DNA from: Ornithinimicrobium pekingense DSM 21552
GTDB lineage: Bacteria > Actinomycetota > Actinomycetes > Actinomycetales > Dermatophilaceae
Direction: 5' to 3'
NCBI RefSeq assembly: GCF_000421185.1
Contig: NZ_ATWJ01000002.1
Span: forward strand, 62,001-126,000
DNA length: 64,000 nucleotides
The notes under the pieces were generated by a model. It worked only from the letters and a program-made list of their open reading frames with translations. It had not been told where the DNA came from and did not search any database. Position 1 is the stretch's first letter. The number at the start of each line of letters is the position of its first letter. The translations under genes were made by a program, and so were the position numbers. This document shows, in pieces, positions 1-64,000 of this stretch.

Positions 1-1088
1 CGCAGTGGGACAACCCCGGCCTGATCGACGTGGACGCCTGGCACGTGCGCGACGACCGGGCGCCCGGGGCGGGTGGCGCACCCGTCGTCGTGGGCCGCTA
101 CTCCCGCGACCACCCCCTGAAGTTCCCGGCCACCCACGCAGACCTGCTCGCGGCCTACGACCTCGGCCCGGGGTATGTGGTGCGCCTCATGGGGGCGCGG
201 GCGACGTGGAGGCGGCTGGCCGTCGAGGCCGGGCTGCCGGAGGACACCCCGACCCCGCGGGAGTGGCAGATGCTGCCCGGCGGCTCCGTCGACCCGCGCG
301 AGCTCCTGGCCGGGCTCGACGTCTTCCTCTACCAGGACCACCCCGGCCGGCACGAGGCCTTCGGGCGGGTGCTGCTGGAGGCGGCCGCCTCCGGGGTCCT
401 CGTCGTCGCCCACCCCAAGCACCGCCGGGTGTTCGGCGAGGTGCTCGACTACGCCCTGCCGGGGGAGGCGCGCGCCGTCATCGAGGGCTACGTCGCCGAG
501 CCGGACCGCTACCGCGCCCGGGTGGCGCAGGTGCAGGACCTCGTCCGCGAGCGCTACTCGCACGCCTCCTTCGTCCGGCGGCTCGAGGGCCTCCTGGGTG
601 CGCCGCCGGTAGGGGCGGTCACCGGACCGGGGAACCAGCCCGGCCCGGCGCCTGCCCGGGACGGGGCGGTCGCGACGGTGCTGGTCCGGCCGGGCGGCCC
701 GCCCGGGCCGCCGCTGGAGGTCGACGTCCGCGCTCCCGCCGGGCTTGCCCTGTCGGTGAGCGCGGTGGCGCTGCGCTCCGCCGCGGACGGCAGCCGCGCC
801 GACCAGCTGGTGCTCGTCCACGAGACCCTTCCGGGCGAGGCGGTCCGGCAGCTGGGCGAGGTAATGACCCTGCCGGGCCAGGACGAGCTCGAGGCGGGGG
901 TGCGCCGGGTGGTGGACGCCTGGCGCGAGGTCTGGGCCGCGGTCCTGTGCCGCGACGGCGAGGTGACCGTCGTGCCCGGGCCGCACCTGCGCACCGAGGG
1001 CGGGCTGTCCTGGGAGCGGTGCGCCGGCGCCCGCGAGCTGCACCTGCACGCGCCGGGCGGGCGGCCCGCCCCGAAGAGCCGCTCGTGA
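1..1088 (+). CDS. Glycosyltransferase, C-terminal part (5' end outside window)
   Basis: The reading frame is open from base 3, so the start lies upstream and this is the C-terminal part of a larger protein. The visible part resembles a GT-B C-terminal half: GRYSRDHPLKFP, then LLAGLDVFLYQ followed by an acidic/aromatic stretch and LLEAAASGVLVVAHP, the usual nucleotide-sugar-binding layout. It aligns by eye with the C-terminal third of the glycosyltransferase at 13489-16047 (HHLPDRRARWPRS; FLSHLDVFVYQ; ALEALAAGLPCVLP), so the two are probably paralogues. About 150 further residues after the GT domain are not recognised. The stop overlaps the next gene by 4 bp, suggesting one operon. The donor and acceptor sugars cannot be read from the sequence. 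Confidence 0.75.
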   Translation, partial: QWDNPGLIDVDAWHVRDDRAPGAGGAPVVVGRYSRDHPLKFPATHADLLAAYDLGPGYVVRLMGARATWRRLAVEAGLPEDTPTPREWQMLPGGSVDPRELLAGLDVFLYQDHPGRHEAFGRVLLEAAASGVLVVAHPKHRRVFGEVLDYALPGEARAVIEGYVAEPDRYRARVAQVQDLVRERYSHASFVRRLEGLLGAPPVGAVTGPGNQPGPAPARDGAVATVLVRPGGPPGPPLEVDVRAPAGLALSVSAVALRSAADGSRADQLVLVHETLPGEAVRQLGEVMTLPGQDELEAGVRRVVDAWREVWAAVLCRDGEVTVVPGPHLRTEGGLSWERCAGARELHLHAPGGRPAPKSRS

Positions 1089-2851
1089 GCACCGGCGCGC
1101 CGACCCGTCGGGCGCCGCGCCCCGCCGGACGCGGGGTGCTCGTGCCGCTGGTGACCGTGGTGCTCGCCGTCCTCGCGGTCTGGCGCGCGAGCGTCGGCGC
1201 CGACCTGTCGGACGGCACGCACGTCGTCGCCCTCGCGATGCGCATGGCCCAGGGCGACGCGGTGCTGGCCGACGAGATGAACGTCCAGGCGTTCGGCTCG
1301 CTGCCGGCCGTCCCCTTCGTGTGGCTGTGGCTGCAGCTGGTCGGGGTCGAGGGCATCGTGCTGGCCTCGCGCCTCTTCTACCTCGTCCTGGCCTTCGGGG
1401 TGGGGGCCCTGTGCTACCGCGCCCTGCGGGTCGCCCTGCCGCCGGGCGCCGCCCTGACGGCCGCGGTGCTGATGCTCGGTCCCGTGCCCTACGGGCTGCT
1501 GGTCACGAGCTACAACACGATGCCGGTGCTGACCCTCGGGCTGGCGGCCTGCGCCGGCTTCGCGGCGCTGGTCACGGGCTCACCGCGCTGGTCGGCCACC
1601 TCCGGCGCCGCCCTCGCCGTCGCTGTGCTGTCGCACCCGGCCAGCCTGCCGGCCTGTGCCGTGATGGCGCTGACCCTGCTGGTGCTCGCACGCCGAAGAC
1701 CTGTGCGGCTCGGTGTCCTCGCCGGCGGCGGAGCCGTGTCGTTGCTGATCGTCCTCCTGCTCGTGGTGGGCCCGGGGCTGACGGCGCTGAGCGACACGCT
1801 GGCCTACACGGCCGAGTACCAGGCGGGTCGCCGCCCGCCGCTCGAGCGCCTGCGGGAGGCCACCCTCCGCTACCTGGACGGGGTGCGGAGCTGGCGCTTC
1901 ACCCCGGCGGCGGCGCTGGCCGCCCTCGCCGTGCTGCCCCGCCTGCCCGACGGCTGGCGTGCGGCGGCAGCAGCGGGCGTGCCGGTCGCCGCGGCGGCGG
2001 CGGCGTGGGCGGTCGTGCCGTCCACGATCGTCCCGGGTGAGCCGCTGGGGCTGCACAGCGGTGCCTTCGTCCTGGTCGTGACCCCCCTGCTGTGGCTGCC
2101 CGTCGCGGTCTGGGCGCACCGGCGTCGGGTACGCGAGGTCCGGACGCTCCTGGCCCTGACGACCCCGCTCGCCGTCGTCGGTGTCGTCTCGTTCTCGATG
2201 CTCAGCTCCGCGCACGTGCAGTGGGGCGTCGCGGCCCCGCCCGTGCAACCCCTCTTCGGTGCGCTCGGCGCGGCCGTCGTCCTCGGCGCCGCCCGGCACG
2301 GGCGGCCCTGGGCCGCGGGCCTGGCCGTGGTCGCGCTCGTCGGGTCCCTGGTGGCGGTACACCCGCTGCGGACCTTCCACAACGCCGACCCCCGCCAGCT
2401 CGTCGGCCGCGTGGCGGCCGGCCCCCTCGCGGGCCTGCTGACCGACGCCGACCTGCTGGAGGCCGACTGCCGGCTTCGGGCCCTCGTGCCGGCGTGGGTG
2501 GGGGCGGGGGAGAGCGTCTTCTTCTACGCCCGGCCCGGTGGCTACGCCTACAGCACGGCCCGGATGGACACCAACATCGTGTGGCTGTCGGATTTCGGCG
2601 AGGCCAACGCCTGGACGGTGGACTGGTGGGAGCGGACAGGACGGTGGCCGGACGTCGCGGTCGTCCACCCGGGAGCGGTGCAGCGTGCCGGGGGGTGGGA
2701 GGCGCTGGCGTCGCAGGACCCGGTCGTGGCGGCGCTGGACGAGGGCTACGGCCCGCCCAGGGAGCGGGAGGGCTACCTGGTCCTGCGGCGGGACGGGAGC
2801 GACCGTCAGGCGCCTGCCGTGCCGCCGGAGGGGTGCCCGCCCGGGCCGTGA
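1085..2851 (+). CDS. Polytopic membrane protein, possible GT-C-type glycosyltransferase
   Basis: This 588-residue protein starts at a GTG that overlaps the preceding stop (GTGA). It has many hydrophobic segments, from GVLVPLVTVVLAVLAV near residue 20 through about ten further helices, and ends in a soluble C-terminal domain of roughly 150 residues (ESVFFYARPGGYAYSTARMD). The first extracytoplasmic loop carries SDGTHVV, an acidic position where GT-C enzymes keep catalytic carboxylates; this is only suggestive. Position behind a glycosyltransferase supports a role in cell-surface glycan assembly with a lipid-linked sugar. The 3' end overlaps the convergent gene by 46 bp. It could also be a glycan-cluster membrane protein without transferase activity. 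Confidence 0.7.
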   Translation: MSTGAPTRRAPRPAGRGVLVPLVTVVLAVLAVWRASVGADLSDGTHVVALAMRMAQGDAVLADEMNVQAFGSLPAVPFVWLWLQLVGVEGIVLASRLFYLVLAFGVGALCYRALRVALPPGAALTAAVLMLGPVPYGLLVTSYNTMPVLTLGLAACAGFAALVTGSPRWSATSGAALAVAVLSHPASLPACAVMALTLLVLARRRPVRLGVLAGGGAVSLLIVLLLVVGPGLTALSDTLAYTAEYQAGRRPPLERLREATLRYLDGVRSWRFTPAAALAALAVLPRLPDGWRAAAAAGVPVAAAAAAWAVVPSTIVPGEPLGLHSGAFVLVVTPLLWLPVAVWAHRRRVREVRTLLALTTPLAVVGVVSFSMLSSAHVQWGVAAPPVQPLFGALGAAVVLGAARHGRPWAAGLAVVALVGSLVAVHPLRTFHNADPRQLVGRVAAGPLAGLLTDADLLEADCRLRALVPAWVGAGESVFFYARPGGYAYSTARMDTNIVWLSDFGEANAWTVDWWERTGRWPDVAVVHPGAVQRAGGWEALASQDPVVAALDEGYGPPREREGYLVLRRDGSDRQAPAVPPEGCPPGP

Positions 2852-5655
2852 CGCCACCCGCCCGGGGGTAGGAGGTCCAGCAGGCGGTCCGACCACGGGA
2901 GGGCGCACGGACGAGCGTCCTGCAGCAGCTCCCACGGCCTCGCGGCCAGGGCGGTGAGGCCATCCTCGCCCGGTCGCGAGCCGAACCACACGACGGCGTC
3001 GCCGGGCAGCGCCCGGGCCACGGCGGCCGACACCGGGAGGGTGTCGTCCGCACCGGGCCCCCAGGTGGCGGCGAGTCCCCGTGCGGCGACGGCGCGAGCC
3101 GTCCTGCCGGGCTCGGTGTCCCTGCCGTCCACGTCCTCCCGCAGCCCCACGACCCGGTGCGGGACACCCGCCCCCCGCGCGAGGGCCGACGCGGCGAACA
3201 CCTCGTGCGCGGCGGCGTCGCCCGCCGCCCGGTCCCACCAGGTGAGGGCCGACCCACCGGCCGCGGCGACGTGCGGGAGCAGCCCGGCGCTCGCGGGGCC
3301 GGAGGTCAGCCCCAGCCACGGCGTCCCCCGCCCGGCCAGGACCTGCGCGTGGCGGGCGAGCCGCCCGTCCCTGGTGACGGCCTCCTCCGGGTGGCGGTCG
3401 AGAACGACCGAGCGCAGGTCGACCGTCGAGCCGAGCGGGCGGACGCCCATCCCGGCCCCGCCCCCGCGACGGCTGACGACCACCAGCTGGTCGGGCCCCA
3501 CGGGCCGCGTCCGGCCGGTGGCCAGCAGCGGGTGGGACACCAGCCCGGCACCCGTCCCGCCGCCCGGGCGCCCGCCCCCACCGTCGAGCAGCTGCACGCC
3601 GAGGGCGGTGAGCGGGTCAGGCACGGCGACGGTCCGGTGCACGTCCCCGGCGAGGACCAGGTAGCGACCGGCCAGGCAGGCCGCCCGCAGCACCACGGAG
3701 TCGAGCACCTCGCCCCGGCCCCGCGGCGTCGCCGCGCCGGGCCCGGCGAGCGTGCGCGCCAGCGCGTCGGCGACCGGGCGGGCGCCGACGAGCCCCGCCC
3801 CCACCAGGACCGGCTCGCCCAGCACGAGGACCCACCCCTCCGCGTCACCCGCCAGGGCGTGGGCGAGGCGACGGTGGTGGCGCAGCTCGACCCCGGAGGC
3901 GCGCCCGAGCACCCCCTCGGGCAGGGCGAGCCGAGCCCACCCACGGGGGACGGTGACGCCGGCGCCGTCGGAGGGCAGCACCGCATACCCGCCCGGGAAG
4001 GTGGCCCGGGCCACCCCGGGGCGCTCCGTCGCCCGCCGGACCCGGGGCACGACCCGTCGCCGCACCGGGCCGGGCAGCCGCCGCAGCCGGGTGCTCAGCC
4101 GTGAGCCGAGCGTGGACGGGACGACCGGCAGGCGGGCCGCCGGCTCCTCCTCGAGGATCCGCCTCAGCAGCAGCTTGGACTCCCGCAGCGGGTAGGGCAG
4201 CGACAGCATCGTCTCGACCAGCGCGCGGTCGTTGAAGGGCAGCAGGACGCGGTGCCCCAGGTCGCCGTCGGCGAACTTCTGCCAGCCCCAGCGGCCGATG
4301 CGCTGCTCCCAGTAGAAGAGGTCGTGGTGGTCGTGGCCCAGCATCCGGGCCGGCGTCATCTGGGCGTAGTCCGGGTAGTCGCCGTACATCGCCCCGGCGA
4401 GGTCCTCCAGGCCCTCGGTCGCGTGCATCATCATGCGGGCCAGCCGCAGCGGGTCCAGGGGCTCGTCGGTGCGGTGCCGCAGGAAGGCCGTCCCTGTCTC
4501 GGCGCAGTTGGACTGCAGCTGCACGAGGTCGCCGGGCAGGTCCGACCACATGGCGAACGCCGCGCCGTGCGACCCGGGCAGCGGGGCGAAGGTGCGCCGG
4601 TGCAGCGTCGCGAAGGTGCCGTCCGGCGGGGCCTGGCGCCACCTCAGCACCCGGTGGGGCAGGCCGAGCTGCGCCGCGACGGCGCTCGCCCCCGTGACGT
4701 CCGCCATGGCCGCCGCGCTGCGGCGCGCGTCGCGCGGGTTGACGTAGGTGAAGGCCAGGCCACCCCCGTCGCGCACCACCCGGTGCGCGACCGCGGCCGT
4801 CACCCGGCTGTCCCCTCCGGCGGTCAGGCTCACGGCGGGCCGTCCGAGGCCGGCCAGCAGCTCCACGTGCGCGCCGATGCGTGCCCGGAAGCGCTCGTAC
4901 ACCGCGTCGACGTCCTCGGTCTCGGCGTGCTCCTGCCACGGCCAGAAACGGCGGTGCTCCACCCGCACCGGGTCGAGGTCCACCCGCAGCAGGCAGTTGG
5001 GCACGAGCGGGTCGACGCCGCGGTATCCCGTGAGGCGTCCGGGCAGGTAGGTGACGGCGCCGGGGCGACGCCGGCGCAGCTCCTCCCGGAGGGCGACCTC
5101 GCCCTCGTCCACCGGCAGGCCCAGGGCCTCGGCCGGCAGGGACGGTGCACTGCCGAGGGCGAGGCGCCCACCGCTGGTGGCGTGGAAGACAGGCTGGGTG
5201 GCGTGGGTGTCGGGGACCACGAGCAGGTCGGGTGCCTCCCCGTCCTTCCCGGTCCGCCGCGCGAGCAGCGTCCAGCGCCCGCCGAGGTATGCGGCCTCGC
5301 GCACCATCGCCTCCGCGCCCGGACCGGCCCAGGCCGCCGCGAGGGTGGCCGCGATACGGTCCCCGTCGGCGGTGCCCGCCGCGACGTCGACGGGGTGCCC
5401 GAGAAGGACGACGGTCCCGCGGTCGGTGGCGGCCCGGGACAGCACGGTGCGGGGGTGCAGGAACAGGTGCAGGCCGGGCAGCGCACCGTCGACCCGGCGC
5501 CAGCCGTGCACCGCGGCCGGGGCGGGCACCCCGGCGGAGAGCAGCAGGTAGCCGTGGCCGTGGGCCCCGTCGAGGACCAGGCCCTCGTCGACCTCGCCCG
5601 CCGCGTCGTGCCGGACGCAGGACAGCGGCGCCACGCCCGGCGGCTGCTGGCTCAC
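2806..5655 (-). CDS. Asparagine-synthetase-like PP-loop protein with a degenerate second copy
   Basis: The 949-residue protein has an N-terminal Ntn-like region (about 1-240), then an asparagine-synthase-type PP-loop ATPase domain with SLTAGGDSR at residues 276-284 and the late helical part FNDRALVETMLSLPYPLRESK near 474-494. From about residue 570 the same plan recurs: VLRAACLAGRY (655-665) matches VREAAYLGGRW (118-128), LGLTSGPAS (781-789) sits where the PP-loop should be, and GVPHRV (830-835) matches GLPHRV (331-336), an offset of almost exactly 500 residues. The second copy has lost the SGGDS core and the C-terminal helices. The N-terminal Cys needed for glutaminase activity is not at position 2. 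The start is GTG, 10 bp after wecB. Such proteins occur in glycan clusters, where amidation of uronic acids is one possibility; the substrate is unknown. Confidence 0.8.
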   Translation of the reverse strand: MSQQPPGVAPLSCVRHDAAGEVDEGLVLDGAHGHGYLLLSAGVPAPAAVHGWRRVDGALPGLHLFLHPRTVLSRAATDRGTVVLLGHPVDVAAGTADGDRIAATLAAAWAGPGAEAMVREAAYLGGRWTLLARRTGKDGEAPDLLVVPDTHATQPVFHATSGGRLALGSAPSLPAEALGLPVDEGEVALREELRRRRPGAVTYLPGRLTGYRGVDPLVPNCLLRVDLDPVRVEHRRFWPWQEHAETEDVDAVYERFRARIGAHVELLAGLGRPAVSLTAGGDSRVTAAVAHRVVRDGGGLAFTYVNPRDARRSAAAMADVTGASAVAAQLGLPHRVLRWRQAPPDGTFATLHRRTFAPLPGSHGAAFAMWSDLPGDLVQLQSNCAETGTAFLRHRTDEPLDPLRLARMMMHATEGLEDLAGAMYGDYPDYAQMTPARMLGHDHHDLFYWEQRIGRWGWQKFADGDLGHRVLLPFNDRALVETMLSLPYPLRESKLLLRRILEEEPAARLPVVPSTLGSRLSTRLRRLPGPVRRRVVPRVRRATERPGVARATFPGGYAVLPSDGAGVTVPRGWARLALPEGVLGRASGVELRHHRRLAHALAGDAEGWVLVLGEPVLVGAGLVGARPVADALARTLAGPGAATPRGRGEVLDSVVLRAACLAGRYLVLAGDVHRTVAVPDPLTALGVQLLDGGGGRPGGGTGAGLVSHPLLATGRTRPVGPDQLVVVSRRGGGAGMGVRPLGSTVDLRSVVLDRHPEEAVTRDGRLARHAQVLAGRGTPWLGLTSGPASAGLLPHVAAAGGSALTWWDRAAGDAAAHEVFAASALARGAGVPHRVVGLREDVDGRDTEPGRTARAVAARGLAATWGPGADDTLPVSAAVARALPGDAVVWFGSRPGEDGLTALAARPWELLQDARPCALPWSDRLLDLLPPGGWRHGPGGHPSGGTAGA

Positions 5656-5665
5656 GGGCCGGCCG

Positions 5666-6769
5666 TCAGACCCCGAGCGAGGCGGCGAGGACGGCGGCGA
5701 TGCGGGGGCCGGCGTGCCCGTCCCACAGCGGTGGGACGGGGGTGGTGCCGGGCTCGGCGGGGCCGGCGGCGAGGACGTCGGCGACGGCGGCGGGCAGGGA
5801 GGCTCGGGTGATGAGCTGGTTGGTGCCGTGGGTGATGGTCACGGGGCGCTCGGTGTTGGGCCGCAGCGTCAGGCAGGGTACGCCCATCACGGTGGTCTCC
5901 TCCTGCACGCCGCCGGAGTCGGTGACGACCGCGGCCGCGCCCCGGACCAGGCCGAGGAACTCCACGTAGCCGAGGGGGTCGATGACGAGCAGGTTGTCGT
6001 GGTCCATGAAGCCGGCCTGCTCCAGGCGCCCGCGCCCGCGGGGGTGCAGCGGGATGACGACGCGGACCTGGTCGGCCACCGCGTGGACGGCCCGGACCAG
6101 CTCGGCCACGTCGGCGGGGTCGTCGACGTTGCCGGGACGGTGCAGGGTGGCCACGAGGTAGGGCTCGGTGCGGTCCAGGCCCACGGAGTCGGCGACGGCG
6201 GCGGTGTCCAGGGCGTCCAGGTGGCGCAGCAGGGTGTCGATCATCGGGTTGCCGACCAGGTGGATCTTGTCCGGGTGCACGCCCTCGTTGCCCAGGTGGG
6301 CGATCGCGTCGGGGCTGGTGACCAGCAGCAGGTCCGAGAGCCGGTCGGTGACCAGTCGGTTGATCTCCTCGGGCATGGTCATGTCGAAGGAGCGCAGCCC
6401 GGCCTCCACGTGCGCCAGGGGGATGCCCATCTTGGATGCCACCAGGGCCGCGGCCACGGTGGAGTTGACGTCGCCGTAGACGACGACCAGGTCGGGGCGC
6501 TCGGCGGTGAACAGCTCCTCCAGGCCGACGATGGTCGCCGCGGTCTGGGCGCCGTGCGGGCCGGAGCCGACGCCGAGGTTGACGTCGGGCTCGGGCAGGC
6601 CGAGCTGGCGGAAGAAGACCTCGCTCATCCGCTCGTCGTAGTGCTGACCGGTGTGCACCAGCAGCTGGCGCACCGGGTGCTCGGCGAGCGCGGCGATGAC
6701 CGGTGCGGCCTTGGGGAAGTTGGGGCGGGCACCGGTGATGTGCACCACCAGCGGCTGGGAGCCGGTCAC
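5666..6769 (-). CDS. wecB: UDP-N-acetylglucosamine 2-epimerase (non-hydrolysing)
   Basis: The 367-residue protein matches the usual length of the family. It interconverts UDP-GlcNAc and UDP-ManNAc in the cytoplasm. Diagnostic stretches are GARPNFPKAAPVIAAL at the N-terminus, HTGQHYDERMS, GDVNSTVAAALVASK, HVEAGLRS, MPEEINRLVTDRLSD and, near the C-terminus, VVTDSGGVQEETTVMGVPCLTLR with NTERPVT. I chose the GTG at 6769 because AGGAGGA lies 9 nt upstream; the ATG at 6811 has no ribosome site. It supplies UDP-ManNAc to the WecC-like dehydrogenase at 8782-10044 on the opposite strand and is read in one operon with the genes on either side. Confidence 0.95.
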   Translation of the reverse strand: MTGSQPLVVHITGARPNFPKAAPVIAALAEHPVRQLLVHTGQHYDERMSEVFFRQLGLPEPDVNLGVGSGPHGAQTAATIVGLEELFTAERPDLVVVYGDVNSTVAAALVASKMGIPLAHVEAGLRSFDMTMPEEINRLVTDRLSDLLLVTSPDAIAHLGNEGVHPDKIHLVGNPMIDTLLRHLDALDTAAVADSVGLDRTEPYLVATLHRPGNVDDPADVAELVRAVHAVADQVRVVIPLHPRGRGRLEQAGFMDHDNLLVIDPLGYVEFLGLVRGAAAVVTDSGGVQEETTVMGVPCLTLRPNTERPVTITHGTNQLITRASLPAAVADVLAAGPAEPGTTPVPPLWDGHAGPRIAAVLAASLGV

Positions 6770-6843
6770 GACGAGAGTCCTCCTAGGAACGGTCGAGCGG
6801 GTTCGCGTCATGCTGCCACACCCAGATGTGGGGCCCGGGCCGG

Positions 6844-7497
6844 TCAGCCCGGTGGGCCCGGTGGCTGCTCGGTGGGGACGCTCACCTCGAGAGTGGCGGG
6901 AAGTCGCGGGGCGATCGCGCGCAGCACCGCGAGGTCGAGGGGGTCCAGGCCCACCGGGCCCACCCGGGCCAGGTGCCACAGCTGGTAGTGGTCGACGATG
7001 TCGGCGAGGCGGCGCCCGAGGTAGGCCGACCAGCTGGTGGCCGCACCCTCCGTCCGGGAGCCCGCCTGGGGGTGGTCCGCCCAGTGCTGCTGCGGCACGA
7101 CCAGCTCGACCACGTACCCGTGCCGGCGGGCCGTCGCGAAGTCGGGCCGGTCGAGCACGAGCAGCGGGCGGAAGGAGCGCTCGCAGCGCTGCAGGTCGGC
7201 CACCTGCTCGACCAGGCGCTCCACCTCGTCGTGGTCGAGCCCGAGGGCGAGCACCCCCACGACGGGCAGCAGCGCGGCGTCGCGTCCGCCGACGTGGCGC
7301 CCGCCGGTGAAGGGCACCGGGAGCGTGCCGACCCCGTGCTGCGGCATGAAGACGCGCCAGACGAGGTCGGTGAGGGTGGCGTTGCGGCGCACCGCGGGCA
7401 GCACGTGCTGCACGGTGGCCTGGTAGCCAGGCGTGCGGCGTGCCCAGCGGGCGAGCTGCTGCTGGCGCGCGCGGACGGTGCCGGGGCGGGCGCTCAT
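6844..7497 (-). CDS. Conserved protein of glycan cluster, function unknown
   Basis: I do not recognise a family for this 217-residue soluble protein. It has no signal peptide or membrane segment. It is rich in Arg at the N-terminus (VRARQQQLARWARRTPGYQ), has an acidic middle (DHDEVERLVEQVADLQRCERS), and contains a VVELVVPQQHWADHP stretch and a WSAYLGRRLADIVDHYQLWHLARVGP stretch rich in aromatic residues. The start ATG overlaps the stop of the upstream glycosyltransferase gene (ATGA), and wecB follows after 74 bp, so it is almost certainly co-translated with glycan enzymes. An accessory glycosyltransferase-like or sugar-binding role is only a guess. Confidence 0.6.
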   Translation of the reverse strand: MSARPGTVRARQQQLARWARRTPGYQATVQHVLPAVRRNATLTDLVWRVFMPQHGVGTLPVPFTGGRHVGGRDAALLPVVGVLALGLDHDEVERLVEQVADLQRCERSFRPLLVLDRPDFATARRHGYVVELVVPQQHWADHPQAGSRTEGAATSWSAYLGRRLADIVDHYQLWHLARVGPVGLDPLDLAVLRAIAPRLPATLEVSVPTEQPPGPPG

Positions 7498-8582
7498 CGG
7501 GCGGCTCCCGTCCGGGTCGGCAGGGCGGCCACCCGCAGCAGCTCGGCGGCGGCGTCGGCCGCGCCGTTGCCGGGGTCGTCGGCCTGCGCCTGCGCCGCGA
7601 GCTCCGGCCCCCGCTCGACCAGCTCGGCGACGAGGGCCGGAGCCCGTCCGTCCGTCAGCGTCGGCGCCGCCAGCGCCCAGCCGCGGCGATCGGCATACCG
7701 CGCCCGGGCGGCCTGGTCGTCGAGGGAGGTCGCGGTGTTGGGGACGAAGAGCGTGGGCACGCCGAGGCGCAGCGTCTCGTGGAAGGAGTTGTAGCCGGCG
7801 GCCACGACCGCGTGGTCGAAGGCGCGGAAGTGCCTCGAGAGCGGGAAGTGCCGCACCAGGTGGACGTCGGAGCCGGCGTAGGCGCGCTCGGCGATGGAGG
7901 GCGCGGTCACGCAGACCCCGATGCCGTTCGCCGTCAGCGCCGCGGCCGCGGCACCCACCTCGTCGTCGGTGTCGTTGATGTTGCCGGCCCCGAGCGAGAC
8001 GAGTGCGAGCGGGCCGTCGGCCGGCAGGCCGAGCGCCGCACGGGCCTCGGCCCGGCCCGACAGCTCCTCGCGGTCCAGCAGGGTCACCGGCCGGACCCGC
8101 ACGGCCTCGGCGTCCGCGGTCTCCCCCGTGTCGGCCGGGGCCGCCAGGTCGGTCGGCTCCAGGACGCTGTCGAACCACGCCGCCTTCTGCAGCTGGTGGC
8201 CGTTGCGGCCGGGCTTCCACATGCCCCGCCGGGACCACACCGCCCGGGTGCGCGGGTGCCGGGCCAGGGCGACGTCGAGGCCGGAGTAGGGGTGGGTGCC
8301 GTCGAACACGAGCACGTCGGGGTCGACGCGCTCGAGCACCTCGGTGACGCGGTCGGCGAAGAGGGCCCGCCACGTGGCGGGCCGCAGCCCCGAGGCCCCC
8401 TGGCTCGGGAGGTACTCCCAGGTCAGCCCCTCCGCCTCGACGGCGGGCACCGCCTGGGAGAGCGAGAGGACGTGCCGGTGCACCTGCCCCGGCAGCCGGC
8501 GGCCGTAGGCGAGCAGCCGTGTCAGGTGCCCCATACCCGCGCCGTTGCTGGACAGCAGGAGCACGGTGGGCGTGGCGGGCAT
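7494..8582 (-). CDS. MurG-like GT-B glycosyltransferase
   Basis: This 362-residue protein begins LLLSSNGAGMGHLTRLLAYGRRL, the glycine-rich N-terminal loop of UDP-glycosyltransferases of the MurG/GT28 kind. The C-terminal half shows LALVSLGAGNIND, then HFPLSRHFRAFDHAVVAAGYNSFHETLRLGVPTLFVPN, which is the donor-binding signature with conserved Asn and His-Glu. It probably transfers a nucleotide-activated sugar at the cytoplasmic face. It is the first gene of the minus-strand operon (then the 217-residue protein, wecB and the PP-loop protein) and is divergent from wecC. The ATG at 8582 gives a good N-terminus without an obvious ribosome site; CATCAT sits 7 bp upstream, so it may be leaderless. 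Confidence 0.85.
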   Translation of the reverse strand: MPATPTVLLLSSNGAGMGHLTRLLAYGRRLPGQVHRHVLSLSQAVPAVEAEGLTWEYLPSQGASGLRPATWRALFADRVTEVLERVDPDVLVFDGTHPYSGLDVALARHPRTRAVWSRRGMWKPGRNGHQLQKAAWFDSVLEPTDLAAPADTGETADAEAVRVRPVTLLDREELSGRAEARAALGLPADGPLALVSLGAGNINDTDDEVGAAAAALTANGIGVCVTAPSIAERAYAGSDVHLVRHFPLSRHFRAFDHAVVAAGYNSFHETLRLGVPTLFVPNTATSLDDQAARARYADRRGWALAAPTLTDGRAPALVAELVERGPELAAQAQADDPGNGAADAAAELLRVAALPTRTGAAR

Positions 8583-8618
8583 GACCCCGATGATGACATG
8601 CACCGGGGGTCCGGCGGT

Positions 8619-8624
8619 TATGAT
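8619..8624 (+). promoter_or_regulatory. Candidate -10 box for the wecC operon
   Basis: TATGAT is one of the best -10 matches in the window and lies in the 199-bp divergent region between the MurG-like gene and wecC. No good -35 is visible. If used, it gives a 5' leader of about 150 nt before the GTG of wecC. That leader contains the perfect GC palindrome CCCCCGCGGGGG, but no riboswitch that I recognise. Confidence 0.4.
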
Positions 8625-8781
8625 GCTGGCGCGCCGTGCTCTTCGGCGTGCGAGCCCGCGCGAGGCCGCCCGCCCCCGCGGGGGTGAGGGTGTGGTTCGA
8701 GCAGCGGCGTGCCGGCAGGGTGCTGGTGCGGTCGTGATCACCGGGTGGGGCTCGCCCGTGCGATCAAGGAGAACGACCACC

Positions 8782-10044
8782 GTGGCTACTGTGGACGCCG
8801 TCATTCTGGGCCTGGGGTATGTGGGTCTGCCGTTGGCGCAGGAGGCGACCCGGGCGGGCAAGAAGGTCCTGGGTTTTGACATCAACTCCGGTGTGGTGGA
8901 GGACCTGAACGCGGGCCGGTCCCACGTCGACGACCTGACGGACGCGGACATCGCGGAGATGATCGCCGGGGGTTTTGAGGCGACGACGGACGAGTCGAGG
9001 ATCGCCGAGGCCAAGGTCGCGGTGATCTGCGTGCCGACGCCGTTGTCGGAGGAGGGTGGCCCGGACCTGCGGGCGGTGGAGTCGGCGGTGGACGCGGTCG
9101 CGCGCAACCTGCGCCCCGGGATGCTGGTGATCCTGGAGTCCACGACCTACCCGGGCACGACCGATGAGGTGGTGCGTCCGCGCCTGGAGGCTGGTGGGCT
9201 GGTCGCGGGGACCGACTTCTGCCTGGCGTTCTCCCCGGAGCGGATCGACCCGGGGAATGAGCAGTTCGGGGCGAAGAACACCCCCAAGGTCGTCGGTGGG
9301 CACACCCCGGAGTGCGGGGACGCGGCGGCGGAGTTCTACGGGGCGTTCGTGGACTCGGTGGTGCGGGCGCGGGGCACGCGGGAGGCCGAGACGGCCAAGC
9401 TGCTGGAGAACACCTACCGGCACATCAACATCGCGCTGGTGAACGAGATGAGCCGGTTCTGCCACGAGCTGGGGATCGACCTGTGGGACGTGATCGAGGC
9501 GGCGAGCTCCAAGCCGTTCGGGTTCCAGGCGTTCTACCCCGGTCCGGGGGTGGGTGGGCACTGCATCCCGATCGACCCGAACTACCTGAGCCACAACGTG
9601 CGGGCGCGGCTGGGCTACCCGTTCCGGTTCGTGGAGCTGGCCCAGGAGATCAACACCGGGATGCCGGCGTACGTGGTCTCGCGGGCCCAGGACCTGCTGA
9701 ACACGGCGGGCAAGCCGTTGAAGGGCTCGACGGTGCTGCTGCTGGGCGTGACGTACAAGCCGAACATCGCCGACCAGCGTGAGTCCCCGGCGGTGCCGCT
9801 GGCCAAGAACCTGCTGGCCAAGGGCGCGGTGGTGACCTACCACGACCCGCACGTGTCCGACTGGCGCGCGGTGCCCGACGCGGTCCGGGTCCAGGACGCC
9901 GCGGCCGCTGCGGGTGCGGCGGACCTCACGGTCCTGGTGCAGAACCACCGCGAGTACGACCTGGAGGCCCTCACCGGCGCCGCCCAGCTGTTCTTCGACA
10001 CCCGCGGCAAGACCCAGCCCGGGGAGAGGGTCCACCGGCTGTGA
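8782..10044 (+). CDS. wecC: UDP-N-acetyl-D-mannosamine dehydrogenase (UDP-ManNAcA forming)
   Basis: The 420-residue protein is a UDP-sugar dehydrogenase: the NAD-binding loop is ILGLGYVGLPLA near the start, then CVPTPL, ESTTYPGTT, FSPERIDPGN, KLLENTYRHINIALVNE and the catalytic-Cys segment GPGVGGHCIPIDPNYL. The SPERIDPG and GHCIPIDP forms are those of the WecC/VipA branch that oxidises UDP-HexNAc, not UDP-glucose. With WecB it would make UDP-ManNAcA, a building block of teichuronic-acid-type glycans. I chose the GTG at 8782 because AAGGAG lies 10 nt upstream. Its stop overlaps the ABC permease start (GTGA), so it heads the export operon. UDP-GlcNAc 6-dehydrogenase activity is the main alternative. 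Confidence 0.9.
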   Translation: MATVDAVILGLGYVGLPLAQEATRAGKKVLGFDINSGVVEDLNAGRSHVDDLTDADIAEMIAGGFEATTDESRIAEAKVAVICVPTPLSEEGGPDLRAVESAVDAVARNLRPGMLVILESTTYPGTTDEVVRPRLEAGGLVAGTDFCLAFSPERIDPGNEQFGAKNTPKVVGGHTPECGDAAAEFYGAFVDSVVRARGTREAETAKLLENTYRHINIALVNEMSRFCHELGIDLWDVIEAASSKPFGFQAFYPGPGVGGHCIPIDPNYLSHNVRARLGYPFRFVELAQEINTGMPAYVVSRAQDLLNTAGKPLKGSTVLLLGVTYKPNIADQRESPAVPLAKNLLAKGAVVTYHDPHVSDWRAVPDAVRVQDAAAAAGAADLTVLVQNHREYDLEALTGAAQLFFDTRGKTQPGERVHRL

Positions 10045-10952
10045 CCGACCTGGGGCCCGACCCGACCCGGCTCCCCGAGGCGCTCACCGAGCAGGAGGCC
10101 GAGGCCTTCGCCGCCCGGCACGGCCTCGAGCAGGTCGGTGTCAGGCCCACCCTGGGCTCGTACCTGAGGGACCTGTGGCGCTACCGCCACCTGGCCTGGT
10201 CGATGGCCCGGGGAGAGTTCGTCAGCCAGCACCGGGACAACTACCTGGGGCTGCTCTGGGCGGTGCTGAACCCGATCATGCTCGGGGTCGCCTACTACCT
10301 CATCTTCGGGGTGCTGCTGGACCTCAAGCGCGACGTCGACAACTTCATCGCCTTCCTGACGATCGGGCTGTTCACCTTCGTCTTCTTCTCCGCGGCGCTC
10401 ACCTCGGGCGCCAAGGCGCTGCTGGGCAAGGTCAGCGTGATGCGCTCGCTGGCCTTCCCCCGGGTGCTGCTGCCCCTCGTCGTGGTGCTGTCCGGGTTCG
10501 TGTCCAACATCCCGGCCTTCCTGGTGCTGCTGCTCATCGCCCTGGCCACCGGTGAGCCGGTCACCTGGTCCTGGCTGCTGTTCCCCGTGGCCCTGCTCGT
10601 CGTCGCGGCGATGGGCCTGGGGATGGCGATGCTCGTCGCGCGGGTCGTCCACGCGGCGCGCGACCTGGCCAACGTCGTCCCCCTGGTGGTCCGGCTGCTG
10701 CGCTACGTCTCCGGGGTGTTCTTCTCTATCGAGGCGCGGGTCGCCGCCATCGACGACGCCCCGGTGTGGCTCGGCCCGCTGCTGGAGTTCCAGCCCGGCG
10801 CCGTGGCCCTGACAATCGTGCGGCAGACGCTGATGAGCGGCCTGCCGCTGGACGGCACCACGTGGGCGGTCGCGTGCGGCTGGGCGGCCTTCTTCCTGCT
10901 CACCGGGTTCCTGGTCTTCTGGCGCGCCGAGGGCACCTATGGCCGCACCTGA
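10041..10952 (+). CDS. Polysaccharide ABC exporter, permease subunit (Wzm/TagG type)
   Basis: This 303-residue membrane protein has a cytoplasmic N-terminal stretch ending LWRYRHLAWSMARGEFVSQHRDNYLGLLWAVLNP, the hallmark of the ABC-2 O-antigen/teichoic acid permeases, followed by about six helices (MLGVAYYLIFGVLLDL, IGLFTFVFFSAALTSG, VLLPLVVVLSGFVSNIPAFLVLLL and others). It would form the channel that moves a lipid-linked glycan across the membrane with the ATPase encoded next. It starts at a GTG overlapping the wecC stop by 4 bp and overlaps the ATPase gene by 14 bp, a spacing typical of subunits made in fixed ratio. Confidence 0.92.
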   Translation: MTDLGPDPTRLPEALTEQEAEAFAARHGLEQVGVRPTLGSYLRDLWRYRHLAWSMARGEFVSQHRDNYLGLLWAVLNPIMLGVAYYLIFGVLLDLKRDVDNFIAFLTIGLFTFVFFSAALTSGAKALLGKVSVMRSLAFPRVLLPLVVVLSGFVSNIPAFLVLLLIALATGEPVTWSWLLFPVALLVVAAMGLGMAMLVARVVHAARDLANVVPLVVRLLRYVSGVFFSIEARVAAIDDAPVWLGPLLEFQPGAVALTIVRQTLMSGLPLDGTTWAVACGWAAFFLLTGFLVFWRAEGTYGRT

Positions 10953-11850
10953 CACGGACCGCGCGCCGGCCGGCACGAGCGACGAGGGGCGCACGCCCTC
11001 CGTCGTGTGCTCGCACGTGTCCATCACCTACCGCGTCTACGGCGTCGGCCGGGAGGAGAACGACGCCGAGGGGTCGGTGCGGCGGCTGCTCAGCCGCAGC
11101 ACCCGCGGCGTGGGCGTGCGGGAGGTGCACGCCGTGCGCGACGTCTCCTTCGTGGCCTACCGCGGGGAGTCCATCGGGATCGTCGGCCGCAACGGGTCGG
11201 GCAAGTCCACCCTGCTGCGGACCATCGCCGGCCTGGTCCCCCCGACCTCGGGGAGCCTGTGGCTCGGCGGCAAGGCCTCGCTGCTCGGCGTCAACGCCGT
11301 CCTCATGCCCCAGTTGACCGGCCGGGAGAACATCTGGATCGGCGCCCAGGCCCTCGGGCTGACCCCGGCGCAGGTGCGTGCGCGCTTCGACGACATCGTG
11401 GACTTCGCCGAGATCGGTGACTTCCTCGACCTGCCGATGGCCTCCTACTCCTCCGGCATGGGTGCCCGGCTGCGGTTCGCGATCTCCACCGCGGTCACCC
11501 CCGACATCCTCGTGGTGGACGAGGCCCTCTCCACCGGCGACGCGCACTTCCGGGCCCGCGCCCAGGAGCGCATCACCCAGATCCGCGAGGCGGCCGGGAC
11601 CGTCTTCATCGTCAGCCACAGCGACAAGACCATCAAGAGCATGTGCACCCGCGCCCTGTGGATCGACGAGGGCCGGCTGCTGGCCGACGGGGCACCGGGC
11701 CCGGTCAACGGCCTCTACGCCCGCAAGTACGGCAGGCACCGTCAGGTGTGGCGACAGCGCTTCGAGGAGGCGGCACGCATCGAGGAGGTCGAGGGCCCCG
11801 AGGCGGCGGCCCGCTACCTCCGGCGCTGGGAGAGGCGGACGGCGCCGTGA
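10939..11850 (+). CDS. Polysaccharide ABC exporter, ATP-binding subunit (Wzt/TagH type)
   Basis: The 303-residue ATPase has Walker A GRNGSGKST at residues 83-91, the signature SSGMG at 171-175, Walker B LVVDEAL at 191-197 and the H-loop SHSD. The SYSSGMGARLRFAIS wording and the LMPQLTGRENIWIG segment are typical of the Wzt/TagH group that powers export of finished polysaccharides. It has no long carbohydrate-binding domain at the C-terminus, only about 60 extra residues, so recognition of a capped non-reducing end as in Wzt of E. coli O9a is unlikely. It is translationally coupled to the permease and to the next glycosyltransferase. Confidence 0.93.
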   Translation: MAAPDTDRAPAGTSDEGRTPSVVCSHVSITYRVYGVGREENDAEGSVRRLLSRSTRGVGVREVHAVRDVSFVAYRGESIGIVGRNGSGKSTLLRTIAGLVPPTSGSLWLGGKASLLGVNAVLMPQLTGRENIWIGAQALGLTPAQVRARFDDIVDFAEIGDFLDLPMASYSSGMGARLRFAISTAVTPDILVVDEALSTGDAHFRARAQERITQIREAAGTVFIVSHSDKTIKSMCTRALWIDEGRLLADGAPGPVNGLYARKYGRHRQVWRQRFEEAARIEEVEGPEAAARYLRRWERRTAP

Positions 11851-13022
11851 GCGCGGCGGCGCACGAGGACGGGCGGACCGGCGGCGGGCGCAGGGCGCTC
11901 GTGGTGACGGTCGTGCACCACCCCCACGACGCCCGCATCCGGCACCGCCAGATCCCGGCCCTGCTCGCCGCCGGCTGGCAGGTCACCTACGCGGCCCCGT
12001 GGACCGACTACGGGGTGGAGGCCGAGCGCGCGCCCGAGGGACTGACCACGGTGGACGTCCGACGGGCCGTCGGCCGTGCCCGTCTGGCCGCCCAGCGCTC
12101 GGCGCGCGCCGTGCTGCGCTCGCAGGGACCGGCCCACGACGTGGTCCTCCTGCACGACCCCGAGCTGGTTCCGACGACCCTCGGTCTGCGGCTGCCTCCG
12201 GTCGTGTGGGACGTGCACGAGGACACGGCGGCCGCCGTGGCCGTGCGCCCCTGGCTGCCGGACCGGCTCCGCCCGCTCGTGGCCGGCGGCGTGCGCGGCG
12301 TCGAGCGGCTCGCGGAGCGCCGCATGGCCCTGCTGCTGGCGGACGAGCACTACGCAGCCCGCTTCGCCGGACCGCACCCGGTCGTCCTCAACACCACCGT
12401 CGTCCCGGAGGAGCCACCCGTGGCGGCCGTCCCGGACGAGCAGGGGGTGCGCCGCGTCGTCTACCTCGGCAGCGTCACGGTCGAGCGCGGGGTGCACGAG
12501 CTCGTCACCATCGGCCGGCGTCTGCAGGAGGCCTCCTCGGGCACGGTGCGGCTGCAGGTGATCGGCCCCGCGCACGGCCCGGCCAAGGCCGTGATGCAGG
12601 CGGCCCGCGCGGAGCGCCTCCTGGACTGGGAGGGCTTCGTCCCCAGCGACCGTGCGCTGTCGATGCTGGGCGGGGCGCTGGCCGGGCTGTCCACCCTGCA
12701 CGACATCGCCAACTTCCGTCCCAGCGTGCCCACCAAGATCGTGGAGTACCTGGCCCAGGGGGTGCCGGTGATCTCCACCCCGCTGCCCACGGCCGTCGAC
12801 CTGGTCGAGCGCAGCGGAGGAGGCGTGCTGGTGCCCTTCCAGGACGTGGAGGAGACGGTCGAGCAGGCGCTGGCGTGGGCGCAGGACCCTGCGAGCGCCC
12901 AGGAGGTCGGCCGTCGTGGTCACGCGTTCGCCCGCGCCGAGCTCGACTGGACCAGCCAGGCTCCCGCTTTCGTCAGGGCGATGGAGGCCGCCGCCGACGG
13001 GTCCCGGCGGGGCGGGGAGTGA
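11847..13022 (+). CDS. GT4-family glycosyltransferase
   Basis: The 391-residue protein has a GT-B fold signature: ALVVTVVHHPHDARIRHRQIPALLAAGW at the N-terminus, PVVWDVHEDT, RRVVYLGSVTVERGVHELV at the domain junction, and PSVPTKIVEYLAQGVPVISTPLP near the C-terminus, where the Glu of KIVEYLA holds the nucleotide-sugar. It probably uses a UDP- or dTDP-activated sugar in the cytoplasm. The GTG start overlaps the stop of the ABC ATPase gene by 4 bp, so it belongs to the wecC export operon. The acceptor and donor are not readable. Confidence 0.88.
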   Translation: MSAAAHEDGRTGGGRRALVVTVVHHPHDARIRHRQIPALLAAGWQVTYAAPWTDYGVEAERAPEGLTTVDVRRAVGRARLAAQRSARAVLRSQGPAHDVVLLHDPELVPTTLGLRLPPVVWDVHEDTAAAVAVRPWLPDRLRPLVAGGVRGVERLAERRMALLLADEHYAARFAGPHPVVLNTTVVPEEPPVAAVPDEQGVRRVVYLGSVTVERGVHELVTIGRRLQEASSGTVRLQVIGPAHGPAKAVMQAARAERLLDWEGFVPSDRALSMLGGALAGLSTLHDIANFRPSVPTKIVEYLAQGVPVISTPLPTAVDLVERSGGGVLVPFQDVEETVEQALAWAQDPASAQEVGRRGHAFARAELDWTSQAPAFVRAMEAAADGSRRGGE

Positions 13023-13093
13023 ACGGACCTCGCCGCACGCCGTGGCATCCTGGACAGGTCCGGGCGCCGCGTCCGGGCGGGAGGGAAACGACC

Positions 13094-13492
13094 GTGGTCC
13101 GGACCAGACGCGCCGCCGGCGCAGCCCTGCGCAGGGTGTCGCGCACAGCCGTGCTCGCCGTGCTCGGGCTGGTCGGCGCCCTCACGGTCGTGCTGGCGGT
13201 GACGGAGCAGTGGGCCCTGGCCGTCACCGGGCTGGTCGCCCTGCAGCTGGGGACCGCCGTCGCCGTGCTCGGGCCGTGGGGCGCAGGCCGCGCGCGAGCC
13301 GTCCCGGCCGCGTCGGGCTCGTCGACGACCACCGTGCCGACCTCTGCGGGGCCCGCAGCCGGCGGGGGCGAGGAGCTGGCCGACCTGCAGCGACGGGTGG
13401 ACGCGCTGGGCGCACGCCTGGTCGCGAGCACCGAGCGGACCCGGGTCGAGCTGCTCGACGCCCTGCACGACCGCTCCCGCGACGGGCGGTGA
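13094..13492 (+). CDS. Small membrane protein with C-terminal coiled coil
   Basis: I do not recognise a named family. The 132-residue protein has a basic N-terminus (VRTRRAAGAALRRVSRT), two hydrophobic helices (LAVLGLVGALTVVLAV and ALAVTGLVALQLGTAVAVLG), a low-complexity Ser/Thr/Gly linker, and a C-terminal heptad-like helix (ELADLQRRVDALGARLVASTERTRVELLDAL). The GTG start is preceded by GGGAGGGAAA about 8 nt upstream. Its stop overlaps the start of the next glycosyltransferase by 4 bp, so it is made with it. A scaffold or assembly factor for the glycan machinery is a reasonable inference from context. Confidence 0.65.
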   Translation: MVRTRRAAGAALRRVSRTAVLAVLGLVGALTVVLAVTEQWALAVTGLVALQLGTAVAVLGPWGAGRARAVPAASGSSTTTVPTSAGPAAGGGEELADLQRRVDALGARLVASTERTRVELLDALHDRSRDGR

Positions 13493-16047
13493 GGACCACG
13501 CCGGCCGACCCTCTCGCCGCCGCCGCGGCGCGAGCCCTGCCCGACCGCGACGACGCCGCGGCCGAGGCGGTCGAGAAGTTCGCGCTGCGCACCCGCAGCC
13601 CCCTGGCCGCGGACACGGTGGCGCTCGCCGCCAGCGGAGGGACGCACGACCTGGCCTCGCTCCTGGAGGACCTCCGCGCGGGCGGGACCCCCGGCCTCGA
13701 CCCCGTCTGGGGCGCCGCCACCGCGCGGCTGCTCGCGCTCGGGCCGCGCCCCGACGCGCGGGAGCGTGGGACCGAGGTGTTCGAGGCCCTGGTGCGCCGC
13801 GTCCCCGCGCACGCCCTCGGCCGACGGGCGGCCACGACCTGGGCGCAGCTGCTGCTGAGGTCGGGCCGCGACGACGAGCTGCGCGCCCTGCTGGCCGACG
13901 AGGACGACCCGCTGCCGCTGTCGAACATCGACCGGTGGGGCCTGCGCGCCGACCTGGCGAACCCCTGGCGCACCGACGCCTCGCCGACCCCGGCGGTCGA
14001 CGAGGCCGCCGAGCTGGCCTGGCTCGAGGTGCTCAACGAGGTGCACGCCGCGGACGGGCTCGAGCCGGTGCGGCTGGCCCCGACCGGGGCCACTCCATAC
14101 CAACGGCTCACGGCGGAGCCCGGGTCGACGGTGGACGGCGAGCTGGTCACCGTCGTGATGTCGGCCTACCGTCCGGACCACGACATCCTGGCCGCGGTGC
14201 GGTCGGTGCTGGCCCAGAGCTGGACCAACGTCGAGCTGCTCGTCGTCGACGACGCCTCGCCTCCCGGCTCGGAGGCCCTGCTCGAGGAGGTCGCAGGCCT
14301 GGACGAGCGCGTCCGGGTCGTGCGTGCGCCCCGCAACGGAGGGACCTACGAGGCGCGCAACCTCGCCCTGCGGACAGCCCGGGGCCGCTGGATGACCTTC
14401 CACGACAGCGACGACTGGACCCACCCCCGCCGCGTCGAGGTGCAGGTGCAGGCGCTGCAGGACCGCCGGGGCCTGCTGTCCTGCCGCACGTGGACCCTGC
14501 GGGCCTACCCGGACCTCACGCTCACCTACGTCGGCTACCCGCCCGAGCGGCTCAACGCCTCCTCGCTGCTCGTGGACCGGCTCGAGACGACCCGCCTGGT
14601 CGGTGCCTTCGACGCGACGCGCAAGTCGGCCGACATGGAGCTGCCGCTGCGGCTCAACGCCGTCCGGCCCGGTAGCCACCGCGACGTCCGCCACCCGGCA
14701 CCGCTGGCGATCACCCAGCTGCGCGGCGGGTCGCTGTCGCGCACCGACGCCGTCCCCGGATGGACCCGGTGGACGCGGCTGGCCTACCGCGACCTCTACC
14801 TGGAGTGGCACCGCCGGATCGCCGCCGGCCGCGCCGACGCCGTGCTGCCGGCCGCGCGGCGGCCCTTCCCCCTGCCCGACCCCGCCTGGGCCCCGGACCC
14901 GCCCCGGGAGAGCGGGCCCCGCACCCACGAGCTGGTCGTCCTCGGCGACCTGCGGGCCGAGCAGCCCTCCGCCGGGCGGACCTCGGCCCTGGCGGTCGCG
15001 CTGGCCGCCACGGGCCGGACCACCGCCCTGGCGCACGGTGAGGTGCCCGACCCGCTGGCCACCCGCCGCCCCGACCTGCTGCCCGCGGCGGTGGCTGCCG
15101 TGAGCGACGGACGCCTCGCCCTCACCGACGTCGACGAGCCCGACGAGGTGGCGCTGCTCGTCGTCGACGGTCCCGCTGCCCTCCTGCACCTGCCCGGTGG
15201 GGGGCTGTCGGTCGGGCAGGTGCTCGTCGTCGCCGACGCACCGCCCTCCGCCGCGGCAGGGTGGTCCGTCGCCGCCGTGGACGCGCGCTGCCAGGAGCTC
15301 TTCGGCCGGCTCCCGCGGTGGGGCGGTCCGCTCGGCCGGTGGCCGGGCCTGCGGGAGGAGCTGCCGGCCGACCGCCTCCTCGACGCCGACCTGCTGCCCG
15401 TGGTCGACCCCGCGGCGACCTGCGTCGGGCGTGGCAACCCCGCGCTCGGGCGCCCGACGGGGCCACCTGTCGTGGGTCACCACCTCCCGGACCGCAGGGC
15501 GCGCTGGCCGCGCTCCGCGGACGACATCCGTGCCGCCTACCCCGAGGACGGGCTCGACGTGCGCCTGCTGCACGGCGCCGCGACCCCGACGCGCGCCCTC
15601 CGGCGGACGCTGCCCCCCCCGTCCTGGCTCTCCCTGGCCGGGACGGGTATGACGTCACGCGAGTTCCTCAGCCACCTGGACGTCTTCGTCTACCAGGGGG
15701 AGTGGGACGTCACCGCGGAGGTCGCGGCGCTGGAGGCGCTCGCCGCCGGGCTGCCGTGCGTGCTGCCGGCGCCGGCGGCGACAGCTGGGCTCGCACCTCC
15801 CGACGACACGGACGGCGCCGTGCCCGCGCAGTCGGTCCGCTGCGTCGAGCCCGCGGGCGTGCACGCCGCCACGGCTGAGCTGCTCGAGATCGCCGGGACG
15901 CAGGCGGCCCGGGCACGCGACGCGGCACCGACCGTGTCGCACCCGCACCCGGCCTCCGCGACCCCCCACGCACGGCTGCAGACCTGGGCCGAGGCGGTCC
16001 GTTCCCTGACCACCGTCGTCGAGAGCCCTCGAGGAGCCCGAGCATGA
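13489..16047 (+). CDS. Two-module glycosyltransferase: GT2 domain plus GT-B-like C-terminal domain
   Basis: The 852-residue protein has about 200 N-terminal helical residues, then a GT2 (GT-A) domain from about residue 215: VTVVMSAYRPDHDILAAVRSVLAQ, LLVVDDASPPGSE, RNGGTYEARNLAL and the metal-binding FHDSDDWTHP. The last third has a GT-B-like C-terminal half (FLSHLDVFVYQGEWDVTAEVAALEALAAGLPCVLP) related to the gene at the window start. It could therefore add two sugars, or the second module may only bind. GTG start and stop both overlap neighbours by 4 bp, within the wecC export operon. Confidence 0.85.
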   Translation: MRTTPADPLAAAAARALPDRDDAAAEAVEKFALRTRSPLAADTVALAASGGTHDLASLLEDLRAGGTPGLDPVWGAATARLLALGPRPDARERGTEVFEALVRRVPAHALGRRAATTWAQLLLRSGRDDELRALLADEDDPLPLSNIDRWGLRADLANPWRTDASPTPAVDEAAELAWLEVLNEVHAADGLEPVRLAPTGATPYQRLTAEPGSTVDGELVTVVMSAYRPDHDILAAVRSVLAQSWTNVELLVVDDASPPGSEALLEEVAGLDERVRVVRAPRNGGTYEARNLALRTARGRWMTFHDSDDWTHPRRVEVQVQALQDRRGLLSCRTWTLRAYPDLTLTYVGYPPERLNASSLLVDRLETTRLVGAFDATRKSADMELPLRLNAVRPGSHRDVRHPAPLAITQLRGGSLSRTDAVPGWTRWTRLAYRDLYLEWHRRIAAGRADAVLPAARRPFPLPDPAWAPDPPRESGPRTHELVVLGDLRAEQPSAGRTSALAVALAATGRTTALAHGEVPDPLATRRPDLLPAAVAAVSDGRLALTDVDEPDEVALLVVDGPAALLHLPGGGLSVGQVLVVADAPPSAAAGWSVAAVDARCQELFGRLPRWGGPLGRWPGLREELPADRLLDADLLPVVDPAATCVGRGNPALGRPTGPPVVGHHLPDRRARWPRSADDIRAAYPEDGLDVRLLHGAATPTRALRRTLPPPSWLSLAGTGMTSREFLSHLDVFVYQGEWDVTAEVAALEALAAGLPCVLPAPAATAGLAPPDDTDGAVPAQSVRCVEPAGVHAATAELLEIAGTQAARARDAAPTVSHPHPASATPHARLQTWAEAVRSLTTVVESPRGARA

Positions 16048-18245
16048 GCCCTGCCCGTCCCGTCACCCGTCGAGCCCGCGCGGCGCTGCTCCGGGCCGCG
16101 AGGTTCCTGCCGCGAGACCTCGGTCCGGCACCGGTGCGCCGGCTGGGCAGGGACGCCCGGGTGGAGGCTGCCGGCCGGCGGATCAAGAGCGACCCGGTCG
16201 GTGCGCTGGAGGCGCTCGAGGCCGAGCTCGGACCCGGGGTGGCGCCTCGCGTCTGGCGCCTCGCGGCGCAGGCTGCCGCCCGCGCCAAGCGGCACGAGCG
16301 CGTCGTCGAGCTGGACTCCCGCGCCGTGGAGCAGGGCTACGCCGGCATCGGTGACACGCTGCGGCTGCGCCGGGCCGCCGTGGCCGCCGGCGACACCGAG
16401 CGTGCCCGCCAGGCCGTCGACCACCTGCTGGGGCTGACGCCGGTGCGCATGAGCGGGGTCCGGCAGAGCGTGGACGTGCTGCGGCACGTCGAGCCGGCCC
16501 AGCTGCCGCGGCTGATCGAGTGGCGGGAGCGTGCCGCCAGGGCTGCCCCCGAGCTCGACCTCGACGAGGTCGACGAGGCGATCCTGCAGGTCCGTCTCGC
16601 CGAGCAGCTCCGGCGCGGCGCCGCGCTGGAGGAGATCGTCGCCGAGGCGCTGCAGCACCCCTCCGGCCCGAGCCGGGTGGTGCGTGCGCTCATGGGTGCT
16701 CGGCGCTTCGACGACCTCCAGGTGCTCGTCGCGGGGCTCACCGACGAGCAGGCGGCCCGCGTGCCGACCGGCACCTGGCGGGACGTGGCGAAGCGGGCGA
16801 CCAGCCTCGGCTGGAGCGAGCTGGCCGGGCGCAGCGCCGAGCTCGCGCTGCCCGGTGTCGCCGGGCTGCCCGACGAGGAGAAGGTCGTCAGCACCCTCCG
16901 GGGCATGGTCGCCGCCGGCGAGGACGAGGCCCGCACGACCGCCGAGGGCTGGACGCCACCCGCCCGGGACGGGCGTCGGCCCGAGCCCGGGGCCCTCGAC
17001 CCGGTCAGCGTGGTGTCCGTCCTGGGCCAGTCGCTGCCGCTGCGCTCCGGCGGCTACGCGACCCGCTCGCACGGCATCCTGACCAGCCTCGTGCGCCGCG
17101 GCTGGACGATGAACGCGGTGACGCGGCTCGGCTTCCCCTACGACCTGTGGTGGAGCCACGACGACGACCGGGTCGTCGCGCCGGTGGACGTCGTCGACGG
17201 CGTCCCCTACCACCGGTTGCTCCCCGAGGGGGCGCGCTCCTACCCCCGCACCCCGCTCCTGCCCTACGTCGAGGCCGGTGCGCAGGGCATCGCCGACCTG
17301 GCACGCACGCACCGGGCCAGCCTCGTCCACGCCTCGAGCCTCTACGACGTGGGCATGGCCGGGCTGACCGCGGCCCGGCAGGTCGGCGTGCCGTTCGTCT
17401 ACGAGATGCGCGGCCTGAAGCAGCTGCTCGAGAGCGCCCGGCAGCCGCAGTTCGCCGAGTCGCCGCGTCACCGCTACCTCGACCTGCTCGAGGGGACCGT
17501 GGCCCGCGAGGCGGACGCGTTGTTCGTCATCACCGAGGCGCTCGGCCGGCAGATGGTGGCGATGGGGGTCGACCCCGACCGGGTCACCGTCGTGTCCAAC
17601 GGCGTCGACGTGTCCCGGTTCGAGCCGCGTGAGCGCGACGAGGAGCTGGCGCAGCGCCTGGGTCTGAGCGGCACGACGGTGATCGGCTACGTCGGTGGCC
17701 TGGTGCACTACGAGGGTCTGGACCTGCTGTTCGAGGCGGTCTCCCGGCTCGGCCGGACCCGGGACGACTTCCACGTCCTCGTCGTGGGCGACGGGGCGCA
17801 CGAGCGGGCGCTGCACCGCACGGTCCGCCAGCTGGGGGTGGAGGACCGGGTGACGTTCACCGGGCGGGTGTCGCACGACCTCGTCGAGGACTACCTGTCG
17901 CTGGTCGACATCACCCCCTTCCCCCGCAAGCCGCTGCCGGTGTGCGAGCTCATCTCCCCGATCAAGCCCTTCGAGTCGATGGCGATGGAGAAGGCCGTCG
18001 TCGCCTCCGACGTGGCCGCGCTCGCGGAGATCGTCCAGGACGGTGTCACCGGACGCCTCTTCACCAAGGGCGACGCGGACGACCTCGCACGGGTGCTCGG
18101 TGAGCTGATCGAGGACCCGGAGCAGCGCCGCAGCCTGGGTCGGGCCGCCCGGGCCTGGGTCGTGGCGGAGCGCGACTGGGACCGGATCACCGACGCCGTC
18201 GACGGCGTCTACCGTCAGCTGCTCGGCAGCAGCACCGCGTCGTAG
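16044..18245 (+). CDS. GT4 glycosyltransferase with N-terminal helical-repeat domain
   Basis: In this 733-residue protein about 300 N-terminal residues are alpha-helical, Ala/Arg-rich and TPR-like (for example RVVELDSRAVEQGYAGIGDTLRLRRAAVAAGDTERARQAVDHL). The rest is a GT4 enzyme: LRSGGYATRSHGIL, VPFVYEMRGL, VSNGVDVSRFEPRERDEEL, GYVGGLVHYEGLDLL, and SPIKPFESMAMEKAVVASDVAAL. It closes the wecC operon and overlaps the convergent gene by 31 bp. The convergent neighbour at 18215-19927 has the same architecture and is a paralogue. The helical part may bind partner enzymes or the lipid-linked acceptor; this is inference. Confidence 0.87.
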   Translation: MSPARPVTRRARAALLRAARFLPRDLGPAPVRRLGRDARVEAAGRRIKSDPVGALEALEAELGPGVAPRVWRLAAQAAARAKRHERVVELDSRAVEQGYAGIGDTLRLRRAAVAAGDTERARQAVDHLLGLTPVRMSGVRQSVDVLRHVEPAQLPRLIEWRERAARAAPELDLDEVDEAILQVRLAEQLRRGAALEEIVAEALQHPSGPSRVVRALMGARRFDDLQVLVAGLTDEQAARVPTGTWRDVAKRATSLGWSELAGRSAELALPGVAGLPDEEKVVSTLRGMVAAGEDEARTTAEGWTPPARDGRRPEPGALDPVSVVSVLGQSLPLRSGGYATRSHGILTSLVRRGWTMNAVTRLGFPYDLWWSHDDDRVVAPVDVVDGVPYHRLLPEGARSYPRTPLLPYVEAGAQGIADLARTHRASLVHASSLYDVGMAGLTAARQVGVPFVYEMRGLKQLLESARQPQFAESPRHRYLDLLEGTVAREADALFVITEALGRQMVAMGVDPDRVTVVSNGVDVSRFEPRERDEELAQRLGLSGTTVIGYVGGLVHYEGLDLLFEAVSRLGRTRDDFHVLVVGDGAHERALHRTVRQLGVEDRVTFTGRVSHDLVEDYLSLVDITPFPRKPLPVCELISPIKPFESMAMEKAVVASDVAALAEIVQDGVTGRLFTKGDADDLARVLGELIEDPEQRRSLGRAARAWVVAERDWDRITDAVDGVYRQLLGSSTAS

Positions 18246-19927
18246 ATCGCGCGGTAGCGTTCGCCGTTGCGCGCCCAGTCGCGCTCCGCCACGACCCACT
18301 CCCGGGCGGTGGCGGCGAGCGAGCGCCGGCGCGCGGGGTCGTCGTGCAGCCGCTGGAGGACGTCCGCGAGGTCCGCGGCGTCCCCGGTGGCGAAGGTCTC
18401 GCCGCGGTCGCCGTCACCGGTGATCTCGCGCAGCGCCGGCAGGTCGGAGACCACGAGCGGGACCGACAGGGCCATGGCCTCGTAGGGCTTCAGGGGGGTG
18501 ACGAGGCGCGCGGCCCGCTCGTCGATGCGGGGTATGACGAAGACGTCGAGCTGGGCGTAGTAGTCGCCGACCTCGTCGTGCGGCACCTTGCCGGTGAAGA
18601 GGACGGCGTCACCGGCGCCCATCTGCTCCGCGCGGGCCTCGAGCTGCTCCCGGCGGTTGCCGTCGCCGACGACGAGCGCCGTCGCCGGCACGCCGCGACG
18701 GCGCAGCTCGACGGCGGCGTCGATGAGCAGCTCCTGGCCCTCGCGGTAGTGGTCGAGGTTGGAGACGTAGCCGAAGACGAAGCGGTCGTGCAGGCCGAGC
18801 CGCGCGGTGAGGGAGGCGTCCCGCTCCCGCGGCACGAAGACGGTGGGGTCGACACCGTTCGGCACGACGCGCACGTGCCCGGCCGGGATGCCCCGCGCCA
18901 CGATGTCGTCCTTCATCGACTCGCTGAGCGTGACCACGGCGGCTGCGTCCCGCATGCACCGGGCCTCCTGGGCGTGGCGGCGCTCGTAGACCTCCGAGCG
19001 CTCGGCCCACGCCGTCTCCGAGGTCCACAGGGACTCGAAGAAGCCGCGCACCTCGTAGACCACCGGCAGGCCGAGGGCCCGTCCGACGGCGAGCGCGACC
19101 AGGGCTGCCTCATACCCCCGGTTGCCGGAGTGGACGTGGATCAGGTCGGGGTCCTCGGCGGCGACCACCGGGGCCAGCGCGCTCGCGTAGGCGTCGAGGT
19201 AGGCGTCCCAGGGCTCGTGGGGCGGGATCTGGTCCCGGAACAGGTGGACGTAACGGACGCCGCCCACCTCGTCCACCGGCGGGGCGTCGGCGACGCCGAC
19301 CGTGCGGGGGAAGTCGAGCGCGGTCACCGCGACGGGCTGCAGACCGGCGCGGACCTCTCCGGTGAGGGTGTACATGCTGCGCATCGAGTACCCGCTCTGG
19401 CGCTGCGGCATACCGATCTTGAGCAGGTGCAGGACCCGGCCGGACGGCTCGCGCCGTGCGTCCCGGGCCGGGAGGCCGGCCAGCACGGCGGGGTCGACCG
19501 TGGGCAGCCAGCCGGTGTCGGTCTCGCGCCACCTGCCCTCCTGCGTGCGCAGCTGGCGGGTGAGGCCGGGGTCCCCCGGGAACAGCTCAAGGCGCCGGCG
19601 CAGGACCCGCAGGTGCAGGTTGATCTCCCCGGCCTTCACGGCGCTGAGCTGGATCTGCCGCAGAAGGGTGTGGTCCTCCCCGCCCTCGCGCTCCAGGCGG
19701 TCGAGCTCGGCAGCGGCCAGCGCCCGGGCCTCGGCGTGCCGGCCCTCCTGGGTGAGCGTGGCCAGGTGCCGGGCGACCGGGTGGTCGTCGACGTCGATCG
19801 GCCCCGACGTGGGCCGGTCCGGGACCGCGGGTGCCGGGGCCGGCTCGGAGGAGGTGTCGGAGGTCGACGGACGTCCCGCGGCGAGGCGGCGGCGGAGTCG
19901 GTCGGCCCAGCGCTTGAGATCAGCCAC
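18215..19927 (-). CDS. GT4 glycosyltransferase with short N-terminal helical domain
   Basis: This is a paralogue of the convergent gene at 16044-18245. The 570-residue protein has a Ser/Pro/Ala-rich segment, a TPR-like helical stretch (ARHLATLTQEGRHAEARALAAAELDRLEREGG) and a C-terminal GT4 domain: RQSGYSMRSMYTL, HVHSGNRGYEAAL, LPVVYEVRGFFES, VPNGVDPTVFVPRERDASL, GYVSNLDHYREGQELL and TPLKPYEAMALSVPLVVSDLPAL. I chose the GTG at 19927 because upstream codons lack a better initiator; the ribosome site (GGGCAG) is weak, so the start is uncertain. Its partner sugar is unknown. Confidence 0.85.
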   Translation of the reverse strand: MADLKRWADRLRRRLAAGRPSTSDTSSEPAPAPAVPDRPTSGPIDVDDHPVARHLATLTQEGRHAEARALAAAELDRLEREGGEDHTLLRQIQLSAVKAGEINLHLRVLRRRLELFPGDPGLTRQLRTQEGRWRETDTGWLPTVDPAVLAGLPARDARREPSGRVLHLLKIGMPQRQSGYSMRSMYTLTGEVRAGLQPVAVTALDFPRTVGVADAPPVDEVGGVRYVHLFRDQIPPHEPWDAYLDAYASALAPVVAAEDPDLIHVHSGNRGYEAALVALAVGRALGLPVVYEVRGFFESLWTSETAWAERSEVYERRHAQEARCMRDAAAVVTLSESMKDDIVARGIPAGHVRVVPNGVDPTVFVPRERDASLTARLGLHDRFVFGYVSNLDHYREGQELLIDAAVELRRRGVPATALVVGDGNRREQLEARAEQMGAGDAVLFTGKVPHDEVGDYYAQLDVFVIPRIDERAARLVTPLKPYEAMALSVPLVVSDLPALREITGDGDRGETFATGDAADLADVLQRLHDDPARRRSLAATAREWVVAERDWARNGERYRAIYDAVLLPSS

Positions 19928-19971
19928 CTGCCCGACGATACGCGGCAGGAGGTCGTCCGCCGCGACCCGAC

Positions 19972-22041
19972 TCAGCCGGCCGCCCGCACCGGCACCTCGT
20001 GCAGCTCGATGTCCTCCGCCTCCGCGGCGGTGAGGCCGAGGGCGCTGAGCTCGCGGTAGATGAACGGGGTGAGCGAGCGGGCGAAGGTGTCGGTGATGTG
20101 GCTGCCCTGGCGGTAGACGAGCTGGCCGCCCATCGCAACCGGGCACCGGGCCGGGTCGGTGCAGATCCACGGGAGCACGTCGAGGACGGGGACCTGTGCG
20201 TCCTGCGCCACCTCGGTGGTCAGCTCGGCGGCCTCCGGGTTCGCCCGGAAGTCGCAGGCGCGCAGGTCGTCCGCGTGCTCGGCCGCGCACTCGTAGGCCT
20301 CCTGGCCGGGGTGGGCGTTGTTGGGGATCACGACGACGGGGATGCCGGCAGCGCGCAGCTCCGCCAGGGCGGCGGTGCTCCCCTCGTGCAGCGCCGGCCG
20401 CGCGGTGGCTCCGAAGGAGACGACGACCAGGTGCGGCTTCTGCTCCCGCTCCAGCAGGCTGTCGACAACCGTGCGACCGAACTGGTTGCAGTCCTCCTCG
20501 CCGCCGCTGACGGTGGCCGCGCAGGCGCTCTTGAGGTATGTGGTGAGCCGCCACCCCTCCTGCTGCGCGATCCCCTCGAAGGCGGAGAAGTACTGACCCA
20601 GCTTGGAGTCGCCCCAGAGCACGACCTCGGTCTGCGACCCCGGGACCCCGTAGACGCAGTCCTGGCGGGGGTCGGGCTCCCCGGAGGCGATCTGGCACCC
20701 GTCGTCGTAGTAGGGAGGGACGTCCTCGGTGGCCAGCTCGGGCAGCGGCTGCAGCTCGCCCTCCGAGGGGTAGGCCGGTGCCGGGTCCTCCAACGGCTGC
20801 CAGGGGGTGGCGTCCGCGTCGACGACCAGGGCGGCCGGACCCGGGCTGGTGACGGTGCTGGGCAGGCTCGGCCGGGTGACCCAGCCCGCCAGCGCGACGG
20901 CGCAGATGACCGCCATGGTCGTCCCGCCGGCGGCCAGGGACAGCGCAGGTCGGGCCGCCAGCCTGCGCTGGTAGCGCACGGGGTCCTCGACCAGGTGCTT
21001 CGTGGCCCAGGCGAGACCGACGGACAGGACGCCGAGCAGCAGGAGCGCGGGGACGCCGAGCGATCCCCAGCGCGCCTCGGCCAGCACGACGAGAGGCCAG
21101 TGCCACAGATAGATCGCGTAGGACAGTCCGCCGACCCACACCATGACGGGCACGCTGAGCACGCTGCCGCCCAGGGTGCGGTGCCCAGGTGTCCCCGCGG
21201 CGATCACGAGCACGGAGCCCAGCACGGGCAGCAGGGCGGCGGACCCCGGCCAGGGTGTGCTCGCGTCGAGGGCGACCACGGCATACCCGATCATCGCCAG
21301 CCCGAGCAGGACCCCGGCCTGGCTGAGCCACCGGGGGATCCGGGTCAGCCGGGGCACGAGGAAGGCGAGCACGGCGCCCGCGGCCAGCTCCCACAGCCGC
21401 GTCGTCGTGACGAAGTAGGCCGTGGCGGGGTTGGCCCGGGTCTCCAGGACCGACCACACGAGCGAGGCGGCACCCAGGCCGGCGAGCAGCAGCAGCGCGA
21501 CCCGGCGGGGCCGGAGCCGGTAGCGCGCCGCCAACGTCACGGCCAAGAGGATCAGCACCGGCCAGATGATGTAGAACTGCTCCTCCACCGACAGCGACCA
21601 GTAGTGCTGCAGCGGTGAGACCCCCGCGTCCTGGGCGAGGTAGTCGACCGACCTCGCGGCCAGCACCCAGTTGACGACGTAGAGCGTCGAGCCGAGGACG
21701 TCGCTGAGCAGGTTGGTCCGTTCGCTGCCGGGAAGCACCAGCCAGCCGGCTGCCAGGGTGAACGCGATGACCACCGACGCGGCGGGCAGCAGGCGACGGG
21801 CCCGGCGGGCGTAGAACTCCAGGAGCGAGACGGTGCCGGTCCTGGCCACCTCGCGCAGCAGGAGGGAGGTGATCAGGAAGCCCGAGATCACGAAGAAGAC
21901 GTCCACGCCGGCAAAGCCGCCCGGGAACCACGGGACGTGCAGGTGGTAGAGCAGGACGGTGCCGACGGCGACGGCCCGGAGTCCCTCGATGTCCCGGCGG
22001 ACCGGCCGGTGCGACGGGGGCGTGGGAGAGGGAGAGGTCAC
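19972..22041 (-). CDS. OafA/YrhL-type O-acyltransferase with C-terminal SGNH domain
   Basis: The protein is 689 residues from the GTG at 22041. It begins RRDIEGLRAVAVGTVLLYH, the acyltransferase-3 signature with catalytic His, followed by GFAGVDVFFVISGFLIT, FYARRARRLLPA, HYWSLSVEEQFYIIWP and about ten helices. The extracytoplasmic C-terminal domain is SGNH-like: VVLWGDSKLGQYF holds the nucleophile Ser and YRQGSHITD the distal His. Such proteins carry acetyl groups across the membrane and O-acetylate surface glycans. An in-frame TTG at 22104 would add 21 residues; neither start has a strong ribosome site. A paralogue lies at 26707-28881. Confidence 0.88.
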   Translation of the reverse strand: MTSPSPTPPSHRPVRRDIEGLRAVAVGTVLLYHLHVPWFPGGFAGVDVFFVISGFLITSLLLREVARTGTVSLLEFYARRARRLLPAASVVIAFTLAAGWLVLPGSERTNLLSDVLGSTLYVVNWVLAARSVDYLAQDAGVSPLQHYWSLSVEEQFYIIWPVLILLAVTLAARYRLRPRRVALLLLAGLGAASLVWSVLETRANPATAYFVTTTRLWELAAGAVLAFLVPRLTRIPRWLSQAGVLLGLAMIGYAVVALDASTPWPGSAALLPVLGSVLVIAAGTPGHRTLGGSVLSVPVMVWVGGLSYAIYLWHWPLVVLAEARWGSLGVPALLLLGVLSVGLAWATKHLVEDPVRYQRRLAARPALSLAAGGTTMAVICAVALAGWVTRPSLPSTVTSPGPAALVVDADATPWQPLEDPAPAYPSEGELQPLPELATEDVPPYYDDGCQIASGEPDPRQDCVYGVPGSQTEVVLWGDSKLGQYFSAFEGIAQQEGWRLTTYLKSACAATVSGGEEDCNQFGRTVVDSLLEREQKPHLVVVSFGATARPALHEGSTAALAELRAAGIPVVVIPNNAHPGQEAYECAAEHADDLRACDFRANPEAAELTTEVAQDAQVPVLDVLPWICTDPARCPVAMGGQLVYRQGSHITDTFARSLTPFIYRELSALGLTAAEAEDIELHEVPVRAAG

Positions 22042-22116
22042 GGGAGGTGAGGTCCTGGCTGGGGTACAGGGGCGAGAGATGGTCTCACGCCCTGCGGGGT
22101 GCAACCTGTGAGACGG

Positions 22117-23112
22117 CTATCCCTCAGGGTCGTACACGTCGGCGAGGGTCGGGAAGCGCGGCAGCACGTTGTGGGGGTGCCGCACCACGGCCGTGTTGCG
22201 CAGATGGGTCGCCACCAGCTCCTCGATCGTCGGCGGCTTCGTGGTGCGTGAGTCCTGACCGGTGTGCTTGAGGTAGGCGAAGGTGGCCCGCCGGGAGTCG
22301 AGCACGGTCGGCAACCGGGTGTCCACCGTCATGTGGTTGCCGGGACGGGGCAGGTCGAGGGTGCCCTGCTCGGCGTCCCAGCTCCCCACGACCGCCTGGC
22401 CCAGGGCGCCGAGCACGTAGTGGCGCCCACGCAGGTGCGTGACGCGGCCCTCGTGGTAGACGGCCTCGAGCCCCTTGGACAGCGAGACGGCCCACCCCGG
22501 ACCGTGCGAGCGCACGTGCCCGTCGAGGACGTCGATGAAGTCGAGGCTGAGCAGGTCGTCGTCGTCCACCCGCAGCCACACGACGGGGCGGGAGCCGGGA
22601 CGCTCTGCCTCCAGGGTCCGACGCACGATCTCGTTGATGCCGCCGTCCTCGACCGGGTGCAGGGAGAGCACCGGATACCGCTCGGCCGCCGCGCGCAGCC
22701 GCCCGATCCACGGCTCTGGCATCTCGGGGGAGTAGGTGACGACGTGCCGGTAGTCGTGCCTCTCCGTCCAGCGCTGCAGCACGGGCACGGCGAGATCGAG
22801 GAAGATCTGGTCGCGGGCGGTCATCCGCTCCGGGGACCAGAGGTGGTCCAGGTAGGCGCTCTCGTCCTTGAACCGCTTGCTGGCCTTGAAGGCCAGGCCC
22901 TTGTCGTCGGTGAAGTGGGCGCTGTAGCGGGTCCAGCCGAAGTAGACCGGGTCGGCGCTGCCCTGCGCGGGAACGGCTGTCACCTCCGCGGCCTCGGCAC
23001 CTGCCGGGGCCCCCTGCCCGGTGACCAGCACCCGGCCTGCGACGCGGAGCCTCCGGGCTGCGCCGCGGGCACGCCGGCGGACGGTCGTCGTCACGTCACG
23101 AGAGATCGCCAT
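22117..23112 (-). CDS. Putative rhamnosyltransferase-like protein
   Basis: The 331-residue protein carries FGWTRYSAHF, a DQIFLDLAVPVLQRWTERHDYRHVVTYSPEMPEPW segment and a VWLRVDDDDLLSLDFIDVL acidic cluster, which resemble the putative rhamnosyl transferase family (Pfam PF11316). GNHMTVDTR and LKHTGQDSRT follow near the C-terminus. A GT-A-like role fits its place directly divergent from rmlB, the first dTDP-rhamnose gene, with 58 bp between the starts. The ATG at 23112 was chosen; a GTG at 23118 is an alternative. No membrane segment is visible. The family name is assigned from motifs and not from a search, so substrate specificity is open. Confidence 0.68.
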   Translation of the reverse strand: MAISRDVTTTVRRRARGAARRLRVAGRVLVTGQGAPAGAEAAEVTAVPAQGSADPVYFGWTRYSAHFTDDKGLAFKASKRFKDESAYLDHLWSPERMTARDQIFLDLAVPVLQRWTERHDYRHVVTYSPEMPEPWIGRLRAAAERYPVLSLHPVEDGGINEIVRRTLEAERPGSRPVVWLRVDDDDLLSLDFIDVLDGHVRSHGPGWAVSLSKGLEAVYHEGRVTHLRGRHYVLGALGQAVVGSWDAEQGTLDLPRPGNHMTVDTRLPTVLDSRRATFAYLKHTGQDSRTTKPPTIEELVATHLRNTAVVRHPHNVLPRFPTLADVYDPEG

Positions 23113-23158
23113 GGGCACATCGTGCCTGACGCTCCCCTCGGCGGGTGCCAGGTATGGA

Positions 23159-25601
<2,443 letters not shown>

Positions 25602-25605
<4 letters not shown>

Positions 25606-26465
25606 AGGGCATCATCCTGGCCGGGGGCACCGGCTCGCGGCTGCACCCGATCACCCTGGCGATCTCCAAGCAGCTGGTGCCGGTCTACGACAAGCCGATG
25701 ATCTACTACCCGCTGTCCACGCTCATGCTCGCCGGGATCCGGGACGTGCTGGTCATCACCACCCCGCACGAGGCCGACCAGTTCACCCGGCTGCTGGGCG
25801 ACGGGTCCCAGTTCGGCATCTCGATCAGCTACACCACCCAGCCCTCCCCCGACGGGCTGGCCCAGGCGTTCCTGCTCGGGGCCGACCACATCGCCGGCGA
25901 CCGGTGCGCGCTGGTGCTGGGCGACAACATCTTCTACGGCCCCGGCATGGGCACCCAGCTGCGCCGCTTCGACGACCTCGTCGGCGCCGCGATCTTCGGC
26001 TACCGGGTGGCCGACCCCACCGCCTACGGCGTCGTGGAGTTCGACGACGCCGGCCGGGCGGTCTCCCTGGAGGAGAAACCCGCCCGCCCGAAGAGCTCCT
26101 ACGCCGTGCCGGGCCTGTACTTCTACGACGAGCACGTCACCGACCACGCCCGCGCCCTGAGGCCCTCGGCCCGCGGCGAGCTGGAGATCACCGACCTCAA
26201 CCGCCGCTACCTGCAGCAGGGCCAGCTGCACGTGGAGGTCCTGCCCCGCGGCACCGCCTGGCTCGACACCGGCACCTTCGACTCCCTCAACGACGCCTCC
26301 TCCTACGTGCGCACCCTCGAGGCCCGGCAGGGTTACAAGGTCGGGGCCCCCGAGGAGGTCGCCTGGCGCATGGGCTTCCTCACCGACGCCCAGCTCGCCG
26401 AACGCGCCCAGCCCTTGCGCAGGTCGGGCTACGGCGACTACCTGCTCGCCCTCCTCGACGGCTGA
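25602..26465 (+). CDS. rfbA: Glucose-1-phosphate thymidylyltransferase
   Basis: The 287-residue enzyme makes dTDP-glucose from dTTP and glucose-1-phosphate. The nucleotide-binding [39 protein letters not shown] is at the N-terminus, with [60 protein letters not shown] and [16 protein letters not shown] further on. All are standard for RmlA/RfbA. The ATG overlaps the stop of the RmlC-RmlD gene. It completes the dTDP-L-rhamnose operon. Confidence 0.96.
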
Positions 26466-26485
26466 GCCCAGCGGGGTCTGAGACG

Positions 26486-26710
26486 ATGCCGCCCATGCCG
26501 CAGCAGATCGCCTCCGAGCTCGTCGCCAGCGTCGCGCAGGTCCACGTCACCGTGGGCCAGCGGGTCGAGGCCGGCGAGGAGGTGGTGCTCCTGGAGTCGA
26601 TGAAGATGGAGATCCCGCTGCTGGCCGAGGCCGCCGGGACGGTGGTGGAGGTCCACGTGTCACCCGGCGATGTCGTCCAGGAGGGCGACGTCGTGGTGGT
26701 GATCGGCTAG
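26486..26710 (+). CDS. Stand-alone biotinyl/lipoyl carrier domain protein
   Basis: The 74-residue protein is a single biotinyl/lipoyl domain: GQRVEAGEEVVLLESMKMEIPLLAEAAGTVVEV, where the Lys of ESMKMEIP is the biotinylation site, and PGDVVQEGDVVVVIG ends the second half-barrel. It resembles the small BCCP-like proteins found singly in Actinobacteria; the carboxylase it serves is not in this window. Two in-frame ATGs (26486 and 26495) are possible and neither has a ribosome site. It follows rmlA by 20 bp but is probably a separate function. The stop overlaps the convergent acyltransferase gene by 4 bp. Confidence 0.82.
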   Translation: MPPMPQQIASELVASVAQVHVTVGQRVEAGEEVVLLESMKMEIPLLAEAAGTVVEVHVSPGDVVQEGDVVVVIG

Positions 26711-28881
26711 AGGCCGCTGGTCGCCCGGCCGAGGCCGGCGACCCGCCACTCGATCTGCTCCAGCGGGGTCCGGGCGGCACCGGCGCCGACCAGCTCGTGG
26801 TGGAGCACCGGGGTGAGGGAGCGGACGTAGGTCGCGGTCAGGTGGCTGCCCTGCCGGAACACCAGGACGTCACCGACCACCGACGGGCAGGCCGGCTCCG
26901 GACCGCTGCCGGGGCACACCCAGCGGTTGAGGTCCAGCAGCGGCACCCCCAGCTCCTCGGAGGCGAGCGTCAGCACCGGGGTGCCCGAGCCCCGTCCGGA
27001 CTCGTAGGCGCAGGCGCCGTAGTCGTCGGGGTGCGCCCCCACGCACTCGTAGGACGTGAGCCCGTCCGGCAGCTCCTCCCGGTCCGGGGCGGGGTTGTCC
27101 GCGAGCATGACCACGCGGGCCCCGGCGTCGACGGCCGGCTGCAGGTGCTCGACCAGCGAGGTCGCCATCTCCTCCCCGCCGTAGCGGCCCATCGACGTCA
27201 GGATCAGGTCGGGCACGTGCTCGGCGGAGCCGAGCCGCTCGGACAGGGCCGCGTTGTAGTCGACGCAGTCCGGCTCCTGCTCGACGGCGACGAAGCCGCA
27301 CGCCGACTTGGTGTAGACCTTGACCCGCCAGCCCTCCTGGACCGCGATCGGCTCGAGGGCGGAGACCCACTGCAGCGCCTTGGAGTCGCCGACCAGGGCG
27401 ACGGACACCTCGCCCTCGCGGTCGCCGAAGACGCAGACGTGGTCGGGCGTGATCTCGCTGGAGCCCTGGGCGACCTGGCAGCCCGCCCCGTAGGCGGCCC
27501 GCGGGGTGTCCTCGACGGCGATGTCGGGGTCGGGGTAGACCGTCCCGGTGGTGGTGAAGAGCCGTTCGGGGTCGGGCACGGGCTGCAGCCGGTCCGTGGT
27601 CCGGCTGGCGGGGTCCACCAGCCCGACGGCTCCGGCGGTGGGGGGCACGTCCCCCAGCTGGCGCGGGTCGAACTGCGGAGCGGTCTGGAGGACGGCCGCG
27701 CCCACGGCGGCGGTGGCGGCCATGCTGGCCGCGCCGTAGAGGAGGCCCCGGCCGGTCCGGCGGGCCAGGGCCGGGTGGAAGCGTATGGGGTTCTCGACCA
27801 GGCGCAGGGTCGCCCAGGCCAGGACGACGGAGCCGGCGGCGACGGCGAGGCGGGCGGCCAGCCCGGAGTCCGGGCGGGTCTCCTCCAGGAGCCGGAGCGC
27901 GGGCCAGTGCCACAGGTAGAGGCCGTAGGACAGGCCGCCGAGGAAGCGCATCGGCCCCACCCCGAGCAGCCGGGCGGGTGGGCTGTGCGCCCAGGCGGCC
28001 CCCGCCGCGACGACGGCGGCGGTGCCCAGGGTCGGCAGCAGGGCGGCGCTGCCCGGCCAGGGCGTGCCCGGGTCGACCAGCACGACCGTCAGCCCGATGA
28101 GCACCAGGCCGGCCCAGGCCAGTCCGGCTGCCGCCGGCCGGCGCAGCCGGGCGAGCTGCGGGGTGAGCAGGACGAGCAGCCCGCCCACCCCCAGCTGCCA
28201 CACCCGCGTGGTCGTGACGAAGTAGGCGGTGCCGGGCGACTGCGCCGTGTGCACCACCGACCAGAGCAGGGACGCGGCGACCACCAGCCCCAGGGTGAGC
28301 GTCAGCCCGGCTGTCAGGGACAGCCGCAGCCGCCGGCACAGCCACAGCACGAGCAGGATCAGCAGCGGCCAGACGACGTAGAACTGCTCCTCGACCGACA
28401 GCGACCAGTAGTGCTGCAGCAGGGACGGGGCCGAGTCCTCCGCGAGGTAGTCCACCTCGCGGCCGGCGAGGACCCAGTTCACGACATACAGCGTCGCGCC
28501 CACGACGTCGGTGCCGAGCTCGCCCCGACGGCCCGCAGGCAGCAGCCACCAGCCGGCCACGGCCGTGACGACGAGCACCAGGGAGGCCGCCGGCAGCAGC
28601 CGCCGTGCCCGCCGGGCGTAGAACCGGGTCAGGGAGACCGTCCCGGAGCGTCGCGCCTCCGCGACCAGCTGGCCGGTGATGAGGTAGCCGGAGATGACGA
28701 AGAAGACGTCGACGCCGGCGAAGCCGCCGCCGAAGCCCGGCACGCCCGCGTGGTAGAGCAGCACCATGAGCACGGCGACGGCGCGCAGCCCCTCGATGTC
28801 CCCCCGCAGCGGGGCGCGGCGAGGCGGGCGCTCGTCCGCCGGCGTGCTGGCCGGGGCGGTGGTGCCGGTCGCTGCGGTCAC
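26707..28881 (-). CDS. OafA/YrhL-type O-acyltransferase with C-terminal SGNH domain (paralogue 2)
   Basis: The 724-residue membrane protein is a paralogue of 19972-22041: LRGDIEGLRAVAVLMVLLYH, GFAGVDVFFVISGYLIT, FYARRARRLLPAAS, HYWSLSVEEQFYVVWP, LSYGLYLWHWP and LVENPIRFHP, followed by an extracytoplasmic SGNH-like domain with VALVGDSKALQW and FRQGSHLTATY. It should O-acetylate a surface glycan. The GTG start lies 8 bp after the stop of the UDP-glucose dehydrogenase gene, so the two form an operon. Having two such enzymes in one cluster suggests two acetylation positions or two sugars; this is inference. Confidence 0.88.
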   Translation of the reverse strand: MTAATGTTAPASTPADERPPRRAPLRGDIEGLRAVAVLMVLLYHAGVPGFGGGFAGVDVFFVISGYLITGQLVAEARRSGTVSLTRFYARRARRLLPAASLVLVVTAVAGWWLLPAGRRGELGTDVVGATLYVVNWVLAGREVDYLAEDSAPSLLQHYWSLSVEEQFYVVWPLLILLVLWLCRRLRLSLTAGLTLTLGLVVAASLLWSVVHTAQSPGTAYFVTTTRVWQLGVGGLLVLLTPQLARLRRPAAAGLAWAGLVLIGLTVVLVDPGTPWPGSAALLPTLGTAAVVAAGAAWAHSPPARLLGVGPMRFLGGLSYGLYLWHWPALRLLEETRPDSGLAARLAVAAGSVVLAWATLRLVENPIRFHPALARRTGRGLLYGAASMAATAAVGAAVLQTAPQFDPRQLGDVPPTAGAVGLVDPASRTTDRLQPVPDPERLFTTTGTVYPDPDIAVEDTPRAAYGAGCQVAQGSSEITPDHVCVFGDREGEVSVALVGDSKALQWVSALEPIAVQEGWRVKVYTKSACGFVAVEQEPDCVDYNAALSERLGSAEHVPDLILTSMGRYGGEEMATSLVEHLQPAVDAGARVVMLADNPAPDREELPDGLTSYECVGAHPDDYGACAYESGRGSGTPVLTLASEELGVPLLDLNRWVCPGSGPEPACPSVVGDVLVFRQGSHLTATYVRSLTPVLHHELVGAGAARTPLEQIEWRVAGLGRATSGL

Positions 28882-28889
28882 GGGGGGCG

Positions 28890-30056
28890 TCAGTCGCGGC
28901 TGTAGAGGTCGCGGGTGTAGAGCTTGTCGCCGAAGGTTGCGGCGGTCTCGTCGAGGCGGTTGGCGATGATGACGTCGGCGGCGGCGGTGAACTCGGCCAG
29001 GTCGTCGGTGACGCGGGCGCCCTGGAAGGTGTCGGCGTCCAGGGCGGGCTCGTAGATGACGATCTCGGTGCCTCGGGCCTGCAGGCGGGACATGACGCCC
29101 TGGATGGAGGAGGCGCGGAAGTTGTCCGAGCCGGCCTTCATGATGAGCCGGTAGATGCCCACGGTGGCCGGGCGGCGCTCGTGGATGTCGGCGGCGATGA
29201 AGTCCATCCGGGTGGTGTTGGCGTCCACGATCGCGGTGATCAGGGTCTGGGGCACGTCGCCGTAGTTGGCCAGCAGCTGGCGGGTGTCCTTGGGCAGGCA
29301 GTAGCCGCCGTAGCCGAAGGAGGGGTTGTTGTAGTGGTCCCCGATGCGCGGGTCCAGGCCGACGCCCTCGATGATCTGGCGGGTGTCCAGGCCGCGGGTG
29401 GCGGCGTAGGTGTCCAGCTCGTTGAAGTAGGCCACCCGCATCGCCAGGTAGGTGTTGGCGAACAGCTTGATCGCCTCGGCCTCGGTGGACCCGGTCAGCA
29501 GCACCGGCACGTCCTTGTCCACCGCCCCCTCCAGCAGCAGGTCGGCGAACATCCGCCCCCGCTGCCCGGTGTCGCCGACGATGATCCGGGACGGGTGCAG
29601 GTTGTCGTGCAGCGCCCGGCCCTCGCGCAGGAACTCGGGGGAGAACAGCACCGCCGCGCCCGGGTGGGTCTCGCGCAGCCGCTCGGTGAACCCGACCGGG
29701 ATCGTGGACTTGATCACCACCGTCGCCTCCGGGGCGCGCGCGAGCACGTCCACCAGCACCTTCTCCACCGAGGAGGTGTCGAAGAAGTTGGTCTCGGTGT
29801 CGTAGTCGGTCGGGGTGGCGATCACCACCACCTGCGCGCCGTCGTAGGCCTCACCGGGGTCGGTCGTGGCCCGCAGGCCCAGGTGGTTGTGCGCCAGGTA
29901 GTCCTCCAGCTCGGGGTCCACGATCGGGGAGCGCCGGGCGTTGATCAGCCCGACCTTCGCCTCGTCGATGTCCAGGGCCACCACCTCATGGTGCTGGGCC
30001 AGCACCACGGCGTTGGACAGGCCCACATAACCAGTACCGGCGACGGCGATCTTCAT
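28890..30056 (-). CDS. ugd: UDP-glucose 6-dehydrogenase
   Basis: The 388-residue protein has the NAD-binding [83 protein letters not shown] and the catalytic-Cys segment [25 protein letters not shown] and GGYCLPKD are the forms of UDP-glucose (not UDP-HexNAc) dehydrogenases, so it likely makes UDP-GlcA. GAGGAG sits 6-7 nt before the ATG at 30056. It is the first gene of an operon with the second acyltransferase and divergent from rpsF. Confidence 0.92.
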
Positions 30057-30088
30057 CAAGGCTCCTCGTGCTGCTCTCGGACCGGTCC

Positions 30089-30094
30089 AGTATG
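30089..30094 (-). promoter_or_regulatory. Candidate -10 box for ugd
   Basis: On the minus strand CATACT lies 32-37 nt before the ATG of ugd and is followed by the palindrome GGACCGGTCC (30079-30088). No -35 is convincing. It would give a short leader that contains the GAGGAG ribosome site. Confidence 0.35.
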
Positions 30095-30229
30095 TCGTGG
30101 CGTCGGTGAGAGCAGGATGAGGCCGGCAGGGCAGGCCCGCGGCCGGGTGCGGACGGGGATTAGGAGGCTCCCCTCCCCGCCCGGTATCGTGGAGGGGTTC
30201 ACCGTTCCACCGTCCACGGGCCACGTGCC

Positions 30230-30238
30230 TGTGGACAA
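30230..30238 (-). promoter_or_regulatory. Single DnaA-box-like site before rpsF-ssb
   Basis: TGTGGACAA is the exact reverse complement of TTGTCCACA, the DnaA-box form described for Streptomyces and mycobacteria. It lies in the ugd/rpsF divergent region about 53 bp upstream of the candidate rpsF -10 box. Alone it may be chance. Confidence 0.35.
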
Positions 30239-30290
30239 CTCCTGTCCGGCCCGCGCGGCCGGTGGCAGGCTGTGCGGAGCGGTGGCGACG

Positions 30291-30296
30291 TATGAA
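30291..30296 (+). promoter_or_regulatory. Candidate -10 box for rpsF operon
   Basis: TATGAA would place the transcript start near 30303, immediately before the hairpin described next. No good -35 is seen, which is common in this group. Confidence 0.4.
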
Positions 30297-30302
30297 GCCC
30301 TC

Positions 30303-30354
30303 CTGTCACGGAGAGACCGTGACCGCCATGAGACCGAAGGAGGTGGGTTCACGC
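30303..30354 (+). promoter_or_regulatory. Structured 5' leader of rpsF (possible S6:S18 autoregulatory element)
   Basis: The leader contains a perfect 7-bp stem, GTCACGG (30305-30311) with CCGTGAC (30317-30323), and a 5-nt loop. The right arm and the following bases can instead pair with GGTGGGTTCAC next to the start codon (GTGA with TCAC, CC with GG, CC with GG). That would enclose the ribosome site GAAGGAGG (30336-30343). Two exclusive folds of this kind fit control by the S6:S18 complex, known to act on rpsF leaders in many bacteria. I cannot confirm the family consensus by eye. Confidence 0.4.
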
Positions 30355-30642
30355 ATGCGTCAGTACGAGCTGATGATCATCCTCGACCCCGAGACCGACG
30401 AGCGTAACCTCCAGCCCACGCTGGAGAAGATGCTGACCGTCGTGGGGAAGGAAGGTGGCTCCGTCGACGAGATCGACGTCATGGGACGTCGCCGCCTGGC
30501 CTACGAGATCAAGAAGCAGGCCGAGGGGATCTACGCGGTCGTCCAGATGACCGCCGAGCCCGCGACCGCCCAGGAGCTGGACCGCCAGCTGGGCCTGAAC
30601 GAGTCCGTCCTGCGGACCAAGCTGCTGCGCCGCGACGCCTGA
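30355..30642 (+). CDS. rpsF: 30S ribosomal protein S6
   Basis: The 95-residue protein begins [17 protein letters not shown] and carries [22 protein letters not shown] and [14 protein letters not shown], all typical of bacterial S6, which binds 16S rRNA with S18 in the platform of the small subunit. The ATG at 30355 follows GAAGGAGG. It starts the classical rpsF-ssb-rpsR-rplI block. Length is normal for the family. Confidence 0.97.
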
Positions 30643-30703
30643 GCGTCGAGGCGCACACCCCCCGAGGACATTTCGAAGACCAACGGATCGAGGACGACCT
30701 GAC

Positions 30704-31318
30704 ATGGCCGGAGAGACCCCCATCACCATCGTCGGCAACCTGACGGCCGACCCGGAGCTGCGCTTCACCCCCAGCGGTGCGGCTGTCGCCAACTTCACCG
30801 TGGCGTCGACCCCCCGCCAGTTCGACCGCCAGGCCAACGAGTTCAAGGACGGCGAGACGCTGTTCATGCGCTGCTCGGTCTGGCGCGAGGCGGCGGAGAA
30901 CGTCTCCGAGTCCCTGACCCGCGGCGCCCGCGTCGTGGTGACCGGTCGTCTCGTCTCGCGCTCCTGGCAGACCCAGGAGGGCGAGAACCGCACCGTCATG
31001 GAGATGCAGGTCGACGAGATCGGCCCGTCGCTGCGCTACGCGACCGCCAAGGTGACCAAGGCCCAGCGCGGCGGCGGTCAGCAGGGCGGCTGGGGTGGCC
31101 AGCAGGGCGGTCAGCCCGCAGCAGGTGGCGCCTCCTCCGGCGGACAGCAGTCCGGCGGCTGGGGCGGCCAGTCCGGCGGGCAACAGTCCGGTGGCCAGGC
31201 CGCCGGCGGCCAGCCCGACTCCGACCCGTGGGCGACCGGCGGCCAGTCCGGCCAGTCCGGCCAGCAGGCCGGTGGTGGGTGGGGCGGCGCGCCGTCCTAC
31301 GACGAGCCCCCGTTCTGA
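30704..31318 (+). CDS. ssb: Single-stranded DNA-binding protein
   Basis: The 204-residue protein has an OB fold at residues about 3-115 ([60 protein letters not shown]) and a disordered Gly/Gln-rich tail with repeated GGQQSGG-type units. It ends in the acidic tip DEPPF, the contact point for replication and repair partners. GAGGA precedes the ATG. It protects single strands in replication; its place with rpsF and rpsR is conserved across Actinobacteria. Confidence 0.97.
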
Positions 31319-31387
31319 TCCACTCCATACCCGAAGAACACCATCCCGAGCACAGCTCGGGCTCTCACGAAAGGGGAGAGCACCACG

Positions 31388-31624
31388 ATGGCCAAGCCCG
31401 TAGTGCGTAAGCCCAAGAAGAAGGCGAACCCGCTCAAGTCCGCGAAGATCGAGTCGATCGACTACAAGGACACCGCGCTGCTTCGCAAGTTCATCTCCGA
31501 CCGCGGCAAGATCCGCGCCCGTCGCGTCACCGGCGTCTCCGTCCAGGAGCAGCGCCGCATCGCCAACGCGGTGAAGAACGCCCGCGAGATGGCGCTGCTG
31601 CCCTACAGCAGCTCCGCCCGCTGA
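31388..31624 (+). CDS. rpsR: 30S ribosomal protein S18
   Basis: The 78-residue protein carries [51 protein letters not shown], the full S18 signature. It pairs with S6 on the platform of the 30S subunit. The Lys/Pro-rich N-terminus ([15 protein letters not shown]) lacks the zinc-binding Cys seen in the other S18 type (C+ form), so this is a C-minus, zinc-independent form. AAGGGGAG precedes the ATG. Confidence 0.97.
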
Positions 31625-31650
31625 CCCCCGCGCCGCTAGAGGAGAAGCTG

Positions 31651-32097
31651 ATGAAGCTCATTTTGACGCAGCCCGTCTCGGGCCTGGGCTCCGCCGGTGA
31701 CGTCGTCGACGTCAAGGACGGCTACGCCCGCAACTTCCTGCTGCCCCGCAAGGTCGCCACCCCGTGGACCAAGGGCGGCCAGAAGCAGGTCGACGCGATC
31801 ACCCAGGGCCGCGCCAAGCGTGCCCTGAAGTCGGCCGAGGACGCCGCGGCGGCCAAGGACCGCCTGGAGGGCACCACGATCTCCGTGGCCGCCCGTGCGG
31901 GTCAGGGCGGTCGCCTGTTCGGCGCCGTCACCCCGTCGGAGATCGCCGACGCGATCGTCGCCGCCGGTGGCCCGCAGGTCGACAAGCGCCAGATCGAGGT
32001 CCCGACCCCGATCCGCTCCGTCGGCGAGCACCCCGTCCACGTGCGCCTGCACGAGGGCGTCTCCGCCGACCTCACCATCACCGTCACCGCCTCCTGA
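31651..32097 (+). CDS. rplI: 50S ribosomal protein L9
   Basis: The 148-residue protein begins [33 protein letters not shown], the L9 N-terminal signature that binds 23S rRNA, followed by a long connecting helix and a C-terminal domain ([41 protein letters not shown]). AGAGGAGAAG lies just upstream of the ATG. It ends the ribosomal block, and two hairpins follow. Confidence 0.97.
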
Positions 32098-32102
32098 GGG
32101 AG

Positions 32103-32170
32103 GTGACCGGGCTCGCCCGGTCACGGTCGCTCCGGCCCCGGCCCGCCCTGTGCGGACCGGGGCCGGAGCG
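32103..32170 (+). terminator. Tandem hairpin terminator after rplI
   Basis: The first hairpin has perfect 10-bp arms GTGACCGGGC (32103-32112) and GCCCGGTCAC (32115-32124). The second has a 14-bp GC-rich stem (32128-32141 with 32157-32170) around a 15-nt loop. Neither has a U-run, as is usual for actinobacterial terminators. They separate the ribosomal block from the antiporter operon. Confidence 0.6.
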
Positions 32171-32213
32171 CGTCCGGTGCGAAGGGGCGTCGGTCGCGCC
32201 TGCCGGGCCCCGG

Positions 32214-32219
32214 TAGACT
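32214..32219 (+). promoter_or_regulatory. Candidate -10 box for the Mrp antiporter operon
   Basis: TAGACT lies about 45 nt before the GTG of mnhA and would give a leader that includes the ribosome site GAGGAGGG. No good -35 is visible. Confidence 0.45.
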
Positions 32220-32264
32220 GCTGGTTCAGCCAGCCGACAGCAGACCCGAGGAGGGCCCGCGCTC

Positions 32265-35189
32265 GTGACCGTCGCCATCCTCCTGCTGATGCACGTGGGG
32301 GCCGCGGTCCTGGCTCCCACCCTGGTCCGGGTCCTCGGCTCCCGGGCCTTCGCGGTCCTCGCCCTCGTCCCGGCCGGCACCGCCGCCTGGGCGGTCACCC
32401 AGCTGGCCGCGGCCGGCACGCAGGACCCCTACTCCGAGCGGATGTCCTGGGTCGACGACCTGGGCATGGACCTGGTCTTCCGCCTCGACACCCTGGCCTG
32501 GGTGATGACGCTGATCGTCTCGGGCGTCGGCGCGCTGGTCCTGGTCTACTGCGCCCACTACGTCGACGCCGAGGGCGAGGACAACGTCGGGCTGCTCGCC
32601 GCCTGCCTCGTGGCCTTCGCCGTGGCGATGCTCGGGCTCGTCACCGCCGACGACCTGCTGCTGCTCTACGTCTTCTGGGAGATCACGACCGTCCTGTCCT
32701 ACCTGCTCATCGGCTACCTGTCGACGAGCCAGGCGAGCACGCGCGCGGCCAAGCAGGCGCTGATCGTCACCACCGCGGGCGGCCTGGCCATGCTCGTGGG
32801 CATCGTCCTGGTGGGGCACGCCTCGGGCACCTACCGGATCAGCGAGCTGGTGGCCCACCCGGTCACCTCCCCCACGGTCACCGTCGGCATCGTGCTCCTG
32901 CTGGTGGGTGCCGTGAGCAAGTCGGCGCTCATCCCCTTCCACTTCTGGCTGCCCGGCGCCATGGTCGCCCCCACCCCGATCAGCGCCTACCTGCACGCCG
33001 CCGCGATGGTCAAGGCCGGCGTCTACCTCGTGGCCCGCCTCGCGCCGGGGTATGGCGACCTGCCGGCCTGGCAGGTCGTCGTGCTCGTGCTCGGCGGCAG
33101 CACGATGCTCCTCGGTGCCTTCCGGGCGACGCGGCAGAACGACCTCAAGCTGCTGCTGGCCTACGGCACGGTGAGCCAGCTCGGGTTCCTCATCCTGCTC
33201 CTCGGCTACGGCAGCACCGGAGCGACCCTGGCCGGCCTGACCCTGGTCGTGGCGCACGCGCTCTTCAAGTCCAGCCTGTTCCTGGCGGTCGGCACCATCG
33301 ACCACTCCACCGGCACCCGCGACATCCGCCGCCTGGTCGGGGTGCGGCAGCACATGCCGGTCCTGGCCTTCTTCGCCACCCTCGCGGCGATGTCGATGGC
33401 CGGGCTGCCGGTGCTGCTCGGGTTCGTGGGCAAGGAGGCCGCCGTGGCGTCGGTCATCCACCCGGCGGACGGCTGGTGGTCGCTGCAGGGCGCCGCCGCG
33501 GTGGCGGTCGTGCTCGGCTCGGTGCTGACCATGGCCTACTCCACCCGGTTCGTCTGGGGCGCCTTCACCGACGGCGCGCGCCCGCCGATGGGCAAGCCCA
33601 CCCCGCCGCGCTGGCACCCCCCGACGTGGGTCCTCGTGGGCGTCCCCTCGCTGCTCTCGCTCGGCGGCCTGGTCCTCGGGGTGACCTCCACCTCCCTGGA
33701 GAAGGTGCTCGAGCCGCACACCACCACCGTCACGCACGTCGCCGAGTCGCACGAGGTGCACCTCGGCCTCTGGCACGGGGTGGGCGCCCCGCTCCTGGTG
33801 TCGGTCGGCATCTGGTCCCTCGGCCTGGCCTGGTGGTGGGCCCAGGCCCGGCGGCCCGTCGAGGTGCCGGTCCCGCTCGTCCCCTTCGACGCGGGCCGCA
33901 GCTACCACCACCTCATGCGCGGTGTCGACCGGGTGGCGCTGGAGACCACGGGCTTCATGCAGCGCGGCTCGCTGCCGGTGCTGCTGGGCATCATCTTCAC
34001 CGTCGTGGTCGTGCTGCCCGGGGTCACGATGGTCGTCCGGGGGATCTCCTGGCCCAACGACGTGCGCTGGGCCGACTCCCCGGCGCAGGTGCTCACCGGC
34101 GCGCTCGTCGTCCTGGGCGCCTTCCTCGCCACGCGTGCCCGCCGGCGGCTGCGTGCCGTCTTCCTGGTCAGCGTGACCGGTTACGGCACCGCGATGCTGT
34201 TCCTGCTGCACGGCGCCCCCGACCTGGCCCTGACCCAGCTGCTGGTCGAGACCGTCACGCTGGTCGTGCTGGTGCTCGTGCTGCGGCGCCTCTCCGGCCG
34301 CTTCCCCGACGACCCCACGCGGCTGACCCGTCGGGTGCGGGCGCTGCTGGGCATCGCCGTCGGCACGACCGTCGGCGTGCTGGCCCTCGTAGCGGCGGGC
34401 TCGCGGGTGCACGAGCGTGCGGGGATCGGCCTGGGCCAGCGCGCCTACGACTACGGCGGCGGCGCCAACGTCGTCAACGTCATCCTCGTCGACGTCCGCG
34501 CCTGGGACACGATGGGCGAGCTCTCCGTGGTGCTCGCGACCGCGACCGGCGTCGCCAGTCTCATCTTCCTGCGTGACGACAACCTCCAGCGAGCCGCCCA
34601 GGGGCTGCTGCGCGCCCGCTCCCGGTGGGCCGGTGCCCGCGTCGAGCCCGACGCCGAGCCGGTGACCCCGTCGGGCACCTCGTGGATCGCCGGCACCGAC
34701 GTCCTCGACCCCGACCGTCGCTCCACGATCCTGGAGATCGTCACCCACCTGGTCTTCCACACGATCATGCTGTGGTCGGTCTACCTGCTGTTCTCGGGCC
34801 ACAACGACCCGGGCGGCGGTTTCGCGGCCGGCATCGTGGCGGGTCTGGCGCTGTGCCTGCGCTACCTGGCCGGCTACGGCGCCGAGCTGCGGGCGGCGCT
34901 GCCCGTGCGGCCCGCATCGCTCCTGGGCACCGGGCTGTTCATCGCCGCCGGCTCCGCCGGCCTGCCCATGCTGGTCGGCTCGCCGCCGCTGCGCAGCTGG
35001 GTCGCCGACGTCCACGTGCCCCTGCTCGGAGACGTCCACGTGGTCACCTCGCTGCTGTTCGACCTCGGTGTCTACCTTGTGGTGATCGGGCTGATGCTCG
35101 ACATCCTGCGCAGCTTCGGCTCCGGCATCGACGACCAGATCCGCACCGAGCGCGAGCAGGCCGCCGAGCGCGAGGAGGTGGACGCGTGA
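32265..35189 (+). CDS. mnhA: Mrp/Mnh Na+/H+ antiporter subunit A with fused subunit B
   Basis: The 974-residue protein is the large proton-pumping subunit, homologous to complex I NuoL: LYVFWEITTVLSYLLIGYL, SALIPFHFWLPGAMVAPTPISAYLHAAAMVKAGVYL and LLLAYGTVSQLGFLILLLGYG. From about residue 815 it continues as an MnhB domain (EIVTHLVFHTIMLWSVYLLFSGHNDPGGGFAAG), so A and B are one polypeptide and no separate mnhB exists. The GTG start has GAGGAGGG upstream. It exchanges Na+ (or K+) for H+ across the membrane and supports alkali and salt tolerance. Confidence 0.95.
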   Translation: MTVAILLLMHVGAAVLAPTLVRVLGSRAFAVLALVPAGTAAWAVTQLAAAGTQDPYSERMSWVDDLGMDLVFRLDTLAWVMTLIVSGVGALVLVYCAHYVDAEGEDNVGLLAACLVAFAVAMLGLVTADDLLLLYVFWEITTVLSYLLIGYLSTSQASTRAAKQALIVTTAGGLAMLVGIVLVGHASGTYRISELVAHPVTSPTVTVGIVLLLVGAVSKSALIPFHFWLPGAMVAPTPISAYLHAAAMVKAGVYLVARLAPGYGDLPAWQVVVLVLGGSTMLLGAFRATRQNDLKLLLAYGTVSQLGFLILLLGYGSTGATLAGLTLVVAHALFKSSLFLAVGTIDHSTGTRDIRRLVGVRQHMPVLAFFATLAAMSMAGLPVLLGFVGKEAAVASVIHPADGWWSLQGAAAVAVVLGSVLTMAYSTRFVWGAFTDGARPPMGKPTPPRWHPPTWVLVGVPSLLSLGGLVLGVTSTSLEKVLEPHTTTVTHVAESHEVHLGLWHGVGAPLLVSVGIWSLGLAWWWAQARRPVEVPVPLVPFDAGRSYHHLMRGVDRVALETTGFMQRGSLPVLLGIIFTVVVVLPGVTMVVRGISWPNDVRWADSPAQVLTGALVVLGAFLATRARRRLRAVFLVSVTGYGTAMLFLLHGAPDLALTQLLVETVTLVVLVLVLRRLSGRFPDDPTRLTRRVRALLGIAVGTTVGVLALVAAGSRVHERAGIGLGQRAYDYGGGANVVNVILVDVRAWDTMGELSVVLATATGVASLIFLRDDNLQRAAQGLLRARSRWAGARVEPDAEPVTPSGTSWIAGTDVLDPDRRSTILEIVTHLVFHTIMLWSVYLLFSGHNDPGGGFAAGIVAGLALCLRYLAGYGAELRAALPVRPASLLGTGLFIAAGSAGLPMLVGSPPLRSWVADVHVPLLGDVHVVTSLLFDLGVYLVVIGLMLDILRSFGSGIDDQIRTEREQAAEREEVDA

Positions 35190-35674
35190 GCCCCAACATC
35201 ACCACGATCGTCGTGGCCTCCGTGCTCGTCGCCACCGGCACCTACCTGTTCCTGTCGCGGTCCCTGGTGCGTGCCCTCATGGGCTTCCTGCTCCTGGGCA
35301 ACGGCGCCAACCTGCTCTACATCGTCGCCTCCGGGCCCGCCGGGGCGCCGCCGCTGGTCGGCAAGACCGAGGGGCCGATGGCCGACCCCGTGCCGCAGGC
35401 GCTGGTGCTCACCGCCATCGTCATCACCCTGGGGATGACCGCGTTCGTGCTGGCGCTGGCCCACCGAGCCCGACAGCTCTCCGGTGTCGACCTCGTCACC
35501 GACGACACCGAGTCGGCGCGCATCCACGCCCGGGCCGAGGCGGACGACACCGGCAGCCCCTCCGCCCGCGCGGTCTCCGACCAGATCGCGGCCGAGGGCG
35601 AGCGCACCGAGAGCCGCTACCACGACGGCGACACCGGGCGGCCCGCCCGCGGCGAGGACGGGGAAAACCGGTGA
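35186..35674 (+). CDS. mnhC: Mrp/Mnh Na+/H+ antiporter subunit C
   Basis: The 162-residue NuoK-like subunit has three helices: TTIVVASVLVATGTYLFLS, LVRALMGFLLLGNGANLLYIVAS and PVPQALVLTAIVITLGMTAFVLALAHRA. After these comes an extra hydrophilic tail of about 55 residues rich in Asp, Glu and Arg. The GTG overlaps the stop of mnhA, and GAGGAGGTGG lies upstream. It is coupled to mnhD by a 4-bp overlap. Confidence 0.93.
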   Translation: MSPNITTIVVASVLVATGTYLFLSRSLVRALMGFLLLGNGANLLYIVASGPAGAPPLVGKTEGPMADPVPQALVLTAIVITLGMTAFVLALAHRARQLSGVDLVTDDTESARIHARAEADDTGSPSARAVSDQIAAEGERTESRYHDGDTGRPARGEDGENR

Positions 35675-37224
35675 TCACCCCATACGCCTGGATGGTGCCG
35701 CTGCTCGTCGTCCTGCCGCTCGTCGGCGCGGGTCTGGCGCTGGCGGCGGCCGGCCGCACCTGGGTCCAGCGCGTCGTCAGCATGACGGTGCTCGGCTCGA
35801 TGCTCGTCCTCGCCGGCGTGCTGCTCTGGGCCGCCGACCAGGAGGGTGCGCAGGTCGTCTACGTGGGCGGGTGGATGCCGTGGGAGGGCATCGTGCTGGT
35901 GGTCGACCGGCTCGCCGCCCTGATGGTCATCGTCTCGACGACGGTCACGATGGGGGTCCTGGGCTACTCGATCGGCCAGGGGCGCAGCTCCTTCGACGAC
36001 GAGAGCGACGGGCACTCGCCCCTGCCCGTCTTCCACCCCTCGATCCTCGTGCTCGCCGCCGGGGTGACCACGACGTTCATCTCCGGGGACCTGTTCCACA
36101 TCTACGTCGGCTTCGAGATGCTGCTGGCCGCCAGCTTCGTGCTGCTCACCCTCGGTGGCACCGCAGAACGGGTCCGCGCCGGCACCACCTACGTGCTGGT
36201 CTCGCTGCTGTCCTCGCTGATCTTCCTCATCGCGATCAGCCTGGTCTACTCCGCCACCGGCACCATCAACCTGGCGCTGCTGGCCCAGCGGATCGGCGAC
36301 CTGCCCGGCGGCACGGTCGCGGTCCTGCAGCTCATGCTGCTCATCGGCTTCGCGGTCAAGGCGGCCGTCTTCCCGATGTCCGGGTGGCTGCCCGACTCCT
36401 ACCCCACCGCGCCGGCGCCCATCACCGCGGTGTTCGCAGGCCTGCTCACCAAGGTCGGCATCTACGCCATCATCCGCGTGCAGACCCTGCTCTTCCCCAC
36501 GTCCCGCTTCGAGGACCTGCTCCTGTGGGCGGCGCTGCTGACGATGGTCGTGGGCATCCTCGGCGCGGTCGTCCAGGACGACATCAAGCGGATGCTGTCC
36601 TTCACCCTCGTCAGCCACATCGGCTACATGCTCTTCGGGATCGCCGTGGGCAGCACGATCGGCCTGGCGGCGGCGATCTTCTACGTCGTGCACCACATCC
36701 TCATCCAGACCACGCTGTTCCTCGTGACGGGCCTCATCGAGCGCGTCGGCGGCTCCAGCGACACCGGTCGCCTGGGCGACCTGGCCCGGATCTCGCCGGT
36801 CGTGGGCATCCTCTTCTTCATCCCCGCGATGAACCTGGGCGGCATCCCGCCCTTCACCGGCTTCCTGGGCAAGGTCGGGCTGCTCCAGGCCGGCGTCGAC
36901 GACGGCAGCTGGCTGGCGCTGACCGTGGTGGTCGGTTCGGTGGTGACCTCACTGCTCACCCTGTATGCCGTCGCGCGGGTCTGGGGGCGCGCCTTCTGGT
37001 CGGAGAACCCTGAGGGGGTCACCGGCAGCGGCCCGGTCCGGGGCGGCCACCACGAGGCGCTGGGGCTGGGCGTGCTCGTGCCCACCTCCGCCCTCGTCGC
37101 CGTCACCGTGGGGCTGAGCGTCCTGGCCGGCCCGCTCTACGACGTCACCACGCGGGCCGCCGTGGACCTGATGATGCGCCAGCCCTACCTGGACGCGGTG
37201 CTCGGGGCGGGGGTGTCGCTGTGA
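35671..37224 (+). CDS. mnhD: Mrp/Mnh Na+/H+ antiporter subunit D
   Basis: The 517-residue NuoN/NuoM-like proton channel subunit has about 14 helices: FHIYVGFEMLLAASFVLLTLGG, IGFAVKAAVFPMSGWLPDSYPTAPAPITAVFAGLLTKVGIYAIIRVQ and QDDIKRMLSFTLVSHIGYMLFGIAVG. The conserved charged Lys in GFAVKAAVFP and the KxxYA-like Lys in LLTKVGIYA are present. It shares a GTG start overlapping mnhC. Confidence 0.95.
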   Translation: MITPYAWMVPLLVVLPLVGAGLALAAAGRTWVQRVVSMTVLGSMLVLAGVLLWAADQEGAQVVYVGGWMPWEGIVLVVDRLAALMVIVSTTVTMGVLGYSIGQGRSSFDDESDGHSPLPVFHPSILVLAAGVTTTFISGDLFHIYVGFEMLLAASFVLLTLGGTAERVRAGTTYVLVSLLSSLIFLIAISLVYSATGTINLALLAQRIGDLPGGTVAVLQLMLLIGFAVKAAVFPMSGWLPDSYPTAPAPITAVFAGLLTKVGIYAIIRVQTLLFPTSRFEDLLLWAALLTMVVGILGAVVQDDIKRMLSFTLVSHIGYMLFGIAVGSTIGLAAAIFYVVHHILIQTTLFLVTGLIERVGGSSDTGRLGDLARISPVVGILFFIPAMNLGGIPPFTGFLGKVGLLQAGVDDGSWLALTVVVGSVVTSLLTLYAVARVWGRAFWSENPEGVTGSGPVRGGHHEALGLGVLVPTSALVAVTVGLSVLAGPLYDVTTRAAVDLMMRQPYLDAVLGAGVSL

Positions 37225-37850
37225 ATCCTCGCTTCTCCCGGCGACGGGTCGCCTGGGGCTCGGTCGTCTGGCTGACGGCGGTGTGGGTGCTGCTGTGGGG
37301 TGCGCCGACGCCGCTGACCCTGGTGGGCGGCGTGCTCGTGGCGGTCGTCGTGCTGCTGCTCTTCCCGCTGCCGCGCGTGCGGGTGCGCTTCGTCGTGCGA
37401 CCGGCCGCCACCGTGCTGCTCTTCGCCCGGTTCCTGTGGGACCTGGTCAAGGCCTCCCTCGAGGTGTCCTGGCTCGCGGTCGCCCGGGGCCCGACGACCC
37501 GCGGGGCGGTCATGGACATCGAGCTGGCCGGTGACGAGGAGCTGCTGCAGACGATCACGGCCGAGATGGTCGCCCTCGTGCCCGGCACCGTGGTCATCGA
37601 CCTCGAGCCGCACAAGCGCCTGCTCACCCTGCACGCCCTCGACGTCACGACGCTGCGGCAGGCGCAGACGGTGCGTCGACGCGTCCTGGCGCAGGAGGCC
37701 CGGGTCCTGCGCGCCTTCCACCCCGACCCCAAATCCGTGCTCGACCCGCGCCGCCGGCCCGCGGTGCCGGCGCTGGCGCAGGTGCAGCCCGACGAGCCGC
37801 GCGGTCTGCGGCGGGCCGCGCACGACGTCGTGGCCGAGGAGGACGCATGA
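37221..37850 (+). CDS. mnhE: Mrp/Mnh Na+/H+ antiporter subunit E
   Basis: The 209-residue membrane protein has two or three N-terminal helices (GSVVWLTAVWVLLWGAPTPLTLVGGVLVAVVVLLLFP, AATVLLFARFLWDLVKASLEVSWLA) and a cytoplasmic domain (LQTITAEMVALVPGTVVIDLEPHKRLLTLHALDV), the standard MnhE pattern. The GTG overlaps the mnhD stop and its stop overlaps mnhF. Confidence 0.93.
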   Translation: MNPRFSRRRVAWGSVVWLTAVWVLLWGAPTPLTLVGGVLVAVVVLLLFPLPRVRVRFVVRPAATVLLFARFLWDLVKASLEVSWLAVARGPTTRGAVMDIELAGDEELLQTITAEMVALVPGTVVIDLEPHKRLLTLHALDVTTLRQAQTVRRRVLAQEARVLRAFHPDPKSVLDPRRRPAVPALAQVQPDEPRGLRRAAHDVVAEEDA

Positions 37851-38140
37851 CCCTGGACCTGCTCGAGAGCGTGCTCGCCTGGGCGATCGGCGGGCTGCTG
37901 GCCGTGTCGGCCCTGCTGGCCCTCATCCGCATCACCATCGGCCCGAGCGTGCTCGACCGGGTCGTCGGCTCCGACGTGCTCGTCTCGATCGTCGTCTGCT
38001 CCCTGGGCGCGCAGGCGGCGCTGACCGACGGCTCCTCCACCCTCCCGCTGCTCATCTCGCTGTCGCTGGTGGGCTTCATGGGCTCGGTGGCGGTGGCCAG
38101 GTTCGTCGCCCGCGACCGCGACCCGGAGGCACCCCGATGA
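37847..38140 (+). CDS. mnhF: Mrp/Mnh Na+/H+ antiporter subunit F
   Basis: The 97-residue protein has three helices (LAWAIGGLLAVSALLALIRI, VVGSDVLVSIVVCSLGAQAAL, LPLLISLSLVGFMGSVAVARFVA) and the conserved GPSVLDRVV motif. ATG start overlaps mnhE, and its stop overlaps mnhG. Confidence 0.93.
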   Translation: MTLDLLESVLAWAIGGLLAVSALLALIRITIGPSVLDRVVGSDVLVSIVVCSLGAQAALTDGSSTLPLLISLSLVGFMGSVAVARFVARDRDPEAPR

Positions 38141-38520
38141 CCTGGACGACCGTCGCCGACGTCGCGGGCCTGGTGTTCCTGCTGCTGGGGGCCGCGCTGT
38201 GCCTCGTCGCCGGGATCGGCCTGCTGCGCTTCCCCGACCTGCTGACCCGGATGCACGCGGGCACCAAGCCGCAGGTGCTGGGCGTGCTGCTCGTCATCGT
38301 CGGGGTGGGGCTGCGCACCCGCTCCGGTCTCGACGTGGGGATGCTGGTGCTCATCGGGGTCTTCCAGCTGCTGACGATCCCCGCCGGCGCGCACATGGTC
38401 GGCCGCGCCGGCTTCCGCACCGGCCAGGTGGAGCTGGCCGACATCCACCTGGGCAGCCGTGCCCGGCGCCTGCAGCCGGGGGCGGAGCAGCCCGTGGCGG
38501 AGCAGCCGGAACGGCCCTGA
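38137..38520 (+). CDS. mnhG: Mrp/Mnh Na+/H+ antiporter subunit G
   Basis: The 127-residue protein has three helices and the family motif GIGLLRFPDLLTRMHAGTKPQVLGVLLVIVG. It ends with a polar tail (GAEQPVAEQPERP). It closes the A(B)-C-D-E-F-G operon, in which every junction is a 4-bp overlap, so all subunits are translationally coupled. Confidence 0.94.
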   Translation: MTWTTVADVAGLVFLLLGAALCLVAGIGLLRFPDLLTRMHAGTKPQVLGVLLVIVGVGLRTRSGLDVGMLVLIGVFQLLTIPAGAHMVGRAGFRTGQVELADIHLGSRARRLQPGAEQPVAEQPERP

Positions 38521-38559
38521 GCCGGGTCGCGGGGCACCACGTGGTCGCCCTTCGGCGGT

Positions 38560-38585
38560 CGACATCGCCCACCTGGGCGATGTCG
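38560..38585. terminator. Bidirectional terminator between mnhG and the MATE gene
   Basis: A perfect 12-bp stem, CGACATCGCCCA with TGGGCGATGTCG, surrounds a 2-nt centre. It lies between two convergent genes and can end both transcripts. Confidence 0.7.
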
Positions 38586-38629
38586 GTCGCGCACGGGCGG
38601 GGTCGACCGCACGAGGGCGATGGCGCCGC

Positions 38630-39982
38630 TCAGCGCGCGGCGCCCGTGACCATCCACGCGTCACCGCGGGCCCGCCACACCAGCCCGGCCGACCGCACGG
38701 CCATGTAGCCGGTGAAGGCGACCCACAGCCAGACCAGGCCGGCCACACCCTCGGCGCCGGAGCCCCAGACACCGAGCACCATCGGCAGGTAGGCGAGGAG
38801 GAAGACGGTCTGGGCGACGGCCAGCCAGCGTGCGTCCCCGGCCCCGATGAGCACCCCGTCGAGGATGAACGCGACGCCGGCCACCGGCTGCCCGACCGCG
38901 ACCACCAGCAGGGCCGCGGCCAGGGCGGCCCGCACCTGCTCGTCGCTGCTGAAGCCGAGAGGGATGACGCGGTGGAGGGCGACGATGAGCACCGCGAGGG
39001 CCACCCCGAACCACACGCTCCAGCGGACCATCATCCAGGTGACGGCCCGGGTGCCCTCGACGTCGCCGGCGCCCAGGGAGCGGCCCGTCAGCGCCTGGGC
39101 GGCGATCGCGAGCGCGTCGAGGGCGAAGGCCAGCGCGCTCCATACCGTCATCGCGACCTGGTGGGCCGCCAGCTCCGGCTCGCCCAGGCCGGCGGCGACC
39201 CAGACCGTCAGCAGCATCACGGCGCGCAGCGCGAGCGTGCGCACGAGCAGCGGCACCCCGTCCACGGCGGCGCGCAGCACCCCGCCGGCGGTGAAGCCCA
39301 GCGGCGCACCCAGGTGCCGGGCGCCCCGCACGACCACGGCCACCAGGGCGACGGCCATGCCGGTCTGGGCCACGACCGTGCCCCACGCGGCGCCGGCGAT
39401 GCCCCACCCCACCCCGTGGACCAGCAGGAGCGACAGTGCCGCGTTGACGGAGAAGCCGACCGTGGCCACGACCAGCGGCGTGCGGGTGTCGAGCATGCCG
39501 CGCAGGACGCCGGTGGCGGCCAGGACCATGAGCATCGGGGGTATGCCGAGCGTCGAGACCCGCAGGTAGGTCACCGCCTCGGCCGTCGCGTCGGGCGTGG
39601 CGCCGAACAGCGTGACGAGGGGCTCGGCCCAGACCGCGATCACCAGGGCGGCGAGCAGGCCGAGGACGAGCGAGAGCCACAGGCCGTCGACCCCCGCGCC
39701 GAGGGCGCCCCGCTGGTCGCCGGCGCCCAGGCGGCGGGCGACCACTGCCGTCGTGCCGTAGGCGAGGAAGACGAAGATGTTGACGGCGGTGAGCAGCACC
39801 CCGCTGGCCACGCCCAGGCCGGCGAGGGAGGCGGTGCCCAGGTAGCCGACGATCGCGGAGTCGGCGAGCAGGAACAAGGGCTCGGCGACGAGGGCCAGGA
39901 AGGCGGGGACGGCCAGCCGGAGCACCTCGCGACGCATGCCCCGGACGGGCTCCTGCGACGGGGAGGGATCGGAGTGGCTCAC
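38630..39982 (-). CDS. MATE-family (DinF-like) efflux transporter
   Basis: The 450-residue membrane protein has about 12 helices in the MATE pattern: LRLAVPAFLALVAEPLFLLADSAIVGYLGTASLAGLGVASGV in the first half, and VTVWVAAGLGEPELAAHQVAMTVWSALAFALDALAIAAQALTGRSLGAGD in the second. The DSAIVGYLGT and AHQV motifs are of the DinF branch. It likely exports cationic compounds with H+ or Na+. GTG at 39982 was chosen; the ATG at 39937 has an AGGAG about 12 nt upstream and is a good alternative. Confidence 0.88.
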   Translation of the reverse strand: MSHSDPSPSQEPVRGMRREVLRLAVPAFLALVAEPLFLLADSAIVGYLGTASLAGLGVASGVLLTAVNIFVFLAYGTTAVVARRLGAGDQRGALGAGVDGLWLSLVLGLLAALVIAVWAEPLVTLFGATPDATAEAVTYLRVSTLGIPPMLMVLAATGVLRGMLDTRTPLVVATVGFSVNAALSLLLVHGVGWGIAGAAWGTVVAQTGMAVALVAVVVRGARHLGAPLGFTAGGVLRAAVDGVPLLVRTLALRAVMLLTVWVAAGLGEPELAAHQVAMTVWSALAFALDALAIAAQALTGRSLGAGDVEGTRAVTWMMVRWSVWFGVALAVLIVALHRVIPLGFSSDEQVRAALAAALLVVAVGQPVAGVAFILDGVLIGAGDARWLAVAQTVFLLAYLPMVLGVWGSGAEGVAGLVWLWVAFTGYMAVRSAGLVWRARGDAWMVTGAAR

Positions 39983-40008
39983 GAGGGAGGAGTCTGGCAG
40001 ACGAGTTT

Positions 40009-40160
40009 TCGTCCACAGCCTGTGTGTTGCGTCTCCGCAGGTCAGCCATGGTTTTGCGCGCGAACTATCTGGTGGTCCACAGCGGCTGTCCACAGCCGCG
40101 GGGCGCCCGCGCGGCGCGTCGTCCACGGTCTCTCCACACCTGGTCCACATGTTGTCCACA
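40009..40160 (+). promoter_or_regulatory. Cluster of seven DnaA-box-like 9-mers before dnaB
   Basis: Seven 9-mers of the form nnnTCCACA (one with final G) lie in the same orientation: TCGTCCACA 40009, TGGTCCACA 40073, CTGTCCACA 40086, TCGTCCACG 40119, CTCTCCACA 40130, TGGTCCACA 40141 and TTGTCCACA 40152. The last is an exact match to the DnaA-box form of Streptomyces and mycobacteria. The other content of the 39983-40279 region is the dnaB -10 box and a short leader ORF. Confidence 0.5.
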
Positions 40161-40190
40161 GGCCCGTTTGGTGGGGGTCGGGGCACGCCC

Positions 40191-40196
40191 TACGGT
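40191..40196 (+). promoter_or_regulatory. -10 box for dnaB / leader ORF
   Basis: TACGGT ends 6 nt before the ATG at 40203, so the transcript may start at that codon. No good -35 is visible; the DnaA-box cluster lies directly upstream. Confidence 0.45.
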
Positions 40197-40202
40197 GACC
40201 TG

Positions 40203-40289
40203 ATGACCGGCGGGCGAGCTCGTGTGTCAGTGGGCGGTGCTGGACTGCTCGCACGGTCGGACGAGGAGCGGGAGGGCGTATGTCGCTGA
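40203..40289 (+). CDS. Possible 28-codon leaderless leader peptide overlapping dnaB
   Basis: The ATG lies 6 nt after TACGGT. The ORF encodes MTGGRARVSVGGAGLLARSD followed by eight residues and its TGA (40287-40289) lies 7 bases inside dnaB, so it overlaps the dnaB start in another frame. Translation of it would run ribosomes over the dnaB initiation site and couple the two. It resembles no known protein; it may be only a 5' UTR with an incidental ORF. Confidence 0.35.
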   Translation: MTGGRARVSVGGAGLLARSDEEREGVCR

Positions 40290-43200
40290 GCGAGCTGGAG
40301 CAGGCCTACGGGGCCTCGGAGAGCCCCGCGGAGGACCGTCTCCCCCCTCAGGACGTCGCCGCCGAGCAGAGCGCGATCGGCGCGATGCTGCTGTCCAAGG
40401 ATGCCATCGGCGAGTGCTCGGAGATCGTCAAGGCGCCGGACTTCTACCGCCCGGCCCACGAGCGGATCTACGACGCGGTCATCGACCTGTTCTCGCGCGG
40501 CGAGCCGGTCGACGCGATCACCGTCGCCGACGAGCTGACCAAGCGCGGCGACCTGGCCCGGGTGGGCGGCACGGCATACCTGCACCAGCTCATCGCCCAG
40601 GTGCCGACCGCGGCCAACGCCGCCTACTACGCCGAGATCGTCGCCGAGCGGGCCATCCTGCGCCGCCTCGTGGAGGCCGGCACCAAGATCGTGCAGATCG
40701 GCTACGGCGGGGGAGACGTCGAGGAGATCGTCAACGCCGCCCAGGCCGAGGTGTTCGCGGTCGCCGACCGCCGCGGGGGTGAGGACTACCACGCCCTCGG
40801 CGACCTGATCCAGCCGACGACCGACGAGATCGAGCACAACGCGTCGTCCTCGGGGGACATGGTCGGCGTCCCGACCGGCTTCACCGAGCTCGACGAGCTG
40901 ACCAACGGCCTGCACCCGGGGCAGATGATCATCGTGGCGGCCAGGCCGGCCGTGGGCAAGGCTCTTGCCCTCGAAACGCCCCTGCCCACACCCACCGGCT
41001 GGACAACGATGGGCGACGTCGCGGTGGGTGACGAGCTGCTTGGGGCCGACGGTCGGCCGACCACCGTGGTGGCAGCGACCGAGGTGATGGAAGGGCGTCC
41101 CTGCTTCGAGGTCGAGTTCTCCGACGGCTCGACGATCGTCGCTGATGCCGAGCACCTGTGGCAGACGAGCACGCGGGCGGAACGCCGCGGCCTGCGCGAT
41201 GGAGAGAGTTCGGCACGAAGCACCGTCGACATTCGCAACACGCTTCGTTGTGACACGGCGGACCGCAGGCTGAATCACAGTGTCGCCCTCACACAGCCAC
41301 TCTCTCTGCCGCCCGCCGACCTTCCTCTGTCCCCCTACGTGCTGGGCGCATGGCTGGGTGATGGTGAGACGGCCGGCGCGCGTCTGACCTCCGCCGACCC
41401 AGAGATGGTCATGCTGCTGGAGGGCGAGGGTCTGCATGTGCGGCCGATGGGGGGGATGCTCTACTCCTTGACCCTTCCCAAGGAACAGATCGCCGAGCGG
41501 GACTGCGTGGTTTGCGGCACGACATTCATCCCGCAAACGTCCCAGGTCAAGACTTGCGGGCGAAAGTGTGGTGGGCGGTCGCGCGGTCTGGGTGAGCCGT
41601 CGATAGCGACGTGCGTCGACTGCGGAGGACCCTCGAGCGGGGGACGTCGATGCCAGTCCTGTTTCCACGATCATGGTTCGGTCAAGGCGCTGCTGCGCAA
41701 GGTGGGTGTCCTGGGGAGTAAGCACATCCCTGCCTCCTACCAGCGTGCCGACGAGACCCAGCGGCGCGCGCTGCTCTCGGGGCTCCTCGACACGGACGGC
41801 ACCGTCACGGCCGGTGGTTGTCCGCAGTTCACGACGACATCGCGTCGCCTGGCGGACGACGTCTACGAGCTCATCGTGGGTCTGGGCTACCGCTGTGGGC
41901 GTAGCCGCAAGGTGGTCCGCGGGCGAAGCACCGACACATCGGTGGCTTACACCCTCACGTTTTCCGCAGACGAGGACATCTTCCGTCTGGAGCGCAAGAA
42001 CTTGCTGCACAAACGACTGCGGCAGCGGTCGTTGCAGCGCAGGAACTCGCGGTTCATCACCGCCGTGCGTCCCGTCCCGTCCACGCCGGTCCGGTGCGTG
42101 CAGGTCACTAGCCCCGACCACCTCTACCTGGCCGGGCGGTCGATGATCCCGACCCACAACTCGACCTTCGCCCTAGACATCGCCCGCGCGGCGGCGATCA
42201 AGGCGCGGATGCCCAGCGTCGTCTTCTCCCTGGAGATGAGCCGCACCGAGATCACCATGCGTCTGCTCTCCGCCGAGTCGGAGATCCCGCTGCAGAACAT
42301 GCGCAAGGGCAACATGCGCGACCGCGACTGGACCCGCCTGGCCGAGACGCAGGGCCGCATCCACGACGCCCCGCTGTTCATCGACGACTCGCCCAACATG
42401 TCGCTCATGGAGATCCGGGCCAAGTGCCGACGGCTCAAGCAGCGCAACGACCTCAAGCTCGTCATCGTCGACTACCTGCAGCTGATGAGCTCGGGCAAGC
42501 GCGTGGAGTCACGCCAGCAGGAGGTGGCGGAATTCAGCCGTGCGCTCAAGCTGCTGGCCAAGGAGCTGGAGGTGCCGCTGATCGCGCTCTCGCAGCTGAA
42601 CCGTGGGCCTGAGCAGCGCACGGACAAGAAGCCGCAGATGAGCGACCTTCGCGAGTCCGGCTGCCTCACCGCCGACACCCGGGTCTTGCGCGCGGACACC
42701 GGTGCCGAGGTGACCATGCGCGAGCTGCACGCCACGGGCGCGACCGACGTGCCGGTGTGGTCCCTCGACGAGTCCCTGCGCTACGTCCGCCGTCACCTCA
42801 CGCACGTCTTTCCCACCGGGACCCGTCCGGTCTTCCGCCTGACCCTGACCTCGGGCAAGACGATCCGGGCGACCGAGAACCACCCCTTCCTCACCTACGA
42901 CGGCTGGAAGCAGCTGGGTGACCTGCGGACCGGGGACCGTGTCGCGGTGCCGCGGCACGTGCCGGCGCCGGAGGTGCACGATCCCTGGGAGGACGACAAC
43001 CACCTCGTCCTGCTGGCCCACCTGCTCGGTGACGGGTCCATGCTGCCGCGCCAGCCCCTGCGCTACGCCTCGGTCGACGAGGAGAACCTGCGCGCGGTGA
43101 CCACCGCCGCGCTGTCGTTCGGTGTGATGGCGGTGCGGGACGACGACCCCGCGGCCCGGTGCACGACGCTGCGCCTGCGCTCGCCCTACCGCCTTGCGCG

Positions 43201-44128
43201 CGGCCGCCGCAACCCCATCGCGGAGTGGCTGGACGACCTGGGTGTGTTCGGGCTGCGCAGCCACGAGAAGCTCGTCCCCGAGCGCGTGTTCCGTGCCTCC
43301 AAGCGGCAGATCGCGCTCTTCCTGCGCCACCTGTGGGCGACCGACGGCTCGGTCACCGTCAACAAGGCGCAGACGGGCGGACGCGTCTACTACGCCTCGA
43401 CGAGCCGGCAGCTGATCGACGACGTGTCCCGCCTGCTGCTGAGGTTCGGCATCAGCACCCGGATCCGGACGGTGCGCAAGGCTGGTTACCGCGACGGCTA
43501 CACCCTGGACATCTCCGGCAGCGACAGCCAGCGCCGGTTCCTGCAGGAGATCGGGGTGTTCGGCGGCCGGTCGGCCTCGGCGGCGCAGCTGCTCCACGTC
43601 ATCCGCGACCGCCAGGCCAGCACCAACGTCGACACGGTCCCCACCGAGGTCTGGGGCGACGTCCGTCGGGTCATGGCCGAGCAGGGCATGACGACCCGCC
43701 AGTTCCAGGAGGGCCTCGGCGTGTCCTACAGCGGCAGCGCGCTCTACAAGAGCGCGCCGACGCGTGAGCGCCTGGCACGGGTCGCGGCGGTCCTCGACAG
43801 CGCCGAGCTCGAGCTGTTCGCCGTGAACGACGTCTTCTGGGACGAGGTCGCTAGCGTCGAGCTGGACGGCGTCGAGGAGGTCTACGACGCCACGGTGCTC
43901 GGTCACCACAACTTCATCGCCAACGGCATCGCGGTGCACAACTCGATCGAGCAGGACGCCGACGTCGTCATCCTGCTGCACCGCGAGTCCCTCTACGAGC
44001 GGGAGTCGCCCCGGGAGGGCGAGGCCGACGTCATCGTGGCCAAGCACCGCAACGGCCCGACCGACACCGTCGTCGTGGCCTTCCAGGGCCACTACAGCCG
44101 CTTCACCAACATGGCGAGCAACTTCTAG
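40280..44128 (+). CDS. dnaB: Replicative DNA helicase DnaB containing two inteins
   Basis: The 1282-residue precursor yields a 455-residue DnaB helicase after removal of two inteins, the normal length. Extein 1 (residues 1-227) has the N-terminal domain and GQMIIVAARPAVGK; extein 2 (628-794) has STFALDIARAAA, the DnaB helicase motifs VVFSLEMS and LKLVIVDYLQLMS, and MSDLRESG; extein 3 (1222-1282) has SIEQDADVVILLHRESLYE. Inteins occupy 228-627 and 795-1221. The helicase unwinds DNA ahead of the replication fork. The ATG at 40280 is preceded by GGGAGGG. Splicing must join the GK and ST of the Walker A motif, so no ATPase is made without it. Confidence 0.97.
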   Translation: MSLSELEQAYGASESPAEDRLPPQDVAAEQSAIGAMLLSKDAIGECSEIVKAPDFYRPAHERIYDAVIDLFSRGEPVDAITVADELTKRGDLARVGGTAYLHQLIAQVPTAANAAYYAEIVAERAILRRLVEAGTKIVQIGYGGGDVEEIVNAAQAEVFAVADRRGGEDYHALGDLIQPTTDEIEHNASSSGDMVGVPTGFTELDELTNGLHPGQMIIVAARPAVGKALALETPLPTPTGWTTMGDVAVGDELLGADGRPTTVVAATEVMEGRPCFEVEFSDGSTIVADAEHLWQTSTRAERRGLRDGESSARSTVDIRNTLRCDTADRRLNHSVALTQPLSLPPADLPLSPYVLGAWLGDGETAGARLTSADPEMVMLLEGEGLHVRPMGGMLYSLTLPKEQIAERDCVVCGTTFIPQTSQVKTCGRKCGGRSRGLGEPSIATCVDCGGPSSGGRRCQSCFHDHGSVKALLRKVGVLGSKHIPASYQRADETQRRALLSGLLDTDGTVTAGGCPQFTTTSRRLADDVYELIVGLGYRCGRSRKVVRGRSTDTSVAYTLTFSADEDIFRLERKNLLHKRLRQRSLQRRNSRFITAVRPVPSTPVRCVQVTSPDHLYLAGRSMIPTHNSTFALDIARAAAIKARMPSVVFSLEMSRTEITMRLLSAESEIPLQNMRKGNMRDRDWTRLAETQGRIHDAPLFIDDSPNMSLMEIRAKCRRLKQRNDLKLVIVDYLQLMSSGKRVESRQQEVAEFSRALKLLAKELEVPLIALSQLNRGPEQRTDKKPQMSDLRESGCLTADTRVLRADTGAEVTMRELHATGATDVPVWSLDESLRYVRRHLTHVFPTGTRPVFRLTLTSGKTIRATENHPFLTYDGWKQLGDLRTGDRVAVPRHVPAPEVHDPWEDDNHLVLLAHLLGDGSMLPRQPLRYASVDEENLRAVTTAALSFGVMAVRDDDPAARCTTLRLRSPYRLARGRRNPIAEWLDDLGVFGLRSHEKLVPERVFRASKRQIALFLRHLWATDGSVTVNKAQTGGRVYYASTSRQLIDDVSRLLLRFGISTRIRTVRKAGYRDGYTLDISGSDSQRRFLQEIGVFGGRSASAAQLLHVIRDRQASTNVDTVPTEVWGDVRRVMAEQGMTTRQFQEGLGVSYSGSALYKSAPTRERLARVAAVLDSAELELFAVNDVFWDEVASVELDGVEEVYDATVLGHHNFIANGIAVHNSIEQDADVVILLHRESLYERESPREGEADVIVAKHRNGPTDTVVVAFQGHYSRFTNMASNF
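40961..42160 (+). mobile_element. DnaB intein 1, class 3-like, in the Walker A motif
   Basis: The 400-residue intein lies between GK and ST of the P-loop and begins with Ala, not Cys or Ser. It carries the class 3 set: block B HLW (W67), block F RCVQV (C379) and block G PTHN (T398), with His399 and Asn400 and Ser as first extein residue. In class 3 inteins the block F Cys performs the first attack. It has LAGLIDADG motifs VLGAWLGDGE and LLSGLLDTDGTV, both with catalytic Asp, so homing may be active. A Cys-rich insert (CX2C-X13-CX3C and CX2C-X9-CX2C) lies between them. The base composition looks less GC-rich than the exteins, consistent with acquisition. Confidence 0.9.
42662..43942 (+). mobile_element. 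DnaB intein 2, canonical class 1, at RESG|SIEQ
   Basis: This 427-residue intein starts with Cys1 (CLTADTRVLRA), has block B TENHPF with His74, and ends GIAVHN with His426 and Asn427, followed by the extein Ser. The insertion point RESG|SIEQ is that of the Synechocystis DnaB intein. LAGLIDADG motifs HLLGDGSM (block C) and HLWATDGSV (block E) are present, with Asp in each. Between block E and block F lies an extra helical domain (VMAEQGMTTRQFQEGLGV) that looks like a helix-turn-helix. Codon use matches the host better than intein 1, which suggests longer residence. Confidence 0.93.
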
Positions 44129-44131
44129 ACC

Positions 44132-44157
44132 GACACCCGGGCTCCGGCGGCGGTGTC
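44132..44157 (+). terminator. Weak hairpin after dnaB
   Basis: GACACC (44132-44137) pairs with GGTGTC (44152-44157) around a 14-nt GC-rich loop directly behind the dnaB stop. The 6-bp stem is short. Confidence 0.35.
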
Positions 44158-44168
44158 CCGGTCCCGTC

Positions 44169-44174
44169 TAGTGT
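44169..44174 (+). promoter_or_regulatory. -10 box of the serpin gene (leaderless)
   Basis: TAGTGT ends 7 nt before the ATG at 44182, and no ribosome site is seen. Confidence 0.45.
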
Positions 44175-44181
44175 GCCGGGT

Positions 44182-45468
44182 ATGCGGTCTCGCACCAGGA
44201 CCCTCGCCGGTTGGGCGGCGGTCGCCATGTGCTCCCTGGCGGGGCTCGCCGCGTGCGGCGACCGGCCGGCGCCGGCGGCCGCGCAGCTGACCAGTGACGT
44301 GGACCGGGAGACGGTGAGCCCCTCCGACGCCGTGGCCCTGCCCGACCTGGTCGCCGCCGCCGACGCCCTGGGCCTGCAGATGCTCGCGCTCGGGGGAGCG
44401 GAGACGACGGTCACCTCGCCCGCGAGCCTCCAGGTCACGCTGTCGATGCTCGCCGAGGGTGCGGACGGCGCGACGCTGGCAGAGCTGGAGACGCTCGTCG
44501 GCGCGGCCGGGCCCGACCGGGGCAAGGGGGTCAACGCGCTGACCACCTCGCTCGCCGACCTGGACGGCGACCCGTCCGTGGTCGCTGAGGACGAGCTGCC
44601 CGCCGACCCGGTCGTGCACCGCGCGAGCCGGCTGGTCCTGGACGACGCGCTGACGGTGCGGCAGACGTTCGTCGACGCCCTCGCCCGCTCCTACGACGCC
44701 CCGGCCCAGACCACCGACCTGGGCAGTGACGACGCCAGGGCGGTGCTCGACGCGTGGGTGAAGGAGCACACCGGAGGTCTGGTGCCTCGCTCCGCCATCG
44801 TCCCCGGTCCCGAGCTGCAGCTCGCCCTGCAGGACGCCGTCGTGCTGGCCGCCCGCTGGGAGCAGCCCTTCCTGGCGGAGCTGACCCACCCGGCGCCGTT
44901 CACGCTGAGCTCCGGGGAGGAGGTGGAGGTAGACATGATGAGCACCGGCGAGCCCCGCGAGACCGCCTACGCCGAGGTGGACGGGTGGCAGGCGGTGCGC
45001 CTGCCCTACACGGGTGGGCGGCTGGCCGCCGAGGTCCTCCTGCCGCCGCACGGCACCCTGCCCGCCGACCTGGACACCACGCTCCTGTCCCGGATCCTCT
45101 CGGGGCTGGACGAGCCCGAGCACACGACCCTGCTGCTGCGCATGCCCACCGTCGACGGCAGCTCGAGCCTCGACCTGCTCGGCCTGCTGGAGGAGAGCGC
45201 GCCCTCGGCCCTGCGTGGCGGCTTCTCCGGCATCAGCGACCAGCCGCTCCTGGTCAGCCAGGCGGTGCAGCAGGGGGTCCTCGTCATCGACGAGGACGGC
45301 ACCGTCGCCGCTGCGGTGACCGAGATGGGGATGGCCGGCTCCGCCCCGATCGAGCCCCCGCTGGAGGTCGTCGTCGACCGCCCCTACCTGGTCCGCGTCG
45401 CCGACCGGCAGACCGGGTGGCCCCTGTTCCTCGCCAACGTCGCCGACCCCCGCGGCGAGGAGGAGTAG
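44182..45468 (+). CDS. Serpin-family lipoprotein
   Basis: The 428-residue protein has a lipoprotein signal peptide: positive n-region, hydrophobic stretch and lipobox LAAC with Cys25, so it should be anchored outside the membrane. The rest follows the serpin plan: QDAVVLAARWEQPF (helix-strand region), VPRSAIVPG, then the hinge of the reactive loop IDEDGTVAAAVTEMGMAGSAP and the C-terminal VDRPYLVRVADRQTGWPLFLANVADP. The hinge small residues (TVAAAV) are the type needed for loop insertion, which suggests an inhibitory serpin. P1 is uncertain, Met or Gly near the AAVTEMGM region. ATG at 44182 was chosen; a GTG at 44173 is possible. Confidence 0.9.
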   Translation: MRSRTRTLAGWAAVAMCSLAGLAACGDRPAPAAAQLTSDVDRETVSPSDAVALPDLVAAADALGLQMLALGGAETTVTSPASLQVTLSMLAEGADGATLAELETLVGAAGPDRGKGVNALTTSLADLDGDPSVVAEDELPADPVVHRASRLVLDDALTVRQTFVDALARSYDAPAQTTDLGSDDARAVLDAWVKEHTGGLVPRSAIVPGPELQLALQDAVVLAARWEQPFLAELTHPAPFTLSSGEEVEVDMMSTGEPRETAYAEVDGWQAVRLPYTGGRLAAEVLLPPHGTLPADLDTTLLSRILSGLDEPEHTTLLLRMPTVDGSSSLDLLGLLEESAPSALRGGFSGISDQPLLVSQAVQQGVLVIDEDGTVAAAVTEMGMAGSAPIEPPLEVVVDRPYLVRVADRQTGWPLFLANVADPRGEEE

Positions 45469-45474
45469 GCGCCG

Positions 45475-45963
45475 CTACCCGACCACCAGGTGCTGGCGGC
45501 CGTCGATGCCCTCACGGGCCATGTCGAGGTGGCCCGCGTGCGTGGCGGTCTCCACCAGCAGCCGGAAGACGCCCTGCCGGGCGGTGCCGAACGGCGGGAA
45601 GGGAAAGAGGTCGGCCGGCGGCCACCACCGGGGCGGTGCGTCGAGGTCGGTTGTGGCGAGCACGCGGTCGGTGCGCCCGGACCACGCCCGGTAGCGCTCC
45701 ACCGTCTCCGCGCCGGAGGTGACGGGGACGGCCCACCCGTCCTGGAGCAGGCCGCGCGCCTCCTCGTCCCCGCCCACGACGGCGCACCCCCAGAAGATCT
45801 CGACGTCGTGCGTGAGGTGGTTGAGCAGCCGGGCCACGGACCAGCCCGAGGGGGCGACCGTGCGGGTCAGGTCCGCCTCGCCCAGGCCCTCGACGGCGGC
45901 CAGGACGTGGTCGCGCCCGGCCCGCAGGTGGGCCTGCAGCATGCGGCGTTCGGGCGTCGTCAT
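45475..45963 (-). CDS. DinB-like / maleylpyruvate-isomerase N-domain protein
   Basis: The 162-residue protein is a four-helix DinB/YfiT-type protein: MLQAHLRAGRDHVLAAVEGLGEADL, SGWSVARLLNHLTHDVEIFWG and ETATHAGHLDMAREG. His52 in NHLTHDVEI and the two His of THAGHLD are at the expected metal-ligand positions. In Actinobacteria such proteins include mycothiol-dependent thiol transferases (DUF664/DinB_2). The substrate is unknown. TACGGT lies 6 nt before the ATG, so the mRNA is probably leaderless. It is convergent with the serpin gene at 6 bp. Confidence 0.8.
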   Translation of the reverse strand: MTTPERRMLQAHLRAGRDHVLAAVEGLGEADLTRTVAPSGWSVARLLNHLTHDVEIFWGCAVVGGDEEARGLLQDGWAVPVTSGAETVERYRAWSGRTDRVLATTDLDAPPRWWPPADLFPFPPFGTARQGVFRLLVETATHAGHLDMAREGIDGRQHLVVG

Positions 45964-45969
45964 CCCCGC

Positions 45970-45975
45970 ACCGTA
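45970..45975 (-). promoter_or_regulatory. -10 box of the DinB-like gene (leaderless)
   Basis: On the minus strand TACGGT ends 6 nt before the ATG at 45963. Confidence 0.45.
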
Positions 45976-45998
45976 CGGCAGGCGGGTCGCACGAGGGT

Positions 45999-46898
45999 TC
46001 AGGAACCGTCGTCGGCCTCGAAGCGGACCGTGACCTCGGTCGGGCTCTCGCCGCGGATCACCTCGATCCGCAGCTCGTCCCCGGGGCGCAGACCGTCCAG
46101 GACCGCGATCAGGTCGTCGGGGGTATGCAGTGCGCGCCCGCCGGCGCCCACCAGCAGGTCACCGACCGCCAGGCCGGCGGCGTCGGCGGGCGAACCGTCG
46201 ACGACCGTCCTGACCAGGACCCCCTCGCGGTCCGCGAGCCCGACCGCCTGGCGCAACCGGCGCGCCACGTCGCTCGGGGCCAGCGCGACCCCGAGGCGCA
46301 CCGGCTCCAGGCGCCGGCCCTGCTGCATACCCGCGACCGCCTCCTGGAGCGCGGCGTCCGCGGCCCTGGCCAGGTAGAAGCCGTGCTCGAGACGGTGGGT
46401 GCTCACGCCGACGACGCCGCCGGCGCGGTCGAGGAGCGGCGCGCCGGAGGACCCGCGCGCGGCCGGTGCGGTGTGCTCGAGCGCCCCGTGGACGGGACGA
46501 CCGCGGGGCCCGCGGAAGCCGCGCTCGACCCCGGTGACCTGGCCCCAGGTGACGCGCAGCAGGTGCCCGCCCGCGGTCACCGACAGGACGACGTCACCCG
46601 TGCGGGCGGCATCGGCGCCCCACACCAGGGCCGGGGCGTCCCCGGTGTCGACGTCGAGCACGACCAGGTCGCCGTCGAGGTCGCTGCCGACGACGTTGCC
46701 CTGCACCCGTCTGCCGTCGGTGAAGCCGACCTGGGTGGTGCGGTCGCGCAGGTTGTGGGCGTTGGTCAGGACGCGACCCTCACCCACGACGTAGCCGGTG
46801 CCCCGGCCGGACCGCCCGATCGAGACCACCGACGGCCCGACGCGCTCCAGCGTCGTCCGGGCCGTGTCCTCCAGCGCCTGCAGCACGTCCATGCTCAT
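45999..46898 (-). CDS. HtrA/DegP-like trypsin-fold protease with PDZ domain, no signal peptide
   Basis: The 299-residue protein has a chymotrypsin-fold domain with His48 (VLTNAHN), Asp77 (DLDGDLVVLDV) and Ser151 (ARGSSGAPLL), then a PDZ domain from about residue 210 (RTVVDGSPADAAGLAVGDLLVGAGG, LDGLRPGDELRIEVIRG). It resembles DegP/HtrA but lacks a signal peptide or membrane anchor: it starts MSMDVLQALEDTARTTLERV. It would therefore stay in the cytoplasm unless exported otherwise. ATG at 46898 chosen; a GTG at 46901 adds one residue. No ribosome site or clear -10 is seen. It is divergent from the HxlR regulator. Confidence 0.85.
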   Translation of the reverse strand: MSMDVLQALEDTARTTLERVGPSVVSIGRSGRGTGYVVGEGRVLTNAHNLRDRTTQVGFTDGRRVQGNVVGSDLDGDLVVLDVDTGDAPALVWGADAARTGDVVLSVTAGGHLLRVTWGQVTGVERGFRGPRGRPVHGALEHTAPAARGSSGAPLLDRAGGVVGVSTHRLEHGFYLARAADAALQEAVAGMQQGRRLEPVRLGVALAPSDVARRLRQAVGLADREGVLVRTVVDGSPADAAGLAVGDLLVGAGGRALHTPDDLIAVLDGLRPGDELRIEVIRGESPTEVTVRFEADDGS

Positions 46899-46954
46899 CA
46901 CCCGTCACGTGTCGCGAGTGCTCGGCGAGCACTGCACAGACCCATCGCAGCACG

Positions 46955-46977
46955 GTCACTTGCACATTGCAAGTGAC
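46955..46977. promoter_or_regulatory. Perfect palindrome, operator candidate for the HxlR gene
   Basis: GTCACTTGCA-CAT-TGCAAGTGAC is a perfect 10-bp inverted repeat around a 3-nt centre. It overlaps where the -35 of the HxlR gene would lie and is AT-richer than its surroundings. HxlR-family proteins bind such short inverted repeats and often repress themselves. Confidence 0.7.
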
Positions 46978-46984
46978 TTCCGCC

Positions 46985-46990
46985 TACGAT
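46985..46990 (+). promoter_or_regulatory. -10 box of the HxlR gene (leaderless)
   Basis: TACGAT ends 6 nt before the ATG at 46997. It lies 8 bp after the palindrome, so repressor binding would block RNA polymerase. Confidence 0.5.
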
Positions 46991-46996
46991 GCCGGT

Positions 46997-47416
46997 ATGA
47001 CGATCGACCCCGGCTCGCTCGACGGCGCGGTCAGCAGGATCGGTGACCGGTGGAGCCTGCGGATCGTCGCGGCGCTGCTGGAGGGCGAGCGGACGTTCTC
47101 CGCGCTGGCGGCGCAGGTGGAGGGCATCGCCCCCAACGTCCTCTCCTCCCGCCTGCGGGCGCTGGCCGGGGAGGGTGTGGTCACGGCCGTGCCCTACCAG
47201 CACCGGCCGGTGCGGATGCGCTACGCCCTCACCGAGGAGGGGGCCCGGCTGGCCGGGGCGGTGGTCGCGCTCGCGGAGTGGGGCGCCGTGCGCGAGGGCC
47301 GTCCGGGAGGGATGACGCACGGCGCGTGCGGGTCGGTGGTGCGGACCCGGCCGTGGTGCCCGACGTGCGACCGCGCGGTCGCCGGGGACGAGGTCACCGC
47401 CGACGTGTGGTGCTGA
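46997..47416 (+). CDS. HxlR-family transcriptional regulator with C-terminal Cys cluster
   Basis: The 139-residue winged-helix protein has the HxlR signature: GDRWSLRIVAALLEGERTFSALAAQVEGIAPNVLSSRLRALAGEGVV, then YALTEEGARLAG. The C-terminus adds a Cys set (HGACGS, WCPTCD and the last residue Cys), four or five Cys that may bind zinc or sense redox state or quinones, as in related HxlR/YodB regulators. It probably represses itself through the adjacent palindrome. The target beyond itself may be the divergent protease or the hydrolase that follows. Confidence 0.88.
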   Translation: MTIDPGSLDGAVSRIGDRWSLRIVAALLEGERTFSALAAQVEGIAPNVLSSRLRALAGEGVVTAVPYQHRPVRMRYALTEEGARLAGAVVALAEWGAVREGRPGGMTHGACGSVVRTRPWCPTCDRAVAGDEVTADVWC

Positions 47417-47447
47417 GCCGTCCCCGGCGCGCAGCACCGCAGGGGAG

Positions 47448-47453
47448 TAGCCT
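47448..47453 (+). promoter_or_regulatory. -10 box of the serine hydrolase gene (leaderless)
   Basis: TAGCCT ends 6 nt before the GTG at 47460; no ribosome site is visible. Confidence 0.45.
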
Positions 47454-47459
47454 CGTGCC

Positions 47460-48884
47460 GTGGGCGGCGCGGCGGCGGCCATCGAGGACCGCGTCGAGGC
47501 CCTGCTGTGGCCGTTCGTCCAGCAGGTCCTCGACACCTGGGCGCTCCCCGGCCTGGCGGTCTGTGTCGTGCACGACCGCGACCGGGTGATGGCACGCGGC
47601 TTCGGCACCCGTGACCGCTCCACCGGCGAGCCGGTCACGCCGGACACGCCCTTCCACCTCGCCTCGATCTCCAAGTCGTTCGTGGCCACCGCGGTGATGC
47701 AGCTGGTGGAGGCGGGCGAGCTCGACCTCGGCGGGGCGCTGACGACCTACCTGCCGGACCTGCCGTGGGCCGACCCGCGGGCCGGCGACATCACGCTCGT
47801 CGACGTGCTCTCCCACCGCTCCGGCATCGGCGACGTCAGCGACTACGGCTGGCACCAGCCCGAGCTCGACGACGGGGCGCTGGGCCGGTTCGCGAACCAG
47901 GTCGCCGGGTGGCCGCTGGAGCGGGACCCGGGCAGCGCCTACGCCTACTCCAACGCCGCCTACGAGGTGCTCGGCCACCTGCTCGCGGTGGTCTCCGGGC
48001 GCACCTTCGAGGACCACCTGCGGGACCGGGTGCTGCGACCGGCCGGCATGGCCACGAGCACCTTCCTCCCCGCCGAGGTCCCGCAGGGGCTCGGCGCGCG
48101 CCCGCACCTGGGTCTTCCGTCACGGGTGCTGGACGGCGCCTACCCCTACACCCGGCAGCACGCGCCCAGCTCGAGCCTGCACGCCGGTGCCGCCGAGCTC
48201 GGGACGTGGATGGTGGCGCACCTGGCGGGAGGCGCGGGGCTGCTGTCCCCGCAGGCGCACGCCGCGATGTGGAGGCCCCGCGGCCCCTCGGGCGGCGTCT
48301 GGCAGGCGGAGACGGCGCTCGGCTGGTTCTGGGGCACCTGCCGCGGGCTCCCCGTCGTCAACCACTCCGGCTCCGACCCCGGCTTCGAGACCCACCTGGC
48401 CCTCTGGCCCGACCTCGGCCTCGGGGTCGTCGTCCTGGCCGACAGCAACACCGCGCCGATCATGCAGCTCGCCGAGGCCGCGGTGGACGTGCTGCTCGGC
48501 CGGACACCGCCCGACCCACCACCACCGCCCGCGGCCGTCCCGCTGGGGCCCGTGCTGCACAGGTATGGGGTGCCGGCGGCCGTCGAGGCGCACCGCAAGC
48601 TGGTGGCCGACGATCCCCGGTTCGCCGACGCGGAGCACGACGGCCTGGAGGACGCCGTGTGGGGTGCGGTCGAGATGCACCGCACCGACGTGGCCCGACC
48701 GGTGCTCGACCTGTGGCGCCGGCTGCGGCCCGGGTCGGCGGCGATGTGGTCGACGTCGGCCTGGGCGCACGAGGTCGACGGCAGGCCCGCGGACGCCGTC
48801 GAGCACGCGCGCCGCGCGCTCGGGCTCGACCCCGACGACGGGGAGGCCGCGGCCCTGCTGCGCCGGCTCTCCGCCGACCCCTGA
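47460..48884 (+). CDS. Class C beta-lactamase-like serine hydrolase with C-terminal TPR-like region
   Basis: The 474-residue protein has the serine beta-lactamase/esterase triad motifs: SISK (Ser69-x-x-Lys72) in HLASISKSFVATAVMQL, YSN in YAYSNAAYEVLGHLL, and HSG in VVNHSGSDPGFETHLALWPDLGLGVVVLADS. No signal peptide is visible, so it is probably cytoplasmic. The last 100 residues are not part of the lactamase domain and end in a TPR-like helix pair (AVEHARRALGLDPDDGEAAALLRRL). The likely role is an esterase or D-amino-peptidase type hydrolase; true beta-lactam hydrolysis is less likely. Confidence 0.87.
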   Translation: MGGAAAAIEDRVEALLWPFVQQVLDTWALPGLAVCVVHDRDRVMARGFGTRDRSTGEPVTPDTPFHLASISKSFVATAVMQLVEAGELDLGGALTTYLPDLPWADPRAGDITLVDVLSHRSGIGDVSDYGWHQPELDDGALGRFANQVAGWPLERDPGSAYAYSNAAYEVLGHLLAVVSGRTFEDHLRDRVLRPAGMATSTFLPAEVPQGLGARPHLGLPSRVLDGAYPYTRQHAPSSSLHAGAAELGTWMVAHLAGGAGLLSPQAHAAMWRPRGPSGGVWQAETALGWFWGTCRGLPVVNHSGSDPGFETHLALWPDLGLGVVVLADSNTAPIMQLAEAAVDVLLGRTPPDPPPPPAAVPLGPVLHRYGVPAAVEAHRKLVADDPRFADAEHDGLEDAVWGAVEMHRTDVARPVLDLWRRLRPGSAAMWSTSAWAHEVDGRPADAVEHARRALGLDPDDGEAAALLRRLSADP

Positions 48885-48898
48885 CGCTCCATCGGGAG

Positions 48899-48904
48899 TA
48901 GCGT
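48899..48904 (+). promoter_or_regulatory. -10 box of the GNAT gene (leaderless)
   Basis: TAGCGT ends 7 nt before the GTG at 48912. Confidence 0.45.
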
Positions 48905-48911
48905 CAGGGGC

Positions 48912-49496
48912 GTGTCCCGCGCGCTGACCGACCTCGCCTGGCCGCGTCGCACCGAGCGGCTCCTGCTCCGGCCGCCGCTGCTGCAGGACATGCACGCGGT
49001 CCACGCCTACCGCTCGGACCCCGCGACGACCTACTGGCTGAGCGCCGTCGCGACGTCGGTGGAGGAGGTCGCCGCCACGCTGCTCGACGGCGTGAGAGGA
49101 CTCGTGGTCGAGCACGACGGCGAGGTGGTCGGCGACCTCATGCTCTCCGTCCGCGACGGCTGGGCGCAGCGGGAGGCGGCCGAGCGCGCCAGGGGCACCC
49201 AGGCCGAGCTCGGCTGGGCGGTCGCACCGGCGCACCGGGGTCAGGGCTACGGGACGGAGGCCGTCCGCGAGCTCGTCACGATCGCCTTCGAGCTGGGGGT
49301 GCGGCGGGTCGAGGCCAACTGCTTCGCCGGCAACCACGCCTCCCGGCGGGTCATGGAGAAGGTCGGTCTGCGCCTGGAGGCCCACTTCGTGCGGGAGGGC
49401 CTGCACCGCGAGCTGGGCTGGTCCGACAGCCTGTGCTTCGGCCTGCTCGCGGACGAGTGGGACTCCTCGGCCCGTCAGGTGCGCAGCGGCGGCTGA
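48912..49496 (+). CDS. GNAT-family N-acetyltransferase
   Basis: The 194-residue protein has the RimJ/RimL-type GNAT pattern: RTERLLLRPPLLQDMHAVHAYRSDPATTYWL, then acetyl-CoA-binding AELGWAVAPAHRGQGYGTEAVRELVTIAFELGVRRVEANCFAGNHASRRVMEKVGLRLE. It probably acetylates an amino group of a protein or small molecule; the substrate is unknown. It starts at a GTG with a candidate -10 TAGCGT 7 nt upstream. The stop is followed by a strong palindrome that may terminate it. Confidence 0.9.
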   Translation: MSRALTDLAWPRRTERLLLRPPLLQDMHAVHAYRSDPATTYWLSAVATSVEEVAATLLDGVRGLVVEHDGEVVGDLMLSVRDGWAQREAAERARGTQAELGWAVAPAHRGQGYGTEAVRELVTIAFELGVRRVEANCFAGNHASRRVMEKVGLRLEAHFVREGLHRELGWSDSLCFGLLADEWDSSARQVRSGG

Positions 49497-49515
49497 GCGC
49501 ACCACGGTGGTGCGC
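49497..49515. terminator. Bidirectional terminator between GNAT and VOC genes
   Basis: GCGCACCAC-G-GTGGTGCGC is a perfect 9-bp inverted repeat that begins at the base after the GNAT stop. It lies between two convergent genes. Confidence 0.6.
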
Positions 49516-49544
49516 CCCCACCCGGACGGGCACCACGTGGCCGG

Positions 49545-49910
49545 TCAGCCGGAGGGGTTCTCGATGACCCGCAGCAGCGACCCGTCCGGGTCGACGAGGG
49601 CGCCGATGCGCAGCCCGGAGGCCTCGCGGTGCAGCGGGTGGACGCGCGGCCAGCCCTGGTCGGTCTCGGGCAGACCGGCGCCACGGCATACCTCGAGGAA
49701 GGCGTCGGCGTCGTCGAGCCGCAGGCAGCAGCTGACGTTGCTGGTCGCGGGGTCCACGTGCGGGTCCGGGAAGAACTCGAGCATGACGCTGCCGCGGGTC
49801 AGGATCATCCAGTACTCGTCGCGGTAGGCCTCCTCGAAGCCGAGGTGCCCGTAGAACTGCGCGGTGGCGGTGAGGTCCCGTGCGGGCAGGTTGGGGGTCG
49901 CGTGGTCCAT
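49545..49910 (-). CDS. VOC-family protein (glyoxalase/bleomycin-resistance fold)
   Basis: The 121-residue protein shows the VOC pattern: MDHATPNLPARDLTATAQFYGHLGFEEAYRDEYWMILTRGSVMLEFFPDPHVDP, with the acidic ligand Glu in LEFFP, and ALVDPDGSLLRVIENP at the C-terminus. It resembles bleomycin-resistance proteins by size and by the DEYWMILTRGS segment. A metal-dependent enzyme or an antibiotic-binding role are both possible. On the minus strand TACCGT lies 5 nt before the ATG. Confidence 0.83.
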   Translation of the reverse strand: MDHATPNLPARDLTATAQFYGHLGFEEAYRDEYWMILTRGSVMLEFFPDPHVDPATSNVSCCLRLDDADAFLEVCRGAGLPETDQGWPRVHPLHREASGLRIGALVDPDGSLLRVIENPSG

Positions 49911-49915
49911 GTCTG

Positions 49916-49921
49916 ACGGTA
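49916..49921 (-). promoter_or_regulatory. -10 box of the VOC gene (leaderless)
   Basis: On the minus strand TACCGT ends 5 nt before the ATG at 49910. Confidence 0.4.
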
Positions 49922-49944
49922 GCGCTGCCGGGGGCCGCGTGGCA

Positions 49945-49950
49945 TACGGT
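49945..49950 (+). promoter_or_regulatory. -10 box of the LLM oxidoreductase gene (leaderless)
   Basis: TACGGT ends 7 nt before the ATG at 49958, giving a divergent leaderless pair with the VOC gene. Confidence 0.45.
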
Positions 49951-49957
49951 CGGGGCG

Positions 49958-50968
49958 ATGGACGACGACGCTGCCCGCCCGGGCACCGCGAGGCTGCCGG
50001 TGCCCGTCTCCCTCCTGGACCGCTCCCGCACCCGCCGGGGGGAGGCGCCCGGTGACGCCCTGCTCGGCACGGTCGAGCGGGCCCGGCGGGCCGAGGAGCT
50101 GGGCTTCCGCCGCTTCTGGGTCGCCGAGCACCACGCGGTGCCCGGCATCGCCAGTGGCAGCCCGCCGGTGCTGATGGCCGAGGTCGCCGCGCGGACGTCC
50201 CGGATCCGGGTGGGCTCCGGCGGCGTCATGCTGGCCCACCACCGGCCGATCGTGGTCGCCGAGCAGGCCCGGATGCTGGAGGCCCTCCACCCTGGGCGCA
50301 TCGACCTCGGGCTGGGCCGCTCGCTGGGGTTCACCGCGCCGGTGCGCCGGGCCCTGGGGGTGGAGCGCTACGGCCCCGAGCGGTTCGCCGAGGATCTTGC
50401 GGCGGTGTTCGCCTACCTCGACGACGACGGGCCGGTGACCGCGATGCCGCGTGGCGTGGACCCGCCACCGGTCCTCGTCCTGGCCACCGGCAGCGGCCTG
50501 GGCGTCGCCGCCCGCCTGGGGCTACCGGTCGTCGTCGGCGGGCCGCTCCTGCGCGGCGACCTCGAGCCGCTCTCGGCCTACCGCGAGGCCTTCCGGCCGA
50601 GCGACCGGTGCGCCGAGCCGCAGGTCATCATCAGCCTCGACGTCATGATCGCCGCGACGAGGCAGGAGGCTCGTGAGCTGCTGCTGCCCGAGGCGTGGGC
50701 GATGGCGGAGTCGCGGGCGACCGGTGCCTTCCCGCCCCTGCGGCCCGACCCGCCGGAGCGGCTGACAGCCCGCCAGGAAGGAGTCGTCGAGCAGCAGCTC
50801 GCACTGTCCGTCCACGGGACGGCGGAGGACGTCACGCACGAGCTGACCCGCCTCGTCGAACGCACCGGAGCCGTCGAGGTGCTGGCGTCCACCTCGACCT
50901 ACGACCGCGACGCCCTCGCGCAGGCGGACGCGGCGCTCGCCGCGCTCCGGGGTGACGGGCTGACCTGA
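49958..50968 (+). CDS. LLM-class flavin-dependent oxidoreductase (MsnO8-like)
   Basis: The 336-residue luciferase-like TIM barrel has PVSLLDRSRTRRGEAPGDALLGTVERARRAEELGFRRFWVAEHHAVPGIASGSPPVLMAEVAARTSRIRVGSGGVMLAHHRPIVVAEQARMLEALHPGRIDLGLG near the N-terminus, the LLM family hallmark. It probably uses FMN (or F420) to oxidise a small molecule with oxygen. The substrate is unknown. TACGGT lies 7 nt before the ATG. Confidence 0.9.
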   Translation: MDDDAARPGTARLPVPVSLLDRSRTRRGEAPGDALLGTVERARRAEELGFRRFWVAEHHAVPGIASGSPPVLMAEVAARTSRIRVGSGGVMLAHHRPIVVAEQARMLEALHPGRIDLGLGRSLGFTAPVRRALGVERYGPERFAEDLAAVFAYLDDDGPVTAMPRGVDPPPVLVLATGSGLGVAARLGLPVVVGGPLLRGDLEPLSAYREAFRPSDRCAEPQVIISLDVMIAATRQEARELLLPEAWAMAESRATGAFPPLRPDPPERLTARQEGVVEQQLALSVHGTAEDVTHELTRLVERTGAVEVLASTSTYDRDALAQADAALAALRGDGLT

Positions 50969-50971
50969 CGG

Positions 50972-51002
50972 CCCGGGCGTGCCTGAGGGCCGCACGTCCG
51001 GG
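50972..51002. terminator. Bidirectional terminator between LLM and cyclase genes
   Basis: CCCGGGCGTGC (50972-50982) pairs with GCACGTCCGGG (50992-51002) in an 11-bp stem with one G-U pair and a 9-nt loop. It lies between convergent genes. Confidence 0.6.
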
Positions 51003-51020
51003 AGGCGGTCCCCAGGAACG

Positions 51021-52952
51021 TCAGCGCCAGTCCACCGCCACGACCCCGACGGGCTCCGCGAAGCCCTTCAGCGCGATCTCGCGTGGCTCGGAGAGGCTGA
51101 ACGCGCCCGCGACGCCGTCGAGGGTCTCCCTGCTGACGAGGATCTCCCCGGGTCCGGCGGCCGCACCCACCCGGGCGGCCATGTGCACGCCCTGGCCGCC
51201 GTAGTCGGCTTCGTCCCCCTCGGGGTGGAAGGCGCCGCCGGTGTGCACCCCGATCCGCACGTCGGGAGCGACGATCTCCGCGTCGAGCGCGCGCTGCACG
51301 CCGACCGCCGCCTGCACCGCCGCCTGCGGCTGCTCGAACGCGGCGAAGAACCCGTCGCCGGTCTGCTTGATGACCTCGCCGCCCGCCTCCAGCACCTGGG
51401 TGCGCACCAGCTCGTCGTGCCGGGCCAGGAGCCGGCGCCACCGGTCGTCGCCCAGGCTCTCGAGCAGCTGGGTGGAGCCGACGATGTCGGTGAAGACGAA
51501 GGTGCGCCGGGTGCTCAGCCGCCCGAGCAGCTCGCGGGCACGCTCCTCGTCCAGCCGGGCACCGAGCCGTTCGAAGGTCGCCAGCGCCGCCTCGAGCTCG
51601 GCCGTCGCCCCGTCCTCGTCCCCCTGCCGACGGTAGGCCATCCCCAGGTGCAGGCGCGCCCGCGCCACCTCGAAGGGGGCCCCGACCTGCAGCCAGCCGT
51701 CACGGGCCCGTCGCAGCGCCCGCTCGGCCTGCGCCCAGTCGCCCTCGGCCATCGCGATGCGTCCCGACGCCAACGCCACCGTGGCGTCGAACGCGGGGGC
51801 CACCCGGTTGGCGATCTTGAACGACTCCACGCCGTTCTCCAGCTCCTCGCGCGCGGCGCGGGCCGTGCGCAGGTCGCCCGCCGCCAGCGCGATCTCGACC
51901 TGCGCCGGCAGCAGCTGCAGCCGGGTCAGCCGCTCACCCGTCGCCTCCAGCGCGCGCCGGACCGCCGCGGCCGCCGCCTCGACCTTGCCCTCGGTCAGCC
52001 GCAGCAGGGCCAGACCGGGCTGCGGGTCGCGGCCGAGCTCGTGCGCCTCCCGGTAGGTGCGCAGCGCCGCTCCGAAGTCACCCCGGATGCGCTGGATCTC
52101 GGCGATCTCGTACAGGCCGTTGCCGGTGACCCAGTAGTTGAAGCGACGCAGCTCCTCGCAGGCGGTGGTGGCCTGCTCCTCGGCGGCCGCCCAGTCGCCC
52201 CGGACCCGCAGCATCTGCGCCCGGTGGATGCGGCAGGCCCCTGGGAACCCGCTGACGTCGAAGCGGTCGCAGTAGGTGTTCGCCACGTCGGTCCACTCGG
52301 CGGCCCGGCGCAGGTCCCCGACCTCCTGGCAGGTGTCGATGGTGACGCAGTAGACGAGCCCGGCCGGGAACGGCGGCAGCTCCCCGCTCAGCGCCGCCGC
52401 CGCCGACTCGTCGAGCAGGGCCATCCCCGCGTCGACCTCACCGCCCCGGACCAGACCGTGGCCCTTGAAGACGCGCGCGATGGACTCGATGTCCTTGGCG
52501 CCCGAGCGCGCACCCAGGTCGATGGCCCGGTCGAGGTCGACCATGGCCTCGGCCACGTTGCCCGACTCCATCTGCTGCACCCCCCGGACGAGGGCGAGGT
52601 GGGCGTGCGCGACGGACTCCGGCTGGCCGACCAGCAGGCGCTCCGCCCTCGCCAGCCAGCCGTGCGCCACCGCGAAGGAGTTGCGGCTGACGTGGTCCCA
52701 GGACAGCCACGCCGCCACCCGTGCTGCCGCGGCCAGGTCCCCCTGCGCGAGGTAGCCCGCGAACGCGCGCTCCCGCAGCGCGATCGCCTCGTCCTGGCGG
52801 CAGGTCCAGAACGCCGCCTCGCCGTAGACCTCGACGTCCTCGGGGGCCAGGGCGCTCGCGTCTGCCTCCGCGAAGGCGGCGTAGGCGTCCCTCCAGTGGC
52901 CAAGCGCTGCTGCCTGGCGGCCGGCGTCGGGAGTCGCGGCGGTCTGGGTCAT
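51021..52952 (-). CDS. TPR-repeat protein with C-terminal class III adenylate/guanylate cyclase domain
   Basis: The 643-residue protein has a long TPR-like solenoid (residues about 10-470; repeated AxWSWDHVSR, AVAHGWLARAERLL, MVDLDRAIDLG units) and a C-terminal class III cyclase domain: RRTFVFTDIVGSTQLLESLG with the first metal Asp, GGEVIKQTGDGFFAAFEQP with the second Asp, and RIGVHTGG. The transition-state Asn of VNxAAR reads VHMAAR here: the Arg is kept, Asn is His. Activity may thus be altered. It may sense a partner through the TPRs. ATG at 52952. Confidence 0.87.
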   Translation of the reverse strand: MTQTAATPDAGRQAAALGHWRDAYAAFAEADASALAPEDVEVYGEAAFWTCRQDEAIALRERAFAGYLAQGDLAAAARVAAWLSWDHVSRNSFAVAHGWLARAERLLVGQPESVAHAHLALVRGVQQMESGNVAEAMVDLDRAIDLGARSGAKDIESIARVFKGHGLVRGGEVDAGMALLDESAAAALSGELPPFPAGLVYCVTIDTCQEVGDLRRAAEWTDVANTYCDRFDVSGFPGACRIHRAQMLRVRGDWAAAEEQATTACEELRRFNYWVTGNGLYEIAEIQRIRGDFGAALRTYREAHELGRDPQPGLALLRLTEGKVEAAAAAVRRALEATGERLTRLQLLPAQVEIALAAGDLRTARAAREELENGVESFKIANRVAPAFDATVALASGRIAMAEGDWAQAERALRRARDGWLQVGAPFEVARARLHLGMAYRRQGDEDGATAELEAALATFERLGARLDEERARELLGRLSTRRTFVFTDIVGSTQLLESLGDDRWRRLLARHDELVRTQVLEAGGEVIKQTGDGFFAAFEQPQAAVQAAVGVQRALDAEIVAPDVRIGVHTGGAFHPEGDEADYGGQGVHMAARVGAAAGPGEILVSRETLDGVAGAFSLSEPREIALKGFAEPVGVVAVDWR

Positions 52953-52983
52953 GAGGTGCCCTACCGCCTCATGGTGTCACCAC

Positions 52984-53018
52984 CGCGGGGGCCGCACAAG
53001 GGTGGTGCGCGGCCCGCG
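52984..53018 (-). terminator. GC-rich imperfect hairpin after the methyltransferase
   Basis: GGGCCGC (52989-52995) can pair with GCGGCCC (53009-53015), with further imperfect pairing outside. It lies downstream of the methyltransferase and upstream of the cyclase on the minus strand. Confidence 0.3.
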
Positions 53019-53023
53019 ACGGC

Positions 53024-53647
53024 CTAGTCGACCGGCTTGCGGGCGGTGGCCAGGAAGACGGAGTAGGGCCTGCCCTCGCGCAGGATGGTCGTGCAGTCCG
53101 AGATCACCACGTCGGTCAGGCCCGCGGCCTCCAGGGAGCGCGACAGGTCGCCGCGGTCGAAGCCGTCGTGGCCGTCGAAGTCGTGCCGGTGCCCGTGGAA
53201 GGAGCCGTCCTCGGCGTCGAGGTCGGCGACGCACAGGTGCCCGCCCGGCTCGAGCATGCTCACCAGGCCCTCCAGGACGGGCCGGAGCGTGCGCACGTGG
53301 TGCAGCACCAGCGAGGAGACGATGAGGTCGAAGCGCCCGGGCGGGGCGGTCTGGTGCTCCAGGTCGAGGTCCCAGACCCGGGCGTCCGGCGGGAGGGCGC
53401 CGTCGGCGATCTTCTGCTGCGCGACGGCCCGCATGCCGGGTGAGCTGTCGGCGAGCGTCACCTGCCCGACGCGGCCGAGCAGCGCCTGGGTGACCAGGCC
53501 CGTGCCGGCGCCGTACTCCAGCAGCCGGGCGTCGGCGCCGAAGGGCACGTTAGCCGCGACAGCGCGTGCGACGTCTCGGGCCCGGGCGACCTTGTCGGGG
53601 TCGGAGTCCCAGTCGGCCGCCTTCTCGTCGAAGTGCTCGCTTCCCAT
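53024..53647 (-). CDS. Class I SAM-dependent methyltransferase
   Basis: The 207-residue protein has motif I LLEYGAGTGLVTQALL, then VTLADSSPGMRAVAQQK, DLDLEHQTAPPGRFDLIVSSLVLHHV and LEPGGHLCVADLDAEDGSFHG, the Methyltransf_11/25 pattern of ubiquinone/menaquinone-type and small-molecule methyltransferases. The N-terminal FDEKAADWDSDPDKVARA is typical. Substrate not readable. It is divergent from the winged-helix gene, with 38 bp between the starts. Confidence 0.9.
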   Translation of the reverse strand: MGSEHFDEKAADWDSDPDKVARARDVARAVAANVPFGADARLLEYGAGTGLVTQALLGRVGQVTLADSSPGMRAVAQQKIADGALPPDARVWDLDLEHQTAPPGRFDLIVSSLVLHHVRTLRPVLEGLVSMLEPGGHLCVADLDAEDGSFHGHRHDFDGHDGFDRGDLSRSLEAAGLTDVVISDCTTILREGRPYSVFLATARKPVD

Positions 53648-53685
53648 GGGCCCAGCCTGCCACGGGGGTGCGATGCTGGGTGGCG

Positions 53686-54882
53686 ATGCGACACGTCGAC
53701 GACGCCGAGCGCCGAGCCCGCCTGGCCCGCCGGCACGGCCTGCACCCCGCCCACCGCCTCGACGACGTCCTCTCCGCGACGCGCGCGATGACGGTGCTGC
53801 ACTCGACCGAGTCGGCCACGCCATACCTGTCCGTCGGCGCCCGCACCGACGGGGTCGGACCGGAGCAGGTCGACCGGGCGCTCTACGAGCAACGGTCGGT
53901 GGTGCGGCAGCTGGCGATGCGGCGCACGCTCTTCGTGCTGCCGCGGGACCTGCTGCCCGCCGCTCTCGGCAGCGCGGCCGCCCGGGTGGCGGCGGAGCAG
54001 CGGCGACGCCTGACCCGTGACGTGGAGCGCCACGGGATCGCCCGCGACGGCACCGCCTGGCTGGAGGCGGCCTGCGAGGCGGTGCTGCGCCACCTCGCGG
54101 GCTCCGAGCCCCTCCCGGCGCGGCGGCTGCGCGAGGAGGTGCCGGAGCTGACCGGCACGGTCACGGTGGGCGTCGGCACGAGGTACGGCGGCACCTTCCC
54201 GGTGGCGCCCCGCGTCCTGGCGGTGCTCGGCGCGGAGGGGCGGATCACCCGCGGCCCCAACGCCGGCCACTGGCGCACCTGGCGACCGACCTGGACGCTG
54301 ACGGCGGACTGGCTGGGCGAGGACGTGGAGCCGGTCTGCCCCGAGGAGGGGTATGCCGAGCTGGTGCGCCGCTGGCTGCGCACGTTCGGCCCCGGGACGG
54401 CCGACGACCTGCGGTGGTGGCTCGGCTCCACCGTCTCGGCGGTGCGGACCGCCCTGGCGGACGTCGGCGCGGTCGAGGTGTCCCTCGCCGACGGGCACAG
54501 CGGCTGGGTGCTGCCGGACGACACGGAGCCGGCGGACCCGGTCGAGCCGTGGGCGGCGCTGCTGCCCACGCTCGACGCCACGACGATGGGGTGGCGTGGC
54601 CGGGAGCACTACCTCGACCCCGCCGACGTGCCCTACCTGTTCGACACCAACGGCAACGCGGGCACGACCGCCTGGTGGGACGGCCGGGTGGTGGGTGCCT
54701 GGGTCCAGGACCCCGACGGGACGGTGCAGGTGGTCCTGACGCCGGCGGGCACCGCGCGGGCAGGGCGGCAGGGGCGGGCGGCCCTGCGGGAGGAGGCGGC
54801 GTGCCTGAGCGGCTGGCTCGACGGGGTGGTCGTCCCCCACGTCTACGCGTCGCGGCTCATGAAGGGCGCACGGCTGCCCTGA
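53686..54882 (+). CDS. AlkZ/YcaQ-like winged-helix DNA-binding protein
   Basis: The 398-residue protein matches the HTH_42 (AlkZ/YcaQ) family: tandem winged-helix domains with ARRHGLHPAHRLDDVLSATRAMTVLHSTESATPYLSVGAR near the start, EQRSVVRQLAMRRTLFVLPRDLLPAAL, RLREEVPELTGTV and a C-terminal VLPDDTEPADPVEPWAALLPTLDATTMGWRGREHYLD. Known members are DNA glycosylases that unhook interstrand crosslinks. At the place of the catalytic QxQ/QxD pair this protein has HSTES, so it may belong to a different branch. Start ATG at 53686; no clear ribosome site. Confidence 0.8.
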   Translation: MRHVDDAERRARLARRHGLHPAHRLDDVLSATRAMTVLHSTESATPYLSVGARTDGVGPEQVDRALYEQRSVVRQLAMRRTLFVLPRDLLPAALGSAAARVAAEQRRRLTRDVERHGIARDGTAWLEAACEAVLRHLAGSEPLPARRLREEVPELTGTVTVGVGTRYGGTFPVAPRVLAVLGAEGRITRGPNAGHWRTWRPTWTLTADWLGEDVEPVCPEEGYAELVRRWLRTFGPGTADDLRWWLGSTVSAVRTALADVGAVEVSLADGHSGWVLPDDTEPADPVEPWAALLPTLDATTMGWRGREHYLDPADVPYLFDTNGNAGTTAWWDGRVVGAWVQDPDGTVQVVLTPAGTARAGRQGRAALREEAACLSGWLDGVVVPHVYASRLMKGARLP

Positions 54883-54894
54883 CGGCGCGTCGGC

Positions 54895-55512
54895 TCAGAG
54901 CAGGGTGACGGCGTCCTCGAAGGGCAGGCGGGGCAGACGCTCCATCCAGGCATCCTCGGCCGGGTGACCGATGTTGACGACCGCGAGGACCTGGTGGCGC
55001 CCGTCGGGGAAGAACTCGCGGGTGACGGCGTGGGCGTCCAGGCCGGTCATCGGACCCGCGGCCAGACCGGCGGCCCGGATGCCCAGGATGGCGTAGCCGA
55101 CCTGCAGGCCGGCGTTGAGGAGAGCGGTGCTGCGTCGGGCGTCCTCGTCGGCGTCCAGCCGGTCCCGCAGGCCCGCGGCGTGGGGGAAGACGCGGGGGAG
55201 CTCCTCGTGGAAGTCGAGGTCCATCGCCAGCACGGCCACCACCGGCGCCTGGGCGGTCTTGGCACGGTTGCCCTCGGCCAGGTGGGGCAGCAGGCGCGCC
55301 CTGGCCTCCTCGGAGCGGAGCAGCACGACGCGCAGCGGCTGGCTGTTCATGGCCGTCGGCCCCCACCGGACCAGGTCGTAGATCGCGGCCAGCTGCTCGT
55401 CGCTCACCGGCTCGTCGGTGAAGGCGTTGGCCGTCCTGGCCTCTCGGAAGAGCAGGTCCTGAGCCTGCTCGTCGAGGGCGAGGACGTCGGGCAGCGGGGT
55501 CGTCGTGGTCAT
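54895..55512 (-). CDS. Nitroreductase-family protein (malonic semialdehyde reductase RutE-like)
   Basis: The 205-residue FMN protein has FREARTANAFTDEPVSDEQLAAIYDLVRWGPTAMNSQPLRVVLLRS, the nitroreductase flavin site, and ALLNAGLQVGYAILGIRAAGLAAGPMTGLD. The RWGPTAMNSQP wording and IGHPAED are typical of RutE/HadB-type members. It likely reduces nitro, quinone or semialdehyde compounds with NAD(P)H. An inverted repeat GTCTGTT-G-AACAGAC lies directly upstream of the ATG, so it is probably controlled by a dimeric regulator. Confidence 0.88.
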   Translation of the reverse strand: MTTTTPLPDVLALDEQAQDLLFREARTANAFTDEPVSDEQLAAIYDLVRWGPTAMNSQPLRVVLLRSEEARARLLPHLAEGNRAKTAQAPVVAVLAMDLDFHEELPRVFPHAAGLRDRLDADEDARRSTALLNAGLQVGYAILGIRAAGLAAGPMTGLDAHAVTREFFPDGRHQVLAVVNIGHPAEDAWMERLPRLPFEDAVTLL

Positions 55513-55513
55513 G

Positions 55514-55528
55514 GTCTGTTGAACAGAC
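55514..55528. promoter_or_regulatory. Operator-like palindrome just before the nitroreductase start
   Basis: GTCTGTT-G-AACAGAC (7 bp, 1-nt centre) begins 2 nt upstream of the ATG at 55512. A repressor bound here would overlap the transcription or translation start. MarR/HxlR-type regulators use inverted repeats of this kind; the regulator is not identified. Confidence 0.55.
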
Positions 55529-55552
55529 AACTACCTGCGGCCATTCCCGGGC

Positions 55553-56269
55553 TCATCCGGCCAGGGTGCCCTCGCTCGCGGGGTCCTCGACGCGGAGCCG
55601 GTCACCGACGCCGACCTCGCCCGGCGACACCACGTCCGCGTAGACGGCCAGGCACGCGTCCCGTTCGGTCCCCAGCGGCCGGAGCCACCGCCCGCGCGGC
55701 TCGACGCCGTCCTGGCGGACGTCGATCGTGCGGCAGCGCGGGATGCGCTCCACCACCCGGAGGGTGCACACGCCCACGACGAGAGCCCGGCCCGTCCACG
55801 TCTCCTCCACGAACGGCTCCGTCGTCGCGACGACGAGGTTGACCCGCAACCGCCGGGGGTCGGCGTCCACGCCCCACCGCTGCGCGCACCAGTCGAGCGT
55901 GGCGGTGCCCACCAGCGAGACGGCGCCGCCGTCCTGGTGAGGGACGTCGCGCTCGGGGAGCACCTGCACGCCGCTGCCCGTGCGCCCCGTCAGGACCGCG
56001 TCCAGCGCAGGGTCGCCCACCGGCCAGGTGCCCTCCGGCCCGGTCACCAGCACCTGACCGTCCCGGGTCGCCGCCGTGTAGTCGAGGATCTCGTCGCGGC
56101 GCCGGAAGCGGCGCGAGTCCTTGGCCGAGGCCAGCCGACCCTCGCCGTCCACCACGGCATACCAGCGGTCGCCCTGCAGCCCGCGCGGGTCCACGGTCAC
56201 GCGCTCGAGCGGCTCCCCGCCCATGGACTTCACCGGGTAGCGCCGGATGGCCGTCACCGCGCACGACAT
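55553..56269 (-). CDS. MOSC-domain protein (N-terminal beta barrel plus MOSC)
   Basis: The 238-residue protein has an N-terminal MOSC_N barrel (VTAIRRYPVKSMGGEPLERVTVDPRGLQGDRWYAVVD) and a MOSC domain (GGAVSLVGTATLD, RRLRVNLVVATTEPFVEETW, and PRCRTIDVRQDG with the conserved Cys179). The Cys is the sulfur or molybdenum ligand in mARC-type enzymes and related sulfuration proteins. Function here: probably reduction or detoxification of N-hydroxylated compounds, by family. On the minus strand TAGCCT lies 6 nt before the ATG. Confidence 0.9.
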   Translation of the reverse strand: MSCAVTAIRRYPVKSMGGEPLERVTVDPRGLQGDRWYAVVDGEGRLASAKDSRRFRRRDEILDYTAATRDGQVLVTGPEGTWPVGDPALDAVLTGRTGSGVQVLPERDVPHQDGGAVSLVGTATLDWCAQRWGVDADPRRLRVNLVVATTEPFVEETWTGRALVVGVCTLRVVERIPRCRTIDVRQDGVEPRGRWLRPLGTERDACLAVYADVVSPGEVGVGDRLRVEDPASEGTLAG

Positions 56270-56275
56270 GCGGTG

Positions 56276-56281
56276 AGGCTA
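56276..56281 (-). promoter_or_regulatory. -10 box of the MOSC gene (leaderless)
   Basis: On the minus strand TAGCCT ends 6 nt before the ATG at 56269. Confidence 0.45.
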
Positions 56282-56294
56282 TCGGCCGGGTCAC

Positions 56295-56300
56295 TACAGT
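56295..56300 (+). promoter_or_regulatory. -10 box of the glycerate kinase gene (leaderless)
   Basis: TACAGT ends 6 nt before the ATG at 56307, giving a divergent leaderless pair with the MOSC gene inside 37 bp. Confidence 0.5.
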
Positions 56301-56306
56301 CGGGTC

Positions 56307-57479
56307 ATGCGTCCGCACCGTCCACCCTCCGTCGTGGTCGCGCCCGACTCCTTCAAGGGCAGCCTCACCGCGGCGGAGGCGGCGGCCGCGATGGCACGGG
56401 GCGCCCGCAGCGCGCTGGGGGAGGACGCCCAGGTGACCGAGGTGCCGATGGCCGACGGCGGGGAGGGGACCCTGGAGGCCCTGCTCGCCGCCTGGGGCGC
56501 GCACCCCCACGAGGTGCGCACGGTCGACGCCCTCGGACGGCCGCGGACGGGCCGCTGGGGGCTGTCGCCCGACGGTCGCACCGCCGTGGTCGAGGCGGCG
56601 GAGGGCAACGGGCTGCCCCACGTCTCCGACGTCCCGCTGCAGCCGCTGCGGGCCGACAGCCACGGCGTCGGGCTCATCGCCCGCGCGGTGCTGGACCACC
56701 CGGACGCCACCGCGCTCCGGCAGGTGCTGCTGTGCGTGGGCGGTTCCGCCAGCACGGACGGGGGGACGGGACTGCTCACGGGGCTGGGCGCCCGCTTCGT
56801 CGACGCCTCCGGGTCGCCGGCGGCACCCGGCGGTGCGGGGTTGGCGCGGGTGCGGCGGGTCGACGACTCCGGGTTGCACCCGCGGGCCCGCGAGGTGGGC
56901 TGGCTCATCGCCGTCGACGTCGACAACCCGCTGTGCGGCCCCCGGGGCGCGGCGGCGGTCTTCGGCCCGCAGAAAGGGGCCGACGAGGGGGACGTCGCGG
57001 TGCTGGACTCCGGCCTGGCACACCTGGCAGGGGTCCTCGCCGAGCACACGGGGGTCCGGCGGGCGGACCTCCTGGACCGCGCGGGGCTGGGTGCGGCCGG
57101 CGGGCTGCCGCTGGCCCTGACCACGCTCCTCGGTGCGACGCTGAGCCCGGGGGCCGAGCTGGTCGCGGAGGCGGTCGGCCTGGGGGAGGCTCTGGCGAGC
57201 GCCGACGTCGTCCTGACCGGGGAGGGCAGCCTCGACGAGCAGTCGCTGGGCGGCAAGGTGGTCGACGCGGTGCGGCGCCTCGCGCGACCGGAGGCCGCCG
57301 TCGTCGTGCTGGCCGGGCGGGTCCTGCTCACCGCCGCCGAGTGCCGGGCCGCCGGCCTGACCGCCGCGTGGTCGATCGCGCCCGGCCCGGCGTCGCTGGA
57401 GGACCTGCTCGAGCGCGCGCCCCAGCTCCTCGAGGACGCCGCCGCGCACGCGTGCGCGGCGCTCGCCCACCGCGCCTGA
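56307..57479 (+). CDS. glxK: Glycerate kinase
   Basis: The 390-residue protein begins PSVVVAPDSFKGSLTAAEAAAAMARGAR and carries VTEVPMADGGEGTLEALLAA, the substrate- and ATP-binding signature of GarK/GlxK kinases. Further on are GGSASTDGGTGLLTGLGARFVDASG, DVDNPLCGPRGAAAVFGPQKGAD and VLTGEGSLDEQSLGGKVVDAVR. It phosphorylates glycerate to 2- or 3-phosphoglycerate. Length is normal. TACAGT lies 6 nt before the ATG. Confidence 0.94.
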   Translation: MRPHRPPSVVVAPDSFKGSLTAAEAAAAMARGARSALGEDAQVTEVPMADGGEGTLEALLAAWGAHPHEVRTVDALGRPRTGRWGLSPDGRTAVVEAAEGNGLPHVSDVPLQPLRADSHGVGLIARAVLDHPDATALRQVLLCVGGSASTDGGTGLLTGLGARFVDASGSPAAPGGAGLARVRRVDDSGLHPRAREVGWLIAVDVDNPLCGPRGAAAVFGPQKGADEGDVAVLDSGLAHLAGVLAEHTGVRRADLLDRAGLGAAGGLPLALTTLLGATLSPGAELVAEAVGLGEALASADVVLTGEGSLDEQSLGGKVVDAVRRLARPEAAVVVLAGRVLLTAAECRAAGLTAAWSIAPGPASLEDLLERAPQLLEDAAAHACAALAHRA

Positions 57480-57534
57480 CCGCGCCCCCCGTCGGCCCTG
57501 TGGACAGCCGCAGGTCCGGCCGACGCCGCACCAC

Positions 57535-57540
57535 TAGCGT
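57535..57540 (+). promoter_or_regulatory. Candidate -10 box for the DUF4262 gene
   Basis: TAGCGT lies 42 nt before the ATG. A DnaA-box-like TGTGGACAG lies at 57500, which may be chance. The resulting leader has the ribosome site GGGAGGGAC. Confidence 0.4.
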
Positions 57541-57582
57541 GGGTGACGGACGCGCACAGGGGGTGCGCGGGGAGGGACCCAC

Positions 57583-58164
57583 ATGACCGTGTCATCGGCA
57601 AGGCGAGCTGTCTGGGACCAGGAGCGGCGCCGCATCACCGACAACATCCGCAGCTACGGCGTGCACCTCACCTACGTCGGGGGTGAGGCCTCGGCCGCGT
57701 GCGACTGCTGTCCCGGTGGCCGCGAGCCGCTCGGGAGCGACGACAGCGACCCGCTGGCCGGTGTCGTCGAGGACCTGGACGAGCTCCCGGACCGGCTGGC
57801 CGTGCCCTTCTGCTACACCACCGGCCTGTTCGGCGTCGGCCATCCCGAGCTCGTGGTCCTCGGGCTCTCCCCGGAGCCGGCTGCCAACCTGCTCAACGTG
57901 CTGGCGCACCGCGTCCTTGAGCACCAGGGCGACCTCACCCCGGGCGAGCTCACCGAGGTGGACGGGCTGCAGGTGCTCGTCGAGGAGCTGCCCAACCCGG
58001 GGATGGTCCTGTTCGAGGCCAACGGCTACTACGACCGTCCGCTCGTCGCGTCCGTGCCGGCCTACCAGCTGACCTGGTCCGACGCCGAGGGTCGATACCC
58101 CTGGGACGAGGGGCACCTCCCGGTCCCCTGCCTGCAGCCGCGGCCGGGGCACTACCGCGCCTGA
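57583..58164 (+). CDS. DUF4262-family protein
   Basis: The 193-residue protein matches DUF4262: VPFCYTTGLFGVGHPELVVLGLSPEPAANLLNVLAHRVLEHQG, then VDGLQVLVEELPNPGMVLFEANGYYDRP and YQLTWSDAEGRYPWDEGH near the end. The family function is unknown. The early ACDCCPGG cluster adds three Cys. The start ATG has GGGAGGGACCCAC upstream, so this gene uses a normal ribosome site, unlike most of its neighbours. Confidence 0.88.
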   Translation: MTVSSARRAVWDQERRRITDNIRSYGVHLTYVGGEASAACDCCPGGREPLGSDDSDPLAGVVEDLDELPDRLAVPFCYTTGLFGVGHPELVVLGLSPEPAANLLNVLAHRVLEHQGDLTPGELTEVDGLQVLVEELPNPGMVLFEANGYYDRPLVASVPAYQLTWSDAEGRYPWDEGHLPVPCLQPRPGHYRA

Positions 58165-58265
58165 TGACCGGGCCTGCCGGACCGCGGGACCGGCCGACGA
58201 CAGCCCCGCGGACCGCAGGCCCGTGGCCCGCACCGTCGGCGGCAGGGGCCCGAGCCTGCTGTCAC

Positions 58266-58271
58266 TAGGGT
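58266..58271 (+). promoter_or_regulatory. -10 box of the sugar O-acetyltransferase gene (leaderless)
   Basis: TAGGGT ends 6 nt before the ATG at 58278. Confidence 0.5.
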
Positions 58272-58277
58272 GGGCGG

Positions 58278-58895
58278 ATGCCGACAGCAGACCAGGAGCA
58301 GCCAGCGCACGAGGACACCCGCAGCATGCGCGAACGCATGGAGGCGGGCGACCTCTACATCGCCGACGACCCGGAGCTGGCGGAGCTGAGCACCCGGGCG
58401 CTCGACCTCATGGACACCTACAACGCCACGACGGTCCGCCAGGCCCCGCTGCGTCGACGCCTGCTCGAGGAGCTGCTGGGCTCGGTGGGGGAGGACACCG
58501 AGATCCGCCCGCCGCTGCGCGTCGACTACGGCTCCAACATCTCGGTCGGTGCGCGGTCCTTCGCCAACTTCGGCCTGGTCGCCCTCGACGTCGCACCCGT
58601 CGTCATCGGGGACGACGTGCAGATCGGGCCCAACGTGCAGCTGCTGACGCCCACCCACCCGCTCGAGCCCGGGCCGCGCCGGGACAAGTGGGAGGCGGCC
58701 CGGCCGATCCGCATCGGCGACAACGTCTGGCTCGGCGGTGGCGTGATCGTGCTGCCCGGCGTGACCATCGGGGACAACACGGTCGTCGGGGCCGGCGCGG
58801 TCGTCACCAGGGACCTGCCGGCCGACGTCGTGGCCGTGGGCAACCCGGCCCGCGTGGTCCGGCGCCTGGCCGACCCCGCACCTGCCGACGGCTGA
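58278..58895 (+). CDS. Sugar O-acetyltransferase (Maa/LacA type, left-handed beta helix)
   Basis: The 205-residue protein is a hexapeptide-repeat acetyltransferase: TRSMRERMEAGDLYIADDPEL (the Maa N-terminal region), IRPPLRVDYGSNISVGARSFANFGLVALDVAPVVIGDDVQIGPNVQLLTPTHPLEPGPRRDKWEAARPIRIGDNVWLGGGVIVLPGVTIGDNTVVGAGAVVTRDLPADVVAVGNPARVVR. The His of THPLE is the catalytic base. It acetylates maltose, galactoside or a similar sugar in the cytoplasm. TAGGGT precedes the ATG by 6 nt. Confidence 0.93.
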   Translation: MPTADQEQPAHEDTRSMRERMEAGDLYIADDPELAELSTRALDLMDTYNATTVRQAPLRRRLLEELLGSVGEDTEIRPPLRVDYGSNISVGARSFANFGLVALDVAPVVIGDDVQIGPNVQLLTPTHPLEPGPRRDKWEAARPIRIGDNVWLGGGVIVLPGVTIGDNTVVGAGAVVTRDLPADVVAVGNPARVVRRLADPAPADG

Positions 58896-58899
58896 GCCC

Positions 58900-59256
58900 T
58901 CAGGTGGTGCCTTCGTAGAGGCCGATGGTGTTGCCGTCGGGGTCGGTGAAGATGGCCCACCAGCTCGTCTCGCTGATCGGCGACTTCTCCATCTGCACGC
59001 TGCCTCCCAGCTCGGTCACCCGCGCGAGGGTCTCGTCGATCGAGTCGACCTCGACATAGCTGCGGGGTTGGGTGAAGCCCTCCGAGCGCGGGGCGAGCCC
59101 GCCGCCGCTGATCTTGTTCGGGGCCTGCCACATGGGGTAGCCCTCGTACCCCTCGATCTCGGCGATCTGCCACCCGAAGATCTCGCCGAAGAACGACTGG
59201 GCCCGGCCCATGTCGCTCACCGGGATGTCGATGTGGGTGATGTCTCCGTGCGCCAT
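58900..59256 (-). CDS. VOC-family protein
   Basis: The 118-residue protein shows the VOC pattern: GDITHIDIPVSDMGRAQSFFGEIFGWQIAEIEGYEGYPMWQAPNKISGG and WWAIFTDPDGNTIGLYEGTT. The His of HIDIP and the final Glu are at the usual metal-ligand positions. Function unknown. GAAGGAGCGGGAC is a good ribosome site for the ATG. It is convergent with the acetyltransferase gene, with 4 bp between stops. Confidence 0.88.
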   Translation of the reverse strand: MAHGDITHIDIPVSDMGRAQSFFGEIFGWQIAEIEGYEGYPMWQAPNKISGGGLAPRSEGFTQPRSYVEVDSIDETLARVTELGGSVQMEKSPISETSWWAIFTDPDGNTIGLYEGTT

Positions 59257-59361
59257 CGTCCCGCTCCTTCGTGCGTCGGTGCGCGTCCGGGCCGGGAGGT
59301 CCCCGCCCGCACCTGACGAGACTGGCACAGGACGCGGGTCTGCGCACCGGTTTCCCCCGCG

Positions 59362-59367
59362 TATGCT
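59362..59367 (+). promoter_or_regulatory. -10 box of the HTH regulator gene (leaderless)
   Basis: TATGCT ends 6 nt before the ATG at 59374, which decides this start over the in-frame GTG at 59368. Confidence 0.5.
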
Positions 59368-59373
59368 GTGGAA

Positions 59374-60126
59374 ATGACGCCGCCGGACCCGCTCACGCCC
59401 GCATACGGGCCGGTGCAGCAGACCGCCACCTCCCGGTCGGCGACCGCTGCCGACCGGCGGGCCGGAGCGCGACGTGCCGCGCTCCTCGACGTCATCAGGG
59501 CCTCCTGGGAGGGCCTGGGGGTCAGGGCTCTGGCCGAGGCCACCGGCCTGCACGAGAACACCGTCCGTTTTCACCTCGACCGGCTCCTGGAGGAGGGGGC
59601 GGTCGAGCGGCGCACCGGCGTCTCCCAGGGGCCGGGCCGCCCGCCCCTGACCTTCGTGGCCCGGCGGGACCGCGACGGGGCCGGGCACGACAACTACGAG
59701 CTGCTGGCGCGGGTGCTCGCCGGGCAGCTGGGCGAGGCGGGTGACCCCGTCGCGCGCGCGGAGGCCGCCGGACGGTCCTGGGGACGCAGCCTGCCCGACC
59801 CGCAGGAGGGTGGCCCGACCACCGGGCCCACCGGTCCTGTCGACCCCTGGGACGCATCGCTTGAGGAGCTGACGCGGGTCCTCGACGACGCCGGCTTCGC
59901 GCCGGAGGTGAGCACCGGGGCGCCGGGGGCCGCGACGGTCCGGGTGCACCACTGCCCGTTCCTGCGGCTGGCCCGGGAGGACCGCGCGGTGCCCTGCGCC
60001 GTGCACCTCGGGCTCATGGAGGGGGTGCTGGAGGCCACCGGTTCGGCCGCCGCGGTGGAGCGGCTCGAGCCGTTCGTCACCCCTTCGCTGTGCGTCGCGC
60101 GGGTCCGGGCGACGGCCGGGCGCTGA
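59374..60126 (+). CDS. HTH transcriptional regulator with C-terminal Cys/His set (possible Fe-S sensor)
   Basis: The 250-residue protein has a winged helix-turn-helix near residues 30-85 (RAALLDVIRASWEGLGVRALAEATGLHENTVRFHLDRLLEEGAVERR). Its C-terminal half holds HHCPFLRLARED, VPCAVHLGLMEGVLE and VTPSLCVARV, three Cys with a neighbouring His, the arrangement seen in SufR-like regulators that bind an Fe-S cluster. The gene is convergent with fdxA, with 6 bp between stops. Regulation of Fe-S genes is a fair inference, not shown. Confidence 0.8.
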   Translation: MTPPDPLTPAYGPVQQTATSRSATAADRRAGARRAALLDVIRASWEGLGVRALAEATGLHENTVRFHLDRLLEEGAVERRTGVSQGPGRPPLTFVARRDRDGAGHDNYELLARVLAGQLGEAGDPVARAEAAGRSWGRSLPDPQEGGPTTGPTGPVDPWDASLEELTRVLDDAGFAPEVSTGAPGAATVRVHHCPFLRLAREDRAVPCAVHLGLMEGVLEATGSAAAVERLEPFVTPSLCVARVRATAGR

Positions 60127-60132
60127 CCAGGC

Positions 60133-60474
60133 TCAGGCCTGCGGCGGCTGGGCGGCGACCAGCGGGGTGTCGACCCGCAGCGGCCCCAGCTTGGCGGCAC
60201 CACCGGGGGAGCCCAGCGGCTCGTCCCGGTCGGGCAGGGTGTCGAAGAAGAAGTCGGCGTTGTCCTGCAGGTAGGGGGTGAACTCGGTCGGCAGGTCGTC
60301 CTCGTAGTAGATGGCCTCGACCGGGCAGACCGGCTCGCAGGCGCCGCAGTCGACGCACTCGTCCGGGTGGATGTAGAGCATCCGTTCGCCCTCGTAGATG
60401 CAGTCCACCGGACACTCCTCGACGCAGGCCCGGTCCAGGACGTCGATGCACGGCTGGGCGATCACATAGGTCAC
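60133..60474 (-). CDS. fdxA: Seven-iron ferredoxin FdxA
   Basis: The 113-residue protein begins TYVIAQPCIDVLDRACVEECPVDCIYEGERMLYIHPDECVDCGACEPVCPVEAIYYEDD, the actinobacterial FdxA sequence with Cys at 9, 17, 21, 25, 40, 43, 46 and 50, binding a 3Fe-4S and a 4Fe-4S cluster. The tail (YLQDNADFFFDTLPD, GSPGGAAKLG) is standard. It carries electrons in the cytoplasm, for example to cytochromes P450. GAGGAGG precedes the GTG at 60474, and a promoter is seen upstream. Confidence 0.96.
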   Translation of the reverse strand: MTYVIAQPCIDVLDRACVEECPVDCIYEGERMLYIHPDECVDCGACEPVCPVEAIYYEDDLPTEFTPYLQDNADFFFDTLPDRDEPLGSPGGAAKLGPLRVDTPLVAAQPPQA

Positions 60475-60505
60475 GGTGGCCTCCTCGGGGAACGATGACC
60501 CTCCC

Positions 60506-60534
60506 AGTATTCACGACAGGTCTCGTTGAAACAA
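60506..60534 (-). promoter_or_regulatory. Promoter of fdxA
   Basis: On the minus strand TTGTTT (60534-60529) is followed after 17 nt by AATACT (60511-60506), the best sigma-70-like promoter pair seen in the window. It lies between the CaiB/BaiF gene and fdxA. Confidence 0.5.
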
Positions 60535-60556
60535 GGGAGGGAGACGCTCGGCGGAC

Positions 60557-61411
60557 TCAGGCTCCCACCGGTGGTCGCAGCCCGGTGAGCGGCAGGTCGT
60601 GCTCGGCGGCGACGGCCTCCCACTGCGCGGTCGTGCGCGCCGCGAACGCGGTGGTGAGCTCCTCGCGGGTGCGGCCGACGTGCTCGGCCAGGGCCGCGGC
60701 GAACTGCGGCTCCAGCGCGGCGACCGCCACGTGGCCGTCCGCGGTGGCGTAGATGCCGTAGCCCGGCAGCGCCCCACCCAGCAGCCCGCCGGGGCCGGTC
60801 AACCCCTGGCGGAGGGCCGCACCGGCCGCCGCGGCCGCCTCCGCGAGCGAGACCCGCAGGTGCGGGGGTTCGAAGCCCCGGGCCACCGAGCCCCACGCCA
60901 GCAGCGCGGCGCTCACCGCACGCTCGGCACCGAGCGTGTCGGCGACCAGCACGGTCGGGTTGTCCGGCGGCCGGAGCAGGCCGTGGGCCGCCTGGTAGGT
61001 CAGGTCGTGGCCGGGCACCTCCGCGTCGCCGTCGTCACCGACGATCTCGACGTGTGCGAGGCGGTGCCGGCGCACGCTGCCGGCCAGTCCCAGCCGGGCG
61101 GCGGCGGACGGGCGCATCGAGGTGAGCAGGAGGTCCGAGCGCGCGAGCAGGCCCTCCAGCCCGTCCCGTCCGTCGGCGCTGCGCAGGTCCAGCCGGACCA
61201 CGCGCTGGCCGGCGGCCAGCTCGACATACCACCGGGGGACGTAGTGCTCGAGCGGGTCCCCGGCGGGCGGCTCGACCTTGGTGACGTCCGCGCCGAGCTC
61301 GTGCAGCCGGGCGGCGGCCAGAGGCCCTGGCAGGTTCACCGCCAGGGAGACCACGCGCAGGCCCTCGAGGGGCAGCTGCCCACCGGTCCCTCGCGCAGTG
61401 GTCACCGCCAT
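60557..61411 (-). CDS. CaiB/BaiF-type CoA transferase family protein, short form
   Basis: The 284-residue protein begins LPLEGLRVVSLAVNLPGPLAAARLHELGADVTKVEPPAGDPLEHY, as in class III CoA transferases and alpha-methylacyl-CoA racemases. GHDLTYQAAHGLL holds the likely catalytic Asp. LPGYGIYATADGHVAVAALEPQFAAALAEHVGR follows. It is about 100 residues shorter than formyl-CoA transferase (near 400), with a truncated middle. It may still be active, as short forms occur in Actinobacteria. GGAGG lies 7 nt before the ATG at 61411. Confidence 0.82.
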   Translation of the reverse strand: MAVTTARGTGGQLPLEGLRVVSLAVNLPGPLAAARLHELGADVTKVEPPAGDPLEHYVPRWYVELAAGQRVVRLDLRSADGRDGLEGLLARSDLLLTSMRPSAAARLGLAGSVRRHRLAHVEIVGDDGDAEVPGHDLTYQAAHGLLRPPDNPTVLVADTLGAERAVSAALLAWGSVARGFEPPHLRVSLAEAAAAAGAALRQGLTGPGGLLGGALPGYGIYATADGHVAVAALEPQFAAALAEHVGRTREELTTAFAARTTAQWEAVAAEHDLPLTGLRPPVGA

Positions 61412-61525
61412 GAGCACACCTCCGGGTCGACGCCGACGGTGCCCACCGTAGCCGCGGCAGCCCCCGCTGCGCGGCCGTGCCGGTTCGGGTTGCCGAGCAG
61501 GCGCGGCGCGACCGCATACTTCTCC

Positions 61526-62539
61526 ATGGTCAGACTCCGCAGGGTCTCGCCCGACGAGGCCGGCTGGACCCGGCGCCGGGCGGGCAAGGGCTTCAGCTAC
61601 CGCGACGAGGAGGGCGCGAAGCTGCCCGCCGAGGACGTCGAGCGCATCAGGAGCCTGGCGATCCCGCCGGCCTGGCGAGACGTGTGGATCTGCCCCCGCG
61701 CCAACGGGCACATCCAGGCCGTGGGGACCGACGACGCCGGGCGCCGGCAGTACCTCTACCACCCCGACTGGCGGGCCCGGCAGGACGAGCTGAAGTTCGA
61801 GCGGATCGTCGAGGCCTCCCGGCTCCTGCCCGCGGCGCGCAAGCGGGTGAGCCGCGACCTGCGCCGGGAGGGTATGCCGTGGGAGCGCGCCTGCGCGACC
61901 GCCGTGCGGATGCTCGACAAGGGCTACTTCCGGATCGGGCACGACGTCTACACCGACGTCAACGGCTCCTTCGGCCTGACCACGCTGGAGCGCCAGCACG
62001 TGCGGTCCGTCCGGGGCGGCCTGCGGTTCTGCTTCGTCGGCAAGAGCGGCGTCGAGCAGGAGCTGACGATCGAGGACGAGGACGTCACCGCCGCGCTGCG
62101 CCAGATGCGGCGCCGGCGCACCGCCTCCCAGCGGGTGCTGGCCTACCGAGACGGCAGGGGCTGGCACGACCTGGACGCCGACGACGTCAACACCTACCTC
62201 GGCGACCTGTTCGACGGACAGCTGACGGCCAAGGACTTCCGCACCTGGCACGCGACCGTCCACGCGGCGGTCGCGCTGGCCAGCTCGCCCGAGCCCGGCG
62301 ACACCGTGACCTCACGCCGCCGCGCGGTGAGGGCGGCGGTGGAGGAGGTCTCGGAGTTCCTCGGCAACACGCCCACGATCGCCAAGGGCTCCTACATCGA
62401 CCCGCGCGTCATCGAGCAGTACGAGGAGGGCGAGACCGTCACGGTGCCGGCGGCCAAGGAGGGCCGGACCCCGGTGCGGCGCCAGGGCGCGGTCGAGGAG
62501 GCCGTGCGTGAGCTGCTCGGCGCCGAGGAGGGCGACTGA
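61526..62539 (+). CDS. DNA topoisomerase IB (poxvirus-type)
   Basis: The 337-residue protein has the bacterial/viral type IB pattern: RRVSPDEAGWTRRRAGKGFSYRDEEG, then IRSLAIPPAWRDVWICPRANGHIQAVGTDDAGRRQYLYHPDWRARQDELKFERI, LRFCFVGKSGVEQELTIED, LTAKDFRTWHATV with a catalytic Arg, and TPTIAKGSYIDPRVIEQYE with the nucleophile Tyr. It relaxes supercoiled DNA by nicking one strand with a 3'-phosphotyrosine. CATACT lies 5 nt before the ATG and no ribosome site is present. The last 30 residues are Arg/Glu-rich. Confidence 0.93.
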   Translation: MVRLRRVSPDEAGWTRRRAGKGFSYRDEEGAKLPAEDVERIRSLAIPPAWRDVWICPRANGHIQAVGTDDAGRRQYLYHPDWRARQDELKFERIVEASRLLPAARKRVSRDLRREGMPWERACATAVRMLDKGYFRIGHDVYTDVNGSFGLTTLERQHVRSVRGGLRFCFVGKSGVEQELTIEDEDVTAALRQMRRRRTASQRVLAYRDGRGWHDLDADDVNTYLGDLFDGQLTAKDFRTWHATVHAAVALASSPEPGDTVTSRRRAVRAAVEEVSEFLGNTPTIAKGSYIDPRVIEQYEEGETVTVPAAKEGRTPVRRQGAVEEAVRELLGAEEGD

Positions 62540-62553
62540 GGCCGCCGCGGCGG

Positions 62554-62559
62554 TACGGT
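62554..62559 (+). promoter_or_regulatory. Candidate -10 box of the xdhA-like gene
   Basis: TACGGT lies 27 nt before the ATG, giving a short leader with the GGAGGAGGAG ribosome site. Confidence 0.4.
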
Positions 62560-62586
62560 GAGGCTGTCGAGGAGGAGGAGCCGGGA

Positions 62587-64000
62587 ATGACGACGACGTC
62601 CGTCCCCGCAGGTGGCCAGCCCGCCAGCGGCGCCGCGGCGCAGGACGGCGCCGGGCTGACGGTCAACGGCGCACCGCTGCCGCTCGAGGGGGTCACGCCG
62701 CACACCACGGTCCTGGACTGGCTGCGCGCCCGCGGGCTCACCGGCGCCAAGGAGGGGTGCGCCGAGGGCGAGTGCGGTGCCTGCGCGGTCCTGGTGGCCA
62801 GGCCGGGCTCCGCCGCGCAGGCGCCGCCGACCGAGTGGGTCGCGGTCAACGCCTGCCTGCTGCCGGTCACCGCGCTGGACGGGCAGGAGGTCATCACCGC
62901 AGAGGGGCTCGGCACGCCCGGACGGCTGCACCCGGTCCAGCAGGAGCTGGCGGAGCGCGGCGGGTCCCAGTGCGGCTACTGCACCCCGGGCTTCGTGTGC
63001 GCGATGGCCGCCGAGTTCTACCGCGACGGCCGCCACGCGGACCACGATGACGCCCACGACGACGACCACGACGACGACCACGAGCACGGCCCCAACGGCT
63101 TCGACCTGCACGCCCTCTCCGGCAACCTGTGCCGGTGCACCGGCTACCGGCCGATCAAGGACGCCGCCTTCGCCCTCGGGCACCCGGACGCCGCCGACCC
63201 GCTCGCCGGGCGGCGCGCGACCCCTCCGCCCCCGGCACGGCATACCCGCCTGGAGGCGGACGGCGCCGGTTTTGTGCGACCGGCCTCGCTGCGGGAGGCG
63301 ACCGCCCTGCTCGCCGAGCACCCTGAGGCGGTCGTCCTGGCCGGCTCGACCGACCTGGGCGTCGAGGTCAACCTGCGCGGCGCCCGGCCCCGGCTGCTCG
63401 TCGCGGTCGACCGGCTGCCCGAGCTGCGCGACCTGCAGGTCGGCGCCGACGAGATCCGCATCGGCGCGGCCCTCACCCTCACCGAGGTGGAGCGTGGCCT
63501 GGCCGGGCGGGTGCCGCTGCTGGCCGAGCTGTTCCCGCAGTTCGCCTCCCGGCTGATCCGCAACGGCGCCACCCTCGGCGGCAACCTCGCCACCGCCTCG
63601 CCCATCGGCGACGCCGCCCCCGTGCTGCTCGCCCTGGAGGCCACGCTCGTGCTCAGCGGGCCGGACGGCGACCGCACGGTCGCGCTGGCGGACTACTTCA
63701 CCGGCTACCGCACGAGCGTCCGCGCCGCCGACGAGCTCATCCGCGAGGTGCGGGTCCCGCTGCCGCTCGCCACGACCACCGCCTTCACCAAGGTCGCCAA
63801 GCGCCGCTTCGACGACATCTCCAGCGTGGCCGTGGCGTTCGCGCTCGACCTCGTCGACGGCACCGTCGTGCGCGCGCGGGTCGGCCTGGGCGGCGTGGCG
63901 GCCACCCCGGTGCGGGCGCTGCGCACCGAGCAGGCGCTCACGGGTATGGCGTGGGGCGGGGCGGCCGTCGCGCACGCCGCCGCCGTCCTGGGCTCGGAGG
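62587..64000 (+). CDS. xdhA: Xanthine dehydrogenase small subunit, 2Fe-2S plus FAD domains (3' end outside window)
   Basis: The frame is open from the ATG at 62587 to the window end (471 codons seen). N-terminal 2Fe-2S domain: GAKEGCAEGECGACAVLVA; second cluster: GGSQCGYCTPGFVCAM and GNLCRCTGYRPIKDAA. FAD domain: FVRPASLREATALLAEHPEAVVLAGSTDLGVEVN and RNGATLGGNLATASPIGDAAPVLLAL. Between the two second-cluster Cys pairs lies a His/Asp-rich insert (HADHDDAHDDDHDDDHEHG). It passes electrons from the molybdenum subunit to NAD+ in purine breakdown; that subunit should follow. GAGGAGGAGGAG precedes the ATG. Confidence 0.92.
   Translation, partial: MTTTSVPAGGQPASGAAAQDGAGLTVNGAPLPLEGVTPHTTVLDWLRARGLTGAKEGCAEGECGACAVLVARPGSAAQAPPTEWVAVNACLLPVTALDGQEVITAEGLGTPGRLHPVQQELAERGGSQCGYCTPGFVCAMAAEFYRDGRHADHDDAHDDDHDDDHEHGPNGFDLHALSGNLCRCTGYRPIKDAAFALGHPDAADPLAGRRATPPPPARHTRLEADGAGFVRPASLREATALLAEHPEAVVLAGSTDLGVEVNLRGARPRLLVAVDRLPELRDLQVGADEIRIGAALTLTEVERGLAGRVPLLAELFPQFASRLIRNGATLGGNLATASPIGDAAPVLLALEATLVLSGPDGDRTVALADYFTGYRTSVRAADELIREVRVPLPLATTTAFTKVAKRRFDDISSVAVAFALDLVDGTVVRARVGLGGVAATPVRALRTEQALTGMAWGGAAVAHAAAVLGSE

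Follow-up and report, generated by a model that had tools for sequence, protein, structure and literature searches.

The DnaB helicase gene of Ornithinimicrobium pekingense DSM 21552 is interrupted, within its P-loop, by an intein (intein 1) whose splicing part is of a known kind and whose new part, as judged from sequence, is a LAGLIDADG homing endonuclease (HEN) carrying a zinc-ribbon-like module, in an intein that looks competent for splicing. The gene lies in the window analysed here, a stretch of 64,000 nucleotides (positions 62,001 to 126,000, forward strand, of contig NZ_ATWJ01000002.1). Intein 1 is probably a HEN-bearing member of the actinobacterial DnaB P-loop class 3 inteins, in which the module aids homing and not splicing. 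The features discussed are the following, in window coordinates.

40280..44128, + strand: dnaB precursor of 1282 aa, made up of three extein pieces with two inteins
40961..42160, + strand: intein 1 (400 aa, class 3), splitting Walker A between GK and ST
41102..41104, + strand: C48, counterpart of Cys48, the redox partner in M. smegmatis DnaBi1 (sequence; 102 relatives)
41159..41161, + strand: W67 of the WCT motif (sequence; 102 relatives)
41342..41368, + strand: first LAGLIDADG motif, LGAWLGDGE, residues 128-136, with D134
41495..41677, + strand: zinc-ribbon-like module, about residues 179-239, with Cys 182, 185, 199, 203, 218, 221, 231 and 234
41774..41803, + strand: second LAGLIDADG motif, LSGLLDTDGT, residues 272-281, with D277 and D279
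42095..42097, + strand: C379 in block F, predicted nucleophile of class 3 splicing (C118 in M. smegmatis DnaBi1)
42152..42160, + strand: T398-H399-N400, block G end of intein 1
42662..43942, + strand: intein 2, class 1-type, 427 aa, Cys1, C-terminal HN, inserted between RESG and S, with a LAGLIDADG_3 domain

The open frame is recognized as DnaB (TIGR00665, E 3.7e-151; PRK07773, E 0). Intein 1 is preceded by ...AARPAVGK and followed by STFALDIA, and therefore splits GK from ST of the Walker A motif, with Ala as its first residue and Ser at +1, exactly as the first-pass annotation had placed it; the 102 relatives described below occupy the same site. GC3 is 0.97 for the exteins and 0.80 for the intein. 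Searching the genome with the joined exteins of DnaB returned three matches at E <= 1e-10, each a piece of this one gene, so that at this threshold no intein-free dnaB was seen; since the P-loop is split in the only dnaB seen, functional helicase depends on splicing, a point already made from the sequence and upheld here. The second intein of the gene, not mentioned in the first-pass annotation, has a LAGLIDADG domain of its own (E 4.1e-29); its residues 323-356 weakly match DUF7726 (E 0.12). A serpin gene lies directly 3' of dnaB (44173-45468, + strand; Pfam Serpin, E 2.2e-54), and a MatE transporter is found upstream on the opposite strand (38630-40186, E 2e-46).

The residues on which class 3 membership had been proposed were all found in place: H65-L66-W67, C379 in block F and the terminal P397-T398-H399-N400. 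Ala1, the WCT triplet, the +1 Ser and the nearest solved relatives, all of them class 3 inteins, agree on this assignment. When the 400 residues were searched, the closest solved chains by sequence were those of M. chimaera DnaB1 (6rix and 6riy, E 7e-44 and 3.8e-43), followed by M. smegmatis DnaBi1 (6bs8, E 2e-41). A chance motif was ruled out, because the class 3 residues are kept throughout the collected DnaB P-loop inteins, where A1, C48, D62, H65, W67, C379, T398, H399 and N400 are invariant in 102 out of 102. By its sequence, intein 1 belongs to class 3 and occupies the same site as M. smegmatis DnaBi1.

This set of 102 derives from 106 loci, the best-scoring of the matches obtained in 26 of 58 and 117 of 394 genomes. 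Sequences were extracted from 99 of the 106 loci, and four more in DnaB (L069, L098, L099 and L100) were read by eye; L092, L094 and L107 (other hosts) and L097 (not in DnaB) were left out. The three elements in other bacterial hosts are class 3-looking inteins, all with a Cys at the C48 position; by eye, two of the hosts are dCTP deaminase-like proteins and one an exonuclease-like protein, and L107 features a C..GH-type motif in the region discussed below as the slot.

It had also been proposed that redox state or metals could gate splicing through the block F Cys. The gating idea is not new, being already published for the M. smegmatis intein at the same site: H2O2 gives a Cys48-Cys118 disulfide in DnaBi1 (PMC6195587), zinc is bound by C118, V119 and Y128 (PMC7360933), and zinc and oxidants are both reported to inhibit splicing (PMC7360933, PMC6195587). 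The three zinc-site residues correspond to C379, V380 and Y389 of intein 1, where the counterparts of all the published redox and zinc residues, C48 included, are present. Inhibition of its splicing by oxidants or zinc, via C48 and C379, would thus be a fair prediction from the mycobacterial ortholog. Across the 102 P-loop inteins, position 380 is Val in 85, Ile in 15 and Leu in 2, and position 389 is Tyr in 88 and Phe in 14. C48, termed non-conserved in PMC6195587, is found in all 102. Among viral class 3 inteins (78 distinct ones, from the best 80 of 570 loci) it is found in 62, and the other 16 contain the full WCT triplet without C48. What can be added to the known gating is that its residues, including C48, hold across the whole collected P-loop set.

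The first-pass annotation overlooked the HEN and the module, which occupy the middle of intein 1. Pfam LAGLIDADG_3 matches residues 267-334 (E 9e-7), and the acidic residues D134 and D279 are both intact. A model of the intein, obtained from a 57-sequence alignment (mean pLDDT 90.2, pTM 0.88), had the intein endonuclease PI-SceI as its best Foldseek match (E 8.5e-16). Within the HEN, after the first LAGLIDADG half, the module is inserted, with the pattern CxxC-x13-CxxxC-x14-CxxC-x9-CxxC over residues 182-234. With these two parts, intein 1 is not a mini-intein but a form of the element that bears a HEN and is probably mobile.

None of the module's eight Cys varies in either of two sets of aligned relatives (57 of 57 and 48 of 48), both selected by similarity to a module-bearing query. 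The Pfam double zinc ribbon DZR_2 matches 31 of the 48 module members at E <= 0.05 (best 2.5e-6); for the window's own module alone, the DZR_2 match has an E of 0.27, and no Pfam family is found at E 0.05. Among the 57 intein members, PHROG matches were to phrog_1333 (unknown) in 44 and to phrog_1271 (HNH endonuclease) in 33, the latter spanning residues 179-228 in the window's intein. Within the model of the intein, confidence is lowest in the module, with 10-residue means of 52-80 over residues 181-230. Modelled alone it reached a pLDDT of 77 and a pTM of 0.42, and Foldseek against PDB found no fold match at E <= 0.001 (best 0.67); its profile, compared to PDB sequences, gave a best E of 0.0068, mainly with ribosomal and other zinc proteins.

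For 27 non-overlapping pairs of inteins taken together, dN/dS is 0.143 for the module, 0.154 for the rest of the HEN and 0.103 for the splicing domain; 127 of 130 inteins fit the module pattern and went into the pairing. On these substitution ratios, the module is under purifying selection.

A WhiB-type iron-sulphur cluster was considered as the source of the eight Cys, the best phage matches to the module being annotated as WhiB, and rejected upon reading one such phage protein, that of Blexus, where the match lies at about 94-147, in tandem CxxC motifs, and outside the WhiB domain (18-81). This protein, gp55 of Mycobacterium phage Blexus (L268:422-919), features a WhiB domain and, after it, tandem CxxC motifs resembling the intein module. 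The same module was not found in class 3 inteins of the phage collection, where none of 576 and none of 232 records with a match reaches 80% query coverage.

The module is widespread, though not universal, among the 102 DnaB P-loop inteins. Two ribbons are found in 50 (49 with eight Cys, one with seven) and only the second ribbon in 4; 13 are mini-inteins, and the remaining 35 are longer inteins without an intact module, 27 of which have none of it and 8 one to four Cys. A further 80 genome contig loci, the best 80 of 575, had been retrieved with search patterns containing C48 and the first motif; all 80 contain the double ribbon and 78 both LAGLIDADG motifs, figures which, because of this selection, were not used for frequencies.

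Both HEN Asp residues are kept in 51 of the 54 inteins with a module, versus 12 of the 35 other inteins of HEN length (Fisher p 1e-9), a link which is not significant once relatedness is controlled: 11 independent pairs give a sign test median p of 0.125, with on average 4.5 pairs going the same way and 0.1 the opposite way. The three module-bearing inteins missing one Asp are L041, L048 and L084. Since 12 of the 35 inteins without an intact module retain both Asp, the HEN may work without it. A clean absence is provided by L013, an intein of 344 aa from the same genus as the window, with no module and both Asp in place. In the 31 genomes of this genus, 6 inteins bear the module, 1 is of the 344-aa form and 7 are mini-inteins; the P-loop site is empty in 15 genomes, and no dnaB match was obtained in 2. 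This distribution, like the GC3 difference between intein 1 and its exteins, speaks for mobility of the element. The splicing domains of three mini-inteins, L014, L016 and L017, are close to that of the module-bearing L006.

Base composition was compared as well. The mean GC3 gap between exteins and intein is 0.095 in inteins with the double module (n=50), 0.049 in those with none (n=27) and 0.075 in mini-inteins (n=13); the larger gap in the first group versus the other two (Mann-Whitney p 0.0013) is suggestive only, as relatedness was not controlled for.

A slot equivalent to the one hosting the module, running from the first motif to a conserved KHIP region, was analysed in the 78 distinct viral proteins (best 80 of 570 loci). 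Here intact HEN residues reflect the way the loci were chosen, as the search patterns held D134 or D279. The slot measures 49-75 residues in 55 of the 78 and 94-114 in the other 23, with no intermediates. Nineteen of the filled slots contain a CxxxH-CxxC motif, one (L215) three CxxC, one (L189) another Cys/His motif, and two (L206 and L207) are HTH-like: L207 matches Pfam HTH_29 with an E of 5.5e-4, below Pfam's own cut-off, and L206 has no Pfam match. In a PHROG scan of eight slot stretches, HNH families were matched by four (E from 1.4e-5 to 0.025), an HTH family by one (0.016) and an unknown family by another; two matched nothing. The closest viral relative of the window's intein in the tree, L188 (within the best 80 of 570), also sits in a DnaB P-loop and contains a different slot motif.

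When 14 anchor-to-anchor segments were compared in the 78 viral inteins, more than 25 extra residues were found in the slot in 23 cases, in the segment 67-106 in 6, and in none of the other 12 segments. The module label changes at least 19 times on a tree built without the module columns, and filled and empty viral slots interchange at least 15 times on theirs, counts that combine gains and losses without telling one from the other. Both trees are poorly supported, with 30 of 86 inner branches open in the first and 28 of 76 in the second. From these data we infer that this one slot would act as a docking site for DNA-binding modules, serving homing and not the control of splicing. The segment near residue 80, variable in the 6 viral inteins, may perhaps be a second docking place. 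Around the same position, after the N-terminal splicing half, several DnaB P-loop inteins (L051-L058 and L060, 486-501 aa) contain an extra insert of roughly 85-100 residues.

Intein 1 may be envisaged to work as follows. By analogy with the chemistry of its family, C379 would attack the N-terminal junction, the chain would move to the +1 Ser, and cyclization of Asn400 would release an intact P-loop. Between the two splicing halves lies the two-motif LAGLIDADG HEN, with both D134 and D279 in place, and in the loop after the last strand of its first half an eight-Cys module of roughly 60 residues, resembling a double zinc ribbon, is inserted. The module would bind two zinc ions and add DNA contacts to the endonuclease, so that the element could home into dnaB P-loops that are still empty.

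Zinc ribbons have a structural role in many cases, and the module might accordingly be a zinc clip which stabilizes the endonuclease fold without touching DNA; its constraint, close to that of the rest of the HEN (0.143 vs 0.154), would fit such a role. However, HEN-like inteins without the module exist, such as L013 with both its Asp, and the same slot accepts unrelated modules, HTH-like ones included, several of which resemble parts of phage HNH endonucleases. This variety argues for DNA binding rather than one structural need, and we regard the clip as unlikely.

Even less probable, in our opinion, is that the Cys module is a metal or redox sensor of splicing, through which, together with C48 and C379, DnaB activation would respond. 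The inhibition of splicing by zinc and oxidants in the M. smegmatis ortholog (PMC7360933, PMC6195587) and the eight additional thiols in the same chain speak for a sensor; yet that inhibition was described in a mini-intein without any such module, and 13 of the 102 P-loop inteins are mini-inteins and 35 more have no intact module, all with their class 3 residues. The module, moreover, sits in the HEN and tends to be missing where HEN residues degenerate. We favour DNA recognition in homing as the module's role, rather than control of splicing, in view of its conservation, its location within the HEN, the lack of it in mini-inteins and its resemblance to modules of phage nucleases.

That intein 1 is nothing more than a class 3 intein of the DnaBi1 type whose endonuclease is decaying, and the insert neutral filler, is hardly credible: HEN decay is indeed common (at least one HEN Asp is missing in 23 of the 35 inteins without an intact module), and mini-inteins and longer ones interchange at least 6 times on the splicing-domain tree, but the module has its low dN/dS and conserved eight Cys, and both HEN Asp of the window's intein are intact.

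The preferred reading, a module serving DNA recognition in homing, may be extended to class 3 inteins in general, a step we take with some hesitation while leaning towards it: their HENs would have one loop in common, behind the final strand of the first half, as a docking place for mini-domains that bind DNA and are unrelated to each other (double zinc ribbons, CxxxH-CxxC fingers, HTH), with gain, loss and exchange of these over time, and the HEN-less DnaBi1 mini-inteins, studied as redox sensors, would be derelict descendants of such mobile elements. If true, nature would have built zinc-finger meganucleases into proteins that splice themselves. The viral inteins, as a series, suggest that modules can be exchanged at one loop; nature may have retuned homing in this way, and protein engineers could use the docking loop to extend the specificity of meganucleases.

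Among known systems, the closest is M. smegmatis DnaBi1 (the DnaB-b mini-intein; 6bs8, 6own), which shares with intein 1 the P-loop site, Ala1, WCT, C48 and the +1 Ser, in a gene whose two-intein layout is the same as here (PMC6195587). DnaBi1 is described as having no HEN (PMC6195587), as are the mycobacterial DnaB-b inteins studied in PMC5050341; the window's intein, in contrast, contains a full LAGLIDADG HEN and the zinc-ribbon-like module. With HEN-bearing relatives of the mycobacterial 'redox sensor' mini-intein at hand, parasite-first and regulator-first readings become comparable.

PI-SceI, the VMA1-derived endonuclease, resembles intein 1 in having a Hint domain split by a two-motif LAGLIDADG HEN. 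It differs in splicing by the class 1 mechanism and is not known to contain a zinc module; under its name VDE it is reported to be without a zinc finger (PMC7282813). Phage HNH and GIY-YIG homing endonucleases also add small DNA-binding modules, such as NUMOD, zinc finger and HTH (PMC3943268), and several slot modules match PHROG HNH families; unlike these enzymes, intein 1 has a LAGLIDADG nuclease within an intein, and its module lies in an internal loop and is not tethered.

In open-licence titles and abstract openings no zinc module in a bacterial intein endonuclease was found, and earlier notice elsewhere is possible. The nearest parallel is offered by yeast HO and WHO, where an intein-derived LAGLIDADG endonuclease is joined to CxxC-type zinc motifs, called in a 2020 paper the sole intein-zinc finger fusions known in any organism (PMC7282813). 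In these enzymes the zinc finger is C-terminal and exteins are missing, and HO does not splice. Intein 1 is instead bacterial, bears its module internally (residues 179-239) in the HEN, and has exteins and all splicing residues. Next to the yeast pair it would represent a second case of an intein fused to a zinc finger, and an independent one.
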